Shown: in pieces, positions 1 through 64,000 of the stretch | How the letters are laid out: each line of letters begins with the position of its first letter | Numbering within the stretch: the stretch's first letter is position 1 | NCBI RefSeq assembly: GCF_007097145.1 | Contig: NZ_VJVZ01000003.1 | Span: forward strand, 186,001-250,000 | Source of the DNA: Flavobacterium zepuense | GTDB lineage: Bacteria > Bacteroidota > Bacteroidia > Flavobacteriales > Flavobacteriaceae | DNA length: 64,000 nucleotides | Direction: 5' to 3' | Position numbers and translations under genes: made by a program | The notes under the pieces: generated by a model | Databases searched by the model: none | What the model saw: only the letters and a program-made list of their open reading frames with translations | What the model was told of the DNA's origin: nothing

Positions 1-1
1 C

Positions 2-2296
2 CGCCGCGAAGTGCTTACGGGCAAGGCAAAGTTTGGCATATTTGGCGATGGTAAAGAGGTACCGCAGCTGGCTATGGCAAAAGCCTTTAAAAACGGCGAT
101 TTCCGCTCCGGTTATTACCGCGACCAAACGTTTATGATGGCCATAGGCCAGTTAACCATACAACAGTTTTTTGCAGGATTATACGGCCACGCTTCTCTGG
201 AAGCCGACCCTATGTCGGCCGGGCGCCAAATGGGCGGGCATTTTGCTACCCATAGCCTTGATGAGAACGGAAACTGGAAAAACCTTACCCAACAAAAAAA
301 CTCAAGTGCCGATATTTCCCCTACTGCCGGGCAAATGCCTCGCTTACTGGGTTTGGCGCAGGCTTCTAAAATATACAGGAATGTTAGCGGTACTAATAAT
401 CCAAACTTCTCTATAAACGGTAACGAAATTGCCTGGGGTACTATTGGCAACGCCAGTACATCCGAAGGGTTGTTTTTTGAAACCATAAACGCCGCCGGTG
501 TACTACAGGTACCTATGGTTATAAGCGTTTGGGATGATGAATACGGCATATCGGTACACGCACGCCACCAGACTACCAAAGAAAGCATCTCTGAAATATT
601 AAAAGGCTTTCAGCGTGATGAAAATGCAAAAGGCTACGAAATAATTACCGTAAAAGGCTGGGATTACCCCGAGCTTGTGGCCGCTTACGAGAGGGCTTCG
701 CACATTGCACGTACAGAGCATGTACCTGTGTTAATGCACGTATACCAGCTTACACAGCCGCAGGGCCACTCTACATCGGGCTCGCATGAGCGTTATAAAA
801 ACTCTGACCGCCTGCAATGGGAAGGCGAGTTTGACTGTATTGCACAGATGAAAAAATGGATGCTTGATAATAATATAGCTGCCGATGACGAATTAGAAGC
901 TATAGAAAAACAAGCTAAAGTAGATGTGCTTGAGGCAAAAAAAGCCGCTTGGTCGGCCTATCAGGATCCTATCAAGCAGGACCGTACGGAGTTTATCACA
1001 CTATTAAATTCAATCGCCGCTCAAAGCGACAATAAAGTTTTTATAGAACGATACAGTAACGAACTGGCGGCCATTAAGGAGCCTATACGTAAAGACATCT
1101 TGGTGGTGGCACGTAAAGTGCTGCGCCTTATTATAAAAGAAGCCTCTAAAAGCACGCTTTCGGCCTGGATTACCGCGTTTACAGAGCGTATACAGCCAAG
1201 CTACAGTTCACATTTATATTCGCAGTCAGATAAAAATATTTATTCGATTACTGCCGAAGAGGCCCGGTATGGCGATACCCCTGCCGAAGCCGATGGCCGT
1301 GTTATCATCCGCAATAATTTTGATGCACTGTTTACAAAATATCCTGAAGCTATGGTTTTTGGTGAAGATTGTGGCGGCATTGGCGATGTTAACCAGGGGC
1401 TTGAAGGCTTACAGGAAAAATTTGGCGATTTCAGGGTGTGCGATGCCGGTATTCGCGAGGCTACCATTTTAGGCCAGGGTATTGGTATGGCCATGCGCGG
1501 CCTTCGTCCTATTGCCGAGATCCAATATCTTGATTACCTGTTGTATGCATTGCAAATTATGAGCGACGACCTTGCAACACTGCAATACCGTACCGCAGGC
1601 AGACAGAAAGCGCCGCTTATTATACGTACCCGCGGCCACAGGCTGGAGGGTATATGGCACTCAGGTTCGCCTATGGGTATGATAATTAATGCGCTTAAAG
1701 GCATCCATGTACTGGTACCAAGAAACATGACCAAAGCAGCCGGTTTTTACAATGCCCTTATGGAGGCCGATGAACCTGCCCTTGTTATAGAATGCCTTAA
1801 CGGCTACAGGCTTAAAGAAAAGATGCCGGTTAACCTTGGCGACTTTAAAACACCTATTGGCGTGGTAGAAACCATTAAAACAGGTAGCGACATTACTATA
1901 GTTTCTTACGGTTCTACACTTAGGGTTATAGAGCAGGCTGCAAAAGAACTGCTTGAAACCGGTATTGATGTAGAGATAATTGATGTGCAGAGCTTACAGC
2001 CGTTTGACCTTAACCACGACATTGTAAAGAGCGTGGCTAAAACCAACAGGCTGCTTGTTGTAGATGAAGATGTGCCCGGTGGGGCATCAGCATACATATT
2101 ACAGCAAATAATCGATGTACAGGACGCTTACAAGCATTTAGACAGCAAACCCGATACGCTTACCGCAAAAGAGCACAGGCCGTCTTATGGTACCGATGGT
2201 GATTACTTTTCTAAACCATCTTCCGAAGATATTTACGAAAAAATATATGCCATTATGCACGAGGCAAAACCGAATGAATATCCTGAGTTATATTAA
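2..2296 (+). CDS. 2-oxoacid dehydrogenase E1, fused alpha-beta subunits (5'-partial)
   Basis: Thiamine-diphosphate-dependent E1 component of a branched-chain 2-oxoacid (2-oxoisovalerate-type) dehydrogenase, which decarboxylates a 2-oxoacid and passes the acyl group to lipoyl-E2. About 760 residues are visible. The first half is E1-alpha-like, with the TPP region around WGTIGNASTSEG and a DDEYGIS segment. The second half is E1-beta-like, with VFGEDCGGIGDVNQG, then AEIQYLDYLLYALQ and a transketolase C-terminal domain ending near VDEDVPGG. The frame is open to the window edge (Arg-Arg-Glu before the first GTG), so the true start lies outside. Alpha-beta fusion is usual in Flavobacteriaceae. The E3 partner, dihydrolipoyl dehydrogenase, is encoded separately at 54216. 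Substrate range cannot be settled from sequence. Confidence 0.93.
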   Translation, partial: RREVLTGKAKFGIFGDGKEVPQLAMAKAFKNGDFRSGYYRDQTFMMAIGQLTIQQFFAGLYGHASLEADPMSAGRQMGGHFATHSLDENGNWKNLTQQKNSSADISPTAGQMPRLLGLAQASKIYRNVSGTNNPNFSINGNEIAWGTIGNASTSEGLFFETINAAGVLQVPMVISVWDDEYGISVHARHQTTKESISEILKGFQRDENAKGYEIITVKGWDYPELVAAYERASHIARTEHVPVLMHVYQLTQPQGHSTSGSHERYKNSDRLQWEGEFDCIAQMKKWMLDNNIAADDELEAIEKQAKVDVLEAKKAAWSAYQDPIKQDRTEFITLLNSIAAQSDNKVFIERYSNELAAIKEPIRKDILVVARKVLRLIIKEASKSTLSAWITAFTERIQPSYSSHLYSQSDKNIYSITAEEARYGDTPAEADGRVIIRNNFDALFTKYPEAMVFGEDCGGIGDVNQGLEGLQEKFGDFRVCDAGIREATILGQGIGMAMRGLRPIAEIQYLDYLLYALQIMSDDLATLQYRTAGRQKAPLIIRTRGHRLEGIWHSGSPMGMIINALKGIHVLVPRNMTKAAGFYNALMEADEPALVIECLNGYRLKEKMPVNLGDFKTPIGVVETIKTGSDITIVSYGSTLRVIEQAAKELLETGIDVEIIDVQSLQPFDLNHDIVKSVAKTNRLLVVDEDVPGGASAYILQQIIDVQDAYKHLDSKPDTLTAKEHRPSYGTDGDYFSKPSSEDIYEKIYAIMHEAKPNEYPELY

Positions 2297-2302
2297 GCTT
2301 TT

Positions 2303-2460
2303 GGAACGCAGATTTAGCGGATGCTTCGCAGCACGGATTTTATAAGTCTAAACTATTCAAATAAAAAATTCCGGTGCTAAACCGGAATTTTTGTTTTATA
2401 CTATAATTAGTAATCATATTTGAAATCTGCGCTGCGAAGCATCCGCTAAATCCGCGTTCC
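2303..2460. repeat. 30-bp inverted repeat flanking a terminator
   Basis: Arms at 2303-2332 and 2431-2460 are reverse complements over 30 bp with one mismatch, and weaker pairing continues inward for about 10 bp. The arms read GGAACGCAGATTTAGCGGAT and onward. They enclose an independent terminator hairpin. The element fills the space between two convergent genes. It looks like a dispersed intergenic repeat arranged as a snap-back rather than part of either gene. Copy number in the rest of the genome is unknown. Confidence 0.85.
2364..2392. terminator. Bidirectional terminator between E1 and aldehyde dehydrogenase genes
   Basis: A 12-bp perfect stem (AAAAATTCCGGT / ACCGGAATTTTT) with a GCTAA loop ends in T-rich sequence on both strands. 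It suits termination of the two convergent genes. Confidence 0.85.
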
Positions 2461-2467
2461 ATTAATT

Positions 2468-3820
2468 TTATTTAATATACACCGTTTTTACGTTTACAAA
2501 TTCCAGTAAGCCTTCTTTAGCCAGTTCACGGCCAAACCCTGAGCGTTTAACGCCACCAAACGGCAACGCAGGGTCAGACTTTACCATCGCATTTATAAAT
2601 ACAGCACCTTCTTTAAAGAGGCTTATTTTTGTTTTGAGCGTCTCTACATCTTTTGTAAAGACAGATACACCAAGGCCAAACTCAGTTTTATTACTTAGCT
2701 CAACCGCTTCTTCAAACGTATCAAAAGGTACAACAGGCACAGCGGGTCCAAAAACCTCGTCTTTAAAAACAGGCATATCGGGCGTAACATTAGTAAGCAC
2801 TGTAGGTTCATAAAAAGCATTAGAACGCTTACCCCCTATCACGATCTTCGCCCCCATAGCAACCGAATCATCAACCTGCTTCTGCACATCCTCAGCAAGG
2901 TCTACCCTGGCAAGCGGGCCAATGTAAGTATCCTCATTCATTGGGTCGCCACTTTTTAATTCGGCCACACCTTTAATAAACTGCTCCATAAAGGCATCAT
3001 ATATGCTGCTGTGTACTAAAAAGCGTTTTGCAGCAATACAGCTTTGCCCGGTGTTTTGGAAACGGGCATTAATTGCAACAGGCACCGTGGCTTCAAGGTC
3101 GGCATCTTCAAGAACGATAAGGGCATTACTACCACCAAGCTCTAAAACCGCCTTTTTAACCTGTGCCGCTGCCGCAGATGCTACTGAAGTACCGGCTTTT
3201 TCACTCCCCGTAACCGATACACCGCTGATAACCGGATTATCAATTACCTCTTTAACCTGGTCGCCCGCAATAAGCAGGTTGGTATACACTCCATCAGGAA
3301 AACCGGCATCCCTAAATAGTTCCTCAATCAATATAGCACAGCCGGCAACATTACTGGCATGCTTTACCACAACAGTATTACCCGCTACAATTGCCGGTAT
3401 GGCAAACCTGAAAACCTGCCAGTACGGAAAGTTCCATGGCATTACCCCAAGTATCACTCCAAGTGGCTCATAAGTAACAAAACTTTCGGTGCCATCGGTG
3501 GCAATTTGCTTGTTTTTAAGGTACTCTTCTGCATTTTTTAGGTAATATTCGCACAACAACCTGCATTTTTCTACCTCTGCATGCGACTGCTTTATGGGCT
3601 TACCCATCTCTAAACTACACCTTTCCGCGAGATTTTGTTGTGATTTTGTTAATGCAAATACTAAAGTTTTTATAAAATTTAGTCTGTGTTGTACATTTGT
3701 ACTGCTCCAATTTTCAGCGGTTTCACTACTGTTTTGAAGGATTTTTTTTACGTGAGCACCAGTAAAATATTGATGTTCAGATAAAAAAGTTTTGTTAAAA
3801 GGATTGACTATAGAAAACAT
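2468..3820 (-). CDS. NAD(P)-dependent aldehyde dehydrogenase, succinate-semialdehyde type
   Basis: Oxidises an aldehyde, probably succinate semialdehyde, to the acid. The 450-aa length fits the family. Catalytic residues are visible: Asn130 in VMPWNFPYW, Glu227 in LELGGSN and the nucleophile Cys261 in NTGQSCIAAKR. The C-terminal PFGGVKRSGFGRELAKEG motif is intact. It is a single gene convergent with the E1 gene and divergent from ompA. Substrate is assigned only by resemblance to the GabD/YneI-like short SSADH group; other small aldehydes are possible. Confidence 0.88.
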   Translation of the reverse strand: MFSIVNPFNKTFLSEHQYFTGAHVKKILQNSSETAENWSSTNVQHRLNFIKTLVFALTKSQQNLAERCSLEMGKPIKQSHAEVEKCRLLCEYYLKNAEEYLKNKQIATDGTESFVTYEPLGVILGVMPWNFPYWQVFRFAIPAIVAGNTVVVKHASNVAGCAILIEELFRDAGFPDGVYTNLLIAGDQVKEVIDNPVISGVSVTGSEKAGTSVASAAAAQVKKAVLELGGSNALIVLEDADLEATVPVAINARFQNTGQSCIAAKRFLVHSSIYDAFMEQFIKGVAELKSGDPMNEDTYIGPLARVDLAEDVQKQVDDSVAMGAKIVIGGKRSNAFYEPTVLTNVTPDMPVFKDEVFGPAVPVVPFDTFEEAVELSNKTEFGLGVSVFTKDVETLKTKISLFKEGAVFINAMVKSDPALPFGGVKRSGFGRELAKEGLLEFVNVKTVYIK

Positions 3821-3927
3821 TTTTTACTTTTGCTTAAATTAATAGTAAAAATAACAAATATTTTCTTAGGATAATTTTACTATTTTTACCGAAAATTTCA
3901 AAGTACTGATAAACAAAACAATTATTT

Positions 3928-5193
3928 ATGAAGAAAGTTGTACTCCCCCTACTAATGCTGACGCTCACTTGTGCAAGTGTGCGTGCGCAGGACAAAGAAG
4001 AAAGCACCACAACGGGTGCAAATGATTTCAAAAAGGCGTCTATTGAGTTAGGTTTTGGTTTTGCCAAAGCTGCAAACCCGATGACAGAAGGTTATCACAT
4101 GAGCACCACGAACTTGTTCGATGCAAATTTAGGGTTCAGGTATATGTTCAACACTAAATTTGGTTTGAAGTTAACAGGTTTCTATGACAAGTTTGAAGGT
4201 GATGATATCAGTGCTGACTTTGAAAGCAGCGCTTACGGTGGAACACTTGAAGGTGTTGTAAACTTAGGCCGCGTTATGGGCTTTGAATCATGGACAAAAC
4301 ACCTTAACATTTTAGGACACGCTGGTGGTGGTGTTACCATGCTTAAAAATGACGATTACGATTTAGATGATGATGTACTTGGTACCATTGTTTTTGGTTT
4401 AACCGCACAGTACAAAATAGGTAACTTTGGTGCTATCCAGGGAGACTTCTCTATGCTAAATAACTTTGGCCACCAAAGAACTTGGGATGGCGCTGTTTAT
4501 GATGCTAAAGGAAGACAAGGTTTTGATAGCTCACTTTACCATGCAACACTTGGCCTTGCTATTTACATAGGACAAAAAGGACAGCCTCATGCTGACTGGT
4601 ATGTTGATGAGAAACCGGATGCTATTGAAGAAGCTGAAAGCCGTATAGAAGAGCTTGAAACAATGATGAACGACACCGATAAAGATGGTGTGCCGGATTA
4701 TCTTGATGCTGAGCCAAACTCTGTTGCAGGTGTTAAAGTGGATAGCAAAGGTAGAAGCATCGACTTAAACAACAACGGTATTCCTGACGAAATGGAATCT
4801 TATGTTGAGCAGAAAAACGCTGAAATGAAACAAAGCATAAACGCTGACCTTGCCGACCTAATTAACGGTGGTTATGTAAATGTTTACTTTGACTTTAATA
4901 AAGACCAGCCTAATGCACAATCTGTAAGTGGTATTAACTTCCTTATCAAATACCTGAAAGAAAACCCATCTACATCTGCTGATGTTATTGGTTATGCTGA
5001 CGAGGTTGGAGATACTGAATACAACAAAGCACTATCTTCAAGAAGGGCTGAAAATGTTAAAGCAATACTTGTTGCTGCAGGTATCGATGCCGGAAGGTTA
5101 AACATTGTTGGTAACGGTGAAGACACATCTGTGAGCAAAGATTCTCAGTATGCACGTCAAACTGTAAGAAGGGTAACCTTTATACTTAAATAA
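3928..5193 (+). CDS. OmpA-family outer-membrane porin with TSP3 repeats
   Basis: Outer-membrane beta-barrel anchored to peptidoglycan. A signal peptide ends at VRAQ (about residue 21). Residues 30-220 form a barrel-like N-terminal domain. Residues 245-300 hold calcium-binding thrombospondin type-3 repeats (DTDKDGVPDYLD and NNNGIPDEME). The C-terminal OmpA domain starts at VNVYFDFNKDQPNAQS and contains the peptidoglycan-binding pattern ending SSRRAENVKAIL. This architecture is typical of abundant Flavobacterium porins. A TACTTTTG box at 3826-3833 could be its promoter. A strong terminator follows. Confidence 0.94.
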   Translation: MKKVVLPLLMLTLTCASVRAQDKEESTTTGANDFKKASIELGFGFAKAANPMTEGYHMSTTNLFDANLGFRYMFNTKFGLKLTGFYDKFEGDDISADFESSAYGGTLEGVVNLGRVMGFESWTKHLNILGHAGGGVTMLKNDDYDLDDDVLGTIVFGLTAQYKIGNFGAIQGDFSMLNNFGHQRTWDGAVYDAKGRQGFDSSLYHATLGLAIYIGQKGQPHADWYVDEKPDAIEEAESRIEELETMMNDTDKDGVPDYLDAEPNSVAGVKVDSKGRSIDLNNNGIPDEMESYVEQKNAEMKQSINADLADLINGGYVNVYFDFNKDQPNAQSVSGINFLIKYLKENPSTSADVIGYADEVGDTEYNKALSSRRAENVKAILVAAGIDAGRLNIVGNGEDTSVSKDSQYARQTVRRVTFILK

Positions 5194-5221
5194 CAAAAGT
5201 ATACTCAAAAAATAAATATTG

Positions 5222-5251
5222 AAACCGCTGCTTATGCAGCGGTTTTTTTTT
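5222..5251 (+). terminator. Rho-independent terminator of the ompA-family gene
   Basis: Perfect 10-bp stem AAACCGCTGC / GCAGCGGTTT with a TTAT loop, followed by a run of T. It lies 28 bp past the stop codon. Confidence 0.95.
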
Positions 5252-5268
5252 ATCTTTAAAAGAAAACC

Positions 5269-5664
5269 ATGAACGAACGCGATACGGGTATCCTTACCCT
5301 TAGAGGTGAAGCTATTGGCGATATACACGAACAATCCGGTAAAGAAGAATCGTTTCAGAACAAGACTTTAAGGCCGGTGCTAAAGCTTCAAAATGATCTC
5401 TTTATAGAAGCATTTTTAAATTATGCCAACAAACAAAAAAACTATTTTTACACCCTCTCTATTGAGAAGAAATTGCATTACATTGAGAATACCATACACA
5501 AAGACATAAAGTTTAGGAATGCATTAAAGGGTATGATAATAGCACTGTTCACTGTAGAAGAATTTAAGGAATACACTCTTAATTCTTCTAACCTTAACAA
5601 ACGCATGATGAACCTCCTTATAGAGCGTTTAAAAGACCAGGTGCTATTACTTACGAACGAATAA
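5269..5664 (+). CDS. Conserved hypothetical protein, 131 aa
   Basis: I recognise no family domain. The protein is soluble, without signal peptide or membrane segment, mostly predicted helical, and charged (for example LSIEKKLHYIENTIHKD). A TATCTTTA box lies just upstream at the end of the ompA terminator and a clear terminator follows, so it appears to be a single-gene transcript. Codon use resembles its neighbours. Proteins of this look occur in Flavobacteria next to ompA-like genes, but that is a general impression, not a search result. Confidence 0.75.
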   Translation: MNERDTGILTLRGEAIGDIHEQSGKEESFQNKTLRPVLKLQNDLFIEAFLNYANKQKNYFYTLSIEKKLHYIENTIHKDIKFRNALKGMIIALFTVEEFKEYTLNSSNLNKRMMNLLIERLKDQVLLLTNE

Positions 5665-5667
5665 AAA

Positions 5668-5700
5668 AAGAGCCTCCGCAAAGAGGCTCTTCTATTTTAT
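5668..5700. terminator. Terminator between convergent genes at 5.7 kb
   Basis: Stem AAGAGCCTC / GAGGCTCTT with a 6-base loop. A-rich sequence lies on the left and T-rich on the right, so it can serve both convergent genes. Confidence 0.85.
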
Positions 5701-5715
5701 ATAGTTGAGGACTGA

Positions 5716-6135
5716 TTACTTCTTAGTAAAGACCAGCACTTCCTCCGTACCGTTCATTAGCATCAATTTTCCATCAGCAACTTTAGTAGTGTTTGCTTTT
5801 TGCAGCGCCGCCATATATTTATTTTCGCCACCACCGGGGCAAAACATTTTAGTAGACATCAGTGGCCCCAATGTAAGTGCACCTTTGTCTGTAAGGGTGT
5901 ATGTACCGCTATACCCGTTACAACCGCCTTTACCGTTAACTTTATTATCGGTTGTAAAATTTATAGTGGGCAGGCCGTTGTTAAATTCATCGGCTATGGG
6001 AGCACTGCCATTAATTGTAGAAAGTTCCCACTCTGTACCTGTTACAGGCGCGCTATCAACCGATTTTGTAGAATTACAGCTGCTTGTAAGCATTACCATA
6101 AAAAATGCACTACAGCCTATTATTAATTGTTTCAT
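5716..6135 (-). CDS. META-domain (HslJ-like) lipoprotein
   Basis: Small secreted lipoprotein of 139 aa. The N-terminus is a lipoprotein signal with Cys at the LTSSC box (about residue 20). The rest is one META domain, beginning TEWELSTING and containing KGGCNGYSGTYTL, MSTKMFCPGG and a C-terminal MNGTEEVLVFTKK. HslJ in E. coli belongs to this family and is linked to heat and novobiocin stress; the biochemical role is unknown. The gene is monocistronic. Confidence 0.88.
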   Translation of the reverse strand: MKQLIIGCSAFFMVMLTSSCNSTKSVDSAPVTGTEWELSTINGSAPIADEFNNGLPTINFTTDNKVNGKGGCNGYSGTYTLTDKGALTLGPLMSTKMFCPGGGENKYMAALQKANTTKVADGKLMLMNGTEEVLVFTKK

Positions 6136-6212
6136 AATCTTTTAGTTTTTGGTTATTCACCAAAGTTAAAGATTATCTTACAGAAACATATATTTTTTAG
6201 AATAGTTTAATA

Positions 6213-8240
6213 TTACAGCAGGCCGTTGTATTTGCGTATAAACCACTCGGCGCTTAGCGTAACGGCTAAAATAACCAGCAGCCAAATCCACTCTATAAGC
6301 GGAGATTTTTTAGTTATCTCTTTTTGTACTGCCTTATAGTTCTCATTTTCAGATAAGAATTTAATAAGCTTATCAGCAGTATCCGGATAGTAAACCGCGC
6401 CATTGGTATTGGCAGCCGTTTGCTGTAAACGTGCAAGGTCGGGGTTTACAAATTGTTTTTCAATTTCAAAGTCAAGTACCTCAAACGAACCTGCATAGCT
6501 GCTGCCCGACGTGCTTTCTTTAACCGTAAAGCTATATTGCCCGGCAGCAAGGCCGTCAAGGTTAACTTTATATTCGGCATTGCCCTTTAAAAAGTCAAAG
6601 CTCTTAGTAGTATTATCTTTCTTATTTTTAAGCTGTATGGTTAGCCTGGCATTTTCATCAAACTCATAGTTTTTATTAAAGTACTGTGCCGTGATGGGTA
6701 TCACTTCACCCGAATTATAAAAACTCTCATGGTTTACCACGAGCGATTTGCGTTTAGAGTTGGATGCTAAAAACTGTATGGTCTTGTCTATAAAAACATC
6801 AAACTGCTCGAATGATTTAGAGTTAAGGTGGCTCTCTACCCTCCACTTCCAGATGTTCTCGCCAAAAAGGTATGCGCTGCGCGCCGGGCCGGTTTCAGAG
6901 AACACCATAAGCGGGTTGCCGGTTTGCACATTACGTATGCGCGACTGCAACAGCGTGTTTACCCCTCCTTTTACGGTAATGGTACCAAAAGGGTGCGTAA
7001 GTGGCGGAAACTGGCTAAAACCAATGTCCTGCAAAGCAAAAAGGTTAAATTGCGCATTAAAATCGGCAAGGTAATCTTCGCTTTGCGATGTCATTTTAAA
7101 ATCGATACCGTTTTGGTACTGGTTAAGCAGGTTGAAGTCGGTGTTAAGGCCGGTAATTATAAAGGTATTTAACCCTGCATTTTTATTTTGCCCCATCAGC
7201 ATTTTAAACGATGCATCGGGCTGGTACAAAATAAGCACATTGTAATCCTGTAGCGATTTAACTTCAGATGGTTTTAGTATTGTAACCTTGCGCTGCTGGT
7301 TGGTTTCTATAGCGCGTTTTAAAGCACCAAGATCGGGGTGCGTTATGGCAGATATTATTGCCACCTCGCTGCGCTGGTCGATTACTTCAACCGCAAAATT
7401 CTTAACGTTGTTGTATTTGTTTTTTTCAGGTTCCGATGATGATAGCACTGCCTTATAGGTTTGTACCCCTACTTTAGCAGCATCTAACAATACCGAAACC
7501 GACTGTGCTTTTTTATCTTTAGAAAAGGCCACATTTTGCTTAAACAAAACCGAGTTGCCCTGCATAATGCTAAAAACTGCGTTAACGCTTTTGTTGCCGC
7601 TGTATTGTAAAAATACCTCTACCGGGAATTTGTTTTTAAGGAACGCATATTTGTTTACATTAACCTGGTTTACCTTTAGGTCTAAGACTGACGTAGTATC
7701 GCCCAGCACAATGGGGTAAACCGAAGTGTTTTCCTGAAAGCTGTATACATAGTCGTTACCTATGGTTTGGTTACCATCGGTTAAAATAACCACGGGGTAA
7801 TTGGTGTTCCTGTAAAGCTGCTTCAGGTTTTGTGCCGCTTGGTCTATATGCGTTTGCCTTCCTTTAAAATCGGGTGTTTTGCCTGCTTCAAAGCCATCTG
7901 CAAATGTGTAGGTTTGCACATCGTACTTATCTTTTAATGCCGAACTGCCCGCTATTTTAGCAGCCACAATTTTAGCAAGGCTGTCCTGCCCCAATTCTAT
8001 TATAGATAATGAGTTATCTATTAATATAGGTAGCGGAGTTTTAACCGTTTCAAGGTCTTTGCGCGTTATAATTGGGTTTATAAGCAGCACAAAGATGGAA
8101 AACCAGGTTACAAAACGCAAAAAGGCCAAAAAGAAGAACATCCTGCCCTTCTTTTTGGCTTTAAAAAGATATTGGTAAAACGACAATGCCAATGCTGCAA
8201 TTGCAGATAATAGTAATAATAAAACCGTAGATGCAGTCAT
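6213..8240 (-). CDS. Membrane-anchored von Willebrand factor A-like protein
   Basis: 675-aa membrane protein. Two N-terminal transmembrane segments (about residues 4-22 and 35-57) lead into a vWA-like domain with a metal-site pattern DNSLS at residues 75-79 and VILTDGNQT further on. A long extracytoplasmic beta-rich region follows, then a C-terminal transmembrane segment (WIWLLVILAVTLSAEWFI) at the end. The architecture resembles BatA/BatB-type and DUF4159-like Bacteroidota proteins, but the bat operon genes (MoxR ATPase, DUF58) are absent. Function is unknown; it may scaffold a cell-envelope complex. Confidence 0.78.
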   Translation of the reverse strand: MTASTVLLLLLSAIAALALSFYQYLFKAKKKGRMFFFLAFLRFVTWFSIFVLLINPIITRKDLETVKTPLPILIDNSLSIIELGQDSLAKIVAAKIAGSSALKDKYDVQTYTFADGFEAGKTPDFKGRQTHIDQAAQNLKQLYRNTNYPVVILTDGNQTIGNDYVYSFQENTSVYPIVLGDTTSVLDLKVNQVNVNKYAFLKNKFPVEVFLQYSGNKSVNAVFSIMQGNSVLFKQNVAFSKDKKAQSVSVLLDAAKVGVQTYKAVLSSSEPEKNKYNNVKNFAVEVIDQRSEVAIISAITHPDLGALKRAIETNQQRKVTILKPSEVKSLQDYNVLILYQPDASFKMLMGQNKNAGLNTFIITGLNTDFNLLNQYQNGIDFKMTSQSEDYLADFNAQFNLFALQDIGFSQFPPLTHPFGTITVKGGVNTLLQSRIRNVQTGNPLMVFSETGPARSAYLFGENIWKWRVESHLNSKSFEQFDVFIDKTIQFLASNSKRKSLVVNHESFYNSGEVIPITAQYFNKNYEFDENARLTIQLKNKKDNTTKSFDFLKGNAEYKVNLDGLAAGQYSFTVKESTSGSSYAGSFEVLDFEIEKQFVNPDLARLQQTAANTNGAVYYPDTADKLIKFLSENENYKAVQKEITKKSPLIEWIWLLVILAVTLSAEWFIRKYNGLL

Positions 8241-8272
8241 TAGCTAATTGTTATTCCAGAAAAAAATTAATA

Positions 8273-9019
8273 TTATGTATGCATACCGCCGTCTACACTC
8301 AGGGTCTGGCCTGTAATGTAAGCCGACATATCTGATGCTAAGAAAACGCACGCATTGGCAACATCCTCCGGAGATCCGCCCCTTTTCAAAGGAATGTTTT
8401 CCCTCCAGCCTTTAACTACCTCTTCAGACAGTTTTTCGGTCATTTCAGTTTCAATAAAGCCCGGTGCGATGGCGTTGCAACGGATGTTGCGGGAACCCAG
8501 CTCAAGCGCGATAGACTTGGTAAAACCTATCATACCTGCTTTAGATGCTGCATAGTTACTCTGGCCAGCATTACCGCTAAGACCTACAACAGAACTCATG
8601 TTTATAATTGAGCCTTTACGTTGCTTCAGCATTGTTTTCTGCACCGCTTTAGTCATGTTAAAAACCGACTTAAGGTTAACTTCTATTACTTTATCAAAAT
8701 CTTCTTCAGAGATGCGCAAAAGCAGGTTATCTTTAGTAATACCTGCATTGTTTATCAAAATATCTATAGCGCCAAAAGTGGCCAGTACGTCTTCTGCAAG
8801 TTTTTGTGCCTCATTAAAATCGGCAGCGTTGCTTTGGTAACCTTTAGCAGTAATACCATAAGCAGCAAGTTCTTCCTCTAAGGCTTTGGCAGCCTCTGCC
8901 GATGCGCTGTAGGTAAACGCAACATTAGCTCCATGCTGGGCAAATACCAAGGCTATACCACGGCCTATACCACGGCTTGCGCCTGTAATTATTGCCGTTT
9001 TTCCTTCTAATAATTTCAT
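8273..9019 (-). CDS. fabG: 3-oxoacyl-[acyl-carrier-protein] reductase
   Basis: NADPH-dependent reduction of 3-oxoacyl-ACP in fatty-acid elongation. It is a 248-aa short-chain dehydrogenase with the TGASRGIGRG cofactor loop at residues 12-21, NNAG, the catalytic Ser in NMSSVVGLSG, the Y-x-x-x-K pair in SNYAASKAG, and the C-terminal GQTLSVDGGMHT. The ATG at 9019 (MKLLEGKTA) is chosen because upstream in-frame sequence has no ATG and a -7 box lies at 9050-9057. It follows terC but has its own promoter. Confidence 0.93.
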   Translation of the reverse strand: MKLLEGKTAIITGASRGIGRGIALVFAQHGANVAFTYSASAEAAKALEEELAAYGITAKGYQSNAADFNEAQKLAEDVLATFGAIDILINNAGITKDNLLLRISEEDFDKVIEVNLKSVFNMTKAVQKTMLKQRKGSIINMSSVVGLSGNAGQSNYAASKAGMIGFTKSIALELGSRNIRCNAIAPGFIETEMTEKLSEEVVKGWRENIPLKRGGSPEDVANACVFLASDMSAYITGQTLSVDGGMHT

Positions 9020-9042
9020 AGGTTTGTTTGTTTTATAATAAG

Positions 9043-9071
9043 AAAGCCACAAATATAATAAATGTGGCTTT
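9043..9071 (-). terminator. terC terminator hairpin overlapping the fabG promoter
   Basis: A 9-bp perfect stem AAAGCCACA / TGTGGCTTT lies just after the terC stop codon. The loop and right arm contain the minus-strand -7 box of fabG. Confidence 0.7.
9050..9057 (-). promoter_or_regulatory. fabG -7 promoter box
   Basis: Minus-strand TATATTTG matches the Bacteroidota TAnnTTTG -7 element and sits about 30 bp before the fabG ATG, inside the hairpin ending the terC transcript. Confidence 0.65.
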
Positions 9072-9081
9072 ATTTATTTGC

Positions 9082-10068
9082 TTAGGCTTCTTCCTTTTCA
9101 GGAAATACTACCGATGCCAGCACCGATAACAAAAGTACACTACCAACCACTATTAATGATGTGATAGACTCGATATGGTATATTGGTGATATTACCATTT
9201 TTACCCCAATGAAAGACAGGATGATAGCCAAACCGTATTTTAATTTGCTGAATAAATGGATAAAGTTTGCCAGTAAAAAATACAGTGCCCTTAAACCTAA
9301 TATCGCAAAAATATTAGAGGTATACAGGATAAAAGGATCATCTGGTGCGATGGCAAAAATTGCAGGGATGGAATCTACCGCGAATAAAAGGTCGGTAAAT
9401 TCTATTACACCAACTACTACAAGCAATGGTGTAGCCAGCTTTTTGCCATTTTCTATCGTAAAGAATTTATCTTTATCGTAGCCTTTACTTACGTTAAAGA
9501 ATTTGTGCACTACCCTTGCACCCGGGCTCTTGTTAAAGTCTTTATTTTCATCATCATCGTCCTCGGCAAAAGCCGATTTAATACCCGCGTAGATAAGAAA
9601 GATACCAAACAGGGTAAGGATAACATTTACTTTAAGCATGTGGCCCCAGGCTTCAAATTCGGGAAGGTAGGTAAGCTTAATAAGCCCCACCCCACTGAAA
9701 ATGAATACCGCCCTAAGCACCAACGCCCCTATAATACCCCAAAACAGCACTTTATGGTGGTTTTCTTTAGGTACGTTAAAAAACCCAAACACGAGTATAA
9801 ACACAAAAAGGTTATCTACAGAGAGGGCTTTTTCTATCCAGTAGGCACTCTGAAACTGGGAGAATTTTTCTACCCCGGCATAGTAATAAACCACACCACT
9901 AAAGGCCATAGAAAGGCTTATCCATACAAGCGACCAGGTTACGGCCTCTTTGTTGGTTACCACATGGCTACCTTTGTTAAAAACGCCAAGGTCTAACAGC
10001 AGCATTATTACCACAACTACGGCAAAAATGCCTATTAAGCCAGGATGACTAATTAAGTTATTATCCAC
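9082..10068 (-). CDS. TerC/Alx-family integral membrane protein
   Basis: Polytopic membrane protein of 328 aa, about nine hydrophobic segments. It carries the family signatures EKALSVDNLFVFILVF (near residue 84) and EFTDLLFAVDSIPAIFAI (near 222), whose acidic residues lie in the membrane. TerC/Alx proteins work in tellurite resistance, manganese export and metalation of exported enzymes. A cytoplasmic acidic loop DDDDENKD lies in the middle. The start is a GTG; no upstream in-frame ATG is present. It is the last gene of the ter cluster, 54 bp after the final terD. Confidence 0.93.
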   Translation of the reverse strand: MDNNLISHPGLIGIFAVVVVIMLLLDLGVFNKGSHVVTNKEAVTWSLVWISLSMAFSGVVYYYAGVEKFSQFQSAYWIEKALSVDNLFVFILVFGFFNVPKENHHKVLFWGIIGALVLRAVFIFSGVGLIKLTYLPEFEAWGHMLKVNVILTLFGIFLIYAGIKSAFAEDDDDENKDFNKSPGARVVHKFFNVSKGYDKDKFFTIENGKKLATPLLVVVGVIEFTDLLFAVDSIPAIFAIAPDDPFILYTSNIFAILGLRALYFLLANFIHLFSKLKYGLAIILSFIGVKMVISPIYHIESITSLIVVGSVLLLSVLASVVFPEKEEA

Positions 10069-10122
10069 TTTATTTTTTTATTGATTATTAATTTGCGTTG
10101 TTTATTGATATGCAATTAATTT

Positions 10123-10785
10123 TTAAAGATACGATTTTACAATGCGCTGCACCGTTTGCCCCAAAAAAGTATCTTCGGTTGGGTCGCCAATAGCGCTAAA
10201 TTTCCATTCGCCATCCCTTTTATATAGCTTGCCCATAATTATAGAGCGTTTGCCAGAATATTGCCCTTCGGCAGAAACGTTATACGATGCAAACTCCGAT
10301 ACTACTTTTGTAGGCGTACCCTCATACATTCTTATTTTAGAATACGGTATTTGAGAAAAATCTTCTTTACCGGCATTGTTTAAAAAGAAGAAAATCTGGG
10401 TAACGTTTGGGTTTACCCTGTTTAGGTCTACCGTAATAATTTCGTTATCAAGGCCGTCATCGCCACCGGTATCGCCGGCAAGGTCGTCGCCGGTGTGTTT
10501 CATGGCACCGTCAGATGTTAGCAGCTTACCTTTTTGCAGGCCAAATTGCTTCAGTACTTCTTCGCGGTACAGCGGCGAATACAAATGATCTGTAACCTGG
10601 TTTTGCCCGTTCACTAATATACAGCTCAGGTCAAGGTCTATGCTTTTTACTTTCTTGCTAAGGCCTAAAAAGCCGCCTTTGGTTTCTATAGCGCCCCAGT
10701 TAACACCTACACAAAAATTGGTAAGGCTTTCGCCCGATGATTTTTTAAGGTCTATTTTCTGACCCTTAGTTAAATTAATTGCCAT
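10123..10785 (-). CDS. TerD-family stress protein (long form, 220 aa)
   Basis: Cytoplasmic calcium-binding beta-sandwich of the TerD family. It opens with MAINLTKGQKIDLKK, has the acidic ligand segments IDLDLSCILV and GDDGLDNEIITVDL, and ends with YKRDGEWKFSAIG. It belongs to the longer sub-type that shares CVGVNWGAIE with the gene at 13474. A roughly 20-residue extra segment (LYSPLYREEVLKQFG region) distinguishes it. Family knowledge: TerD proteins bind Ca2+ and act with TerC and TerB near the membrane in tellurite and chemical stress resistance. Confidence 0.93.
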   Translation of the reverse strand: MAINLTKGQKIDLKKSSGESLTNFCVGVNWGAIETKGGFLGLSKKVKSIDLDLSCILVNGQNQVTDHLYSPLYREEVLKQFGLQKGKLLTSDGAMKHTGDDLAGDTGGDDGLDNEIITVDLNRVNPNVTQIFFFLNNAGKEDFSQIPYSKIRMYEGTPTKVVSEFASYNVSAEGQYSGKRSIIMGKLYKRDGEWKFSAIGDPTEDTFLGQTVQRIVKSYL

Positions 10786-10808
10786 GGTTTGATTGTAGTT
10801 GTTAGTAA

Positions 10809-11363
10809 TTAATTATACTTATTTAAAAAGTCCTGAAGCCCGCCTTTCATGCCAGATCCTACCGCTTCAAACTTCCACTCGTTATTTCTTTTGTACAGCC
10901 TGCCAAACTCTACAGCAGTTTCTATAGAAAAATCTTCGTCAAGCTCATATTTTACAAGTTCAGAATTGTTTACACCATCTACAATACGGATGAACGAATT
11001 GCGTATCTGCCCAAAGTTCTGCCTTCTTTCTGCTGCCTGGTGTATGGTAACTACAAACGTAATTTCGGCTACATCGCTGCTAATTTTAGACAGGTCGATA
11101 ACAATTTTTTCATCATCGCCATCACCTTCGCCGGTAAGGCTGTCTCCGCTGTGGGTTACTGCGCCATCGGGCGTGGTAAGGTTGTTGTAAAATATAAAGT
11201 GGCTGTCGCTAACCAGTTTGCCGTTAGCGCCAAGCACAAATACCGATGCATCAAGGTCAAAACCCTCGCCAGTGTTGCTGCTGTTAGTATCCCAGCCTAA
11301 GCCTACGGTAAATTTTGGCGCGGCAATACTTTGCCTTTGGCCTTTTTCTAAATTTATTGCCAT
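10809..11363 (-). CDS. terD: TerD-family stress protein (short form, 184 aa)
   Basis: Canonical TerD, 184 aa, with KFTVGLGWDTN, FDLDASVFVLG, SGDSLTGEGDGDDEKIVIDL and YKRNNEWKFEAVGSG. The acidic clusters match the two Ca2+ sites known for the family. It is nearly collinear with the gene at 14087. It starts 4 bp after the unknown gene at 11368 and ends 23 bp before the next terD, so it is inside the operon. Confidence 0.94.
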   Translation of the reverse strand: MAINLEKGQRQSIAAPKFTVGLGWDTNSSNTGEGFDLDASVFVLGANGKLVSDSHFIFYNNLTTPDGAVTHSGDSLTGEGDGDDEKIVIDLSKISSDVAEITFVVTIHQAAERRQNFGQIRNSFIRIVDGVNNSELVKYELDEDFSIETAVEFGRLYKRNNEWKFEAVGSGMKGGLQDFLNKYN

Positions 11364-11367
11364 TGTT

Positions 11368-12342
11368 TTATTTTGTGATGTTTATGTTTAACATTGCCCT
11401 TAAAATATTGGTTTGCTCATCTACATTTTGCAGTTCCTCTAAAAAATCTACCCCGGATATCTTTTCCAGGTAGGCAGCCAGCACATTCTCTACATCATTG
11501 GGCATAGATGTTTTAATGGTACTCAGCTTTTCTTTTAGCTGCTCATTCTTTAATTTCATATCGGTAACAATACTCCCTTTGTTCGACAGGTTTTTAGAAA
11601 GGTCGGCAGTTTTAGCAACCTCATCATCTAAAAAATAAAACGCCTTAGTGTTGTTTACAAACACAAAACGGTCGTTACTGTCTACAAATTCGTACACCTC
11701 AGCATATTGGTTGTTGCAGCTTAAACCGCAGGCAAACTTAACCCTGAAATTAAGTATATTAAGCCTGCCCATAAGCTTGCGCTCAATTACGGCGTTGTTG
11801 CTTTCGTAGGTTTTTCGGCTTGCGCCGGAAGTTAACCTCTCAAACTGCTCCGTCCCTGTTTCACGGTAAAATTCCTGCCCCATGCGGGTAGAAAATGCCA
11901 AAACATCGCCCCATGCTATAAGATCCTGTTTGTTATCTGCTAAAAGGCTGTACAACTCTTTTAGTTTAACCGACACCTCCTGCGCATGCCTGCGTGCCTC
12001 CTGGATAAAGTTGCGGCCTTCGGTTTCCTTTTCCAGTTTTTTAATGAGGTCGTCGTTTATGTAGATCTCATCTGAAATCAAAAGATACTGCTGCTCCTTG
12101 GCTTTTTTTAGCTTTTGGAAGAGGTCTATAAGGCTCGTAGTGTATTGTACATGAAAGAGCTCCAGCTTGTTAATGTCGAGGTTTTTGTTGGATGCAAATA
12201 AATTATGGATAACATTAGTGCGGACTAATACCGCAAAAAGGTCTTTATGGTTAAAAAAGTTAGATAACATTTTTACCATCAATACATTTTTCTCGCTGTC
12301 CCTTATTACCCGGGCATATGTTTCGTCCTGCTCTTCTAACAT
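11368..12342 (-). CDS. Unknown ter-operon protein, 324 aa
   Basis: No domain recognised. It is soluble, without signal peptide or membrane helix. Mostly helical, with coiled-coil-like charged stretches (KKLEKETEGRNFIQEARRH and KLKNEQLKEKLSTIK) and a cysteine-containing middle part VKFACGLSCNNQYAEVYEF. It is too long and lacks the acidic motifs for TerB. Tight spacing (20 bp from telA, 4 bp to terD) makes membership of the ter operon certain. By position it may act with TelA, which is also a helical cytoplasmic protein. Confidence 0.85.
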   Translation of the reverse strand: MLEEQDETYARVIRDSEKNVLMVKMLSNFFNHKDLFAVLVRTNVIHNLFASNKNLDINKLELFHVQYTTSLIDLFQKLKKAKEQQYLLISDEIYINDDLIKKLEKETEGRNFIQEARRHAQEVSVKLKELYSLLADNKQDLIAWGDVLAFSTRMGQEFYRETGTEQFERLTSGASRKTYESNNAVIERKLMGRLNILNFRVKFACGLSCNNQYAEVYEFVDSNDRFVFVNNTKAFYFLDDEVAKTADLSKNLSNKGSIVTDMKLKNEQLKEKLSTIKTSMPNDVENVLAAYLEKISGVDFLEELQNVDEQTNILRAMLNINITK

Positions 12343-12362
12343 TTACTATGTAACTCCCTTCC

Positions 12363-13463
12363 CTAACTAATTACGCCTTTTTTAAGTTCGGCTTCAAGGT
12401 TTTGTAAGCCGGCATCAAGCTCGCGCCTGCTCTGAGCACCCTGCTCATGTATTTGTTTAACCTCGGTAAGCGTATCAATAAGCGACCTCGTAGTGGTTTT
12501 TAGCGTATCTAAAGATACCACAGTTTTCTCGTTCTCCTTTGCTACCTCTATACTGTTTGTTTTCAGCATTTCAGCATTTTTCAACAGGATGGTATTGGTG
12601 GTTTCGCTTACTTTTTTCTGAACTTCAATGTGCTGTTTTTGCCTTTGCAGGGCTACTGCAAGGGTTAGCTGGTTTTTCCAAACTGGCATTGTTGTAGTCA
12701 ATATGGTTTGTGCTTTCTCTGCAATAGAAGTGTTGTTGTTTTGCACTACCCTTATTTGCGCTAAAGATTGCAGCAATATAAAGCGAACCACCTTCATATC
12801 AGCCAGCCTTTTATCAAGGCGTGTAACAAAGTTACGCTTATCTGATATTTGGTAATCCTGGTAGTTAGCGGGGTTACCCTCCATAACAGCAAGTTCTTCG
12901 CTAAGTTCTTTAAACTTAAGCTGCCCTGCTATAATGTAACGCTCCAGGTCTTTAATAAGGCCCACATTGCTATCAAACATTGTTTGTAGCGCCGTGTTAT
13001 CTTTAACCGAGTTGATCATACCTGCCTTTACCTTATTGCTTATCCTGTCTACATTGGCAGTGATCTTATCATACTTTTGGAAAAGTTGTTTAACATCAAT
13101 AACCAATTTATTTAGTAACGGTATACCCGACAGGAACCTTTGAAAAGCGTTTTTATTAAGCTCATCTACATCTATGTAGTTAAGCTCGCCCAAAAGCTCG
13201 TTGATAAGGTTACCCACATCGCCGCCCTGCTGTGTTCTTACATTACTAAGAAACGTATCACTTTGCTTGGCAATGTTGTTTTGTATCTCGGCACCGTAGT
13301 TTAATATAGAGTTTACATCCGTTTCAGTCAGCTGGTTAGAAAGCGACTGGTACTGTACCGCATCGGCATCCGATATATTGGCCAGGTTTACATTGCCCTC
13401 TTTATCTATTGGGGCAGTTGTAATGTTAGCCGGAGCAGGAACAGGATTAATATTGTTTTCCAT
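12363..13463 (-). CDS. telA: Toxic-anion resistance protein TelA
   Basis: 366-aa cytoplasmic helical protein of the TelA/KlaA family. After a disordered Pro/Asn-rich start, the conserved core includes FLSGIPLLNKLVIDVKQLF (about residues 110-128), the ADMKVVRFILLQSLAQIRVVQ helix and TTMPVWKNQLTLAVALQRQKQ. TelA is associated with tellurite and other anion or antimicrobial resistance and regularly accompanies TerD. It sits between the two terD pairs, 10 bp from the upstream terD. Confidence 0.94.
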   Translation of the reverse strand: MENNINPVPAPANITTAPIDKEGNVNLANISDADAVQYQSLSNQLTETDVNSILNYGAEIQNNIAKQSDTFLSNVRTQQGGDVGNLINELLGELNYIDVDELNKNAFQRFLSGIPLLNKLVIDVKQLFQKYDKITANVDRISNKVKAGMINSVKDNTALQTMFDSNVGLIKDLERYIIAGQLKFKELSEELAVMEGNPANYQDYQISDKRNFVTRLDKRLADMKVVRFILLQSLAQIRVVQNNNTSIAEKAQTILTTTMPVWKNQLTLAVALQRQKQHIEVQKKVSETTNTILLKNAEMLKTNSIEVAKENEKTVVSLDTLKTTTRSLIDTLTEVKQIHEQGAQSRRELDAGLQNLEAELKKGVIS

Positions 13464-13473
13464 AATGTATTAT

Positions 13474-14082
13474 TTATAGGAAGTTTTGCTGAATTGTTTT
13501 GATGGTCTCCTCCAGTTTCCTGTCAGATGTTGGGTTACCGATGGCGTTAAATTTCCATTCGCCGTTCTTTTTGTAAAATACGCCAAGCACCATAGATACT
13601 GCGCCTTCAAAAGCTTTTTCGTTGGCAATATCGTATTTTGCAAATACCTCGCTCACGCGGGTTGGTGTACCTTCGTAAATCCTGATGGAAGCAAACGGAA
13701 TATCTTTAAAATCCTGCCCGCGGAAGCTGTTTATAAAAAACGCCACGTAATTGGTTTTAGGGTTAAGCTTAGAAAAATCTACCGTTATAACCTCGTTATC
13801 CAGTCCGTCATCACCGTTTAAGTCGCCCGTAAGGTCGTCTCCGCTGTGGCGGATAGCCTGGTCGTTACTTTTTAACTGGCGAAAGCTTACTGTATCTATA
13901 TTAACTTTATCTTCATCATAAATAGCGCAGCTGGCATCAAGGTCTACCGGCTCTTTTTTAGTGCCAAAAAATCCTTTTTTCTCTATTGCGCCCCAGTTAA
14001 CACCTACGCAAATATTTAATAATTTAGCTCCGCTGCTTTTTTCCAGGCTTATGCGTTGCCCTTTTTGTAAATTAATTGCCAT
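13474..14082 (-). CDS. TerD-family stress protein (long form, 202 aa)
   Basis: TerD paralog of the longer type: MAINLQKGQRISLEKSSG, CVGVNWGAIEKKG, VDLDASCAIYDED, HSGDDLTGDLNGDDGLDNE and YKKNGEWKFNAIG. The Asp clusters expected for Ca2+ binding are intact. It follows the short terD by 4 bp, giving the same short-long order as the pair at 10.1-11.4 kb. Confidence 0.93.
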   Translation of the reverse strand: MAINLQKGQRISLEKSSGAKLLNICVGVNWGAIEKKGFFGTKKEPVDLDASCAIYDEDKVNIDTVSFRQLKSNDQAIRHSGDDLTGDLNGDDGLDNEVITVDFSKLNPKTNYVAFFINSFRGQDFKDIPFASIRIYEGTPTRVSEVFAKYDIANEKAFEGAVSMVLGVFYKKNGEWKFNAIGNPTSDRKLEETIKTIQQNFL

Positions 14083-14086
14083 AATG

Positions 14087-14641
14087 TTAGTTGTATTTGT
14101 TTAAGTATTCCTGTAAACCACCGCGCTGGCCTGCGCCAACGGCTTCAAATTTCCACTCGTTGTTTCTTTTGTATATCCTGCCAAACTCTACAGCGGTTTC
14201 TATGCTAAAGTCCTCTTCAAGCTCGTACTTTACAAGTTCGGTATTGTTTGCGGCATCTATAATGCGCACAAAAGAGTTGCGCACCTGGCCAAAGTTTTGT
14301 TTGCGGGCATCGGCATCGTGTATGGTTACCACAATACAAAGCTCTGTAACCCTTGGGTCTATTTTGCTAAGGTCTACGTGTATTTGCTCATCATCGCCAT
14401 CGCCATCGCCGGTAAGGTTATCGCCGGTGTGCTCTACAGCTTCATCGGGCGATTTTGTGTTATTATAGAATACAAAAAATTCATCGGCAAGGAGCTTTTT
14501 GTTCTCTCCCATAATAAATACCGATGCATCAAGGTCGAACGCAGTTCCTGTTGAAGATGCATTTACATCCCAACCAAGGCCAATGGTAAATTTTGGCGCA
14601 TTAAGCGTTTCGCGCTGACCCTTCTGTAAATTGATAGCCAT
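14087..14641 (-). CDS. terD: TerD-family stress protein (short form, 184 aa)
   Basis: Canonical TerD with KFTIGLGWDVN, FDLDASVFIMG, HTGDNLTGDGDGDDEQIHVDL and YKRNNEWKFEAVGAG. It is the first TerD in the operon. Its first 41 bp overlap the end of the phosphoribosyltransferase gene in another frame, implying translational coupling. The start is fixed by the conserved MAINLQKGQ. Confidence 0.94.
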   Translation of the reverse strand: MAINLQKGQRETLNAPKFTIGLGWDVNASSTGTAFDLDASVFIMGENKKLLADEFFVFYNNTKSPDEAVEHTGDNLTGDGDGDDEQIHVDLSKIDPRVTELCIVVTIHDADARKQNFGQVRNSFVRIIDAANNTELVKYELEEDFSIETAVEFGRIYKRNNEWKFEAVGAGQRGGLQEYLNKYN

Positions 14642-15470
14642 AATTATTTGTTTTTTTGTTGGTTAAACTTTTATTTATAAACTCCAGGTTATCTCTGTAG
14701 TCGTTTATTGTATGATAATTGTTGCTCACAGCCAGCCTAAAAAGCTCCTGTTGCCTATTAGTCGTTACTTGTGCCAAAAGTGTTACAATGTCTTCCCTGT
14801 CTAATTTTAAAATATATTTTACCGTGCGGGTATTAAACACAAAAGAAGCCCCGTTAATTATGTGGCTAAGGCTCTCTACATCCTTAACATAAAAGTAGTT
14901 ATAATAATTTTCTATATTAGGGTGAATGTCTTTATTAACAAGCTCGGCAAAGTAAACAAATACAAATTCGCCCTGCACCCCATGCTGATCCAGTATTTTT
15001 TTTACTATATGCTCGTGGCTGCCGGTTATTTTAATATCATCCATAAACAGGCACAGCTTGTTGCTAATGTAATTACTGTCTATATAATAGGTATCGTTAG
15101 CTATAAGCTTTACCCTATCGGTAAAATCAAGGTTGCCATAATCCGTAGTATAGGTTTGGTTACGGTATATTTTGCTTTCGGCCAGTGCTTTTTTGTTGTG
15201 GGTGTATAAAAACTCGTTCATCCTGGCCTTAAAATGAAAGCTTAGGTAGTTGGATGCCGTAGGTATTGCAAGGTACGGGCTTGGCAGTATCACGATCTCA
15301 TCGTGAGCCAAAATCAGGTCGGCATGTTTTTGTATAAATCCTTCAAAAAGCTCATCGGCAAATTTTTCAGCAAGGGCATCATCGCCAAATTTAAACTTGC
15401 TATATTCTGCCTCACTAAACGGGCAATTATTTTTATCGGTAATTTTATGCAGGCTGTAAGTTAGGTTCAT
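14601..15470 (-). CDS. Ter-associated phosphoribosyltransferase-fold protein
   Basis: 289-aa cytoplasmic protein. The type-I PRTase PRPP loop is visible as LFMDDIKITGSHEH (about residues 142-155), with EIVILPSPYLAIPTAS upstream as the expected loop after the first strand. Comparative genomics of Ter systems (Anantharaman, Iyer and Aravind) describes PRTase, HAD and ATP-grasp genes as a module predicted to make a nucleoside-like metabolite. Here it overlaps the HAD gene by 26 bp and terD by 41 bp. No ATP-grasp gene is in the window. The actual substrate is unknown. Confidence 0.82.
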   Translation of the reverse strand: MNLTYSLHKITDKNNCPFSEAEYSKFKFGDDALAEKFADELFEGFIQKHADLILAHDEIVILPSPYLAIPTASNYLSFHFKARMNEFLYTHNKKALAESKIYRNQTYTTDYGNLDFTDRVKLIANDTYYIDSNYISNKLCLFMDDIKITGSHEHIVKKILDQHGVQGEFVFVYFAELVNKDIHPNIENYYNYFYVKDVESLSHIINGASFVFNTRTVKYILKLDREDIVTLLAQVTTNRQQELFRLAVSNNYHTINDYRDNLEFINKSLTNKKTNNYGYQFTEGSARNA

Positions 15471-16152
15471 TTACGGGAGCGTTAATAATTAAGTGGGCAT
15501 CAAAACCAAAAGCGAGGGCGCCGTCATAATCGCTTATGCGGTTATCGCCAACATGCAATACCTCGTTTTTTGCAATGGTGCCAATGGCGGCTATGTTGTT
15601 GTAAGTGTGTTGGTAAATACCTGCAGAAGGCTTAGAAAACCCTGCCTCATCTGAATATATCTGAAAGTTAAAAACATCATCCAGGCCGTAATGTGCAAGC
15701 ACCTTGCGCAAAGAGCTGCCTTTTATAAAAGCGGTGTTGCTAAGTATGTTCATGGTTTTGCCTTCTGCTTTTAGCTGCTGTAAGGCCTGCGGAATATCAT
15801 TATCCAGCAAAACCGGCTTGTACTGCAATAGCAGGTTGTGTGTCTGGGCGTAAAAATCTTCCAGCTTTGGCCTGTCTATGGTTTCTATATCTACGGCAAG
15901 GGCATCTAATATAAGGTAGTAAATTTCGAAGGTATCAAAATTGCGGCCTACCTTTTCGTTAATGCTGTTGGTAAGAATGTCAAATTTCCTGATAATCGCA
16001 GCAACCTCTTCAATAGGTTTATTTATAGCAAAGTAGTTTTTGAATAAAAGGTTTCTGTGGGTTTTAAATTCCGGGTGCGATTTAATGAGGGTTAGCCATA
16101 AATCGAATGAAATATGCTTGTATTTATATAATTTCGGTATCCATTGCATCAT
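15445..16152 (-). CDS. HAD-superfamily hydrolase of the ter operon
   Basis: 235-aa HAD phosphatase-like enzyme. Motif I is FDLWLTL, with nucleophile Asp but Trp in place of the usual second Asp, a variant seen in several HAD subgroups. Motif II is LSNT, motif III the Lys in FSKPSAGIY, and motif IV GDNRISDYDGA. It is the first gene of the ter operon, and a TATATTTA box at 16185-16192 may be its promoter. It is probably a phosphatase acting with the adjoining phosphoribosyltransferase; the altered motif I leaves activity open. Confidence 0.85.
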   Translation of the reverse strand: MMQWIPKLYKYKHISFDLWLTLIKSHPEFKTHRNLLFKNYFAINKPIEEVAAIIRKFDILTNSINEKVGRNFDTFEIYYLILDALAVDIETIDRPKLEDFYAQTHNLLLQYKPVLLDNDIPQALQQLKAEGKTMNILSNTAFIKGSSLRKVLAHYGLDDVFNFQIYSDEAGFSKPSAGIYQHTYNNIAAIGTIAKNEVLHVGDNRISDYDGALAFGFDAHLIINAPVNEPNLQPA

Positions 16153-16184
16153 GCTCTTATATCATTTGAATATATAAATGAGGG

Positions 16185-16192
16185 TAAATATA
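16185..16192 (-). promoter_or_regulatory. Candidate ter operon -7 box
   Basis: Minus-strand TATATTTA, one base off TAnnTTTG, about 35 bp before the first ter gene. The weak match and AT-rich surroundings keep this tentative. Confidence 0.4.
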
Positions 16193-16283
16193 AAATTTTA
16201 TCTTTTTTAATGCAATACAAATCACCATTATCCATTATCAAAATTATTAATTTAACTTTACAGAACCTTTAAATTTAAACACT

Positions 16284-16649
16284 ATGAGCACAACAATACT
16301 GGGACTAAGAACTGTAGGTTATAAAGTTAGCGATATCGATAAAGCAAAAGCATGGTACACCGCTGCCTTTAAGACACAACCTTATTTTGATGAGCCTTTT
16401 TATGTAGGCTTTAATATTGCGGGATACGAACTGGGGCTGCAGCCCGATGAGGCCGTTACCGGAGACAATGTGGTTACCTATTGGGGTGTTGAAGACATTC
16501 AGGCAGAATACGATCATTTTTTAAGCTTGGGCGCTACAGAACATGAAGCACCTCAAAACGTGGGCGGCGAAATTATAGTGGCATCGGTAAAAGATGAATG
16601 GGGTAACGTTATTGGCCTTATATACAATCCTCAATTTAAACTACCTTAA
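16284..16649 (+). CDS. VOC-superfamily (glyoxalase-like) protein
   Basis: 121-aa single vicinal-oxygen-chelate domain: an N-terminal KVSDIDKAKAWYTAAF helix, VGFNIAGYELGLQPDE, VEDIQAEYDHFLSLGA, and C-terminal VKDEWGNVIGLIYNP. The domain binds a divalent metal in a dimer, and members act in aldehyde detoxification, dioxygenation or antibiotic binding. Substrate is not predictable. The stop codon is one base before the next start, so the pair is co-translated. Confidence 0.88.
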   Translation: MSTTILGLRTVGYKVSDIDKAKAWYTAAFKTQPYFDEPFYVGFNIAGYELGLQPDEAVTGDNVVTYWGVEDIQAEYDHFLSLGATEHEAPQNVGGEIIVASVKDEWGNVIGLIYNPQFKLP

Positions 16650-16650
16650 A

Positions 16651-17193
16651 ATGCTAAGCCCGGCGCTATATTTTACTAAAGATGGCAAGGAAGTTATTAT
16701 CCGCCCTGCCGTGCCCCATGATGCGCTTAAACTTTTAGAACTTAAAAAGAGCTATATTAAAAATACCCGCACTATTCCGCTATATGAGTATGAATACAAA
16801 AACACCATACAGCAGGAAAAGGAGCTTATAGAAAAATACATTGCCGAAAGTAATAGCCTGCTCTTAGTTGCAGAACATGGCAACAACCTTATTGGCAACC
16901 TGGATTTGACAGGCAGCCTGCGCAAAAAAATGCACCACACCGCTATGCTTGGTATGGGCGTAGCCTATAATTGGCAAAACCGTAAAGTGGGTGGTTTCCT
17001 CATTAAAAGTGCCCTGCAATGGGCGGTTACTAAAAGTTTGCTGCGCATCATTTGGCTGGAAGTATACAGTACCAATGCGGCCGGCATTCGCCTGTACGAA
17101 AAATGTGGTTTTGAAACCTGCGGCTTTATTAAAGACTTTTTTAATGAAGATATTCCTGCCGATAAAATCACGATGGTTAAGTACCTAGAATAG
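16651..17193 (+). CDS. GNAT-family N-acetyltransferase
   Basis: 180-aa acetyl-CoA-dependent acetyltransferase. The acetyl-CoA loop region reads GVAYNWQNRKVGGFLIKSAL, followed by IIWLEVYSTNAAGIRLYEKCGF, the hallmark of the RimI/RimJ-like group. The ATG at 16651 (MLSPALYFTKDGKEVIIRPA) is preferred: it lies 1 bp after the previous stop and begins the domain. The acceptor is unknown. Confidence 0.88.
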   Translation: MLSPALYFTKDGKEVIIRPAVPHDALKLLELKKSYIKNTRTIPLYEYEYKNTIQQEKELIEKYIAESNSLLLVAEHGNNLIGNLDLTGSLRKKMHHTAMLGMGVAYNWQNRKVGGFLIKSALQWAVTKSLLRIIWLEVYSTNAAGIRLYEKCGFETCGFIKDFFNEDIPADKITMVKYLE

Positions 17194-17407
17194 TACTTAC
17201 ATAAACCTTATTCTTCAATTTTATTACAGCTTTAAAATTTTCGTTACACGAAACTTCTCTCTTGTTGCAAATCTCAGTTTTAAATATTAAAATTTTATTA
17301 AAAAAAAGAACTGGTAAGCTTATTATTGGTAATTTCAAACCGTAATACTAAGAAAATTACAATTTTGAAGCATAAAAACAGTATTTAAACCAGAAAACAT
17401 TCACGAT

Positions 17408-17548
17408 ATGAAACTGCTTAAATTTTTCCTTGCAGCAATTGCCGGATTTGGGCTTATTAAATTCTTTGGCTATTTTAACGAAGATGAGCTTAATGATGAG
17501 AAGGAACATGATTTGTACGACGAGGAAGAATATCCTTTATTTGTATAA
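17408..17548 (+). CDS. Small membrane-associated protein, 46 aa
   Basis: A short open frame with normal codon use. It has a hydrophobic N-terminal helix (MKLLKFFLAAIAGFGLIKFF) and a strongly acidic tail (NEDELNDEKEHDLYDEEEY). This amphipathic single-helix plus acid tail layout looks like a genuine small protein rather than chance. A hairpin follows at 17575-17598. No homolog recalled. The stretch before it (17194-17407) holds no other gene. Confidence 0.55.
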   Translation: MKLLKFFLAAIAGFGLIKFFGYFNEDELNDEKEHDLYDEEEYPLFV

Positions 17549-17918
17549 CTTGCTTACATAGCACACACATAAGTTTAGCACCTGCAACAGGGTGCTAAGC
17601 GCGTTTACACCTGTTGCGATCTTTCTGTTTTTCATCCTCTTCCTACTTCTTTTTTATAAGTAATTATTTCTCTATAATTATCTATGACAAATTGTTTATT
17701 GCTTGTTGTCAACTGCTTATTCTCTTAAATAAATACCCTGTAAATTAACGTTTTAATCAAAAAAAGTTAAAACCCTCACAACGGTTTAAATTTTAAGACA
17801 TCGTTAATAGTTACCCTTATTAACAATGGCTAATTTAGTATGAGAATTAAAAACATATGTTTTATTCTTATATAATAAACTCTTTAATGAGCCGGTTATA
17901 AACCTAAAAACAATTATT
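17549..17918. other. Non-coding stretch with one hairpin
   Basis: AT-rich sequence of about 370 bp with no credible open frame on either strand. The only structure seen is a hairpin at 17575-17598 (TTAGCACC / GGTGCTAA) past the 46-aa gene, followed by a pyrimidine-rich tract. The end presumably contains the promoter for the gene at 17919, but no clear TAnnTTTG was found. Confidence 0.6.
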
Positions 17919-18143
17919 ATGAGAGAGTCTGATAACAAATTCGATCACACGTCTGAAGAGCATGGATCGAACGAGAAAAAAAGCCCTATACCTCAAGACC
18001 ATACCGGTATTAACTATAATGAAAAAGCTCACATGAGCGGCAACATTCAAAAAAATACCATTGCCCACGAAAGGTCTCAGCTTAATGCTAACCAGGAACA
18101 AAGGCCTGATAGCAGGAATCCTGAGAGGAACAGGGACAAATAA
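17919..18143 (+). CDS. Small hydrophilic protein, 74 aa
   Basis: Unrecognised. Highly polar, rich in Asn, Glu, Lys, Arg and His, with no hydrophobic core (for example DNKFDHTSEEHGSNEKKS and NQEQRPDSRNPERNRDK). It is probably intrinsically disordered, like hydrophilin or general-stress proteins. It lies 44 bp upstream of a YtxH-like gene on the same strand, suggesting a shared stress role. Confidence 0.65.
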   Translation: MRESDNKFDHTSEEHGSNEKKSPIPQDHTGINYNEKAHMSGNIQKNTIAHERSQLNANQEQRPDSRNPERNRDK

Positions 18144-18187
18144 GCTTTAATAAACTAAATTGATAAAATCCATTAAAATTAAACATT

Positions 18188-18463
18188 ATGAGTAACAAAA
18201 AGTTGATCTTAGGGATTGCAGCCGGAGTTGCAGCCCTTGCAGTTGTAGGAATTGTTCTTAAAAGAAAAGGTTACCTTGACGGAGTAATTGAAAAAGCTGA
18301 AGAGTTTGGTGGCGAAATTGCCGACAAATACAGCAACATTAAAGATAGCGCCCGCAAAAAATTTGACGAGGTAGTACAAAAAGGTAGTGAAATTGCCGAT
18401 AAATATAAAACTGAAGGCGCTACAGCGGCTAAAGATGCTGCTACAAGCACCCCTACAGTATAA
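18188..18463 (+). CDS. YtxH-like small membrane protein, 91 aa
   Basis: An N-terminal transmembrane segment (ILGIAAGVAALAVVGIVL, residues 7-24) with a basic KRKG stop is followed by an amphipathic helix with repeated units GGEIADKYSNIKDSARKK and GSEIADKYKTEG. This is the usual shape of YtxH/general-stress proteins in Bacteroidota and Firmicutes. Function is unknown; these are often induced by stress. A terminator follows. Confidence 0.75.
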   Translation: MSNKKLILGIAAGVAALAVVGIVLKRKGYLDGVIEKAEEFGGEIADKYSNIKDSARKKFDEVVQKGSEIADKYKTEGATAAKDAATSTPTV

Positions 18464-18502
18464 TAAAGACGTTTTCCCCAAAAACAAAAATGCAATTTTT
18501 TT

Positions 18503-18540
18503 AAAAGGTACCTGTTTAATTATAGGTGCCTTTTATTTTA
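18503..18540 (+). terminator. Terminator after the YtxH-like gene
   Basis: Stem AAAAGGTACC / GGTGCCTTTT with one non-Watson-Crick pair and a 12-base loop, then a T-rich tail. Confidence 0.7.
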
Positions 18541-18565
18541 TCTTTATAAACCAAACTTTACTATT

Positions 18566-19024
18566 ATGAAATCGTATATGCTAACCATTGCCGCAATAAT
18601 AGGGCTTGCAAGCGTTGTGGGCTGTAAAACCAATGAAAATGCCAATACTACTATTACCGCTATTCCGCAAAATGAAGTTACTACTGTGCCAACCGCCAGC
18701 GATACGGTGCGTATAGCCAACGACTCGTTAGAATATGAGGTTATTATAATAGATGGCGGATTTACATCATGGTTGGCATCGCGCGCCCAGGCAAGGGGGT
18801 ATTATGGTGAGCCTTACCTTCGTACAAAAAACACCATATGGACAACTGAATGGAATGCACGTGTACTTAATTCGCAACGCTATGGCGATCTTTACCAAAT
18901 GCGTATAGACTACGACCCAAAAATTGAATACGGGTATGAAGTAAACTACCTTATTTACAACTATCTTGTATATTTTCAGCAGACCAATAACCAAAGGCTG
19001 GGTGGTATTGTACCCCAAAATTAG
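18566..19024 (+). CDS. DUF6146-like lipoprotein
   Basis: 152-aa protein with a lipoprotein signal (Cys at VVGC, residue 20) and a Thr/Asn-rich linker. The globular part contains the aromatic motifs YEVIIIDGGFTSWLASRAQ and NTIWTTEWNARVLNS. It resembles a Flavobacteriaceae family I know as DUF6146, of unknown role. It is likely attached to the envelope. Confidence 0.75.
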   Translation: MKSYMLTIAAIIGLASVVGCKTNENANTTITAIPQNEVTTVPTASDTVRIANDSLEYEVIIIDGGFTSWLASRAQARGYYGEPYLRTKNTIWTTEWNARVLNSQRYGDLYQMRIDYDPKIEYGYEVNYLIYNYLVYFQQTNNQRLGGIVPQN

Positions 19025-19093
19025 CATTCGTTATTTTTTTATTTGAGCCAATCTTAAAGTAGCAAAAGTATTGTACCACAATACCAAAACAGC

Positions 19094-19101
19094 TATATTT
19101 G
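19094..19101 (+). promoter_or_regulatory. -7 promoter box of the gene at 19118
   Basis: TATATTTG, an exact TAnnTTTG match, 16 bp before the ATG; this implies a short leader. Confidence 0.65.
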
Positions 19102-19117
19102 TGGCTTTGGCTCGTAA

Positions 19118-19444
19118 ATGGAAAAATTAAAGCAACGCTGGGGAATAACACATAACTACCAACTGGTGGTTATCTTTATAGTTTTTGCCGTTACGGGGTC
19201 TACCTCTGCGTATATATCTAAACCAGTCTTAGCGTATATGGGCCTTAGCAAAAACGATATTTCGCTTTGGCTGTATTACCCTCTTTACATTATCCTTATT
19301 TTTCCTTTTTACCAAGTGCTGCTTGTATTTTTCGGGTTTATATCGGGTCAGTTTAAATTTTTCTGGGCTTTTGAAAAACGCATGCTCAGGACACTTGGGC
19401 TTGGTTTTTTATTAAGAGACGAACCTTCTCAGGGAGACAAATAA
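19118..19444 (+). CDS. Small polytopic membrane protein (DUF6787-like)
   Basis: 108-aa protein with two to three transmembrane helices (about residues 14-34 and 48-75) and a positively charged C-terminus. The motif FWAFEKRMLRTLGLG lies near the end. It looks like a Flavobacteriaceae family (DUF6787, from memory). Role unknown. Its promoter is the TATATTTG box at 19094. Confidence 0.72.
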   Translation: MEKLKQRWGITHNYQLVVIFIVFAVTGSTSAYISKPVLAYMGLSKNDISLWLYYPLYIILIFPFYQVLLVFFGFISGQFKFFWAFEKRMLRTLGLGFLLRDEPSQGDK

Positions 19445-19462
19445 CCATTACTTAAAAAAGAA

Positions 19463-19490
19463 AAGCCCCGCAAATGCGAGGCCTTACATC
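19463..19490 (-). terminator. msrA terminator
   Basis: On the minus strand GCCTCGC / GCGGGGC with an ATTT loop and one G-T pair, followed by TTTTCTTTTTT. Confidence 0.65.
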
Positions 19491-19505
19491 TTCAAAATTT
19501 TATAA

Positions 19506-20183
19506 TTATTCAGCTTTAAGCTTGTTCTTGTAATTCTTTTTAAGCTTATCCAGCTTAGGGGTAATTACCATCTGGCAATACGGTTGGCTGGAGTTTTGGG
19601 CATAATAATCCTGGTGGTAATCTTCGGCAGGATAAAATTTGCTGGCCGCAGATATTTTAGTCACCACTTTTTTGCCTTGGTAAATATTCTGGTCGGTAAG
19701 CAGTTTAATAAAATTCTCTGCCGATGCTTTTTGGGCCTCAGTAGTATAAAATATTTCGCTTCGGTATTGTGTGCCTACATCGGCGCCCTGCCTGTTTAGG
19801 GTTGTAGGGTCGTGTGTGGCAAAAAATATTTCAAGCAGGTCTTCATAAGCTATCTGCTCAGGATCATATGTAATTTGTATGGCCTCGGCATGGCCGGTAT
19901 AGCCGCTGCACACTTCTTTGTAAGTAGGGTTTTCGGTCTTACCGCCTATGTAACCCGATGTTACTTTTTCAACCCCTTTAAGATCGGTAAAAAAGGCTTC
20001 GGTACACCAAAAGCAGCCTCCTGCAAAAATGGCAGTTTCAGTCGCGTTGTTATCCATTTGTTGTTTATTATCTGTTAATTGAACATTGGTATTTGTATCG
20101 CCATCTGCCGTAGCAGATGGTTTATCTTTAGACTGGCATGACACTGATGCCAGCGCCAGTACTATTGCTGCAATTTTTTTCAT
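19506..20183 (-). CDS. msrA: Peptide-methionine (S)-S-oxide reductase, lipoprotein form
   Basis: Reduces methionine-S-sulfoxide in oxidised proteins. The catalytic motif GGCFWCTEAFF is intact, followed by SGYIGGKTENPTYKEVCSGYTGHAEA and DPTTLNRQGADVGTQYRS. A lipoprotein signal (MKKIAAIVLALASVSCQ) precedes a short disordered linker, so the enzyme is predicted to be membrane-anchored outside the cytoplasm, where it would repair envelope proteins. The ATG at 20183 is chosen because it opens the signal peptide. It is monocistronic. Confidence 0.94.
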   Translation of the reverse strand: MKKIAAIVLALASVSCQSKDKPSATADGDTNTNVQLTDNKQQMDNNATETAIFAGGCFWCTEAFFTDLKGVEKVTSGYIGGKTENPTYKEVCSGYTGHAEAIQITYDPEQIAYEDLLEIFFATHDPTTLNRQGADVGTQYRSEIFYTTEAQKASAENFIKLLTDQNIYQGKKVVTKISAASKFYPAEDYHQDYYAQNSSQPYCQMVITPKLDKLKKNYKNKLKAE

Positions 20184-20326
20184 AAATATATACCCTAATT
20201 TAATTGATAGTTTTGCCACCTCCCCGGGCCGTTAACTAAACTTTACAATTCTATATACGAAATATTGTGCCAAAAAAGATTTATTATGTTTTAAAATGTT
20301 TGTTTCTTTGTCTTAAAACCTAATTA

Positions 20327-20992
20327 ATGATACAGGCCGCAAACATTCATAAATATTACGACGATTTACATGTACTTAAAGGCGTAGACCTGCATATAAA
20401 AAAGGGAGAAATTGTATCTATAGTAGGCGCTTCAGGCGCCGGTAAAACTACTATGCTGCAAATATTGGGCACGCTGGATAATCCGGCCAAACAAGTTGGT
20501 ACATCGCTTACCATAAATGGCGAGAACGTACTTGCAATGAATGATAAGGCGCTTTCTAAATTCAGGAACCTAACCCTGGGTTTTATTTTCCAGTTTCACC
20601 AGTTATTGCCCGAATTTACAGCATTAGAAAATGTTTGCATACCTGCCTATATTGCTAATAAACCAAAAGCAGAAACCGAAAAAGAAGCCAAAAGACTGTT
20701 AGAATACCTTGGCCTTTCGCACAGGATAAACCACAAGCCGGGAGAGCTTTCCGGCGGTGAGCAACAACGTGTGGCCGTGGCAAGGTCGCTTATTAATAAC
20801 CCCGCCGTTATTTTTGCCGATGAGCCATCAGGTAACCTGGATACTAATTCGGCTGAGAACCTGCATAAATTGTTCTTTAAGCTGCGTGACGAACTGGGCC
20901 AAACCTTTGTTATTGTTACCCATAACGAAGAGCTTGCTAACATGGCCGACCGTAAGCTTGTTATGAGCGACGGCCAAATTGTACAGCAATGA
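20327..20992 (+). CDS. lolD: Lipoprotein-release ABC ATPase, LolD-like
   Basis: 221-aa ATPase of the MacB/LolD group that drives extraction of lipoproteins from the inner membrane or a related mechanotransmission job. Walker A is GASGAGKTT (about residues 36-44), the Q-loop follows [17 protein letters not shown], the signature is [15 protein letters not shown], Walker [13 protein letters not shown]. No LolC/E permease is adjacent. Its stop codon overlaps the start of the next gene (ATGA), coupling it to an unrelated-looking membrane protein. Confidence 0.9.
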
Positions 20993-22659
20993 TAGTTATA
21001 GCAGTATACTGGCTGTTTTTGTTTATACTGCTGCTGCCTCTTGGCGTTTTAACCCAACATGCCTTAAAACTTAAAACCAACAGCCCAATACTAACCCTGC
21101 TTTCGGGAATTGTATTGCTTACCTGTGGTTTTACCTTTACGGCTTTTTTTATGCCTTTAGGGGCTTTCAGCCTCGCTATATGGTGTATCATTAGCCTTGC
21201 ATCGGGAATTTACTTTAAAAGTGAGGTATTTAGGCTCATCAAAAGTTTCGGTGAAAGCCTAAAACAGCTACCCTCCTACCTTAAAATAGTTATTGGAATA
21301 TTAACCTTTGCCGCACTGCTAAAAAGCGCTCAATACCCCTTTATAATTGATAATGAGAGTTATTATGTGCAAACCATAAAATGGTTAAATGAATTTGGCT
21401 TTGTAAAAGGGCTGGGTAACCTGCATATGTTTTTTGCCCAGAACTCAGGGTGGCACGTGTTGCAGGCAGGGCTTAATTTTAGTTTTGTATCTTATATTAT
21501 TAATGACATTAATGGCTTTGTATTTTTAATATGCACCTTTTACTGCATTATTGAAGGCCAAAGGCTTAGCACCGACCGACGGTTACATTGGCTCATGTTC
21601 ATGCCGTTGCCTGCAATACTCTTTTTTCAGTTTCTTGATGTACCCTCACCCGATTTGCCACTGCTTATAATCACGTCAATAATACTGCACCTGTATGCAC
21701 AACATTCTGAAAATGAAGACAATTACAAAATAGCGCTGCTATTTTTTATATTGCTCGTGTTTATAAAGCTGACTGTACTACCTCTTGGCATTTTATTTTT
21801 GCCCGGCTTACTTAAAAGGCAAAACCTTGTTTTTATAACGGTTACAGCAATACCTATCGCTATTCTATGGATATCTAAAAATATCATCGTAAATGGTTAC
21901 CCTTTATATCCAATTGCTTATTTTAAAACAGGTTACGATTGGGCAATGCCTGATAATTTATTCCATTTTATTATTGATAATACGGCGGATTACGGCTACA
22001 ACCGAACTACTGGTAATGCATTGCTACCACCAGACACATCAATGACCGACAAATTGCTTATGTGGCTGCAACAAAATGGTTTAGCACGCATTGTAAACCG
22101 GTTGACAATAGCGGTTTTAGCCTTAATGCCGGTTGCTATTGCAAAAAATAAAAAGTATATGCTCATTTATATAGCACTATTAATCAACTTTTTAGTAGTG
22201 TTGTTTACCTCACCACAGTTCAGGTATTTTTTATACATAACTATATGCGCCGGACTTTTTGTAGTGGCATGGCTATTTAACATACTAAAGACAAATGCAT
22301 TAGTATACAAAGGTTTGTTAGCATTATCAATACTGCTTATTAGCATTACATTCTTCAATCTCAAATTTTCAGGCCTAACCGCCAACAAACATCACCAATC
22401 TAATAGTGTGGTGCGGTGGCAGCAACTTTATAAGCCGGAAGGCGTTACAAAATTACCGAAACTGGAATTCATTCAAATAAAAATGGATAATTTAGAGTAC
22501 TATTCGCCTAAGTACAATTTCTTTAGGTATGGAACAGCAAATGGGCCACTTCCCTGCGTAAATTCAGAGCAAATAGAGTATTTGTACAGGGAGTTAGGCA
22601 TTATACCACAATTGCGCTCAACAGAGCTTAAGGACGGATTTAAATCAGTTAAAAAGTAA
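20989..22659 (+). CDS. Polytopic membrane protein, LIC_10190-like (copy 1)
   Basis: 556 aa with about 11-12 hydrophobic segments. Its layout recalls GT-C-fold glycosyltransferases: a conserved acidic loop after the second helix region ([18 protein letters not shown]), then [18 protein letters not shown], and a later [13 protein letters not shown] associate this family with NCBI's LIC_10190 family membrane protein. It is a paralog of the next gene, 4 bp downstream. The conserved DNE-YY motif suggests an enzymatic site facing the periplasm. Substrate unknown. Confidence 0.75.
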
Positions 22660-22663
22660 ACCT

Positions 22664-24364
22664 ATGATACTGATACTCTTAAGCTGGATCTACATTGTGT
22701 TTACAACCACCAACCTTGGCTTTATCCTTAACAAGGCATTAAAAACCAAGGTAAATGATTTTGCCGTACTATCAATATTAGGTTTATTTCTCGTAACAAT
22801 TACTGCAAGCACCTGGGCAATTTTCGGCAGGATAAACTGGGAATTCCACACTACACTTTTACTTCTTAATTTACTGATAATCATCAAGTTTAAAAGTGAA
22901 GTCTCAGAAGTTTATAACAACTTCTTTAATGATATCAAACAACTTAGCGCCAACCTTAAAATAATATTAGCCGCTATAGCCGTTTTGATTATAGCTCAGT
23001 GTTCGGCCATTCCATACGGCATTGATAATGAGACGTATTACATACAAACCATAAAATGGCTTAACGAATATGGTTTGGTAAAGGGACTGGGCAACCTGCA
23101 CCCATACTTCTCACAAACAAGCGGTTGGCATATTGCTCAAAGCGCGTTTAGCTTTTCATTTTTATATCCTAATTTTAATGACCTGAGTGGTTTTTGCCTA
23201 TTGCTTGGCAACCTGTTCGCCATACTAAAAGTGAACGAATATTTCAAAAACGACAATCAAAACTACCTGATAATCGGTCTGTTATCATTAGCGAACGTGT
23301 TTTTATTCCAGTTTATCAGTGCACCATCATCGGATATCCCGGTTTATGTAATCTCTTTTATCATCTTTTTTTATTTTTTAGATCGTTACAAAACAATTGA
23401 CAATGAGACATTTAAACTGCTAACCCTACTTGTTATCTTTTGCCTTTACATAAAGCTGACATCCATAGTGCTTTTAGCAATTCCGTTACTACTATTACTA
23501 AAAAACCACAGGCTTTTATTCACTGGTTTACTGCGACTTACAGCCATAAGTATTATTGTATTAGTGCTGTTCTTAGTTAAAAATTTTATTATAAGTGGGC
23601 ACCCGCTGTTCCCTGTCATTTCTAATAGTATTTACCACGCCGACTACAGCATCCCAATACAACTTTCGCAGGTATATTACGAGCAAACCAAGACCTATAG
23701 TTTCTTTGTAACACCTCTGGAATACGGCAATATGCCAATATACAAACTATTTTTAAGGTGGCTCATGCTACCTAAGATAGATGGCCTCTTTAACAAGCTC
23801 GCTGTTCTGTTAATCGTTGTCTCTCCGATAGTTATACGCAAATTCTACAACAAAAAAGCCCTGTGGGTGCTGTACTTTGTAATGTGCCTTCAACTGGTGG
23901 TGCTATTCTTTACTTCACCACAGTACCGGTTTTTCGTCAATTTTATTCTGTTATTCAGTATTTTACCCTTGGCAATTCTCATCAAAAACAACAAGAACGT
24001 AATTATTACCATCTTGTACTTTTCAATATTCATTACAGCTTTTGCAGTGTTGGTACCAATAGACCTTAACCAATTTTCGGGTAAAAAATTTACGCTGGCA
24101 AGGAGCAATTTTAAGTTAGAAAACATCGTTTTTCCGCATGATATTTCACAATTCGACTTCGAGTTTGAACAAATTCGCGAAGGAAACCTGCTTTATTATT
24201 CTCCTATAGGAAATAAGTATTTTTACGTTACCGGAAATGGCCCCTTGCCCTGCATAAACCAAAAACTGATCGAAACCGGAAAAAAGAAGTACGGCATCGT
24301 TCCGCAACTACGAGGTAATAACCCGGGTGACGGTTTTTACCCTGCCCCCGTTGCACGCGATTAA
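22664..24364 (+). CDS. Polytopic membrane protein, LIC_10190-like (copy 2)
   Basis: 566-aa tandem paralog of the preceding gene. The same landmarks recur: [49 protein letters not shown], the ending FYVTGNGPLPCINQK and a C-terminal YGIVPQLRG. About a dozen membrane helices. The two copies have diverged widely outside the motifs, so duplication is old. GT-C-like glycosyltransferase activity is an inference from topology and the acidic loop only. Confidence 0.75.
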   Translation: MILILLSWIYIVFTTTNLGFILNKALKTKVNDFAVLSILGLFLVTITASTWAIFGRINWEFHTTLLLLNLLIIIKFKSEVSEVYNNFFNDIKQLSANLKIILAAIAVLIIAQCSAIPYGIDNETYYIQTIKWLNEYGLVKGLGNLHPYFSQTSGWHIAQSAFSFSFLYPNFNDLSGFCLLLGNLFAILKVNEYFKNDNQNYLIIGLLSLANVFLFQFISAPSSDIPVYVISFIIFFYFLDRYKTIDNETFKLLTLLVIFCLYIKLTSIVLLAIPLLLLLKNHRLLFTGLLRLTAISIIVLVLFLVKNFIISGHPLFPVISNSIYHADYSIPIQLSQVYYEQTKTYSFFVTPLEYGNMPIYKLFLRWLMLPKIDGLFNKLAVLLIVVSPIVIRKFYNKKALWVLYFVMCLQLVVLFFTSPQYRFFVNFILLFSILPLAILIKNNKNVIITILYFSIFITAFAVLVPIDLNQFSGKKFTLARSNFKLENIVFPHDISQFDFEFEQIREGNLLYYSPIGNKYFYVTGNGPLPCINQKLIETGKKKYGIVPQLRGNNPGDGFYPAPVARD

Positions 24365-24382
24365 TTTAACAACTCGTTTTTG

Positions 24383-24390
24383 TACCTTTG
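24383..24390 (+). promoter_or_regulatory. -7 promoter box of the TIGR02757 gene
   Basis: TACCTTTG, a TAnnTTTG match, 17 bp before the ATG at 24407. It makes the upstream ATG at 24395 less likely as the start. Confidence 0.6.
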
Positions 24391-24406
24391 CAACATGCAG
24401 GCTACA

Positions 24407-25171
24407 ATGGATATTTTAGAGTTAAAATCGTTTTTAGACGAGAAGGTTATACAATACAACAACCCCAATTTTATAGAAAGTGATCCGGTACAGATTCCGC
24501 ATCTGTTCACTTTGAAAGAAGATGCCGAAATTGCCGGTTTCCTTGCCGCTACTATTGCGTGGGGTAACCGTAAGATGATCATTAACAACGCTAAAAAAAT
24601 GGTTACCCTTATGGGCAGCAGTCCATATGATTTTGTAATGAACCATAGGGAGCACCATTTAGAAACGCTTGAAACTTTTGTGCACCGCACGTTTAACGGT
24701 GGCGATTTTGCCACTTTTATTAAAGCCCTAAAGCACATTTACCTCAATCACGGCGGCCTGGAAGGTGTATTTGCAACCCATAAGCAAAATGACAGCCTTC
24801 AGCCGGCCATTAACCAGTTTAAGAAAGTATTTTTTGAGATTGAGCACCAAGACCGTACGCAAAAACATGTAAGTGACCCACTGGCAGGATCGGCGGCGAA
24901 GCGTATCAACATGTACCTGCGCTGGATGGTTCGTAACGACAATGCGGGTGTTGACCTTGGCCTGTGGAAGACCATCTCTCCGGCGGCATTGTCCTGCCCA
25001 CTTGATGTACACAGCGGTAATGTAGCCCGAAAGCTCGGCATACTTACCCGCAAGCAAAACGATGCAAAAGCCCTTGCCGAACTTGATGCCCAACTGCGCC
25101 TTATGGATGCAACCGACCCTGTTAAGTATGATTTCGCCCTGTTTGGATTAGGAGTTTTTGAAGGGTTTTAA
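24407..25171 (+). CDS. TIGR02757 family protein
   Basis: 254-aa conserved Bacteroidota/Spirochaete protein of unknown function. Recognisable stretches: TLKEDAEIAGFLAATIAWGNRKMI, HRTFNGGDFATF, GSAAKRINMYLRWMVRNDN-AGVDLG, and PLDVHSGNVARKLGILTRKQND. The KRINMYLRWMVR and DVHSG-type motifs recall helix-hairpin-helix DNA-glycosylase-like folds, but no activity is known to me. The start is chosen from the -7 box at 24383. Confidence 0.88.
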   Translation: MDILELKSFLDEKVIQYNNPNFIESDPVQIPHLFTLKEDAEIAGFLAATIAWGNRKMIINNAKKMVTLMGSSPYDFVMNHREHHLETLETFVHRTFNGGDFATFIKALKHIYLNHGGLEGVFATHKQNDSLQPAINQFKKVFFEIEHQDRTQKHVSDPLAGSAAKRINMYLRWMVRNDNAGVDLGLWKTISPAALSCPLDVHSGNVARKLGILTRKQNDAKALAELDAQLRLMDATDPVKYDFALFGLGVFEGF

Positions 25172-25191
25172 CCGCACTAACATTTTTTTAC

Positions 25192-25199
25192 TATTTTTG
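25192..25199 (+). promoter_or_regulatory. -7 promoter box of the HMA protein
   Basis: TATTTTTG, exact TAnnTTTG match, 20 bp before the ATG at 25220. Confidence 0.65.
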
Positions 25200-25219
25200 G
25201 ATTTCCAAACCTAAATCTT

Positions 25220-25579
25220 ATGAAAGCCTTAAAACTTATCCTTGCCGTTTTTGCAACGTTTTTATTCAGCACCACTGTTAGCGCTCAAGAGCAAAAAACC
25301 GTGCAGACCGCTACCATAAAAACAGCTATTTATTGCGACCACTGCAAGCATTGCGAAACCTGTGGCGATAAATTTAACCAGACATTAATTAAGGAAAAGG
25401 GTGTACAAATGGTGGTGCTTGATGAAAAAGCCATGACCATTAAGGTTACCTATAATACTAAGAAAACCGATCTTGCAAAGATAAAAACAGCCATTAGCAA
25501 ACTGGGCTATGATGCCGATGATGTTAAGGCCGAACCTCTTGCTTATGAAGGTTTAGACGACTGCTGCAAAAAGAGCTAA
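25220..25579 (+). CDS. Secreted heavy-metal-associated (HMA) domain protein
   Basis: 119-aa exported protein with a signal peptide ending VSAQ (residue 23). The metal-binding loop is unusual: YCDHCKHCETCG has four Cys at every third residue (39, 42, 45, 48) instead of the plain CxxC. A beta-alpha-beta HMA fold follows (MTIKVTYNTKKTDLAKIKTAISKLGYDADD) and the protein ends with a further CC pair. It probably binds copper or a similar soft metal in the periplasm. Confidence 0.87.
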   Translation: MKALKLILAVFATFLFSTTVSAQEQKTVQTATIKTAIYCDHCKHCETCGDKFNQTLIKEKGVQMVVLDEKAMTIKVTYNTKKTDLAKIKTAISKLGYDADDVKAEPLAYEGLDDCCKKS

Positions 25580-25592
25580 TTAAAAAATTCAC

Positions 25593-25600
25593 TATTTTTG
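25593..25600 (+). promoter_or_regulatory. -7 promoter box before the ClC gene
   Basis: TATTTTTG, exact TAnnTTTG match, immediately before the ATG of a 35-codon frame and 107 bp before the ClC ATG. Confidence 0.6.
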
Positions 25601-25602
25601 TG

Positions 25603-25710
25603 ATGCATAATGGCAATGATGTCTGCCCTGAACCGCTGCCCGCGCAGCTGATGGCGTCTGGTTTAATGGCTTATGCCAAAAATCATGTATACAATCAGGG
25701 CAAATTATGA
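25603..25710 (+). CDS. Possible 35-aa leader peptide upstream of ClC
   Basis: A short open frame starting 2 bp after a -7 box and ending in ATGA, its stop overlapping the ClC start. Predicted product begins MHNGNDVCPEPLPAQLMASG and ends AKNHVYNQGKL; neither hydrophobic nor strongly charged. The ATG so close to the promoter would give an almost leaderless transcript. It may be a coupling or attenuator-type peptide, or simply the remnant of a longer gene. No homolog recalled. Confidence 0.4.
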   Translation: MHNGNDVCPEPLPAQLMASGLMAYAKNHVYNQGKL

Positions 25711-26966
25711 CACATTTAAAAAGCATCATTGCACAGCTACAACAAATCCCTCATCTGTCCTACCTGCTCAAATGGGTGCTGCTCGCATTGGTTATTGGCG
25801 TTAGCGTAGGTTCTGCTTCGGCATTTTTCCTGACAAGCCTCAACTGGGTAACTAATTTCCGCGAAAGCAATACCTGGATAATTGCACTGCTCCCACTGGG
25901 CGGACTCATAATTGGCCTTACCTACCATTATTACGGCACCAGCGTTGTTAAGGGAAACAATTTACTGCTGGAAGAACTGCACACCCCAACACAAATTATC
26001 CCCTTTAAAATGGCTCCTCTTGTGATCATTGGCACACTGGTTACGCATTTATTAGGTGGTTCTGCTGGGCGCGAGGGTACTGCCGTACAAATGGGTGGTG
26101 CCATTGCAGACAGATTCACTCATATCTTTAAACTAATCGAAACTGATAGGAAGATAATCCTTATAATGGGTATCAGCGCCGGGTTTGCATCGGTATTTGG
26201 TACACCGTTGGCAGGTGCAATCTTCGCGCTCGAAGTTATGGTACTGGGCCGCATGCGCTACAAGGCCATTGCTCAAAGTTTTATTGTAGCTTATATCGCC
26301 GATTACACCTGTACTGCCTGGCAGATAACTCATACACAGTATCAAATTCCGTTTATATCTGCCATGCAGCCTGTAATCCTGTTGTGGATTGTATTTACCG
26401 GTATACTATTCGGCATCACAGCCTTCCTTTTTTCGCAAAGCATGCACTTTTTTAGTGGCCTGTTCAAACATATAAAGTACCCGCCGCTACGCCCTGTAAT
26501 TGGCGGCGTGTTCATAGCCTTGGCAGTTTGGACACTGGGCACAACAAAATATATAGGGCTGGGCATACCCACTATTGTAGAAGCTTTCAGCATACAGCAA
26601 CCGGAATATGCGTTTTTGCTAAAACTAATCATTACCGCTTTTACATTGAGTGCGGGTTTTAAGGGTGGCGAGGTTACACCCCTGTTCTTTATAGGTGCAA
26701 CGCTGGGCAATGCTTTGTTTTTGTTCGTTCCGCTACCTATGGCACTACTGGCAGGAATGGGCTTTGTAGCGGTATTTTCCGGAGCTACTAATACCCCAAT
26801 TGCCTGTACCGTTATGGGTATGGAACTTTTTGGCTATGAATGCGGACTCTACATTGGCCTGGCCTGTTTTATAGCCTACTTATTTTCCGGTAATAAAGGC
26901 ATTTACACATCGCAAATTGTTGGCGGGCCAAAGCACTACTTTTACACTTGGCTTAGCAAAAAATAA
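25707..26966 (+). CDS. Voltage-gated chloride channel (ClC) family protein
   Basis: 419-aa polytopic membrane protein that moves chloride, either as a channel or a Cl-/H+ antiporter. Selectivity-filter motifs are visible: GGSAGREGTAVQMGG (GREGx) and GTPLAGAIFALEVMVLG, then GFKGGEVTPLFFIGATLGN and GATNTPIACTVMGMELFG. The usual GSGIP filter is not evident near the N-terminus. No CBS domains are attached. The ATG overlaps the stop of the small upstream frame. Confidence 0.9.
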   Translation: MTHLKSIIAQLQQIPHLSYLLKWVLLALVIGVSVGSASAFFLTSLNWVTNFRESNTWIIALLPLGGLIIGLTYHYYGTSVVKGNNLLLEELHTPTQIIPFKMAPLVIIGTLVTHLLGGSAGREGTAVQMGGAIADRFTHIFKLIETDRKIILIMGISAGFASVFGTPLAGAIFALEVMVLGRMRYKAIAQSFIVAYIADYTCTAWQITHTQYQIPFISAMQPVILLWIVFTGILFGITAFLFSQSMHFFSGLFKHIKYPPLRPVIGGVFIALAVWTLGTTKYIGLGIPTIVEAFSIQQPEYAFLLKLIITAFTLSAGFKGGEVTPLFFIGATLGNALFLFVPLPMALLAGMGFVAVFSGATNTPIACTVMGMELFGYECGLYIGLACFIAYLFSGNKGIYTSQIVGGPKHYFYTWLSKK

Positions 26967-26994
26967 TTTATATTTGATAAATTTTCACCTTACT

Positions 26995-27642
26995 ATGAAA
27001 AAAGTATTAATTGGCCTGGGCATTTTTATTGGTGTCGTAATAGTAGGCTTTTATATTTGCAAATTTACGGGAATGTACAGATTGCATACCTGCGTTACAA
27101 TGGCCAATGAGCCTGCGCTTCCGCTAAACTCTATGTTTGCTACTTCTAATCTTAAAGACGAAAAATCTGGTGATCTTATTACATTTCAACAAGATACTGC
27201 CGTATATATTTTTAGGCTTGTGGCAAAAGAAGGTGATGTAGTACTTATAAAAAATGGGCGGCTGTTTGTAAACGATGCCGATTTTGACAGCAAAGTAGCA
27301 ACCAAACATAGTTATCTGGTAAGCGCGGAGCAATTGTTGCAATTAAACCCTCAGCCGTATGCAATACCAAATCCTAATGGAAAATACGCGGCATTTTTAG
27401 AAGATGCTGTGGCTGATAAAGCAGGATTAGCGCAATATAAATATGTAGCTCCGCAAAATGAACCCGACCCACATATTGTTAAGATATATGGCAAGGGTTG
27501 GAATAAAGATTTTTTTGGCCCACTAACAATTCCAAAAAACAAAGTGTTTGTATTGGGCGATAACCGCGACAATGCTTACGATTCGAGATATCTCGGATTA
27601 ATAGATACTGATAAAATTACAGGGGTTGTGCTAAAAAAATAA
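26995..27642 (+). CDS. S26 signal-peptidase-like membrane protein lacking the catalytic lysine
   Basis: 215 aa with one N-terminal membrane anchor (residues 5-23). Box B is PLNSMFATS, with Ser46 in the nucleophile position. Box E is VLGDNRDNAYDSRYLGLID, preceded by the Bacteroidota-typical GKGWNKDFFGPL. In the stretch that in LepB reads (K)RxxGLPGD, this protein has YIFRLVAKEGD: Phe73 replaces the general-base Lys. It may be inactive, or use a different base. The start at 26995 opens the membrane anchor. Confidence 0.8.
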   Translation: MKKVLIGLGIFIGVVIVGFYICKFTGMYRLHTCVTMANEPALPLNSMFATSNLKDEKSGDLITFQQDTAVYIFRLVAKEGDVVLIKNGRLFVNDADFDSKVATKHSYLVSAEQLLQLNPQPYAIPNPNGKYAAFLEDAVADKAGLAQYKYVAPQNEPDPHIVKIYGKGWNKDFFGPLTIPKNKVFVLGDNRDNAYDSRYLGLIDTDKITGVVLKK

Positions 27643-27672
27643 ACCCGGCCTTAATTAAAGAACCGGGTTACA
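27642..27672. terminator. Convergent terminator between the S26 and quinone reductase genes
   Basis: Stem AACCCGG / CCGGGTT around a 14-base loop, starting at the S26 stop codon. Moderate strength. Confidence 0.6.
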
Positions 27673-27691
27673 TCTACGTAAAACAAAACAA

Positions 27692-28558
27692 TTATTTACT
27701 ACCGTAAACAGTTTGCAAATACTCTTTAAGAGTTGTTGGTTTCTTGCCAATTAATTTAGAAAGATCGGCGTTACCCGTTTCAAGTTCACCATCTTTAATA
27801 GCCTGCGCAAAACCGCTCAGCATCCAAATATACATTTCCGGTACACCTGCACCCTCAAGAACCTGTTTGTACACGTCTGCTTCAGGGCTGGTATACGTTA
27901 TTTCTTTCCCTGTTATTTCAGAAATATATTGCGCCACATCGGCAAAAGAATAAGTTTCGTCATTGGCAATGGCATATTCTTTATTCTCATGCCCATAAGT
28001 AGTAAGCACTACGGCAGCAGCAAGCGCCATATCCTCGCGGGTAGCAAACGGAACCCTTCCATCCCCGGCAGGAAAGAAAACACCGTTTGTAAGTACCTGT
28101 TCACCTACAAACATAGGCACTACATCGGCATAAAGGCTGTTGTTAAGCAATATGTACTCCAGTCCCGACTCTTTAAGGTAATCTGCCGTAAGTGCGTGGT
28201 CTTTTGCTAAGATCCCGGTGGCAGAATTATGCGCGTCTTTCTCCTCAATGCTTGTGTAAGCAATTAGCTTTACCCCGGCTGCCTTAGCGGCGTTTATTGC
28301 ATTTTTATGTTGGCCAACACGATCGTTAAAATCGTTAGATGAAACCAATAGTATTTTATCAATTCCTTCAAACGCTGCAACAAGCGACTCATAATTGTGG
28401 TAGTCGCCTACACGTACAGTAATGCCTTTATCGGCAAAGTGTTGTGCTTTTTGGGCATCACGTGCCAAAACAGCTATTTGAGAAGCATCAACTTTTTCGA
28501 GTAAATAATTAACGGCGGCTGCGCCAAATTGGCCCGTAGACCCTGTAACTAAAATCAT
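27692..28558 (-). CDS. NAD(P)H:quinone oxidoreductase, QorB/NmrA-like SDR
   Basis: 288-aa atypical short-chain dehydrogenase. The cofactor loop MILVTGSTGQFGAAAVNYLL opens the protein, followed by IDKILLVSSNDFNDRVGQHKNAINAAKAAGV and YTSIEEKD. QorB-type enzymes use NADPH to reduce quinones. The divergent HxlR regulator 128 bp away strengthens that assignment, since HxlR/QorR-family regulators often control quinone reductases. Other NmrA-like functions are possible. Confidence 0.85.
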   Translation of the reverse strand: MILVTGSTGQFGAAAVNYLLEKVDASQIAVLARDAQKAQHFADKGITVRVGDYHNYESLVAAFEGIDKILLVSSNDFNDRVGQHKNAINAAKAAGVKLIAYTSIEEKDAHNSATGILAKDHALTADYLKESGLEYILLNNSLYADVVPMFVGEQVLTNGVFFPAGDGRVPFATREDMALAAAVVLTTYGHENKEYAIANDETYSFADVAQYISEITGKEITYTSPEADVYKQVLEGAGVPEMYIWMLSGFAQAIKDGELETGNADLSKLIGKKPTTLKEYLQTVYGSK

Positions 28559-28605
28559 TTTTATGTATTTAAGATGTTGTACATTATTTATACTGCAAAC
28601 TTATT

Positions 28606-28613
28606 TATATTTG
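28606..28613 (+). promoter_or_regulatory. hxlR-family gene -7 promoter box
   Basis: TATATTTG, exact TAnnTTTG match, giving a leader of about 65 bp for the regulator gene. Confidence 0.6.
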
Positions 28614-28624
28614 CTATCTAAATT

Positions 28625-28634
28625 ATAGTACTAT
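28625..28634. promoter_or_regulatory. Candidate operator palindrome
   Basis: Perfect palindrome ATAGTACTAT in the divergent region, about 12 bp past the regulator's -7 box. HxlR-type regulators bind short TAGTA/TACTA-like dyads, so it is a reasonable autoregulatory site. Confidence 0.35.
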
Positions 28635-28685
28635 GCTTTTGGATAGCGACACCCTAAAGTATAGCATCGTAAAAATGACTTTAAT

Positions 28686-29045
28686 ATGGATACTTTAGAT
28701 TGCCTGCCCGAAACTGTTAAATGCCCAAAAGAGGCCATTATGCCTGTAAAAGATGCTTTGGAAGCTTTAAGCGGAAAATGGAAAATACCCATACTGGTTT
28801 CCCTTAGTACCGGCACCAAGCGCTTTAAAGAAATTAGCAAGGAAGTTGGTGGTATTACCGATAAAATGCTTTCTAAAGAGCTAAAAGACCTTGAAATGAA
28901 CCTGTTGGTGAGCCGTAAAGTGCTGGATACCTTTCCGCCAACGGTAGAATATGCCTGGACCGACCACAGCCGTACCCTTGGCAAGCTAATACACGAACTG
29001 CAAAGCTGGGGCAAATTGCATCGTAAAAGGATTATTGAAAAATAG
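28686..29045 (+). CDS. HxlR-family transcriptional regulator
   Basis: 119-aa winged helix-turn-helix protein: LSGKWKIPILVSLSTGTKRFKEISKEVGGITDKMLSKELKDLE is the HxlR signature in full. Cys6 and Cys13 (KCP) lie N-terminal to the first helix, where redox- or quinone-sensing cysteines occur in relatives such as YodB and QorR. Spacing from Cys13 to GKW is longer than in the classic family members. It is divergently transcribed from the quinone reductase, its likely target. Confidence 0.93.
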   Translation: MDTLDCLPETVKCPKEAIMPVKDALEALSGKWKIPILVSLSTGTKRFKEISKEVGGITDKMLSKELKDLEMNLLVSRKVLDTFPPTVEYAWTDHSRTLGKLIHELQSWGKLHRKRIIEK

Positions 29046-29186
29046 GATTTGGTTGATTGCATTAGTTGTTTGTTTTTTGAAAAACTAAGGGAGTTAACAC
29101 ATTAAAAAATAATTAGTGTAAATAATACAATTATTTTTCTCAACTTTGTTTGTATCCACAACAACTTATTAATCAAACCACAAACT

Positions 29187-30875
29187 ATGCATTTAACTTT
29201 ACTTAGATATTTCGCAATCGTTTTCATATTTACAACCGCAATTACCGTAACGGCACAAACTACACCCGCCGTTATTACTGTTAACCTTAAAAATGAAATC
29301 GCCCCTATGGAACCCGTTTGGGCATGGTTTGGGTATGATGAGCCTAACTATACCTACATGAAGGACGGTAAAAAGTTGCTATCGGAAATTGCTGCGCTTA
29401 GTCCGGTTCCTGTATATGTACGTACTCATAGCCTGTTGGTTAGCGGCGATGGTGTTGCTGCCCTAAAATGGGGATCTACTAATGCCTATACCGAAGACAC
29501 TAATGGCAACCCCATTTATAAATGGAAGATTGCAGATAGTATTTTTGATACCTACGTTAAGCGCGGTATGAAACCGCTGGCGCAAATTGGCTTTATGCCG
29601 GAAGCTTTATCTACCCATCCTGTGCCCTACCGCCATTACTGGAAACCCGGCGACCCCTATACGGATATTATTACAGGGTGGGCTTATCCGCCAAAAGACT
29701 ATGATAAATGGCGCAACCTGGTATACGAATGGGTTAAACATTGTGTAGATCGCTATGGTAAAAAAGAGGTAGAAAGCTGGTATTGGGAAGTTTGGAACGA
29801 GCCCAACGGCCATTACTGGAAGGGCACACAGGAAGAATTTTTTAAATTGTATGATTATGCTGCCGACGGACTTAAAAAAGCCCTGCCCACAGCAAAAATA
29901 GGCGGTATTAATATTGCCGGTACCCGTGGGGACGGCGCTCAGGACTGGACAAATAATTTTATAAAGCACTGTATAAGTGGCACTAACTATGCCACGGGTA
30001 AGAAAGGTTCTCCTGTTAATGCCATATTGTTTCATGCTAAGGGCTGGCCAAAATCGGTAGATGGTATGGTGCGCATGGATATGGCACCGCAAATGCAGGA
30101 CATCCAGACCGGGTTTAAAATGACTATGGCATACCCCGAAACCAAAAACCTCCCGGTTATTATCGGAGAGTCTGATCCTGAGGGTTGTGCGGCCTGCGGT
30201 ATGGCTACCAACCCTGAGAATGCCTACCGTAACGGCACCATGTACAGCAGCTATACTGCCGCCAGTTTTGCCCGTAAATATTTACTGGCAGACCAAACCA
30301 AAGCCAACTTTTTAGGCGCGGTATCCTGGTCGTTTGAGTTTGAAGACCAACCCTGGTTCTATGGGTTTAGAGACCTGGCAACCAATGGTGTAGATAAGCC
30401 CGTGCTTAATGTTTTCAGGATGTTTGGCATGATGACAGGCAAGCGAATAGCGGTACAAAGCAACCGGATGTACCCGCTGGAAGAAGTGCTTCAAAAAAGC
30501 GTAAGAGGCTCACAGACAGACATTGGCGCACTGGCAAGTAAAGACAAAAAGGCTGCCGCCATAATGGTGTGGAACTACCATGACGACGATAAACAGGGCC
30601 CTGCCGAAACCGTTACTATTACCATTAGCAACATCCCTGCTAAAAAGGCTACGCTAAACATCTATATGATTGATAAAGAGAACAGTAACTCTTACGAAGT
30701 ATGGAAAGGCATGGGATCGCCACAGAACCCTACCACCTTACAAATAAGCACTTTAGAAAAATATGGACAGCTAAAATGTGTTAGTACATCAACCGTAAAA
30801 ACAGAGGGTGGTAAAGCCACTATTGCACTCGAGTTAATGCGCCAGGGTGTGGCTTTGATAAAATTAGACTGGTAG
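29187..30875 (+). CDS. GH39-family glycoside hydrolase, secreted
   Basis: Probable exo-acting beta-xylosidase or related enzyme. Signal peptide ends near VTAQ (residue 24). The TIM-barrel has acid/base Glu205 in WEVWNEPNGHY and nucleophile Glu328 in VIIGESDPEGCAACG. A C-terminal beta-sandwich follows. 562 aa is normal for GH39. It is followed by an esterase gene on the same strand and a GH30 lipoprotein on the other, suggesting breakdown of a substituted glycan. Xylan is the most likely substrate, but unproven. Confidence 0.88.
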   Translation: MHLTLLRYFAIVFIFTTAITVTAQTTPAVITVNLKNEIAPMEPVWAWFGYDEPNYTYMKDGKKLLSEIAALSPVPVYVRTHSLLVSGDGVAALKWGSTNAYTEDTNGNPIYKWKIADSIFDTYVKRGMKPLAQIGFMPEALSTHPVPYRHYWKPGDPYTDIITGWAYPPKDYDKWRNLVYEWVKHCVDRYGKKEVESWYWEVWNEPNGHYWKGTQEEFFKLYDYAADGLKKALPTAKIGGINIAGTRGDGAQDWTNNFIKHCISGTNYATGKKGSPVNAILFHAKGWPKSVDGMVRMDMAPQMQDIQTGFKMTMAYPETKNLPVIIGESDPEGCAACGMATNPENAYRNGTMYSSYTAASFARKYLLADQTKANFLGAVSWSFEFEDQPWFYGFRDLATNGVDKPVLNVFRMFGMMTGKRIAVQSNRMYPLEEVLQKSVRGSQTDIGALASKDKKAAAIMVWNYHDDDKQGPAETVTITISNIPAKKATLNIYMIDKENSNSYEVWKGMGSPQNPTTLQISTLEKYGQLKCVSTSTVKTEGGKATIALELMRQGVALIKLDW

Positions 30876-30927
30876 CTACTATCTCTATTATTTTTTTAAT
30901 TTGAATTCATTTTTGGACAAAAAAAGA

Positions 30928-31029
30928 CTTAATATTTCACTTTCGGATTTTGATTTTATCTTTTTTAGTGCATTTATCAGTCAATTTTTGTAGGAAAAAC
31001 AACCTAAATATCTTAATATTTCACTTTTT
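30928..31029 (+). repeat. Paired AT-rich motifs 84 bp apart (copy A)
   Basis: CTTAATATTTCACTTTCGG at 30928 and CTTAATATTTCACTTTTT at 31012, start-to-start 84 bp. The intervening sequence contains AGGAAAAAC. It lies between the GH39 and esterase genes. The same pair with the same spacing occurs at 52224-52329. Confidence 0.75.
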
Positions 31030-31086
31030 GACATCGACTTTTAATTTTTTAAAAACTTAAAGCATTTATACCTCCGGGTTTCCAAC

Positions 31087-31094
31087 TATTTTTG
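31087..31094 (+). promoter_or_regulatory. -7 promoter box of the esterase gene
   Basis: TATTTTTG, exact TAnnTTTG match, 24 bp before the ATG; indicates the esterase has its own promoter rather than reading through from GH39. Confidence 0.65.
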
Positions 31095-31118
31095 GAGTAA
31101 ACAAACCAAACTTTTACC

Positions 31119-32021
31119 ATGAAATTATTACTTCCGTTATTTTTATTTGCCATGATCACAACTTCTGCACAAGAAGTGCTTCCACTTTACAAAACCGTAC
31201 CCAACAGCAAACCATCTGTAAAGAAAGAAAAAACCGAAATGGCCAGTTATGGCATAGAGATCACTACAAATGTATCTGTGCCTACACTCACCATGTATAA
31301 ACCGGCGAAACCAAACGCTTTGCGCAGCGCTGTAATTGTTGTACCGGGCGGTGGTTACGGAATGTTAGCAACAGCCCATGAGGGTGCAGATATAGCTAAA
31401 GCCCTAAACAGTTGGGGTGTTACAGCTTTTGTATTAAAGTACCGGTTACCTAACGACAGCATCATGAAAGATAAATCTATAGGGCCGTTGCAGGATGCGC
31501 AGCGAGCCATCCAAATGGTTAGGGAAAACGCCAAGGAGTGGAATATCGATGTTGCCAAAGTGGGCATAATGGGCTTTTCTGCCGGAGGGCACTTAGCGGC
31601 AACAGCTTCTACACATTTTAACAATGCGGTAATTAGTAATGATAAAAACACCTCCTTACGCCCTGACTTCTCTGTGCTGATTTACCCGGTAATAAGTTTT
31701 TCTGATGCGCTTACCCACATGGGCAGCCGTGATAATTTAATTGGCAAAAACCCGGCTCAAAAAAGCATTGAGGGCTATTCTAACGAACTACAGGTAACCG
31801 ACCAGACTCCCCCTGCATTTTTAGTACACTCTGCCGATGATGGCGCTGTGCCTGTGGGAAACAGTATAGAATATTACCAGGCATTATTAAAACATAAGAT
31901 TTACGGCGAAATGCTTATCTATCCTCACGGTGGCCACGGCTACGGCATGATAAACCTTACTACTGCCGATAAATGGATGGACAACCTTAAAAACTGGATG
32001 ATCGCAAGTAAGTTTTTGTAG
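31119..32021 (+). CDS. Secreted alpha/beta hydrolase, acetyl-esterase-like
   Basis: 300-aa hydrolase with a signal peptide (cleavage near SAQE). The oxyanion region VVPGGGYGMLA corresponds to the HGGG motif, and the nucleophile is Ser154 in GFSAGGHLAA. The acid is likely in HSADDGAVPVGNS and the base His in YPHGGHGYGM. This is the BD-FAE/acetylxylan-esterase-like set found next to xylan-degrading enzymes. It likely removes acetyl groups from the glycan attacked by the neighbouring hydrolases. Confidence 0.88.
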   Translation: MKLLLPLFLFAMITTSAQEVLPLYKTVPNSKPSVKKEKTEMASYGIEITTNVSVPTLTMYKPAKPNALRSAVIVVPGGGYGMLATAHEGADIAKALNSWGVTAFVLKYRLPNDSIMKDKSIGPLQDAQRAIQMVRENAKEWNIDVAKVGIMGFSAGGHLAATASTHFNNAVISNDKNTSLRPDFSVLIYPVISFSDALTHMGSRDNLIGKNPAQKSIEGYSNELQVTDQTPPAFLVHSADDGAVPVGNSIEYYQALLKHKIYGEMLIYPHGGHGYGMINLTTADKWMDNLKNWMIASKFL

Positions 32022-32023
32022 GC

Positions 32024-32500
32024 CTAAGTAGTATGAAGATAAATAAACACCTCATTGTTTTTAGTAAAGAAACAAAAACCATTTATTAGCGAGCCTTTAG
32101 AAAAATAATCTGCCGGATATGTAGCTGTGTTTATAGTTACATATCCGTTTTGCTTGCTGAAACTTTGTTGTACCGCAGGAGTGTACCAATCCACATCTGC
32201 AAATATGTCGGAAGAATATTGTTCATTAACAATTGTAATACTTTGTTGATGATATTTCTGCAAACGTATTAAGTCGTTCACAGATAACTGTACAATAGCA
32301 GTAAGACTATAATCAGCAGGCCCTATACCTGTCTCCCTTCCAACAGGTTTGTATGTAAATTTAACTGATAATGGATTCATATCCAGCTTTATCATTTTTT
32401 TGAGCAATGCAACATCACTATTAACTTCAGTTTGTTTTTCGTTGCATGAAACGAATAGAAAAAAACATGATAGTGCAGCTATATATATTATGGTTTTCAT
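32024..32500 (-). CDS. Hypothetical lipoprotein, 158 aa
   Basis: Lipoprotein signal with Cys at FVSC (residue 19). The rest is an unrecognised globular domain with MIKLDMNPLSVKFTYKP and a Tyr/Asp-rich middle (EQYSSDIFADVDWYTPAVQQ). Its stop is 2 bp beyond the convergent esterase stop. Role unknown. Confidence 0.72.
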   Translation of the reverse strand: MKTIIYIAALSCFFLFVSCNEKQTEVNSDVALLKKMIKLDMNPLSVKFTYKPVGRETGIGPADYSLTAIVQLSVNDLIRLQKYHQQSITIVNEQYSSDIFADVDWYTPAVQQSFSKQNGYVTINTATYPADYFSKGSLINGFCFFTKNNEVFIYLHTT

Positions 32501-32537
32501 ACTGATAAAATGTATTTATAAATATATTAAAAAAACA

Positions 32538-32569
32538 AACCCCAAAAGACTTTAAAATCTGTTGGGGTT
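32538..32569 (-). terminator. GH30 gene terminator
   Basis: Stem AACCCCAA / TTGGGGTT with a 16-base loop. On the minus strand it is followed by TTTGTTTTTTT, past the GH30 stop. Confidence 0.8.
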
Positions 32570-32589
32570 CTATATTTAAAAGATAGAGT

Positions 32590-34047
32590 TTACCAAACGT
32601 AAGTACCTACGGCACCGGCTTCCAGCGTTGTAGTTACCCACTCGCCGTTGTATTTAATATTAAAAGTTTCGGCACCGCCACCATCGTTCTCTACAATAAG
32701 TACGTGCTTGCCATCGGGCCTTTTAAACGCCACATTATTAAGGTTACCCGATATGTTGCTGCCTATACGTACCGATCCTGCCGGTACAAATTTAGAGGCA
32801 TGTGCAATAATATAGTAGGCCACGTTTTTAGTATAAGCCGTGTTGCTTGTAATGGTTATAGCACCTTTACAGTCGCTACAGCCGCCATCGGTATGCGGGT
32901 CGTAGCTTGCATTGTTGGCAAGGTTCCACTCCATGGCATTTTTACTCCAGTTTCGCATAGAGCCAATAACTACATTTTTAAGGTGCCATTTTAAGTCGCC
33001 ACCAAAACTGCCGTTACCGGCGGTGTACTGCTCAGTAAAATACAGGTTTTTAGTTGGGTAAGTATTGTGCAGGTTGCCCATCGCATTAATATCGCCTGCA
33101 TAGAGGTGAAATGCTGCGCCATCAACATACTGGCTTGCAGCAGCATCGGCAAAAATAGTGGCCGGGTACGATGGCATATCGCAATTATGGTCGTAAGCAA
33201 TAATTTTAGTCGTAATGTTAGCTGCTGCAAATGCAGGGCCCAGGCTGCTTTTAATAAACGTAGCCTGATCTGTAGCCTGCATAACCATACTTGGGTTGTT
33301 ATACGGGTTTAAAGGCTCGTTTTGCGGGGTAATAGCCGTAATGGTAATACCCTCGGCCTGCATGGCCTGTATGTATTTTACAAAATAATCGGCATACACA
33401 CCGTAGTATTCGGGCTTAAGGCTGCCGTTTACAAAGCTACCGTTGGTTTTCATCCATAACGGAGCCGACCACGGTGTTGCAATAATTTTAATGTTTGGGT
33501 TAATTGCGAGTATCTCTTTCAGCATATTTATTACAGGCTGATCCTGCGTGATGCTGAATTCAGAAAGGTCGGTATCGGTTTGGCCGGAAGGCATATCATC
33601 ATAGGTAAAAGGCGCTTCGTTAAGGTCAGACGCGCCAATGCTTACACGCAGGTAGCTTACACCAATGCCTGTGGTAGTATTAAACAGGTCCTGCAGCAAT
33701 GCTTGCTTGCTGGATGCACTAAGGCTATTGATCATTAGTACACTACCGCCCGTTAAGGTATAGCCAAAACCATCTACAGTTTGATAGGTTGACGTATCTA
33801 CAACATCAATATTCTGGTAATTGTTAGCGGTAGCGCTAAAACCAAGTATGGTGTTTTGCAATGCAAGTTTGGTAGTGCCGGCATTGTTGGTCATCCAGAA
33901 TTCTACTTCATTAGCAACAGGGTCGGTTGGGGTTACAGGAGGTGTTGGGGTTGTAGGAGTGCCATCATCGCCACCATCCGACGATGAGCAGTTAACCTGC
34001 ATAAACAGTAATGCAGATAGACTTAAAACAGAAAACATTTTTTTCAT
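32590..34047 (-). CDS. GH30-family glycoside hydrolase lipoprotein
   Basis: 485-aa surface lipoprotein (Cys at MQVNC, residue 20) with a disordered Gly/Thr/Pro linker of the Bacteroidota surface-export type (SSSDGGDDGTPTTPT). The (beta/alpha)8 domain has TVDGFGYTLTGGSVLM, acid/base Glu244 in TPQNEPLNPYNN and nucleophile Glu339 in YFTEQYTAG. A C-terminal beta-domain follows. GH30 includes glucosylceramidases, beta-1,6-glucanases and xylanases. The subfamily, hence substrate, is not settled here, although the sequence looks closest to the glucosidase/beta-1,6-glucanase side. Confidence 0.88.
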   Translation of the reverse strand: MKKMFSVLSLSALLFMQVNCSSSDGGDDGTPTTPTPPVTPTDPVANEVEFWMTNNAGTTKLALQNTILGFSATANNYQNIDVVDTSTYQTVDGFGYTLTGGSVLMINSLSASSKQALLQDLFNTTTGIGVSYLRVSIGASDLNEAPFTYDDMPSGQTDTDLSEFSITQDQPVINMLKEILAINPNIKIIATPWSAPLWMKTNGSFVNGSLKPEYYGVYADYFVKYIQAMQAEGITITAITPQNEPLNPYNNPSMVMQATDQATFIKSSLGPAFAAANITTKIIAYDHNCDMPSYPATIFADAAASQYVDGAAFHLYAGDINAMGNLHNTYPTKNLYFTEQYTAGNGSFGGDLKWHLKNVVIGSMRNWSKNAMEWNLANNASYDPHTDGGCSDCKGAITITSNTAYTKNVAYYIIAHASKFVPAGSVRIGSNISGNLNNVAFKRPDGKHVLIVENDGGGAETFNIKYNGEWVTTTLEAGAVGTYVW

Positions 34048-34203
34048 TTGGGTAATTTAGATTGTTTTGGAAAGGGGTAAAAATAGAGTATTTCTAATAT
34101 ATATACGAAGTAAGTTGCCCTGTTTAACACGCCTAACCTACTTTTAACGTTTATTAAGCCCTTAATATTGTACGGTTGCGAAGCAAAGGCCGTGATTGGC
34201 AGG

Positions 34204-34710
34204 CTAAATGCCATAAAGAAGTTTCGCCTTTTCAATAGTTACACTACCCTCTTTAACCTCTAAAAAATAATCCAACTGCCATTTTTGGGTGCGTTTTGCC
34301 TGGGCGTTTTCGGTTACATCCCAGGGCGGATATACGCGTATGGCACGTTTGCCATCTTTACAATTAGTAGTGAAGACGCCCTTTGCAGCAAGTACTTTTT
34401 TAGGGAATACAAACTGGCCGTAATAATTATTTTTCTGCACGCTAATAACTACAAGGTCTATTGGGTCTAAAGCATTAAACGGCATTATTGGGCCGTTGCT
34501 TAAACGTTTCCAAAGTGTTACAAACTGGCCTGTTTTTGTAGGGGTAATTTTAGCTGACCTAAATACTATTTTAAGATTATTTAGCGTAAAAGTAAAGGCG
34601 CTGTAATCCTGGCTTTCTTTTTCTGCAACCAGAGTATCAAAAGTGTACCCTAATGTATCGTAAATAAGGGATTTTGTCTTAAAAGGTTCACTAAGCGCAT
34701 TAATTTCCAT
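34204..34710 (-). CDS. MepB family protein
   Basis: 168-aa cytoplasmic protein of the MepB family. Recognisable stretch: FRSAKITPTKTGQFVTLWKRL, then FVFPKKVLAAKGVFT and AIRVYPPWDVTENAQAKRTQKWQLDYFLEV. Named after the third gene of the Staphylococcus mepRAB locus; its biochemical role is unknown. There is no MATE pump or MarR regulator next to it. It sits 12 bp after the glycosyltransferase end on the same strand. Confidence 0.9.
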   Translation of the reverse strand: MEINALSEPFKTKSLIYDTLGYTFDTLVAEKESQDYSAFTFTLNNLKIVFRSAKITPTKTGQFVTLWKRLSNGPIMPFNALDPIDLVVISVQKNNYYGQFVFPKKVLAAKGVFTTNCKDGKRAIRVYPPWDVTENAQAKRTQKWQLDYFLEVKEGSVTIEKAKLLYGI

Positions 34711-34722
34711 GTAATGATACTA

Positions 34723-36012
34723 TTATAAGCGGCTGTCTTTTTTAAGAAGGGCCGCCAGCTCTCCGGTAAGGCTTTTACGGGAATATTGCTGTAAGCCTAT
34801 GGCATGCGATTGCAAGTTACCCTGTAGGTACTGCTCAAAATAACCCAAAAGAGCCTGTTTAAGGCGTTTCTTTTCAGAATAGTTTACCGATACACCGGTA
34901 TTGGTCTGCTTAATAATATCGGCATAATCAGCGCCATGCGGGCCAATCGCAAGTATAGGCCTTTCAGACACCATATATTCAAACAATTTACCGGGTATAA
35001 TGCATTTGGTTTCTTCCCTGTCAATCTCTACCAACAGCAATACCTGCGATTTACGCTGTTGCACCACCGCCTCGTTATGAGGTACATAGCCTAAATTATT
35101 TACATACAGGTTAAGCCCGAATTGGGTTATGCTATCCAGCACTTCGCGGCTTACCGCACCAATTAATTTAAGCCGGAAAGCCGACTTAAATGCTTCATTT
35201 TCAGAAATTAATTCGGATAATGATTCCCATAATATGGCTGGGTTACGCTCCGATAGAAACGACCCTATATGTGCCAGTGTAAATTTTTCGTCTAAAGGCT
35301 GTTTGGCAACCTTTTCTACATCATAACCGTTAGTTATTACGGCTATGGGTTTGGTGGTGATTGCTTCAAACTCGCGTTTGGTGGTAGGGCTGGTAACTAA
35401 AATGGTATCGGCTGTGGTAAGCACCTCTTTTTCAAGGTTTTTATGTTTTGCTGCCGCCGAAGCTGTAAGCTTTAGCTGCTTATGGTAGCCAATGGTTGTC
35501 CACGGGTCCCTAAAATCGGCTAGCCAGTTAATACCCAATTGCTTTTTAAGCCCAAGGCCAATTAGGTGCAGGCTATGTGGCGGCCCAGTGGTGATAACGG
35601 TATCAATATTGTTTTCTTTAATGTAACCTGAAAGGTAAGCAATTGAGGGCTTAACCCATAAAACACGTGCATCGGGGATAAACACATTACCCCTGACCCA
35701 AAGCATTAGCCGCTGTAAAATCGACTGCTTTTTTGTATTGGGTATAATACCCGAACTTATCTTTTTAGTATTGCCCTTAGAAAATGCCGAAGCCCATGCA
35801 TACGGCTCAATAATCTTGTGCTTTATAATTTTTACCGAAGGGTTAACTTCTGCCAGCAGGCCGTTATCTAATAACGGGTAAGTAGGGTTTTCCGGTATAT
35901 ACACAACAGGCTCAATACCATGATCAGGCAGGTATTTAACAAACTTTAGCCAGCGCTGTACGCCGGGGCCACCTGCAGGCGGCCAGTAATATGTTATGAT
36001 AAGAACCTTCAT
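34723..36012 (-). CDS. Family 4-type glycosyltransferase
   Basis: 429-aa GT-B glycosyltransferase. N-terminal domain begins MKVLIITYYWPPAGGPGVQRW with the glycine-rich donor loop. The C-terminal region has TNGYDVEK, LAHIGSFLSERNP, and KLFEYMVSERPILAIGPHG carrying the expected E-x7-E-like motif. Acts on the cytoplasmic face in polysaccharide or glycolipid assembly. The ATG at 36012 is preferred: upstream in-frame sequence has no family similarity. It lies 58 bp after yfhO-like gene and is probably co-transcribed with it. Confidence 0.88.
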   Translation of the reverse strand: MKVLIITYYWPPAGGPGVQRWLKFVKYLPDHGIEPVVYIPENPTYPLLDNGLLAEVNPSVKIIKHKIIEPYAWASAFSKGNTKKISSGIIPNTKKQSILQRLMLWVRGNVFIPDARVLWVKPSIAYLSGYIKENNIDTVITTGPPHSLHLIGLGLKKQLGINWLADFRDPWTTIGYHKQLKLTASAAAKHKNLEKEVLTTADTILVTSPTTKREFEAITTKPIAVITNGYDVEKVAKQPLDEKFTLAHIGSFLSERNPAILWESLSELISENEAFKSAFRLKLIGAVSREVLDSITQFGLNLYVNNLGYVPHNEAVVQQRKSQVLLLVEIDREETKCIIPGKLFEYMVSERPILAIGPHGADYADIIKQTNTGVSVNYSEKKRLKQALLGYFEQYLQGNLQSHAIGLQQYSRKSLTGELAALLKKDSRL

Positions 36013-36070
36013 TAATTTAGATTTCAGATTGCTGGATTTAGATGTTCGCGGTTCAGACAGACTGAAAACT

Positions 36071-38548
36071 CTAAAGTGCTTTTTGAGGCTGATGATCGTT
36101 CTTTTTGGTCTCTGTATAAATACCAACCCCTAACAACACTAACATGGCTATAAAGCTTATTAGCGAAATTGTGCCCCCTGTTTGTACTACCTGCGGTTCA
36201 AACTTAAATACAATAGTGTGTTTGCCTGCCGGTATTTTTAAGCCCCTTAGCATGTAATTAGCTTCAAAATGTGGTGTAAGCTTATTATCAATATAGGCAT
36301 TCCATCCGTCGCCATAATATACTTCAGAAAACACTGCAAGCCCTGCGTTCTTGTTGTTACTTGTGTATTTAAGGTAGTTAGGCTCGTATGAATCTAACTT
36401 AATGGTAGCGGTACTATCTACTGCAAAACTGGTTGCCGTAACCGCATCAGGAAATTTAGTTTTATTAACAACCGCTTCCTGCTTAAAGTTAAGCTTATCA
36501 AGGCCTTTCATTTCTTCATCGGCAGTAGTAACCGCTTTTACCCTGCTTACAAACCAGGCATTGCCGTTAGCCGTATTGTTAGGTATAGGCATTACTTCGC
36601 CTTTATCGTTACTTTGCAAAACATACTTAACGTTAAGCATGTTAAGCACACCAATATTCATAGGGCTTTTAAAGATCTGGTAATCAAAAAGCTGCTGTAT
36701 CTTTTGAGGCTTAGCCGCATGGTACCCCCCTATCGACTTATGGAAATACGATGCCCTTGCACTGTTAAGGTGCCCATCAAAGTCAAACACACGGTAATGC
36801 GATGTATCTTGTAAAATCTGCTGGTCGGCCGGGGTAGCTTCAAACGGCATATCGGCTTCGCGTGCGCTAACAAAGTCGGTTTCGTTAACATACTTCCTGT
36901 CAATAAAGAAAAGATCGCCCACCATTAATATACCTACAATTACTACCGCCACAGTCTGCGATAATTTTTGCTTGTTATACAGGAACAATATGCCCGCCAC
37001 AAGCGCTATAAAAATACCCGAACGCAACAGGTCATCGCTAAACATATCGCGCCTGTCTTCCCTTAGGGCTTCTATAAACGAATTACCTATCTGGCCTAAT
37101 TGCTGTGCTAACCCTGCATCGCGCGGGCCGGCAAAGCTAAACGAGCCTTTAAACAGTTGTATCAGTAACAAAAAGCCAAGAGCCGCCGCCGCCGACTGCC
37201 ACAACGATTTAAACTGCTTTTCTTTATCTGAATTAAAAAATGCAAATAACCCCATTATTGCCAGTACCGGTATGCACAGCTCTAATATAACCTGTATAGA
37301 TGCCACAGCCCTAAACTTGTTATACATGGGTACATAGTTTATAAAGAAGTCGGTCAGTGCCGGGAAATATTTACCCCATGATAGCAATAGTGCCAGTACG
37401 GCACCTGCAAAAAAAGCATATTTAATTTTACGCTCTTCGGCAAACATGGCCAGTATAAACAAGAAGAACACCACTGCACCTATGTATGCCGGAGCAGCCA
37501 CAATAGTCTGGTCGCCCCAATACGTTGGTAGTCCCTGCGCTACAAATTCCATTGCTTCCTGCGGGCTAAGGTAACGCCCCTGCTCTACCTCTACCGTTTG
37601 CAAAAACTCAACCACGTGCGAGTCCTGGCCCAGCTTTTCACTGCCTGTAGAGCCACCATAAAGTCGCGGTGCAATAATATCAAGGCTTTCGCCTACGCCA
37701 TAACTGTACTCTGTAATGTACTCGTAGCTCATGGCATTGGTGTTATCTTTCTTAGTATCGTCTGGGTTAAAGGTTAGCTTGCTGTCGCTACGGGTACTAA
37801 CCTTAGCATATTCGGCAGTAGCCATAAGGCTTGTAGCATTCATACCTATGGCTAATATACCCGCAATGGCAAACACCCCTGCGGTAAGGCCTAAATGCTT
37901 AAATTCTTTATTTTTAATGATCTCTATAACATAATAAATACCTATTACAAACAGCAGTATTATAAGGTAATACGTCATTTGTATGTGGTTGGCGTTAATC
38001 TCTAACGCCGTAGCAAACAGGGTTAGCAATCCGCCCACAATATACCTGCGCTGAAATACCAAAAGCACACCCGATATTACCAGTGGCATATATGCAATGG
38101 CATGGGCCTTTGCGTTATGCCCAACGCCCAGTATTATGATAAAATAGGTAGACAACCCGAATGCAAGCGCCCCAAAAAACGCTTTAAGCGGATCTATCTT
38201 CAATACCCTTAACAGCACAAAAAAGCTAAGAAAATATAGGAATAAATAATCAGCAGGGCGTGGCAAAAAGCGTATAAGGCGGTCTATTTGCTTAATGTAA
38301 TTATGAGGGTAGTTGGCCCCTAACTGGTAGGTAGGCATACCGCCAAAAGCACTGTCGGTCCAGTAAGGCTCCTCGCCCCCTGTGGCCTTCCTAAAGTCGT
38401 TTTGTTCCTTGGCCATACCGGTGTACTGCACTATATCGCTCTGGTATATCTTTTTGCCCTGCAATACCGGGTAAAAGTAGATAAGGGATACAATAACAAA
38501 TCCTAAAACGGCCAGAAAATACGGGTATAGCCTGTTGATATTTTTCAT
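36071..38548 (-). CDS. YfhO-family polytopic membrane protein
   Basis: 825 aa. About a dozen membrane helices in the first 580 residues (start YPYFLAVLGFVIVSLIYFYPVLQGKKIYQSD; conserved PYWTDSAFGGMPTYQLGA), a soluble loop, then a last helix near the end. YfhO proteins (pfam YfhO) are GT-C-type, and B. subtilis YfhO takes part in glycosylation of teichoic acid. Adjacent to a GT4 glycosyltransferase, so the two probably decorate a cell-surface polymer. Confidence 0.9.
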   Translation of the reverse strand: MKNINRLYPYFLAVLGFVIVSLIYFYPVLQGKKIYQSDIVQYTGMAKEQNDFRKATGGEEPYWTDSAFGGMPTYQLGANYPHNYIKQIDRLIRFLPRPADYLFLYFLSFFVLLRVLKIDPLKAFFGALAFGLSTYFIIILGVGHNAKAHAIAYMPLVISGVLLVFQRRYIVGGLLTLFATALEINANHIQMTYYLIILLFVIGIYYVIEIIKNKEFKHLGLTAGVFAIAGILAIGMNATSLMATAEYAKVSTRSDSKLTFNPDDTKKDNTNAMSYEYITEYSYGVGESLDIIAPRLYGGSTGSEKLGQDSHVVEFLQTVEVEQGRYLSPQEAMEFVAQGLPTYWGDQTIVAAPAYIGAVVFFLFILAMFAEERKIKYAFFAGAVLALLLSWGKYFPALTDFFINYVPMYNKFRAVASIQVILELCIPVLAIMGLFAFFNSDKEKQFKSLWQSAAAALGFLLLIQLFKGSFSFAGPRDAGLAQQLGQIGNSFIEALREDRRDMFSDDLLRSGIFIALVAGILFLYNKQKLSQTVAVVIVGILMVGDLFFIDRKYVNETDFVSAREADMPFEATPADQQILQDTSHYRVFDFDGHLNSARASYFHKSIGGYHAAKPQKIQQLFDYQIFKSPMNIGVLNMLNVKYVLQSNDKGEVMPIPNNTANGNAWFVSRVKAVTTADEEMKGLDKLNFKQEAVVNKTKFPDAVTATSFAVDSTATIKLDSYEPNYLKYTSNNKNAGLAVFSEVYYGDGWNAYIDNKLTPHFEANYMLRGLKIPAGKHTIVFKFEPQVVQTGGTISLISFIAMLVLLGVGIYTETKKNDHQPQKAL

Positions 38549-38654
38549 TTAAAAATGTTTTATTAGCCTTTATAAAAAACGCCGTGAAGATACTCAATTT
38601 CCCGTAATTGAAAACGCAGGCCTGTAATTTATGGTGCGCACCAAAATAAAAAAT

Positions 38655-38678
38655 GCATCTTTTTTAAGATGCTTTTTA
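38655..38678 (-). terminator. Terminator of the 72-aa gene
   Basis: Stem GCATCTT / AAGATGC with a 4-base loop directly at the stop codon, followed on the minus strand by a T-rich run (ATTTTTTATTTT). Confidence 0.75.
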
Positions 38679-38894
38679 CTTTTTAACAGGAGCAAGTTTA
38701 AGGCTTCGGCGTTTTTTAAACAACTCCCCGGGATAGGTAATCAGCATCCCTAATATACTATTGCACAATAATATTGCAAGCAACAATACATAAATAAGAT
38801 GGCTTGAGTGATATCCGTACATTAGCTCATTAAACAAAAAATAACCTGCGAGGCAAAAACCTGTTAGGCATATTAAAAATAATAATGCTTTCAT
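38676..38894 (-). CDS. Small two-helix membrane protein, 72 aa
   Basis: Two hydrophobic helices (about residues 3-22 and 34-54) and a basic tail KKRRSLKLAPVKK, positive side in. No family recalled. The stretch from 38895 to 39154 upstream is non-coding and holds the divergent promoters, including the phytochrome operon box at 39109. Confidence 0.6.
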   Translation of the reverse strand: MKALLFLICLTGFCLAGYFLFNELMYGYHSSHLIYVLLLAILLCNSILGMLITYPGELFKKRRSLKLAPVKK

Positions 38895-39108
38895 TAAGTA
38901 GTACTTTTTAAGTGGTGACTACAAATTTACCTAAGGTATTTTACCAAAAGTTTACAGGATTTTACAACATGCGTTATAATACATACCTGCACTGCTGCGC
39001 GTATTTTAAATTTAGTTTCTGACTAAAATATTTAAATTTTAAGTTTTATTTATGACTTACAACGCACCAAAAGCGGCACTTTTGCAGGGCAATGCGCAAA
39101 ATTATGCC

Positions 39109-39116
39109 TATATTTG
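39109..39116 (+). promoter_or_regulatory. Phytochrome operon -7 promoter box
   Basis: TATATTTG, exact TAnnTTTG match, 38 bp before the response-regulator ATG. A TTTG at 39081 is farther away than the usual -33 position. Confidence 0.6.
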
Positions 39117-39154
39117 TAAGGTTAGCCAATTTTTAATCTAAATTTATAACGGTC

Positions 39155-39589
39155 ATGAAAGAAGATTTAACGATATTTTATGCAGATGACGACCAGGACG
39201 ATTTAGAGTTCTTTAAAGAAATTGTTGGCGAAATTGGCGAGCACTTTAACGTAGTTACCCAAACTAATGGCGAGGCATTGCTACAGGCTATAGAGAGCCC
39301 GCCGCCGCATCCTTACTTAGTATTCTTAGATATCAACATGCCCGGCATTACAGGGCTTGAAGTGCTGCAAAAACTACGCGAAACACCAAGGCACAAAGAG
39401 CTTCCTATAGTAATGTTCTCTACCTCAAACGATGAGGATATTATAGAAAAAAGCCGCCTGCTTGGGGCAAGTTTTTACATGCCTAAATCAAATATATTCA
39501 GTAACCTTAAAAAATCTATAGAGCATGCCCTTTCTATTAATTGGGCAAGCTTTAAATCATCGCAGGAAAATTTTCTTTTTACCATATAG
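39155..39589 (+). CDS. Single-domain response regulator, Rcp1-like
   Basis: 144-aa receiver domain without an output domain. Acidic pocket YADDDQDD at residues 9-16, phosphoacceptor Asp59 in VFLDINMPG, Thr/Ser in VMFSTSND, and Lys in FYMPKSN. First gene of a three-gene operon with heme oxygenase and phytochrome kinase, 12 bp from the next gene. Like cyanobacterial Rcp1 it is most likely phosphorylated by the phytochrome kinase and passes the signal by protein contact. Confidence 0.92.
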   Translation: MKEDLTIFYADDDQDDLEFFKEIVGEIGEHFNVVTQTNGEALLQAIESPPPHPYLVFLDINMPGITGLEVLQKLRETPRHKELPIVMFSTSNDEDIIEKSRLLGASFYMPKSNIFSNLKKSIEHALSINWASFKSSQENFLFTI

Positions 39590-39601
39590 TTAAACATTTC
39601 A

Positions 39602-40207
39602 ATGAATAATACCGTATCTGCTCCCGCTTTTTTAGAAAAATTACGTTTAGCCACTACACAGTCGCACACTAACCTGGAAGCGCTTCCTGTTTCGGTTTCA
39701 ATTATGAATCCTGCCGTTACTAATACCGAATATGCCTTATATCTTAACCTTATGCACGATGTGGTTAAAGATGCCGAAGAAAACATCTTTCCGCTGGTTC
39801 ACAATACATTGCCGGAACTTGATGTACACCCTAAAGCCCAGTTTATTACAGCCGACCTTGCCACTTTAGGCTTTGCGCCGAAAGCTGATGATGTTAAACC
39901 GTTATCGGGCGAGTTAACCGATACATCGGTTGCTTTTGCATTAGGTGTAATGTATGTTATAGAGGGTTCGTCTCTTGGTGGGCGTGTAATCCTTAAAAAT
40001 ATAAACGGAGCATTGGGCCATAACGAAGATTGCGGCGCACGTTACTTTGCGGGCTATGGCGGGCAAACGGGCAGCCACTGGAAAAGTTTTCTCGGGCAGC
40101 TAATACAATATGAAAACAATACTAAAAGCGAAGATGAAATAATTGCCGGCGCAAACTATGCTTTTGATGCTATTAGCCGCCATTTTACAAAAACGTCTCA
40201 CCAATAG
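39602..40207 (+). CDS. bphO: Biliverdin-producing heme oxygenase
   Basis: 201-aa heme oxygenase that opens heme to biliverdin, the chromophore of bacteriophytochromes. The proximal His is probably His22 in TTQSHTNLEALP, and the distal helix region is YVIEGSSLGGRVILKNI. It ends 6 bp before the phytochrome start. The adjacency makes chromophore supply its clear job. Confidence 0.94.
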   Translation: MNNTVSAPAFLEKLRLATTQSHTNLEALPVSVSIMNPAVTNTEYALYLNLMHDVVKDAEENIFPLVHNTLPELDVHPKAQFITADLATLGFAPKADDVKPLSGELTDTSVAFALGVMYVIEGSSLGGRVILKNINGALGHNEDCGARYFAGYGGQTGSHWKSFLGQLIQYENNTKSEDEIIAGANYAFDAISRHFTKTSHQ

Positions 40208-40213
40208 TTTTTT

Positions 40214-42475
40214 ATGAAGATTAAAGATATTGTAAACCGCGATATTGTAAACCTTACCAACTGCGAGCAGGAACCCATACACATACCGGGCAGCATACAG
40301 CCGCACGGTTTTTTGCTTGGCTTAAAACCAGGTTCACTTGCTATTGATTATTGCAGCGCCAATACGGCCGAATATATAAGCATGTTTCATTTGCAGCTGC
40401 TGGGCAATACTTTTGAAAGTATTTTTGGCTATAAAGCTAAAAAACTGCTGGAAGATTACATTAGCAACAATTTAATGCTATCCTCTTCCCTGCTTAAGCT
40501 TACACTCGCGGGGGTAGATTTTTTATGTACGGTTCATAATAATGGAACAACTTATATATTAGAAGCAGAGCCTGTAAGCCTTGATAGCAAACCCCTCAAC
40601 GAGGTTTACGACCAAACATCGCAGTTTCTTGCATACATGCACGATACCCATACCCTTAAAGAGCTGTGCCAACTTGTTACCAAGGGCACACGCGATATTA
40701 CGGGTTATGACAGAGTAATGGTATACCGCTTTGATAAAGATTATAACGGCGAGGTTTTTGCCGAAAGCTGCCGCGAAGACCTGGAGCCTTTCCTTGGGCT
40801 GCACTACCCGCATACTGATATACCACCACAGGCAAGGGAGCTATATATGCGCAATTTACTGCGCCTTATTACCGATATTAACTATACCCCGGTACCAATT
40901 TATACTTTAGATGATTCTGAAGATAAAAACCTGGACCTTAGCCTCTCGGTATTGCGAAGCACATCGCCCATACACGTGCAGTACCTGCACAACATGGGCG
41001 TAGGCGCTACACTAACCATATCGCTTATTTACAAAAAAAGGCTTTGGGGCCTTATTGCCTGCCATCACTATTCGCCTAAAAACCTTAGTCCGGAAGTTAG
41101 GCTGGCAGCACAATTACAGGGACATTTTATTACATCGCAAATAGACCTGAGGCAGGCCAGCGAAGAATACGAACTGGCGCGAAAAACCAACCTTGCCCTG
41201 GAGAGTATGAACAGCTATAGCCTTAACCGCGATGCCGATCTTCAAACACTTGTAGACAGCAGTAACATATTGCAACTTTGTAATGCAGCCGGGGTCTCTA
41301 TTACCTTTAACGGACGGGTATATAAAAATGGACTAACACCAAGTGATGAAGAAATTAATCAGTTGGGCAGCTGGCTTTCAACATATAGTGGCAACAGCAC
41401 GTTTACTACTGATAAACTGATAGACTTTTTACCTGAAGCTAAAGAGATGTGTACCAACACATCGGGTATTATATACCATTCTTTAGATATGGATAGTAAC
41501 AACTGTATTATATGGTACAGGCCTGAAACCCAAACTGAGGTTAAATGGGCCGGCGACCCCACAAAGGCCATTATTAAAGATCAAAAAGGACTTTCGCCGA
41601 GGAATTCCTTTAAACTTTGGAAAGAATTACTGGAATGCATCAGCAAGCCGTGGCTACAGCCCGAATTAAATGCAGCGTCATCGTATGCTTATAATCTCCA
41701 AAGGCAGATAAACCTGCTTATTATTAGCCAGGAAGAGGAGCGCTATCGCAAGCTGAGCGAGCTATTGCGCCAAACTAATTCTGAACTGGAAAATATAAAC
41801 TGGATAAGTACGCACGACTTGCAGGAGCCGCTTAGAAAAATACAGCTTATAGCATCAAGGATATTAGGTAAAGAAGAAGAAATGTCCAGCAACGTGCAGG
41901 ATTCTATAAAAAGAATGAATGCATCAGCTAACCGTATGCAAACACTTTTGGTAGATATACTTAAATACACGCGCCTTAAACATACCGATGATTCTTTTGA
42001 CAATGTAAACCTTGCCAAACTTTTAAAAGAGGTAGAACTGGATATGGCCGAGGCTATTGCCGAAAAAAATGCTGAAATAAACATAGACGAACTGCCGGAT
42101 GTTTTTGGCATACCATTTTTATTAAAACAGCTGTTTTCTAATCTTATAGCCAATTCTATAAAGTATGTGGCACCGGGTAAAACCCCTCAGATAAAAATTA
42201 CTAAAGAGCATAGTCTTGTACCTTTTAATGCCGATGATAACACCCTTTACCAGGTAATTTATGTGGCAGATAACGGTATAGGTTTTGAGCAGCATTTTTC
42301 GCAAAGCATATTCAATATCTTTACCAGGCTGCACTCATCGCCGGAATATAAAGGGTCGGGCGTTGGGCTGGCGCTTTGCAAAAAGATTATGCAAAACCAT
42401 AACGGGCATATATCTGCCTCCAGCGAACTGGGCTCAGGTACAGTAATGAGCTTGTACTTTCCCGTAAAAAACTAA
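40214..42475 (+). CDS. bphP: Bacteriophytochrome sensor histidine kinase
   Basis: 753-aa red/far-red light sensor. PAS domain with the biliverdin-attaching Cys17 in NCEQEPIHIPGSIQPHG. GAF domain with DRVMVYRFDKDYNGEVFAE and PHTDIPPQAR, which replaces the usual PASDIPAQAR, and the His-bearing ACHHYSP. PHY domain with the tongue motif PRNSFKLW (PRxSF). Then HisKA with phosphoacceptor His534 in STHDLQEPLRKIQ, and HATPase with DNGIGFEQHFSQSIF and GSGVGLALCKKI. All chromophore residues are present. Its cognate regulator and heme oxygenase are upstream in the same operon. Confidence 0.96.
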   Translation: MKIKDIVNRDIVNLTNCEQEPIHIPGSIQPHGFLLGLKPGSLAIDYCSANTAEYISMFHLQLLGNTFESIFGYKAKKLLEDYISNNLMLSSSLLKLTLAGVDFLCTVHNNGTTYILEAEPVSLDSKPLNEVYDQTSQFLAYMHDTHTLKELCQLVTKGTRDITGYDRVMVYRFDKDYNGEVFAESCREDLEPFLGLHYPHTDIPPQARELYMRNLLRLITDINYTPVPIYTLDDSEDKNLDLSLSVLRSTSPIHVQYLHNMGVGATLTISLIYKKRLWGLIACHHYSPKNLSPEVRLAAQLQGHFITSQIDLRQASEEYELARKTNLALESMNSYSLNRDADLQTLVDSSNILQLCNAAGVSITFNGRVYKNGLTPSDEEINQLGSWLSTYSGNSTFTTDKLIDFLPEAKEMCTNTSGIIYHSLDMDSNNCIIWYRPETQTEVKWAGDPTKAIIKDQKGLSPRNSFKLWKELLECISKPWLQPELNAASSYAYNLQRQINLLIISQEEERYRKLSELLRQTNSELENINWISTHDLQEPLRKIQLIASRILGKEEEMSSNVQDSIKRMNASANRMQTLLVDILKYTRLKHTDDSFDNVNLAKLLKEVELDMAEAIAEKNAEINIDELPDVFGIPFLLKQLFSNLIANSIKYVAPGKTPQIKITKEHSLVPFNADDNTLYQVIYVADNGIGFEQHFSQSIFNIFTRLHSSPEYKGSGVGLALCKKIMQNHNGHISASSELGSGTVMSLYFPVKN

Positions 42476-42496
42476 TTACAAGCTTAATAAACATAC

Positions 42497-42520
42497 AAAA
42501 GCCCCAAATTGGGGCTTTTT
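42497..42520 (+). terminator. Phytochrome operon terminator
   Basis: Stem AAAAGCCCC / GGGGCTTTT with a 5-base loop and T tail, 22 bp past the bphP stop. Confidence 0.9.
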
Positions 42521-42579
42521 ACATATCTAATTGTTAGCAATCTCAGAACCTAAGTCCCTCAGATGCTAAGCATCTAAGT

Positions 42580-44517
42580 TTAATCATTCATAGACTGAAG
42601 GAAATCTTCATTATTCCTGGTTTTCCTAAAGCGGTCGTTAATAAAGTCCATAGCCTCAACCGGGTTCATATCGGCAAGGTATTTCCTCATTATCCACATG
42701 CGCTGTATGGTTTTTTCGTCAAGTAACAGGTCATCACGCCTTGTGCTCGATGAAGTAAGGTCGATCGCAGGGAAAATACGCTTGTTGGCAATTTTCCTGT
42801 CCAGCTGAAGCTCCATATTACCTGTACCTTTAAATTCTTCAAAAATAACCTCGTCCATTTTAGAGCCGGTATCAGTAAGAGCCGTAGCAATAATACTAAG
42901 CGATCCGCCACCTTCAATATTACGGGCTGCACCAAAAAAGCGTTTCGGCTTTTGCAGTGCGTTAGCATCTACACCACCACTCAACACTTTACCCGATGCA
43001 GGCTGAACCGTATTGTAAGCCCTTGCCAAACGCGTAATAGAATCTAACAGGATAACCACATCGTGGCCGCACTCTACAAGGCGTTTAGCCTTTTCAAGCA
43101 CTATGTTTGCCACTTTTACATGGCGGTCAGCCGGTTCATCAAAGGTAGAGGCAATAACCTCTCCCCTAACGCTGCGCTGCATATCCGTAACCTCTTCCGG
43201 GCGCTCATCAATCAGCAAAACAATAAGATAAACCTCCGGGTGGTTAGCCGCAATAGAGTTGGCTATATCCTTAAGCAACATTGTTTTACCTGTTTTAGGC
43301 TGCGCCACTATCATACCACGCTGGCCCTTGCCTATGGGCGAGAACAAATCGATGATCCTGGTAGAAATGGTGCTTTGCTTATCAGCAAGGTTAAATTTTT
43401 CTTCCGGGAAAAGCGGTGTAAGGTGCTCAAAAGAAACCCTGTCGCGTACAACCTGAGGGTCGTGGCCGTTAATTTTGTTAACCTTAACCAGTGGGAAATA
43501 TTTTTCGCCTTCTTTAGGCGGGCGCACCACACCTTTTACGGTATCGCCTGTTTTAAGCCCAAACAAACGTATTTGCGAGTTAGACAGGTAAATATCATCG
43601 GGCGATGCTAAGTAATTATAATCAGATGAACGCAGGAAACCATAGCCATCGGGCATCATTTCCAGTACGCCTTCGCTCTCTATTATGCCATCAAATTCAT
43701 AATCAGGCTCCCTGAAATTTTGTTTCTTTTGCTGTACAGGCTGCGCTGCACTTGCAGGGGAACTTTGTATGTTTTCTTTATTTGAAATAATAGGTGGGGT
43801 GTTTTGGCCGTTTTGTGCGCTTTGGCCGGCCTGGTTTTTTTTGTAGCTCGGGTGGTTAGGATTGTTGGCATTAGCCCTTTCAATCTGCGCCAAACGCTCT
43901 TCTTCACTAAGCTGGGGCCTTGTCCTTACAGGAGCAGCACCATCGGCTTGCTTAGGCTGCACTGCATCTTTTGCAGGTACAATTTTTCTCCTGTCATCCT
44001 TTTGCGGAGCTTTAATAGCTACCGGTTTAACAGCGGCAGGCTCTGTTTTATCGTCTGGAGTGGCAGGTGTATCTTCGGTTGGGGCGCTCTCTGTTACAGG
44101 ACGCTCCTTTTTAAAATCGGTTTTTTTGGCAAATGGCTTTTCCTGCCTTGGCTGCCTTGCGGGTACAGGCTCTATAATGGCATGTACAGGCGCTTCTGCG
44201 GGCTTTTCTGTTTTTGCGGGTGCTTCGGGCATAGAGGCAATAATTTTAGCTTCTTCGGCTGCGCCTTTGCTCATACGCGCCCTTTTTGCTTTCTCAGGGG
44301 CTGCATCATCATTTACAGGTGCCGGTGCCTCTGCCGCTGCGGGAGCAGCTTCTTCAAAAAGTGGCTGTATTTTTGCCGGATTTGCCGCCTGGTGATCGAG
44401 TATCTGGTATACTAACTCGTCTTTTTTCAGGCCCCTGAACTTACTGATCTTTGCTTTTTTTGCAATTTCCTGAAGCTCAGGCAGCTTCATTTCTTTTAAT
44501 TCAGAAATATCAAACAT
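42580..44517 (-). CDS. rho: Transcription termination factor Rho
   Basis: 645-aa RNA helicase. N-terminal helical domain ([21 protein letters not shown]), then a long low-complexity Lys/Ala/Pro-rich insertion (about residues 55-270) typical of Bacteroidota Rho. The cold-shock RNA-binding domain starts at [16 protein letters not shown]. Walker A is AQPKTGKTM; Walker B is [16 protein letters not shown]; the R-loop is [31 protein letters not shown]. Single gene, divergent from DUF4293. Confidence 0.97.
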
Positions 44518-44676
44518 GTATAACTATTGGTTAATTAAATCGTAACTTAAAATGGGGTAAGGGTATTTGATTTTTTTGGGGATACCATACTTCGCAGAAT
44601 GAAGTACTTGTGGTTTTGTACTGCAATATTACAAATTTATTTTTACTATGCAATAGTATTTTTTAAAAAGAAACCA

Positions 44677-44684
44677 TATTTTTG
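44677..44684 (+). promoter_or_regulatory. -7 promoter box of the DUF4293 gene
   Basis: TATTTTTG, exact TAnnTTTG match, 20 bp before the ATG at 44705. Confidence 0.65.
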
Positions 44685-44704
44685 TGCTGCAATTAAACGC
44701 TGCA

Positions 44705-45115
44705 ATGATACAAAGAATACAAAGCATATATTTACTAATAGCCGTTATAGTAAGCGGCATACTGCCTATTTTTTTACCGTTATACACCTTAAGCAACGGT
44801 ACAGAGGTAAGCTTTATGGATAATATTGCTTTTGTGGTGTTGTTTGTGTTTAGTGCAACGCTTTCTATCGTTACGATATTTAGTTATAAAAGAAGACAAA
44901 ATCAGTTTGTTTTAAACAGGCTTAATATAATATTGAATTTAATTTTATTAGGATTATTTGTATACCAGTCGCTAAATTTACCCGGAGAGGATGAAATCTC
45001 AGAGAAGGGTATTGGGATGATTCTTCCTATCATTTCTATCGTTTTTTTAAGCCTTGCCAACAGGGCTGTTAAGAAGGATGAAGATCTCGTAAAATCTGCC
45101 GACCGACTTAGATAA
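44705..45115 (+). CDS. DUF4293 membrane protein
   Basis: 136 aa, four transmembrane helices, starting MIQRIQSIYLLIAVIVSGILP. A Bacteroidota-specific family of unknown function, which I recall as regularly neighbouring rho. The ATG at 44705 opens the first helix and fits the promoter; a GTG start at 44684 overlaps the -7 box and is rejected. A strong terminator follows. Confidence 0.88.
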   Translation: MIQRIQSIYLLIAVIVSGILPIFLPLYTLSNGTEVSFMDNIAFVVLFVFSATLSIVTIFSYKRRQNQFVLNRLNIILNLILLGLFVYQSLNLPGEDEISEKGIGMILPIISIVFLSLANRAVKKDEDLVKSADRLR

Positions 45116-45143
45116 ACCTTTTAACTTAGTTTATTAGTGCGTT

Positions 45144-45178
45144 AAAAATCCGGACCTATAAGTCCGGATTTTTTTGTT
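45144..45178. terminator. Convergent terminator after DUF4293
   Basis: Perfect 12-bp stem AAAAATCCGGAC / GTCCGGATTTTT with a 6-base loop; serves both the DUF4293 and dehydrogenase genes. Confidence 0.9.
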
Positions 45179-45185
45179 ATATACA

Positions 45186-46184
45186 TCAAACCAATACAGC
45201 AGCGCTATCTTCCGGCTCCTCCCCTTTTATCAGGCTGGCAATGCTCCCTAATGTAATCTGGGCAATTTGAGATAGTGCCTCATCGGTAAAAAAGGCCTGA
45301 TGTGCCGTTACCAATACATTAGGGAAACTCATTAGCCGCTGTATGGTATCATCTTCAATAATATCTTCCGAGAGATTCCTGAAAAATAATTTCTCTTCCT
45401 GCTCATATACATCTATACCTAAATGCCCTACTTTATGCTGCTTGAGGGCTTCAATAATATCGGCAGTACAAACAAGCCCGCCACGGCTGGTGTTTATCAG
45501 CGTTACACCATCCTTCATTAAAGCAAGAGTATCTTTATTTATAAGATAATGATTATCGGCAGTTAAGGGGCAATGCAGCGATATAATGTCCGATTGGCGC
45601 ATTAACTCCTCCTGTGTGGTATAATTAACGCCAAGTTCTATAAGCTGAGCGTCTTCAAACAGGTCATACGCGATTACCCTGCACCCAAAACCAAGCATGA
45701 TCTTACAAAAAGCCCTGCCTATTTTGCCTGTACCTATAACACCTACAGTTTTTTGATGCAGGTTAAACCCTAATAGCCCTGTTAAAGAAAAGTTTTGCTC
45801 GCGCACACGGTTATATGCTTTATGGGTCTTACGGTTAAGGGTTAAAAGCATTGCAACAGCGTGTTCGGCCACGGCTTCGGGAGAATACGCAGGCACCCTG
45901 CAAACGCGTATACCATACCTTTTTGCAGCATCAAGGTCTACATTATTAAACCCGGCACACCTAAGGGCTATAATTTTCACACCTTTTTGTGCAAGGGTGG
46001 CTATAACATCTGCGGTTAATTTATCATTAACAAATACACACACACCAATGGCATTATCAACCACATTTACAATATGCGGGCCCAAATGCGTTTCCAGATA
46101 TTCTATCTCAATGCCTATATCTACATTGTATCTGTCAAAAAAAACCTTGTCATAAGGCTGTGCAGAAAACATAATAATTTTCAT
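45186..46184 (-). CDS. ldhA: D-lactate dehydrogenase / D-2-hydroxyacid dehydrogenase
   Basis: 332-aa NAD-dependent enzyme interconverting pyruvate and D-lactate. Rossmann loop GVIGTGKIGRAFCKIM (near residue 146), substrate-binding LRCAGFNNVDLDAA, catalytic Arg in INTSRGGLV, Glu in YEQEEKLFFRN and His in VTAHQAFFTDEAL. The FFRNLSEDIIEDDTIQRLM stretch is typical of LdhA. Close homologs have the same length. Confidence 0.92.
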   Translation of the reverse strand: MKIIMFSAQPYDKVFFDRYNVDIGIEIEYLETHLGPHIVNVVDNAIGVCVFVNDKLTADVIATLAQKGVKIIALRCAGFNNVDLDAAKRYGIRVCRVPAYSPEAVAEHAVAMLLTLNRKTHKAYNRVREQNFSLTGLLGFNLHQKTVGVIGTGKIGRAFCKIMLGFGCRVIAYDLFEDAQLIELGVNYTTQEELMRQSDIISLHCPLTADNHYLINKDTLALMKDGVTLINTSRGGLVCTADIIEALKQHKVGHLGIDVYEQEEKLFFRNLSEDIIEDDTIQRLMSFPNVLVTAHQAFFTDEALSQIAQITLGSIASLIKGEEPEDSAAVLV

Positions 46185-46305
46185 AATCTACTACTATAAT
46201 TGTTAACTATTTGTAACTATTGTAATATACATCAAAAATAATAATGATACCACAAAGCAACCTTTTAAAATTTCGAGCATCTTTGTAGCATAACCACCTA
46301 CCGCT

Positions 46306-47025
46306 ATGACACAAAAAATACTACTATTACTACTCTGTCCATTCCTGCTTATAAGCTGTCAGGACGAGCTAAAATACGATTCTACCATACGCATAGCCTA
46401 TCAGGGGCGTGTAACCGATGCTGCCGGAAACCCTATAGCCAACCTGCCCGTGGGCGTTTACATCTCTAAAGATGAAGATGCCAATGGCCTTAACTATCTT
46501 TTTGCTTATGACCATGATATGATAAGTTATACTACTACCGATGGCAATGGCGACTATAAAATGTTTTTTCCGCAGCCTAAAAACCAGGATAATATTGTAT
46601 TGTTTATCAATCAGGATATACCGGGAATAGCTGTAAATGAGTCGTATTCTAAATTGGTTATCACTAATTTACGAACCGAAAACCTTACTGATTATAAAAT
46701 TGATTTTGGTGTTACACAACTTTATGAGGTTGCCAACAGTACTACACTGCAAATTGATTTTACAAACACAAGCGGCCAATCGTTAACCAAGCTTAATACC
46801 ATAGGTAAAGTAAGCGAAAGCGTTATAGATTACAACTTTAACCTCCCCCCTGTTGATGGCGTAAATGCATATATAATGACCAATTATAATGTGGGTAAAG
46901 ATCAGACCGTTACATTAAAATACCAAACACGAAGCGGCAACGAGGCAGGAGTTCAGGTAGTTAGCAACCATGAGGTACAAATACCCATTGGCACAGAGCC
47001 TGTTATATACCAATTAAACTATTAA
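46306..47025 (+). CDS. Lipoprotein with CarboxypepD-like domain (module copy 1)
   Basis: 239 aa. Lipoprotein signal with Cys at LLISCQDEL (residue 18). A carboxypeptidase-regulatory-like beta-sandwich follows: GRVTDAAGNPIANLPVGVYI, and YTTTDGNGDYKMFFPQPKNQDNIVLFIN. A second beta-rich domain closes the protein. The barrel gene follows by 3 bp, and the pair repeats next door at 47657-49032. Probably a surface or periplasmic partner of that barrel; no function known. Confidence 0.85.
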   Translation: MTQKILLLLLCPFLLISCQDELKYDSTIRIAYQGRVTDAAGNPIANLPVGVYISKDEDANGLNYLFAYDHDMISYTTTDGNGDYKMFFPQPKNQDNIVLFINQDIPGIAVNESYSKLVITNLRTENLTDYKIDFGVTQLYEVANSTTLQIDFTNTSGQSLTKLNTIGKVSESVIDYNFNLPPVDGVNAYIMTNYNVGKDQTVTLKYQTRSGNEAGVQVVSNHEVQIPIGTEPVIYQLNY

Positions 47026-47028
47026 GCC

Positions 47029-47643
47029 ATGAAATTATATACAATTTTACTGGCTTTGTGCCTACAATTTGGCTATGCCCAAACTACCGATAGCATTGCC
47101 AAACCTGTTGATAAATTTGCGTTTAACACCTTCCTAAAAGTATATTATACCTTTCCCGGCGCGAGTGGCGATAATGTACTCAGCAAGGGCAATGAGGGCA
47201 AATATGGCTTTGGTTTTGAAATGAACCTTATTAGTTATCGTAAATTTTACCTGGCCGGCAGTTATGAATTTTCAGGATATGACGTTACCAATGCAGCTCT
47301 TGCAGGAAATATAGAACATACCAATGTTAACAACTATTATGCACGGCTGTTATACCAAATTCCGATAGATAATAGGCGGTTTGCTGTGAGTCCGCTTATA
47401 ACCGGCGGTGCCGTGATGATCCATCAAAAAACAGCAGGTAAAAGCTACGGCAAGCAACGTGGGGCGGCTTTTAGTGTAGGGACCGATATAGATTTTAAAC
47501 TTACCGAAGCTTTAGGCTTATTTGGCAGGGCACGCTACGGTTTCCTGTATCCTGATGTTACAGCAAATGCAAAGGATGAAAAGTTTTTTAGCAACCTGAA
47601 CCAGTTAAATTTTTCTTTGGGATTAAAGGTAGGTATCGATTAA
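47029..47643 (+). CDS. Outer-membrane beta-barrel protein (module copy 1)
   Basis: 204 aa with a signal peptide ending FGYAQ. Alternating aromatic/polar strands and a C-terminal strand ending LNFSLGLKVGID point to an 8-10 strand barrel. Characteristic motif: YYTFPGASGDNVLSKGNEGKYGFG, and SYEFSGYDVTNAALAGNIEHTNV. Both recur in the gene at 48403. Its partner lipoprotein is immediately upstream. Confidence 0.82.
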   Translation: MKLYTILLALCLQFGYAQTTDSIAKPVDKFAFNTFLKVYYTFPGASGDNVLSKGNEGKYGFGFEMNLISYRKFYLAGSYEFSGYDVTNAALAGNIEHTNVNNYYARLLYQIPIDNRRFAVSPLITGGAVMIHQKTAGKSYGKQRGAAFSVGTDIDFKLTEALGLFGRARYGFLYPDVTANAKDEKFFSNLNQLNFSLGLKVGID

Positions 47644-47656
47644 AAATTATAAGGCT

Positions 47657-48400
47657 ATGATGAAAAAATTATTTTACTTAATTTTAGTATTCTTGTTATT
47701 AACAGGTTGTGACGACCGCCTTGAATACAGCGGTACTAAAAAAATAGTGTTTGAAGGCCGCATAGTAGACGAAAACAATCTGCCGCTTAACAATATAGAT
47801 GTCAGCGTTTATGTATCTAAAGAAGGCTCCGGCGGAGAATCTTCATTTATTTTTGGAGCACATTCTGATAGCGACGAAGATATTATAACGTACACAACTA
47901 CAGACAGTAATGGTTATTACCGCATGATATTCCCTATGCCAAGGGATCAGGATAATATTGCTTTGTTTATTAATCGGGAAGTAGAAACAAGTACACATTA
48001 CAATTCAAATTATTCTAATTCAATTATAACTGGTATCAAGCCCGAAAACATAACCGATTTTGACCTTAATTTTGGCGAGCAGAGAATCTTTAACCTTGAT
48101 AACCAGACAGAACTGACGGTTACCGTCAACAATATCCCTTTGTATTATTACGGTTATATTGATATTGAATTAGCCGGATTGGTAAACGATGCAATATATG
48201 ATTACAACCTCCCTGCGCATTTTAATTATGATACTACAGGGCCATATGATGATACATCGGCACATTATGTTTTTAAGGTAGCTAAAAATCAGGATATTGT
48301 ATTTACCTACAACAATGGTATTGTAAATGGCATATCGTCTTACGCGCAAACTACCATCCACATTGGTAATGAACCTGTTAACTATATTATAGAATATTAG
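47657..48400 (+). CDS. Lipoprotein with CarboxypepD-like domain (module copy 2)
   Basis: 247-aa paralog of the gene at 46306: lipoprotein Cys at LLTGCDDRL (residue 19), GRIVDENNLPLNNIDVSVYV, YTTTDSNGYYRMIFPMPRDQDNIALFIN and the same closing IHIGNEPVNYII pattern. Central and C-terminal parts have diverged. It lies 13 bp after the first barrel gene and 2 bp before the second. The four genes behave as one operon. Confidence 0.85.
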   Translation: MMKKLFYLILVFLLLTGCDDRLEYSGTKKIVFEGRIVDENNLPLNNIDVSVYVSKEGSGGESSFIFGAHSDSDEDIITYTTTDSNGYYRMIFPMPRDQDNIALFINREVETSTHYNSNYSNSIITGIKPENITDFDLNFGEQRIFNLDNQTELTVTVNNIPLYYYGYIDIELAGLVNDAIYDYNLPAHFNYDTTGPYDDTSAHYVFKVAKNQDIVFTYNNGIVNGISSYAQTTIHIGNEPVNYIIEY

Positions 48401-48402
48401 GC

Positions 48403-49032
48403 ATGAAAAAAGCAGTATTTATTATAGTAGCCCTGTTTGTATTTGCAAATTTACAGGCTCAGGAAGAAGAAGAAGAACGGGTATATGACAGTACGTATAT
48501 TGATAAGGTTAAGTATCAGCAGTTTGACGAAAGCTTTAGGGTATATTATATTTTTCCCGGAGCCGTGGGAGATAATGTGCTGGCAAAAGCTAATAAAGCT
48601 AAATTAGGGTTCGGGATGTCACTCAGCCTCATCACTGTCTACAATTTTTACCTTAATGCAGGTTTAGAATTTTCGCAATATGATGTAACCGATGCATCGC
48701 TGGCAGGCAATATAGACCATACCAATATTACCAATTATTTTGGCGAAATAATGTATAAGATACCGGTTTACAAGAAGATAACGGTAAATCCTAAAATAGG
48801 TATCGGTTATGCCGATGTGCGCCAAAAAACAGGATCTAAAAAATATGGTACGCAAAGCGGTACCTCTTATAACGCCGGTTTTAATGTAGATTATGCTGTT
48901 ACAAAGTCGTTTATGGTGTTTGCAGGACTCAACTATTCACTATTAAAACCCGAGACCGAAACAAAAAGTGAATACAAATCATTTTACGGCACACTGCACC
49001 AGCTCAATATAGTGGTAGGTATCAAACTTTAG
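48403..49032 (+). CDS. Outer-membrane beta-barrel protein (module copy 2)
   Basis: 209-aa paralog of the gene at 47029 with a signal peptide ending LQAQ followed by an acidic EEEEER run. Shared motifs: YYIFPGAVGDNVLAKANKAKLGFG and FSQYDVTDASLAGNIDHTNIT. Its stop codon overlaps that of the convergent phosphoesterase by 3-4 bp. Confidence 0.82.
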   Translation: MKKAVFIIVALFVFANLQAQEEEEERVYDSTYIDKVKYQQFDESFRVYYIFPGAVGDNVLAKANKAKLGFGMSLSLITVYNFYLNAGLEFSQYDVTDASLAGNIDHTNITNYFGEIMYKIPVYKKITVNPKIGIGYADVRQKTGSKKYGTQSGTSYNAGFNVDYAVTKSFMVFAGLNYSLLKPETETKSEYKSFYGTLHQLNIVVGIKL

Positions 49033-49526
49033 CCTTTTCGGGCAATTTCAATTACTTCAAGCGCCTGTATCTTATCGTTGTCTATCTCAAAACGCAGCAT
49101 GGTTCGCACCTGCTGAAAGCCGTGTGTCCCGGCGGCACCGGGGTTCATGTGAAGTAAGTTGTATTTATTATCGTATTGAACTTTAAGTATATGCGAATGT
49201 CCGCAAATAAACAGCTTCGGCGGATTTAGCGCCAGTTCCTGCCGTACAGTAGGGTTGTATTTACCCGGATATCCGCCTATGTGGGTAATTAATACATCTA
49301 CCCCTTCGCAAAAAAAGCGGTTATTTAGCGGAAACTCCTGCCTTGCCGATGCATCATCTATATTACCGTAAACGGCACGCAACGGCTTTTCTTTCTTAAT
49401 AGCATCGGTAACACCCAGATTACCAATATCTCCCGCATGCCAAACCTCATCGGCCAGGCACACATATTTCATTATAGTATCGTCAATATGGCTGTGAGTA
49501 TCAGAAAGAAGGAGGATTTTTTTCAA
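49029..49526 (-). CDS. YfcE/MJ0936-type metallophosphoesterase
   Basis: 165-aa phosphodiesterase with two metals. Motifs in order: LLSDTHSHIDD, VWHAGDIGN, AVYGNIDD (GNxD), ITHIGGYPGKYN and FICGHSHI. All metal ligands are present. Relatives cleave phosphodiesters in vitro; the cellular substrate is unknown. Overlaps convergently with the previous gene. Confidence 0.92.
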   Translation of the reverse strand: MKKILLLSDTHSHIDDTIMKYVCLADEVWHAGDIGNLGVTDAIKKEKPLRAVYGNIDDASARQEFPLNNRFFCEGVDVLITHIGGYPGKYNPTVRQELALNPPKLFICGHSHILKVQYDNKYNLLHMNPGAAGTHGFQQVRTMLRFEIDNDKIQALEVIEIARKG

Positions 49527-49655
49527 TTTACTGTTATAAAGTTTTAATGTTGTAAAGTTACAAAGTTAAATTCCGTAATAAAAATATAGCTATTCGTTAA
49601 TGGGGAGTTTCTTACTTTACAACGTTCAACTTTACTACTTTCCAACTTAAATAAG

Positions 49656-49663
49656 TATCTTTG
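49656..49663 (+). promoter_or_regulatory. truA -7 promoter box
   Basis: TATCTTTG, exact TAnnTTTG match, 23 bp before the TTG start at 49687; it supports that start. Confidence 0.65.
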
Positions 49664-49686
49664 CACTTTAAATTATTACAACAGTT

Positions 49687-50421
49687 TTGAGGTACTTTAT
49701 AGCGTTTGCATACAATGGTAAAAACTACTGTGGGTGGCAGTATCAGCCGCACAGCCCATCGGTACAGGAAACTTTAAACAAGGCCCTAACTACCCTGCTT
49801 CGCACTCCAATAGATGTTGTTGGCGCAGGCCGTACCGATACCGGTGTGCATGCCCGCCAAATGTATGCCCACTTTGACATTGATACCGAAATTAACAACA
49901 CCGCGCTTACCCAAAAACTCAACTCATTTTTACCCAAAGACATTGTGGTATACGGCTTTATACCGCTGCACGATGATGCCCATGCCCGTTTTGATGCCAC
50001 CAGCCGAACCTACGAATACCACATACACACCTACAAAGATGCCTTTGATAACGAGGGCAGCTGGTACCATTTTCACCCGCTGGATGTAGCGCGTATGAAC
50101 GAAGCCGCACAGGTGCTTTTGCAATCCACTGATTTTAAGTGCTTTTCTAAAGCCCATACCGACGTACGTACCTACAACTGCAAGATCACCCAGGCACAGT
50201 GGGAACTGCACGGCAACAAGCTGGTATTTACCATAACTGCCGATCGTTTTTTACGCAACATGGTACGCGCCATTGTGGGAACCCTTGTAAATGTGGGCAT
50301 TGGCAAGATAACTGTTGATGATGTACGAACCATTATAGAAAGCCGCGACCGGGGCCATGCCGGAGCATCGGTACCTGCACACGGGCTGTACCTTACTAAG
50401 GTAATTTATCCGTACCTTTAA
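49687..50421 (+). CDS. truA: tRNA pseudouridine(38-40) synthase TruA
   Basis: Isomerises uridines 38-40 in tRNA anticodon arms. 244 aa; catalytic Asp51 in VGAGRTDTGVHARQ, with RTYEYHIHTYKDAF and ADRFLRNMVRAIVGTLVNVG. It starts with TTG (TTG-AGG-TAC, giving MRYFIAFAYNGKNYCGW). No ATG in frame upstream fits the family N-terminus. The ABC exporter follows by 13 bp, probably in the same transcript. Confidence 0.95.
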   Translation: MRYFIAFAYNGKNYCGWQYQPHSPSVQETLNKALTTLLRTPIDVVGAGRTDTGVHARQMYAHFDIDTEINNTALTQKLNSFLPKDIVVYGFIPLHDDAHARFDATSRTYEYHIHTYKDAFDNEGSWYHFHPLDVARMNEAAQVLLQSTDFKCFSKAHTDVRTYNCKITQAQWELHGNKLVFTITADRFLRNMVRAIVGTLVNVGIGKITVDDVRTIIESRDRGHAGASVPAHGLYLTKVIYPYL

Positions 50422-50434
50422 GCCATTAAATTAT

Positions 50435-52204
50435 ATGAAAGCCACTACAAACACTCCACATAAAACCTCGTCACTAACAAAACTGATGCGGTTTGCAAAA
50501 GCCTACCGCGCTCGTTTTGCGTGGGTTATAATATTCTCTATAGCATTATCTATATTTGCTGCGGCACGCCCCTACCTGCTAAAACAGTCGGTAGACATGT
50601 ACCTTATAAAAAAAGACCACTCAGGCCTGTTATATTACATTGGCCTTATGGGTATTATGCTCATTTTAGAGGTTGCAGCGCAATTTTATTTTGTGTACTG
50701 GGCCAACTGGCTCGGGCAGGATATTGTAAAAGATATCCGCGAAAAATTGTTTGCACACATCAGCAGTTTCAGGATGAAATTCTTTGATAACGAAGCAGTT
50801 GGCCGTCTTGTAACCCGTACCGTATTTGATATTGAGAGCATCTCTAAGATATTCAGCCAGGGATTATTTATGATAATAAGCGACATGCTAAAAATGCTGG
50901 TTATCCTTATCGTTATGTTTGTAATGAACTGGAAACTAACCATTATCGTAATGCTTGCCATGCCTTTACTGGTAATTGCCACGCGCATCTTCCAAAAGAA
51001 AATGAAAGGCGCTTTTGAGGAGGTACGTACCCAGGTTGCCAACCTTAATACCTTTGTGCAGGAGCGCGTTACAGGCATGAAGATCGTTCAGCTCTTTAAC
51101 CGTGAGGATATTGAGTACGAAAAGTTTAAGGTAATCAACAAAAAACACAACGATGCCTGGCAAAAAAACATCCTGTACAACTCCATCTTCTTCCCCATTG
51201 CCGATATAATCTCCTCTCTTACAATGGGTTTCGTAATCTGGTATGCGGGTATCAGCATCTTAAACCTCGACCCTATAACCAGGCCCGGCGACATGTTTGC
51301 CTATATCATGTTCATTCCCATGCTATTCAACCCGCTAAGGCAGATAGCCGATAAATTCAACGAAATGCAAATGGGTATCGTAGCGTCTGACAGGGTTTTT
51401 GAGCTGCTGGATATGCAGGGTAACACCCAGAAGAACGGCACTACCGAGGCATGGCACTTTAAGGGAGAGCTTGACTTTAAAGATGTTAGGTTCAGCTATA
51501 TAGAAAACGAAGAAGTTATAAAAGGCATATCGCTTAAAATTGATGCCGGCCAAACCATAGCCATTGTAGGCGCTACGGGAGCCGGTAAAAGCACGATAAT
51601 TAACCTGTTAAACCGCTTTTACGAGATCAACAGCGGCAGTGTAACAATAGACGGCACTAATATAGACGATTTTAGCCTCCACAGCCTTCGCAGGCAGATA
51701 GCCATTGTACTGCAAGATGTGTTCTTATTTGCCGATACTATCCTGAATAACATCACTTTAAATGATGCTGCCATTACACGCGAAGACGTAGTAAAGGCCT
51801 CTAAAGCCATTGGCGTACACGACTTTATCATGAGCCTGCCGGGCGGTTATGACTATAACGTTAAGGAACGTGGCGTAATGCTGTCATCAGGGCAGCGCCA
51901 GTTAATAGCGTTTTTAAGGGCGTATGTAAGCAACCCAAGCATCCTTATTTTAGATGAAGCAACCTCATCCATAGATACTTACAGTGAAGAACTGATACGC
52001 AACGCCACCGATGCCGTTACCAAAAACAGGACCTCAATAGTTATTGCCCACAGGCTGGCTACCATTGTAAACGCTGATAAGATCATTGTGATGGACAAAG
52101 GTAAAATTGTAGAAGAAGGCACCCACTATGAGCTTATAAACCGCGAACAGGGGTACTACAAAAATTTATACTACTCGCAGTTTGCAGTGGAGACTGAAAA
52201 GTAG
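50435..52204 (+). CDS. MsbA-like ABC exporter, fused permease-ATPase
   Basis: 589 aa. Six membrane helices (about residues 20-310), then the ATPase with Walker A GATGAGKST (near residue 382), signature MLSSGQRQLIAFLRA (LSSGQ instead of LSGGQ) and Walker B ILILDEATSSID. Half-transporter acting as a homodimer or heterodimer, likely exporting a lipid or hydrophobic compound. A single full set of motifs, so homodimeric use is possible. Substrate unknown. Confidence 0.93.
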   Translation: MKATTNTPHKTSSLTKLMRFAKAYRARFAWVIIFSIALSIFAAARPYLLKQSVDMYLIKKDHSGLLYYIGLMGIMLILEVAAQFYFVYWANWLGQDIVKDIREKLFAHISSFRMKFFDNEAVGRLVTRTVFDIESISKIFSQGLFMIISDMLKMLVILIVMFVMNWKLTIIVMLAMPLLVIATRIFQKKMKGAFEEVRTQVANLNTFVQERVTGMKIVQLFNREDIEYEKFKVINKKHNDAWQKNILYNSIFFPIADIISSLTMGFVIWYAGISILNLDPITRPGDMFAYIMFIPMLFNPLRQIADKFNEMQMGIVASDRVFELLDMQGNTQKNGTTEAWHFKGELDFKDVRFSYIENEEVIKGISLKIDAGQTIAIVGATGAGKSTIINLLNRFYEINSGSVTIDGTNIDDFSLHSLRRQIAIVLQDVFLFADTILNNITLNDAAITREDVVKASKAIGVHDFIMSLPGGYDYNVKERGVMLSSGQRQLIAFLRAYVSNPSILILDEATSSIDTYSEELIRNATDAVTKNRTSIVIAHRLATIVNADKIIVMDKGKIVEEGTHYELINREQGYYKNLYYSQFAVETEK

Positions 52205-52223
52205 TTTTTCGACCCAAAAAGGG

Positions 52224-52329
52224 CTTAATATTTCACTTTTGGATTTTAAGTTGCTTTAAACAGGCCTATTTTACGACCATATTTTACAGGAATAAACTTA
52301 CAAATAGCCTAATATTTCACTTTTGGATT
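52224..52329 (+). repeat. Paired AT-rich motifs 84 bp apart (copy B)
   Basis: CTTAATATTTCACTTTTGG at 52224 and a near copy (CCTAATATTTCACTTTTGG) at 52308, start-to-start 84 bp. The interval contains ACAGGAATAAAC. It starts 20 bp after the exporter stop codon. Same design and spacing as the pair at 30928-31029. Confidence 0.75.
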
Positions 52330-52388
52330 CTGAGATTGGTATTTTAGAATTTAGATTGTCGGAATTTTAGACTAAGTCCGATAAATCA

Positions 52389-52426
52389 AAAAAAGAGGTT
52401 TCGTTTTAAACAGAGACCTCTTTTTT
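52389..52426. terminator. Terminator between the exporter and the AT-rich cassette
   Basis: Stem AAAAAAGAGGTTTC / GAGACCTCTTTTTT, one mismatch, 10-base loop; A- and T-runs on both sides allow use in both directions. Confidence 0.85.
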
Positions 52427-52486
52427 GACAAACTATCGTATATTGATAAACTATGGTTTGATTACTATTTAATAAGACTACTGGAT

Positions 52487-53482
52487 TTAGGATGGCAAAT
52501 TTAAGTATCGTAATAGGAATTCGATATGCTCATTTAAATTATGAGTACTTAAACAATTTTTTTGTTCAGCTAACCTTCTATGACTCTCAAGTGTTCTAAA
52601 ATAGCCCTTTAAATTTTCAAGGTGACTTCCATAAGAGAATGCTATATCATCACAGGTATTCAACATAAAATATCCATCTTTACTTGAACCAATCCTATTA
52701 TTTCTCTTTAGAGGAGTAATAAGCCAATTTTTTATATTGCTGTCAGAATATTCGTCTTGGGATATTCCCATTTGACGTAGCTTTCTGATAATTATTTCTG
52801 TTTTCATAGGATTTCTATATGAACTTGCAGATTCATCAAGGATAGCAAGGATAGTATTTCTCAAACCCAATAAATCACGGACAAATCCATGAGTAGTATC
52901 ACTTCTATGTCCTTTAGCTAAAATCCATATTTTCTTATCACTTATTTCATTACTCTCATTAGAATCGTCATCTATAAAATCTACAACTTCATCCCTATTA
53001 GTTGAAAATAAGTGGAGTACTTTATTATCTGTAAAAATATTATTTTCAGATTCCCATGGATTTATAAACTCATTACACTTTGAAAAATAATTGTATTTAA
53101 CTGATAATATAGCCGAATGGACTGTCCTATCTATCATCTTTAAAAGTTCCAACGATGTTCTATCATAATACATTCCCAATTCTCTTCTTATTTTTTCATA
53201 TAAAAAACCTTGCAGGTTATCGAATTCTTCATTAATACTTTCATCTTCTAAATCGTCAAGACTCTCGATAACAAAGCCTTCTGTTTGATGATATATTCTA
53301 TCTGTCAGTATTAAAGCCGTATCATTAAATATTGCTTGACTATCATCAACAATTACGTTAGATATGTCAAACAAAGTATTCAAGTGTATCTGAAAATTAT
53401 TCCTATATCTCTTAATACGGTAATCATTTGTCAAGTGCACATCACTAAATGTATTTCTTGCTTCTAAAATAATATTTTCCAT
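52487..53482 (-). CDS. Unknown protein with C-terminal winged-helix-like region, 331 aa
   Basis: No family recognised. Soluble, no signal peptide. The N-terminal half is helical and acidic (VIESLDDLEDESINEEFDNL). Residues 226-275 look like a winged helix: three helices (MKTEIIIRKLRQMG, SDSNIKNWLITPLKRN) and a strand GYFML. Second gene of a two-gene unit, starting 2 bp after the methyltransferase-like gene. Clearly more AT-rich than its neighbours. Probably acquired by transfer; a role in defence or DNA/RNA binding is speculation. Confidence 0.72.
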   Translation of the reverse strand: MENIILEARNTFSDVHLTNDYRIKRYRNNFQIHLNTLFDISNVIVDDSQAIFNDTALILTDRIYHQTEGFVIESLDDLEDESINEEFDNLQGFLYEKIRRELGMYYDRTSLELLKMIDRTVHSAILSVKYNYFSKCNEFINPWESENNIFTDNKVLHLFSTNRDEVVDFIDDDSNESNEISDKKIWILAKGHRSDTTHGFVRDLLGLRNTILAILDESASSYRNPMKTEIIIRKLRQMGISQDEYSDSNIKNWLITPLKRNNRIGSSKDGYFMLNTCDDIAFSYGSHLENLKGYFRTLESHRRLAEQKNCLSTHNLNEHIEFLLRYLNLPS

Positions 53483-53484
53483 AA

Positions 53485-54075
53485 TTAAGCGACTTTAGTG
53501 ATTTTGTACATTTGTGTAGGTTTAATTTCCACATTAATATCGCATAATGTAAATACGTGATTCTGTCTATATTCATGATTTTCATCTAGAACAATTGGCT
53601 GAGATATCTGAAATTCGTAGGAGAGATTATTATGAGCAATTAATTCTTCGTAGAAAGTTACAGCATTTTTATGTTTTACCCATCTATTTTTTACACCACC
53701 AATCATTAATATTTCACCTCCGACATCTAAAAGCTGTCCAGCTCTTGAAAGAAACTGTTTTGTTTCCCCATATCCCCCTACTCCAAAATCATAGGGATTA
53801 CAGAAAATTAATTTGGTAAATGTCCTGCCTAAATCCTCAGAATTAATAAAATCGTACATAGAATCTAGGTAATGACATTGAGAATTTTCACTATATTCTT
53901 CAAGTTCTCTAAAATGCGGTAAATTGTTATTAACGGCATCAGTCAAATAACATGCCGGCAGAAACTTTTTACCAAAGCAGCCCCGACCAGCCCCAAACTC
54001 TATAGAAAACACCTGATCATTTGGAAAATTTACAAATTCTACAATTTCGTTATTAAATATATCTAATATAGCCAT
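53485..54075 (-). CDS. SAM-dependent methyltransferase-like protein
   Basis: 196-aa Rossmann-fold protein. Motif I SIEFGAGRGCFGKKFLP (E26-F-G-A-G-R-G) with YLTDA as the following acidic strand. A later FCNPYDFG (N93-P94-Y95) is in the place of the catalytic NPPY/DPPY motif but lacks one Pro. Then GQLLDVGGEILMIGG. Target unknown. The ATG at 54075 is chosen because a TATCTTTG box lies 22 bp before it. AT-rich; first gene of a two-gene cassette. Confidence 0.7.
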   Translation of the reverse strand: MAILDIFNNEIVEFVNFPNDQVFSIEFGAGRGCFGKKFLPACYLTDAVNNNLPHFRELEEYSENSQCHYLDSMYDFINSEDLGRTFTKLIFCNPYDFGVGGYGETKQFLSRAGQLLDVGGEILMIGGVKNRWVKHKNAVTFYEELIAHNNLSYEFQISQPIVLDENHEYRQNHVFTLCDINVEIKPTQMYKITKVA

Positions 54076-54096
54076 ATATATTTGCTTAGGGGTTAA

Positions 54097-54104
54097 CAAA
54101 GATA
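54097..54104 (-). promoter_or_regulatory. -7 promoter box of the AT-rich cassette
   Basis: Minus-strand TATCTTTG, exact TAnnTTTG match, 22 bp before the methyltransferase-like ATG at 54075. Confidence 0.65.
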
Positions 54105-54215
54105 TTAAAATTAAATTATTATAATTTATCAACGTGCATGTGCCGAAAACATTTCCCTAATTCTAAATAAATCCTTATTTTCGTACACTCAAATATTAAA
54201 GCAAATTATATACTA

Positions 54216-55604
54216 ATGAAATACGATATTATTGTTTTAGGCAGTGGCCCGGGCGGTTATGTAACAGCCATAAGGGCTTCTCAATTAGGTTTTAAAGTAG
54301 CCATTGTAGAAAAAGAAAGCCTTGGCGGCATATGCCTTAACTGGGGTTGCATCCCTACTAAAGCGCTTTTAAAAAGTGCCCAGGTTTTTGATTACCTTAA
54401 ACATGCATCTGATTACGGATTAACAATAAACGAGTTTGATAAGGATTTTGGCGCTGTAATTGCCCGTAGCCGTGGCGTTGCCGAGGGTATGAGCAAAGGT
54501 GTTCAGTTTCTTATGAAAAAAAATAAGATCGAGGTTATTTTTGGTACCGGTAAAGTTAAGCCGGGCAAAAAAATGGACGTAACCGATAAAGACGGTAACG
54601 TAACCGAACTTAGCGCCGATAACATTATTATTGCTACAGGTGCACGCTCACGCGAGCTGCCTAACCTGCCACAGGACGGTAAAAAAGTAATTGGCTACCG
54701 CCAGGCTATGGTGTTGCCGGAACAGCCTAAAAGTATGATCGTTGTAGGCTCAGGCGCTATTGGCGTAGAGTTTGCACATTTTTACAACTCTATGGGTACG
54801 CAGGTAACTATTGTTGAGTTTATGCCTAACGTGGTACCGGTAGAAGACGAAGATATCTCGAAACAATTTGAGCGTTCGCTTAAAAAATCGGGTATTACGG
54901 TTATGACCAATGCTTCGGTTGAAAAAGTTGACACCAGCGGCAATGGCGTTAAAGCTACCGTTAAAACGGCTAAAGGCGAAGAGATCATCGAAGCTGATAT
55001 CGTTCTTTCTGCTGTGGGTATCAAATCGAACATCGAAAATATTGGATTGGAAGAAGTGGGTATCGCTACCGACAGGGATAAGATACTTGTAAATTCGTAC
55101 TACCAAACGAACATACCGGGTTACTACGCTATTGGCGATGTGGTTCCGGGCCAGGCGCTTGCACACGTTGCTTCGGCCGAGGGTATCCTTTGTGTAGAAA
55201 AACTTGCAGGCCTTCATGTAGAGCCGCTTGATTACGGTAACATACCGGGCTGTACGTATGCTACTCCGGAAATTGCTTCGGTAGGCCTTACTGAGAAAGC
55301 TGCTAAAGAAAAAGGTTACGAAATTAAAGTGGGTAAATTCCCTTTCAGTGCATCGGGTAAAGCAAAAGCATCGGGTAATTCTGATGGTTTTGTAAAAGTT
55401 ATCTTTGATGCTAAATACGGCGAATGGTTAGGCTGCCACATGATTGGCGCCGGCGTTACCGATATGATTGCCGAGGCTGTTGTTGCCCGCAGGTTAGAGA
55501 CTACCGGCCACGAGATCATTAAGTCGGTTCACCCTCACCCTACCATGAGCGAGGCCATTATGGAAGCTGCTGCTGCCGCTTATGATGAAGTGATTCACAT
55601 CTAA
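54216..55604 (+). CDS. lpdA: Dihydrolipoyl dehydrogenase (E3)
   Basis: 462-aa flavoprotein that reoxidises dihydrolipoamide of 2-oxoacid dehydrogenase complexes. FAD motif GSGPGGYVTA, redox disulfide Cys40/Cys45 in GGICLNWGCIPTKA, NAD motif VVGSGAIGVEF, and the C-terminal His-Glu dyad in HPHPTMSEAIMEAA. It can serve the E1 gene at the left edge. A terminator follows. Confidence 0.97.
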   Translation: MKYDIIVLGSGPGGYVTAIRASQLGFKVAIVEKESLGGICLNWGCIPTKALLKSAQVFDYLKHASDYGLTINEFDKDFGAVIARSRGVAEGMSKGVQFLMKKNKIEVIFGTGKVKPGKKMDVTDKDGNVTELSADNIIIATGARSRELPNLPQDGKKVIGYRQAMVLPEQPKSMIVVGSGAIGVEFAHFYNSMGTQVTIVEFMPNVVPVEDEDISKQFERSLKKSGITVMTNASVEKVDTSGNGVKATVKTAKGEEIIEADIVLSAVGIKSNIENIGLEEVGIATDRDKILVNSYYQTNIPGYYAIGDVVPGQALAHVASAEGILCVEKLAGLHVEPLDYGNIPGCTYATPEIASVGLTEKAAKEKGYEIKVGKFPFSASGKAKASGNSDGFVKVIFDAKYGEWLGCHMIGAGVTDMIAEAVVARRLETTGHEIIKSVHPHPTMSEAIMEAAAAAYDEVIHI

Positions 55605-55639
55605 GATTTCAGAATTTAGATTCTGACTCAAACATACAG

Positions 55640-55669
55640 ATCCGTCCAAGCAATTTGGGCGGATTTTTT
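55640..55669 (+). terminator. lpdA terminator
   Basis: Stem ATCCGTCCAA / TTGGGCGGAT with one G-U pair and a short loop, followed by TTTTTTT. Confidence 0.8.
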
Positions 55670-55736
55670 TATATAGGTAATTCACAAATAAAAATCCTAC
55701 ATTTTCGTTATGGTAATAACCAACCAAGTACCATAA

Positions 55737-56609
55737 ATGAAATTAACGCTACAATACTTTGTAATCTTATTTATGTGCTGCAATAGCCTCTTTGCGCAAA
55801 CATCGGCCATAATTAAAGACAAAACCACTAATCAGCCTGTACCCTATGTAAACATTTGGGTTGATGGTAAAAACATTGGAACTACTGCAAATGAAAACGG
55901 CAGCTTTAACCTCCCTGCCCTTGCCGATGATGCTATGCTGGTCTTATCTGCCATTGGATACGAAACGCTTCAGGTTAGTGCCTTAAACCTGCCACAGTAT
56001 ATATTGCTGTCGCCGGCTGCAATAGAGCTTCAGGAAGTGGTTATTGGCAAAAAAAATAATATAGAGGCATGCACCGGCAAGTTTAGCCAAGCTGATATAT
56101 ACCGCTATTTTGCCTGTTGAGAACGCCCCTGGATGATAGCCAAGCTGTTTAAATATGAAGATTCATATGAGAAAACACCCTATTTAAAAACCATACGTTT
56201 TGCCACACGAAACGAAATACGCAATGCTGTTTTAAACATAAGGCTATACACGCCTGATGCCGAAGGGAAACCCGGAGCTGTTTTATACAGCCAGAATATT
56301 TTATGCACTGCAAAAAAAGGTGCAGGCATTACCGAAGCCGACCTTTCTAAACTTAACATTGCAATGCCAAAGGAGGGCTTGTATGTTGTTTTTGAATGGC
56401 TTATAATTGGTAAGAACGTACACAAATTTAATTTTAAAGCCGATGTTAACAAGCCCGGCAAAATAGAAAAGAGAATTGCCTATGAGCCTGCCATTGGTAT
56501 GGTATACGATAATAAAGCCCCAGCTATATACGGGTATTCATCCGGCAATTGGGCCGATACTAAAATTGAGATCACTACCATTGCTGCTGAACTGGTTTTG
56601 AGTAATTAA
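55737..56609 (+). pseudogene. CarboxypepD-like secreted protein interrupted by in-frame TGA
   Basis: One reading frame spans 55737-56609 with a single TGA at 56118-56120. The first part (127 aa) has a signal peptide ending LFAQ and a CarboxypepD_reg-like domain (TTNQPVPYVNIWVDGKNIG; NENGSFNLP). The second continues in frame (ERPWMIAKLFKYEDSYEKTPYLKTIRFATRNEI) with no start of its own until 56133. The joint would read AC-stop-ERPWMIAKLF. A single G-to-T change from GGA would explain it. Disrupted gene, read-through or sequencing error cannot be distinguished. Confidence 0.78.
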
Positions 56610-56696
56610 ATCACTAAACACTTCCCATATTAATGTTATAGCGCATACGTTGCCCATAACTTTAGCGTAACTTTAGTTTTACAAAACCAAAGCATT

Positions 56697-56981
56697 ATGA
56701 GTAAACTAAAGAAAAAAGCTAAAAAAGGCAGCAAGAAAAAGAACAAGCTGGGGGTAAAAAACTCGCTTGTAAATAATATAAACGCCCGCAAGCGCAAGGG
56801 TAAAGCGCGTTCTAAGAAAAAGTCGAAAATATCCGACAAAGCCTACGACAAAATGCAGGACAACTGGGGCAAGAAGAAGAAAAAGAAGTCGGGTAAAAAG
56901 AAAACTGCCAAGAAAAAAGCAGGTAAAAAATCCGGCAAAAAAGGCGGTAAGAAGAAATCTAAATCAAAGAAAAAGAAATAG
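56697..56981 (+). CDS. Very lysine-rich small basic protein, 94 aa
   Basis: Nearly half of the residues are Lys, Arg excluded, in low-complexity runs (SGKKKTAKKKAGKKSGKKGG). A 30-residue island VKNSLVNNINARKRKGKARS and SDKAYDKMQDNWG are less repetitive. It resembles histone-H1/Hc1-like nucleoid proteins, which bind nucleic acid without sequence preference; that is inference. The protein is presumably disordered. Confidence 0.65.
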   Translation: MSKLKKKAKKGSKKKNKLGVKNSLVNNINARKRKGKARSKKKSKISDKAYDKMQDNWGKKKKKKSGKKKTAKKKAGKKSGKKGGKKKSKSKKKK

Positions 56982-56982
56982 T

Positions 56983-57010
56983 AAAAGATCACCATTCCTG
57001 GTGATCTTTT
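56983..57010. terminator. Convergent terminator before cysteine desulfurase
   Basis: Perfect 11-bp stem AAAAGATCACC / GGTGATCTTTT, 6-base loop; serves both convergent genes. Confidence 0.9.
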
Positions 57011-57013
57011 ACG

Positions 57014-58156
57014 CTACACAGTCTTTAAAGCCGCAATAAGCAGATCGATATCTTCATTAGTATTGTAATGGCTGAACGATATACGAAGCGACGGTTTTTT
57101 AATATCGGCTTCGGGTAAAATTTCTTTCAACACGTGCGATGGCTTAATGCTCCCGCTCTGGCAGGCACTCCCGCGCGATACTGCGATGCCCTGCATATCA
57201 AGGTGAAACAATATCATGGCGGTTTTATCTTCCGGCAAAGGCAGTAAAACGTTGGTTATATTGTAAAAAAGTTCGCTGCCGTTACCATCTTCGGGTAAAC
57301 CATTTACTTTAAATCCGGTAAAGTGTATGCTCAGTTGCTCTAACAAATAGCTTTTAATGGCTGATATGTGCTCCCTCTCAGTTTCAAGGTTTTGGTACGA
57401 TAATTCTAAAGCCTTTGCCATACCGGCAATCTGGTGGATCGCTTCGGTACCGCCACGCAGGCCTTTTTCCTGTTCACCGCCATAAATCATCGGCTTTAAG
57501 CCGATATTTTTTCTTATATAAATAAACCCGACACCCTTAGGCCCGTGAAATTTATGGGCGCTTGCCACTAAAAAATCTACCGGAAGGTTTTGAAGGTCAA
57601 ACTCCGTTTTACCTATAGATTGTACTGTATCGGTATGAAAAAGCGCCTTGTACTGTCGGCATAAGCTACCTGTTTTTAGCAAGTCTAAAACCACCCCCGT
57701 TTCGTTATTAACATGGATAAGGCTTACCAGTGTAGGGATATTTTCGGCAAGCAGGGCTTCAAGCTGTGTAAGATCGGGCTGGCCTCCGGGTAACAGGTCA
57801 AGATAGGTTACATTAATGCCAAATTCGGCTGCAACTTCGGGCACGCTGTTTAAAACCGAATGGTGCTCTACCCTGCTGGTAATAATGCGCTGCACGCCTA
57901 AATCTCTAACCGCACCACGAATTACAAGATTATTAGACTCTGTACCGCCCGACGTGAAAATAATTTCGCGTGCTTCGGCGTTTATAAGGTGGGCAATGGT
58001 TTTGCGTGACGTTTCCAGCACTACTTTTGCGCTTCGGCCATAGCTGTGCGTGCTCGATGGGTTACCGTATACATCGGCCATAACCTGCACCATTGCCGCG
58101 ATAACATCGGGGTGCATAGCTGTGGTAGAGGCGTTGTCTAAATAAGCTTTTTTCAT
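57014..58156 (-). CDS. Cysteine desulfurase (IscS/NifS-like)
   Basis: 380-aa PLP enzyme that takes sulfur from cysteine for Fe-S clusters or tRNA thiolation. PLP-Lys is in FLVASAHKFHGPKGVGFIY, with SGGTESNN upstream and the catalytic Cys loop SRGSACQSGSIKPSHVLKE near the end. The ATG at 58156 (MKKAYLDNASTT) is preferred; in-frame sequence before it lacks an ATG. It stands alone here, without isc or suf partners. Confidence 0.93.
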   Translation of the reverse strand: MKKAYLDNASTTAMHPDVIAAMVQVMADVYGNPSSTHSYGRSAKVVLETSRKTIAHLINAEAREIIFTSGGTESNNLVIRGAVRDLGVQRIITSRVEHHSVLNSVPEVAAEFGINVTYLDLLPGGQPDLTQLEALLAENIPTLVSLIHVNNETGVVLDLLKTGSLCRQYKALFHTDTVQSIGKTEFDLQNLPVDFLVASAHKFHGPKGVGFIYIRKNIGLKPMIYGGEQEKGLRGGTEAIHQIAGMAKALELSYQNLETEREHISAIKSYLLEQLSIHFTGFKVNGLPEDGNGSELFYNITNVLLPLPEDKTAMILFHLDMQGIAVSRGSACQSGSIKPSHVLKEILPEADIKKPSLRISFSHYNTNEDIDLLIAALKTV

Positions 58157-58161
58157 TGAGG

Positions 58162-58169
58162 CAAAATTA
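58162..58169 (-). promoter_or_regulatory. Possible -7 box of the cysteine desulfurase gene
   Basis: Minus-strand TAATTTTG fits TAnnTTTG but lies only 5 bp from the ATG, implying an almost leaderless mRNA. Confidence 0.4.
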
Positions 58170-58241
58170 CTCAAAAATGTATTGCCAAACTATTTTTGGG
58201 CGCGCTGTGGCAAAAGCTTTCATGAACCAACTAAAAAATAG

Positions 58242-58249
58242 TATTTTTG
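58242..58249 (+). promoter_or_regulatory. -7 promoter box of the lipoprotein gene at 58267
   Basis: TATTTTTG, exact TAnnTTTG match, 17 bp before the ATG. Confidence 0.65.
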
Positions 58250-58266
58250 TTTAAAATTATGCACTT

Positions 58267-59244
58267 ATGAAAAAGATTTTTGGCTTTGTACTTGCCATTA
58301 TAGCATTAAGCACCCTTTCGGGCTGTGATGATGGCGAAATGAGCTTTAAAACATTCGATTTTGATAACGACCAAAACCCTACGGCCTGCGGCGATGATGT
58401 GCTTTATAAAATTGTAGGCACCGAGGTTTTAATCCTGCAATTTGACCGTAACACCCTCCTGCCCAATGTAGAAACCAACGGCACACCACGCGTAGTTACC
58501 TTTAGCGGCTCTACAAACAGCATTACCTACAGGAATTACAGCGGCGAAGTAGCCAACGATGTTATATGTACCCAGTTTGCCCCCTCTACCCCTGTTGTAA
58601 TTGACCAATGGGAAGGCCAGGGAACCATATCGGTTTTAACAACCCGGATAACCAGTGGCGGTGTTGTGAGCTTTCAGCATACCATTAGGCTTACTGATGT
58701 TACTTTTACTAAAGACGGCGAAGAGATACGCATACAGGATAATGCATTTGGAAGCGTAACCACTACCCGCGGCTTTGATTTTGATTTTGAAGATGAGGAT
58801 ACGGGCAACCCTGTGCAAACCCAAAACTGCGACGGCAGGGTATTTACTGCAAAAGCAGATGAAGCATTAGTATTAGAGTTTCCGTCAGCAGCATTTTCTA
58901 CAACCGTAGGTACAGCTACAATTAATATTGAAGATAATCTTGACATTTACGATATTAACCTAAGGGTATTTAGCGGTACTATTGCCAACCCAAACAACCC
59001 GCAAAACACGCGTATATGCAACCCGAGTATAGATGCGCCGGAGCAAACGCAACGCTGGCAGGCACAGGATGGCACCATAAGGATTGTTACTACCCTAAGC
59101 GGCGGTTTTTATAATTACGACATTTATTTAGTAAATGCCATATTTTACAACCAGGCAACGGGTAGCTTAGAGAATTTTCAACCGGATGACAATACTACCG
59201 AACCGGGTGTGTATTACTTTGGGCAATATTCGGTAGCGCAATAA
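58267..59244 (+). CDS. Flavobacterial lipoprotein with duplicated beta domain, 325 aa
   Basis: Lipoprotein signal with Cys at LSGCDDG (residue 20). Two halves resemble each other: both have a TxCGDDVLYKIVGTEVLILQF / TQNCDGRVFTAKADEALVLEF opening, a strand-rich middle and a ICTQFAPSTPVVIDQWEGQGTISVLTT / ICNPSIDAPEQTQRWQAQDGTIRIVTT ending. So the protein is a tandem of two related domains of about 140 residues. Function unknown; probably an envelope or surface protein. A terminator follows. Confidence 0.78.
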   Translation: MKKIFGFVLAIIALSTLSGCDDGEMSFKTFDFDNDQNPTACGDDVLYKIVGTEVLILQFDRNTLLPNVETNGTPRVVTFSGSTNSITYRNYSGEVANDVICTQFAPSTPVVIDQWEGQGTISVLTTRITSGGVVSFQHTIRLTDVTFTKDGEEIRIQDNAFGSVTTTRGFDFDFEDEDTGNPVQTQNCDGRVFTAKADEALVLEFPSAAFSTTVGTATINIEDNLDIYDINLRVFSGTIANPNNPQNTRICNPSIDAPEQTQRWQAQDGTIRIVTTLSGGFYNYDIYLVNAIFYNQATGSLENFQPDDNTTEPGVYYFGQYSVAQ

Positions 59245-59262
59245 CCAAATATATAAATATAC

Positions 59263-59298
59263 AAAAGCCTGAAAATTACTGCTAATTTTCAGGCTTTT
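59263..59298 (+). terminator. Strong terminator with 16-bp stem
   Basis: AAAAGCCTGAAAATTA / TAATTTTCAGGCTTTT, perfect 16-bp stem and CTGC loop. Confidence 0.9.
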
Positions 59299-59324
59299 GG
59301 TTATAAACAGGCTAACAAAGAGTT

Positions 59325-60767
59325 GTGGAAAAATTAGAAAATGAAGCTGTAAAATGGACTGTTTGCGATGAATGCAAAGGTGTAGGCACAAAACGCCGTA
59401 AACTCAGCAAAAAAGTGCGGCTTAACTACCAGATAGCGCTCGATCTGTTTGAAAAATCAAATGCCGAAGGTACAGCTCCCGTGCGGCCTAAAGGCTCTTC
59501 TTATGTCTGCCCTAATTGCGGCGGATCGGGGCTTGTAACAACCACCTCTAACACGCTACCTTATAACGAAAATTATCCGCACGTTGCCATTATTGGTGGC
59601 GGCATTGGCGGTGTAGCACTAGCTGTGGCCTGCCTGCACCGTGGCATACCCTTTACCCTTTACGAGCGCGATAGCAATTTTAATGCCCGTTCGCAGGGCT
59701 ACGGGCTAACCTTGCAACAAGCCAGTAAAGCAATACAAGGCCTGGGCATTTTTACTTTAAACGATGGTGTGGTTTCTACAAGGCATGTGGTTCATACTAC
59801 CGATGGGACTATTATTGGCGAATGGGGCAACCGTAAATGGATACAGGAGGAGGCTAAAGGCCCCGCCAAACGGTCTAACATACATATTGCGCGGCAGGCA
59901 TTGCGGGCGGCTCTGTTGAAGCAGTTGGGCGGGCACGACAAGATACTATGGAACCATCAGCTAACTGATTATAAAGCGGTTGATGGCGGCGGCATTCAGC
60001 TTAGCTTTAGTGTAAATGGCGAAGTAGTAAATGCTAAAGCCGACCTTGTTGTTGGAGCAGATGGCATCCGTAGTTCGGTAAGGAGGCTCCTTATAGGTGA
60101 AGACGCTGCACCGTTGCGCTACCTCGACTGCATTGTTATACTGGGTATTTGCCCGTTAAGCGCGCTTAAGGGTATCGAAAGTCCGCTATTGGATTCCGCC
60201 ACGGTATTTCAAACCGCAAACGGCAACGAGCGTATTTATATGATGCCCTATACGGCCGATGCTATAATGTGGCAACTCAGTTTCCCCATGTCCGAAGAGG
60301 ATGCTAAGGCGCTAAGTGCTTTGGGGCAACAAGCCCTTAAAGAAGAGGCGTGTAAAAGAACCCAATGGCACCACCCTATCCCACAGATAATGGCTGCCAC
60401 GCCACAGGCTAATATATCCGGTTACCCGGTGTACGACAGGGAAATGCTCACGGCAAATTTACTGGCAAACGCCGGTAGTGCCACCTTAATAGGCGATGCC
60501 GCCCACCCCATGAGTCCGTTTAAAGGCCAGGGAGCCAACCAGGCGCTGCTGGATGCCATTGCACTGGCACGCGCTATCTCTAAAGAATGCAGAACCCCGC
60601 AATGGAAAGAAAACGGGCTAAGAGCCACTGTACTGACCGAATTTGAAGCAGCTATGTTAGAGCGCAGTGCTGTTAAAGTAAAAGATTCGGCGGCTGCGGC
60701 ACAGTTCCTTCATTCAGAAATTGTGCTGCATGAAAGTAATTCGCCAAGGGGCAGGTGTGGGAAGTAG
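59325..60767 (+). CDS. FAD-dependent monooxygenase fused to a CxxCxGxG zinc-finger-like N-terminus
   Basis: 480 aa. Residues 1-75 hold two DnaJ-type motifs, CDECKGVG (Cys14, Cys17) and CPNCGGSG (Cys62, Cys65), likely one zinc site. A flavin monooxygenase of the PHBH/Rossmann type follows: GGGIGG at residues 91-96, VVGADGIRSSVR, and the FAD GD motif GDAAHPMSPFKGQGANQALLD. Aromatic hydroxylase-like activity on an unknown substrate. The start is GTG at 59325; no ATG in frame nearby. Confidence 0.85.
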   Translation: MEKLENEAVKWTVCDECKGVGTKRRKLSKKVRLNYQIALDLFEKSNAEGTAPVRPKGSSYVCPNCGGSGLVTTTSNTLPYNENYPHVAIIGGGIGGVALAVACLHRGIPFTLYERDSNFNARSQGYGLTLQQASKAIQGLGIFTLNDGVVSTRHVVHTTDGTIIGEWGNRKWIQEEAKGPAKRSNIHIARQALRAALLKQLGGHDKILWNHQLTDYKAVDGGGIQLSFSVNGEVVNAKADLVVGADGIRSSVRRLLIGEDAAPLRYLDCIVILGICPLSALKGIESPLLDSATVFQTANGNERIYMMPYTADAIMWQLSFPMSEEDAKALSALGQQALKEEACKRTQWHHPIPQIMAATPQANISGYPVYDREMLTANLLANAGSATLIGDAAHPMSPFKGQGANQALLDAIALARAISKECRTPQWKENGLRATVLTEFEAAMLERSAVKVKDSAAAAQFLHSEIVLHESNSPRGRCGK

Positions 60768-60819
60768 GCATATTGCCGATTTCAAACTATAGAATTTAAA
60801 ATTATGGTTTCTACTGATT

Positions 60820-61305
60820 TTAAAAGCTTAACTCTGAAAAATTACCTTGCCTAATGGCATTTACAAAATCATCATAGGTGTTAATTGTAGGACCTGATAA
60901 GTAATATACATGAAGTAATGTAACTTTATTATCTATAATTTCAGAAAATGCGAAATAAGTTCCTAAAGACCTTCCGCCCTGTCTGTACACCACGCTGCAA
61001 TAGTTAGCATTGCGAACTGTAAATAATAATTGTCTCGGAGGTAAATGAGCATTGCTCACAACATCAGTTTCCCTAAATTTTTTACCGGGGTTTGCAATTC
61101 TAAAATTGCTATACCTCTTTTTTAGTGCTTTTTTTAGAACTTTTGGAATTGATGACTTTTTATAGAAGGTTAAAATATAGCCGTGGTTTGGCCGCGGAGT
61201 ATAGTTGTAAATAATTAATTTTTCTAAAGCCGGTAAAGAGTCTAAATTCTTTTTTTTCTGTGCAAAAAGTGCTGTAGATATAAAGAAAAGGAATAAGTAT
61301 TTCAT
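60820..61305 (-). CDS. Hypothetical exported protein, 161 aa
   Basis: Signal peptide MKYLFLFFISTALFAQ and a mature domain of unknown type, basic in the first half. No motif recognised. The upstream neighbour 15 bp away, also minus strand, is an HEFGH protein, so the two may be co-transcribed. Moderately AT-rich. Confidence 0.68.
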   Translation of the reverse strand: MKYLFLFFISTALFAQKKKNLDSLPALEKLIIYNYTPRPNHGYILTFYKKSSIPKVLKKALKKRYSNFRIANPGKKFRETDVVSNAHLPPRQLLFTVRNANYCSVVYRQGGRSLGTYFAFSEIIDNKVTLLHVYYLSGPTINTYDDFVNAIRQGNFSELSF

Positions 61306-61320
61306 ACTTGGCTTAGTATT

Positions 61321-62010
61321 TTAACTTTTAAAAGTAATTTTCTGTATTATTAAATCTTTCATAGTGATTATTTCACCATAAAATGATGTGTCATTTATGA
61401 TTTCAGTTATTTCTTTCACTAAAACATTAATTCTTTCTTGTGAAAAATTAAATTCATATCTATTAGGATTACCTTTTGCCTTATAATCATTTAGAATTAT
61501 GTCTCTATATTTTAAAGATATATTATTCAGATGATTTAAAAAAACTTTATTTTTATTAATGATATCAGCATATAAAACTTGCAATTCTTTTTCAATAAAA
61601 TTTATATAATTAATTGAATACCCATGCTTTAATCTGAATTGAGAATTAATTTGATAAAATGACATACTATCCTGATAACCTGAACATTTTGCATTCAAAC
61701 AAAAACAATCATTAAAGTTTACATCTACACCAATATCTTTTAAAAAAATTGTTTGAAATACACATCCCGAAATTGTACTGATGAGACAAAATGAAGTCAA
61801 TTGTATATCATTAACCATGTCTGTAAATTTTACTGAAGGAATAATTTTAACACCACCACCCCACTTGAATGTAGAAATTGCATTAGAATGAAAATTTGCA
61901 AAAAAACTTTCGAACTCATAGTTATTATAATATTCAATTTGAATGATATCAATACATAAATGACCGAACTCATGCCATAGTAATCTTTGTAAATCCGTCT
62001 GAAAATCCAT
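61321..62010 (-). CDS. Stand-alone M41-like (FtsH-protease-type) metallopeptidase-like protein
   Basis: 229 aa, no AAA+ domain and no signal peptide. HEFGH at residues 13-17 gives the zinc ligands and Glu. About 60 residues later TISGCVFQTIF parallels the GGxxAE region of FtsH, and CSGYQDSMSFYQI places Asp114 like the third zinc ligand (TGxxND) of M41 peptidases. The AT-rich composition contrasts with recG beside it. The ATG at 62010 puts HEFGH very near the N-terminus. Substrate and activity unproven. Confidence 0.6.
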   Translation of the reverse strand: MDFQTDLQRLLWHEFGHLCIDIIQIEYYNNYEFESFFANFHSNAISTFKWGGGVKIIPSVKFTDMVNDIQLTSFCLISTISGCVFQTIFLKDIGVDVNFNDCFCLNAKCSGYQDSMSFYQINSQFRLKHGYSINYINFIEKELQVLYADIINKNKVFLNHLNNISLKYRDIILNDYKAKGNPNRYEFNFSQERINVLVKEITEIINDTSFYGEIITMKDLIIQKITFKS

Positions 62011-62160
62011 TGCAATTTTTCGGATAAAAATAATCAATTATAATATATTATTATTTAGGCTACATTCCTAAATGTTAAAGCCATGCGTTCTAAAAATTGG
62101 ATTTTTTTGGACTTAGCAACCATTATCAAAATCCATATTTAAAACTTTTCAGTAATACCT

Positions 62161-62168
62161 TATCTTTG
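62161..62168 (+). promoter_or_regulatory. recG -7 promoter box
   Basis: TATCTTTG, exact TAnnTTTG match, 59 bp before the recG ATG. The predicted start falls at the foot of the hairpin at 62174. Confidence 0.6.
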
Positions 62169-62173
62169 CGCAT

Positions 62174-62204
62174 AAGACCGCCTGCCTATAGAGCAGGCGG
62201 TCTT
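62174..62204 (+). promoter_or_regulatory. Stable hairpin at predicted 5' end of recG mRNA
   Basis: Perfect 12-bp stem AAGACCGCCTGC / GCAGGCGGTCTT with a 7-base loop. No T-run follows, so it does not look like a terminator for + transcription. It would sit at the very 5' end of the recG leader. Confidence 0.6.
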
Positions 62205-62227
62205 GATTACTCTTAAAGGATAAGTTA

Positions 62228-64000
62228 ATGAACAACCTTCTCGAAACCCCCATAGAATACCTAAAAGGTGTGGGTCCGGCGCGCGGTGAGCAGCTCCGGA
62301 AAGAGTTGGGCATTTTTAAATATGCCGATTTGCTAAACCTTTTTCCTAACCGATATATAGACCGTACCCGCTATTACCGCATTAACGAGCTGACGAATAG
62401 CGGTGCAGAGGTTCAGGTGGTGGGCAAGGTTATCAATATTAAAACCGTTGGCGACAAGCGCACCCGCCTGGTGGCCACTTTTACCGATGGTACGGGCGAG
62501 ATGGAACTGGTGTGGTTTCAGGGGCAGAAATGGATACGGGAAAACCTTAAGCTTAACGTGCCTTATGTGATATTTGGTAAGGCAACCGCCTTTAATGGAC
62601 TGTTTAACATGGCGCACCCCGAAATGGAGCCCCTTGCCGAACACGAGGCCAGCCTGCGCAGCGCAATGCAGCCCATTTACCCAAGCACCGAGAAGCTTAC
62701 GCAGCGCGGCATTACCAACAAAGTGGTTAACAAAATGATGCAGCAGCTCTTTACCGAGACACAGGCCCTGTTTACCGACAGCCTCCCTGCATCTATTATA
62801 AATGAGTTGCAGCTGATACCTAAAAATGCAGCGTTGTTTAACATACACTTTCCTAAAAGTCAGGAGTTGCTGGCAAAGGCGCAATTCAGGTTAAAGTTTG
62901 AGGAGCTGTTCTTTATTCAGCTACAGCTTATTACAAAAAATCTGGTACGCAAGCACAAAATAAAAGGGCATCCTTTTGGTAACGTGGGCGAGTATTTTAC
63001 TACGTTTTACAACAACCACCTTCCGTTTGACCTGACAGGCGCGCAAAAACGCGTGCTTAAAGAAATACGTAACGACATGGGCCAGGCTGCCCAAATGAAC
63101 CGCCTGCTGCAGGGCGATGTGGGTTCGGGTAAAACCATTGTGGCGCTCATGAGTATGCTGTTGGCACTGGATAACGGCTTTCAGGCATGCCTAATGGCCC
63201 CTACCGAGATCTTGGCAAACCAACATTTTATCGGGTTGAGCGAACTTGCCGCCCCACTGGGCATCAATATAAAAATACTTACAGGCTCTACCAAAACATC
63301 CGAACGCCGCATTATTCATGAAGCATTAGAGGATGGCAGCCTGCACATCATCATCGGCACCCATGCCTTGTTAGAAGATAAAGTACAATTCAAAAATTTA
63401 GGGCTGGCAATAATCGATGAGCAGCACCGCTTTGGCGTAGAGCAGCGCAGCAAACTTTGGCAAAAAAACGAGATTCCGCCGCACGTGTTGGTCATGACAG
63501 CCACCCCTATTCCGCGTACGCTGGCCATGAGCCTGTATGGCGACCTGGACGTGTCGGTAATCGATGAGCTTCCGCCGGGGCGTAAGCCTATCCAAACGGT
63601 TCATAGGTTCGACAGCAACCGCTTAAAGGTGTGGAAATTCCTTAAAGATGAAATTGCCAAAGGCAGACAGATCTATATCGTATACCCATTGATACAGGAA
63701 AGCGAAAAAATGGATTACAAAGACCTTATGGACGGCTATGAGAGTATTTCGCGTGATTTTCCGCTGCCGCAATACAGCGTTAGCATTGTTCACGGGCAAA
63801 TGAAGCCCGCCGACAAGGACAGCGAAATGGCGCGGTTTTCGGCAGGTAAAACCAATATTATGGTAGCCACTACGGTTATAGAGGTAGGCGTTAACGTACC
63901 CAATGCCAGCGTTATGGTTATAGAAAGTGCCGAGCGTTTTGGGCTTTCGCAATTGCACCAGCTCAGGGGTCGTGTGGGCCGGGGTGCCGACCAGTCTTAC
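62228..64000 (+). CDS. recG: ATP-dependent DNA helicase RecG (3'-partial)
   Basis: Reverses stalled replication forks and branch-migrates Holliday junctions. 591 residues are visible and the frame runs off the right edge; full RecG is about 700. N-terminal helix-hairpin-helix PIEYLKGVGPARGEQLRKELG, OB wedge domain (VVGKVINIKTVGDKR), Walker A GDVGSGKTIVAL (near residue 298), DEQHRFG box in motif II, MTATPIPRTLAM in motif III, then QLHQLRGRVGRG in motif VI at the cut. The ATG is at 62228. Confidence 0.97.
   Translation, partial: MNNLLETPIEYLKGVGPARGEQLRKELGIFKYADLLNLFPNRYIDRTRYYRINELTNSGAEVQVVGKVINIKTVGDKRTRLVATFTDGTGEMELVWFQGQKWIRENLKLNVPYVIFGKATAFNGLFNMAHPEMEPLAEHEASLRSAMQPIYPSTEKLTQRGITNKVVNKMMQQLFTETQALFTDSLPASIINELQLIPKNAALFNIHFPKSQELLAKAQFRLKFEELFFIQLQLITKNLVRKHKIKGHPFGNVGEYFTTFYNNHLPFDLTGAQKRVLKEIRNDMGQAAQMNRLLQGDVGSGKTIVALMSMLLALDNGFQACLMAPTEILANQHFIGLSELAAPLGINIKILTGSTKTSERRIIHEALEDGSLHIIIGTHALLEDKVQFKNLGLAIIDEQHRFGVEQRSKLWQKNEIPPHVLVMTATPIPRTLAMSLYGDLDVSVIDELPPGRKPIQTVHRFDSNRLKVWKFLKDEIAKGRQIYIVYPLIQESEKMDYKDLMDGYESISRDFPLPQYSVSIVHGQMKPADKDSEMARFSAGKTNIMVATTVIEVGVNVPNASVMVIESAERFGLSQLHQLRGRVGRGADQSY

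Follow-up and report, generated by a model that had tools for sequence, protein, structure and literature searches.

An AT-rich accessory gene pair at the exporter–lpdA junction of Flavobacterium zepuense and its diverged counterpart near conjugation and defence-type genes

The window, a 64,000-nt stretch of a Flavobacterium zepuense contig that was analysed as a whole, carries two adjacent minus-strand genes, here called A and B, which are located between the gene for an ABC exporter and lpdA (Table 1). The host genome has a size of 4.76 Mb. The original prediction of two genes spaced by 2 bp is confirmed by the open reading frames (ORFs), and Pfam matches support the exporter and lpdA as the flanking genes. 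The right-flank gene codes for a pyridine nucleotide-disulphide oxidoreductase, which we read as lpdA; 59 of 61 genomes from the genus have an lpdA match, the window's own genome being counted.

Table 1. Features at the exporter–lpdA junction of the window and of the related pair in genome G1000 (stretches L182 and L184)
Feature	Position	Strand	Description
ABC exporter, left flank	50435-52204	+	PF00664, PF00005
Variable segment (approximate)	52205-54146		from local alignment against congener G331 (gap of 192 bp)
Hairpin with T-run	52389-52426		inverted repeat, arms 52389-52407 and 52408-52426, 84% complementary
Gene B	52487-53482	-	ORF, 331 aa; unassigned to any known family; conservation highest in the C-terminal ~100 residues
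Gene A	53485-54075	-	ORF, 196 aa from ATG (215 aa from upstream TTG); class I SAM-methyltransferase-like
TATCTTTG, upstream of A	54097-54104	-	Bacteroidota-type -7-like element; present as read, but such matches are not rare by chance
lpdA, right flank	54216-55604	+	PF07992, PF02852
A' (G1000)	L182 2462 to about 3049		39% identical to A
A'B' pair (G1000)	L184 9344-10979		

The GC content, predicted to be visibly lower in the cassette, is 30.5% over positions 52487-54103, whereas 1.6-kb segments of the window average 40.5% (sd 3.2). Equally low values are found in 8 of 624 such segments, five of which overlap the A-B span and three of which are located at 60.6-60.9 kb. GC3 is 0.24 for A and 0.22 for B, against 0.36-0.52 in 13 comparison genes picked from the same window; two further AT-rich ORFs of the comparison list have values of 0.16 and 0.28. 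Another AT-rich gene (61321-62037, minus strand, 238 aa, GC 24%, GC3 16%), which adjoins a gene that is recG-like by eye, has no match in Pfam or PADLOC and is possibly a second acquired gene.

The pair had also been credited with its own promoter and a flanking terminator. The element TATCTTTG is present upstream of A, at a distance of 21 bases from its ATG. As promoter evidence for A it is weak, since TAnnTTTG is common by chance (it occurs in 115 of 2000 shuffled 60-nt stretches, with 103 copies on both strands of the window) and since the upstream TTG is 25 nt off. As to the terminator, a hairpin with a T-run is located between the convergent genes for the exporter and B and is possibly a terminator common to both, but it is absent from the output of the terminator scan. 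The region between the exporter gene and B also contains a 33-nt direct repeat (52218-52250 and 52302-52334, 85% identical).

The junction was surveyed in 52 of the 58 other lpdA-carrying congeners. The exporter gene is located upstream of lpdA in 41 of these; in 11 it was not found within the stretch examined. The gap between exporter and lpdA is up to 330 bp in 22 of the 41 genomes, 331-700 bp in four, and more than 700 bp in 15. ORFs of at least 80 aa occur in all 15 gaps of more than 700 bp and in none of the four gaps of 331-700 bp; the gap ORFs are, by eye, Fic-like, PAP2-like, HNH/AP2-like, TetR-like, and ubiquitin-like. The original prediction had named presence or absence at this locus as a check, and none of the exporter–lpdA loci of the congeners has a match to A or B at an E-value of 0.05. 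In G331, the congener whose lpdA matches best (91%), the gap measures 192 bp. Likeness to this gap resumes near position 54147 on the right side and amounts to only ~15 bp near position 52208 on the left. No tRNA was found anywhere in the window. In two congener gaps, ubiquitin-like genes with a signal peptide adjoin an HNH/AP2-like gene (all by eye); there is one such gene in locus L123 (173-463) and there are three in locus L126 (175-468, 807-1097, and 1411-1704).

A and B have no match in Pfam, PADLOC (PADLOC-DB 2.0.0), or NCBIfam, and searches with pieces of both proteins gave nothing in Pfam or NCBIfam. PHROGs returned marginal matches only (best E-value 0.015). On the tests made, no known family claims A or B. 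Plasmids gave no match even at an E-value of 10, and phages gave just four records for A and two for B, all with E-values of 0.3 or worse. No relative was found in viral contigs by a method that requires exact short peptides, so that distant relatives are missed; a seed pattern from the B wing had one match in viral contigs, which was judged to be due to chance. A credible phage, plasmid, or viral-contig relative was thus not found. No title describing such a pair was encountered among the literature titles seen, which is weak evidence of absence from the literature because the pair has no name.

The searches among genomes covered sets from the genus, family, order, and phylum, which overlap. 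At an E-value of 0.001, A finds itself alone in 61 genus genomes, and itself plus one short match within a 1025-aa frame, judged to be due to chance, in 299 family genomes. At an E-value of 0.1, six weak matches are added in 196 order genomes and 20 in 385 phylum genomes. B finds only itself in 395 phylum genomes at an E-value of 0.001; in 397 family genomes, weak matches (E-values 0.003-0.1) occur in 23 genomes in addition to itself. The alignments of these weak matches are short or scattered, and we judged the matches to be due to chance. The exception among those of A (phylum set) is a generic methyltransferase in three genomes of one genus, two of which aligned in register with A. A scan for FGAGRG and CNPYDFG, the two motifs originally noticed in A, gave 51 loci (49 stretches from the genome collection and two from viral contigs), 23 of which have both motifs within one open frame. 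None of these 23 frames was found by phmmer with A, and the best tblastn E-value of A in the loci was 0.11. Of eight two-motif frames inspected by eye, seven resemble selenophosphate synthetase and one resembles chitinase.

A clear relative was detected in 101 genomes from another order (the order of genome G453), where B has one clear match, in genome G1000, which belongs to the same class; a second match, in genome G1016, is weak (E-value 0.009). A profile search found G1000 alone in 60 genomes of its genus and nothing in 43 genomes of another family. G1000 carries both genes, again in the same order and spaced by 1 bp. B' is 38% identical to residues 1-322 of B (E-value 1.9e-70). The overall identity is 39% for both A/A' and B/B', and is 47% for the C-terminal stretch of B, compared to 39% overall. 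The A' stretch used here begins right behind an in-frame ATG (L182, about 3049). Likeness between A and A' starts at residue 5 of A, which fits the ATG at 54075 as the probable start of A but does not prove it. Neither A' nor B' has a family in PADLOC-DB 2.0.0 or a plasmid or phage match at an E-value of 1; Pfam gave two matches for A' that are far below the cut-offs (LRR_5 and a haemocyanin domain).

The A'B' pair has a GC content of 0.366, compared to 0.432 for the rest of L182. It is arranged head to head with a gene for an AlkB-like 2OG-Fe(II) oxygenase (PF13532), which also matches CARF_2OG from PADLOC (E-value 3e-12). Past this gene are genes for TraM, TraJ, and TraG, as known from conjugative elements of the Bacteroides type. 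On the opposite side of A'B' are, in this order, genes for a GNAT protein, an uncharacterised protein, an Lrp/AsnC regulator, a small uncharacterised protein, and TmtA (1517 aa; domains Sacsin, HATPase, and NO VEIN), which we take to be Tiamat. TmtA is located 3.2 kb from A'B' (PADLOC E-value 2.4e-288) and is the only clear defence gene among seven G1000 proteins run on PADLOC. A helicase, a TaqI-like adenine DNA methyltransferase, and a dNTP/dGTP triphosphohydrolase are encoded at about 9-19 kb from A'B'. In the same outer region, genes were assigned by eye to an AAA-type ATPase, a PurA-like protein, a SLATT-like protein, and an IS21-like pair; the SLATT-like gene is adjoined by a GGDEF-type gene, which was assigned by test. 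Altogether, the surroundings of A'B' look like a defence island. The gene row at L186 6108-12208 of G1000 comprises SLATT-like and GGDEF-type genes, followed by PfkB/nucleoside-transferase-like, PurA-like, and dGTPase genes (dGTPase and GGDEF assigned by test, the remainder by eye), and possibly represents nucleotide-based defence cassettes.

The two-gene observation holds. Two hallmarks of acquired units, a deviant base composition and a gene content that varies while the junction itself is conserved, are found together at the window locus, and GC is below that of the surroundings for the pair in both genomes. Because the junction is short in many congeners and holds other ORFs in others, we regard the pair as an acquired accessory. 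The predicted acquired accessory unit is further supported by the lack of a clear homologue in all genomes drawn from the genus, family, order, and phylum except the window's own, and by the position of A'B' beside conjugation genes, and we consider it highly likely that A and B form an accessory two-gene unit. Two orders of one class share the pair as a conserved unit. The recurrence in a distant relative, near a gene for virus defence and genes for DNA transfer, gives it the look of a rare mobile unit. The pair is probably mobile, and its patchy spread is most simply attributed to horizontal transfer.

A methyltransferase fold had been proposed for A on the basis of FGAGRG and CNPYDFG. Both motifs occur in A, but neither is kept in A', which has FAAGKA and CNPIMIG at these positions. 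Motif I, which is of the G-x-G-x-G type in A, is thus degenerate in A'; TaqI tolerates a motif I without strict G-x-G-x-G. The residues identical in A and A' include E26, F27, A29, G30, F34, G35, K36, D46, C67-H68-Y69-L70-D71, G83-R84-T85-F86, C92-N93-P94, and E104-T105-K106, and both proteins have the C-terminal sequence H167-x-Y169-R170-Q171-N172-H173. Strand 2 is followed by an acidic residue and strand 4 by N/D-P (D46, N93, and P94 being identical), with the strands in A read from the motifs and not from a structure; the AlphaFold model of A from its single sequence is unusable (pLDDT 34.5).

A pattern that combines motif I, N-P, and L-L-x-x-G-G has no match in 300,000 shuffled versions of A; of 1147 stop-to-stop frames (150 aa or longer) in the DNA examined, it matches only A and one frame that is HemK/PrmC-like by eye. 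The pattern is post hoc because its first version missed A and was then loosened. For a methyltransferase core profile, 17 methyltransferase loci of the window's own genome were considered; nine were dropped as they are devoid of the motif string, and the other eight were used. Against this core, the two-row A/A' profile scored 28.9 (best of 200 column shuffles 19.1). Confidence in the alignment is limited to 19 columns; when alignment over the full length is forced, motif I falls in register. The natural controls all score lower (exporter pairs 20.0, three congener gene pairs up to 14.9, B pair 13.2, A reversed 12.6, lpdA pairs up to 11.5) and agree with a methyltransferase reading of A. When A is used alone, 98 of 1000 shuffles score as high (hmmsearch) and at least 7 of 200 score higher (hhalign). 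The proposed fold is thus moderately supported by the pattern and the two-row profile, but the motifs originally cited for it are not those conserved. Since pattern and two-row profile are positive while confidence extends over 19 columns and A alone is not significant, we consider a class I SAM-methyltransferase fold for A likely but not proven. For catalysis, A is a candidate only, because two motif I glycines and the aromatic residue after N-P are lost in A'.

Two specific assignments of A were rejected. A housekeeping methyltransferase should have clear homologues, which were not found in the genomes sampled from the genus, family, order, and phylum. Amino-methylating DNA methyltransferases have the catalytic motif (D/N/S)-P-P-(Y/F/W); A has NPYD and A' has NPIM, and a canonical enzyme of this type was dismissed.

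The winged-helix-like character attributed to B did not find confirmation by any profile. Its C-terminus has no helix-turn-helix or winged-helix match in Pfam and no meaningful sequence match in PDB, and the single-sequence AlphaFold model is unusable (pLDDT 33.6). By eye, the C-terminal ~100 residues of B may be winged-helix-like.

The original prediction also considered the pair as a potential defence unit. In the window, ten proteins encoded at 46.3-62.0 kb (A and B excluded) include no clear defence gene according to PADLOC. Two have PADLOC matches, namely the exporter (mad3, E-value 2e-27, and four weaker matches) and a class-V aminotransferase (SspA and DndA, E-values about 1e-116); we take these to be cross-hits, the former of an ABC ATPase and the latter of a cysteine desulfurase with a housekeeping role. 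The region 46306-49032 carries, by eye, two tandem copies of a gene pair (lipoprotein-like and outer-membrane-barrel-like), with a Pfam match (OMP_b-brl) only in the last of the four genes. At 10123-14641 there is a TerD/TerZ-like gene row (by eye) beside HAD-like and phosphoribosyltransferase-like genes. The defence proposal is no more than suggestive and rests on the relative, where A'B' is near TmtA and defence-type genes, whereas the window neighbours contribute only cross-hits. With one relative, the defence context has a sample size of one.

We consider defence as the leading single explanation, although at a likelihood that stays slightly short of even. In this model, A would be a methyltransferase-like enzyme of class I that binds SAM. 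Its partner B, with a winged-helix-like domain at the C-terminus, would bind nucleic acids and detect some feature of foreign DNA or RNA that enters the cell or replicates there. Using SAM, A would act on that feature or on a host target, so that A-B would operate as an anti-phage or anti-mobile-element unit. An accessory operon with such a role is the best explanation overall, which we hold with the same tentativeness. The more specific reading, an undescribed two-gene anti-phage system of Bacteroidota in which a small methyltransferase-like protein whose SAM loop is relaxed cooperates with a winged-helix-like partner, is appreciably more doubtful. Under this reading, the head-to-head arrangement with the AlkB-like oxygenase gene in G1000 would hint at a methyl mark that may be written and erased.

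The main rival is cargo of a conjugative element that has no defence role, with A modifying host RNA, protein, or a small molecule, B being a regulator or partner, and the location of A'B' reflecting hitchhiking. The four unrelated or uncharacterised genes between TmtA and A'B', including those for the Lrp/AsnC regulator and the GNAT protein, argue against defence and, together with the AlkB-like oxygenase gene, give A'B' the mixed neighbourhood expected of cargo, as does the lack of a clear defence gene among the ten window proteins run on PADLOC. However, a PADLOC defence gene and defence-type genes are found on the other side of A'B', and we consider plain cargo possible but unlikely. A restriction-modification-like unit, with A as the DNA methylase and B as a nuclease for unmethylated DNA, would fit the arrangement of a methyltransferase-like gene and, immediately after it, a gene for a partner that may bind DNA, but it is improbable given the missing catalytic motif, the 196-aa length of A that probably leaves little room for a target-recognition domain, and the lack of a Pfam, PADLOC, or NCBIfam family for B. 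Equally improbable is a self-maintaining pair, toxin-antitoxin-like or otherwise, in which one gene does harm that the other neutralises: tight linkage and conjugation genes nearby in G1000 speak for it, but A and B have no Pfam or NCBIfam family of any kind, and an antitoxin of 331 aa would be long.

New immune systems are still found among rare accessory pairs outside all profile libraries. The second, diverged copy near defence and conjugation genes makes A-B a concrete two-gene candidate to test, with named conserved residues. The pair also illustrates that motif reading from a single sequence can mislead, as the hallmark motifs of A differ from the conserved ones.

Among known systems, class I SAM-dependent methyltransferases (Methyltransf_25/11-like) can be aligned with A in register at the motif I region, the acidic residues that follow it, N-P, and the LLxxGG strand with its helix. 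They differ in that A has no Pfam or NCBIfam match, that A' does not have all motif I glycines, and that A and A' carry a C-terminal H-x-Y-R-Q-N-H of their own. TaqI/Eco57I-type adenine DNA methyltransferases share N-P after the presumed strand 4, but A is much smaller and is devoid of NPPY, and the large enzyme of this type in G1000 is encoded by a separate gene. TmtA shares the G1000 stretch with A'B', yet it is a separate, single gene.
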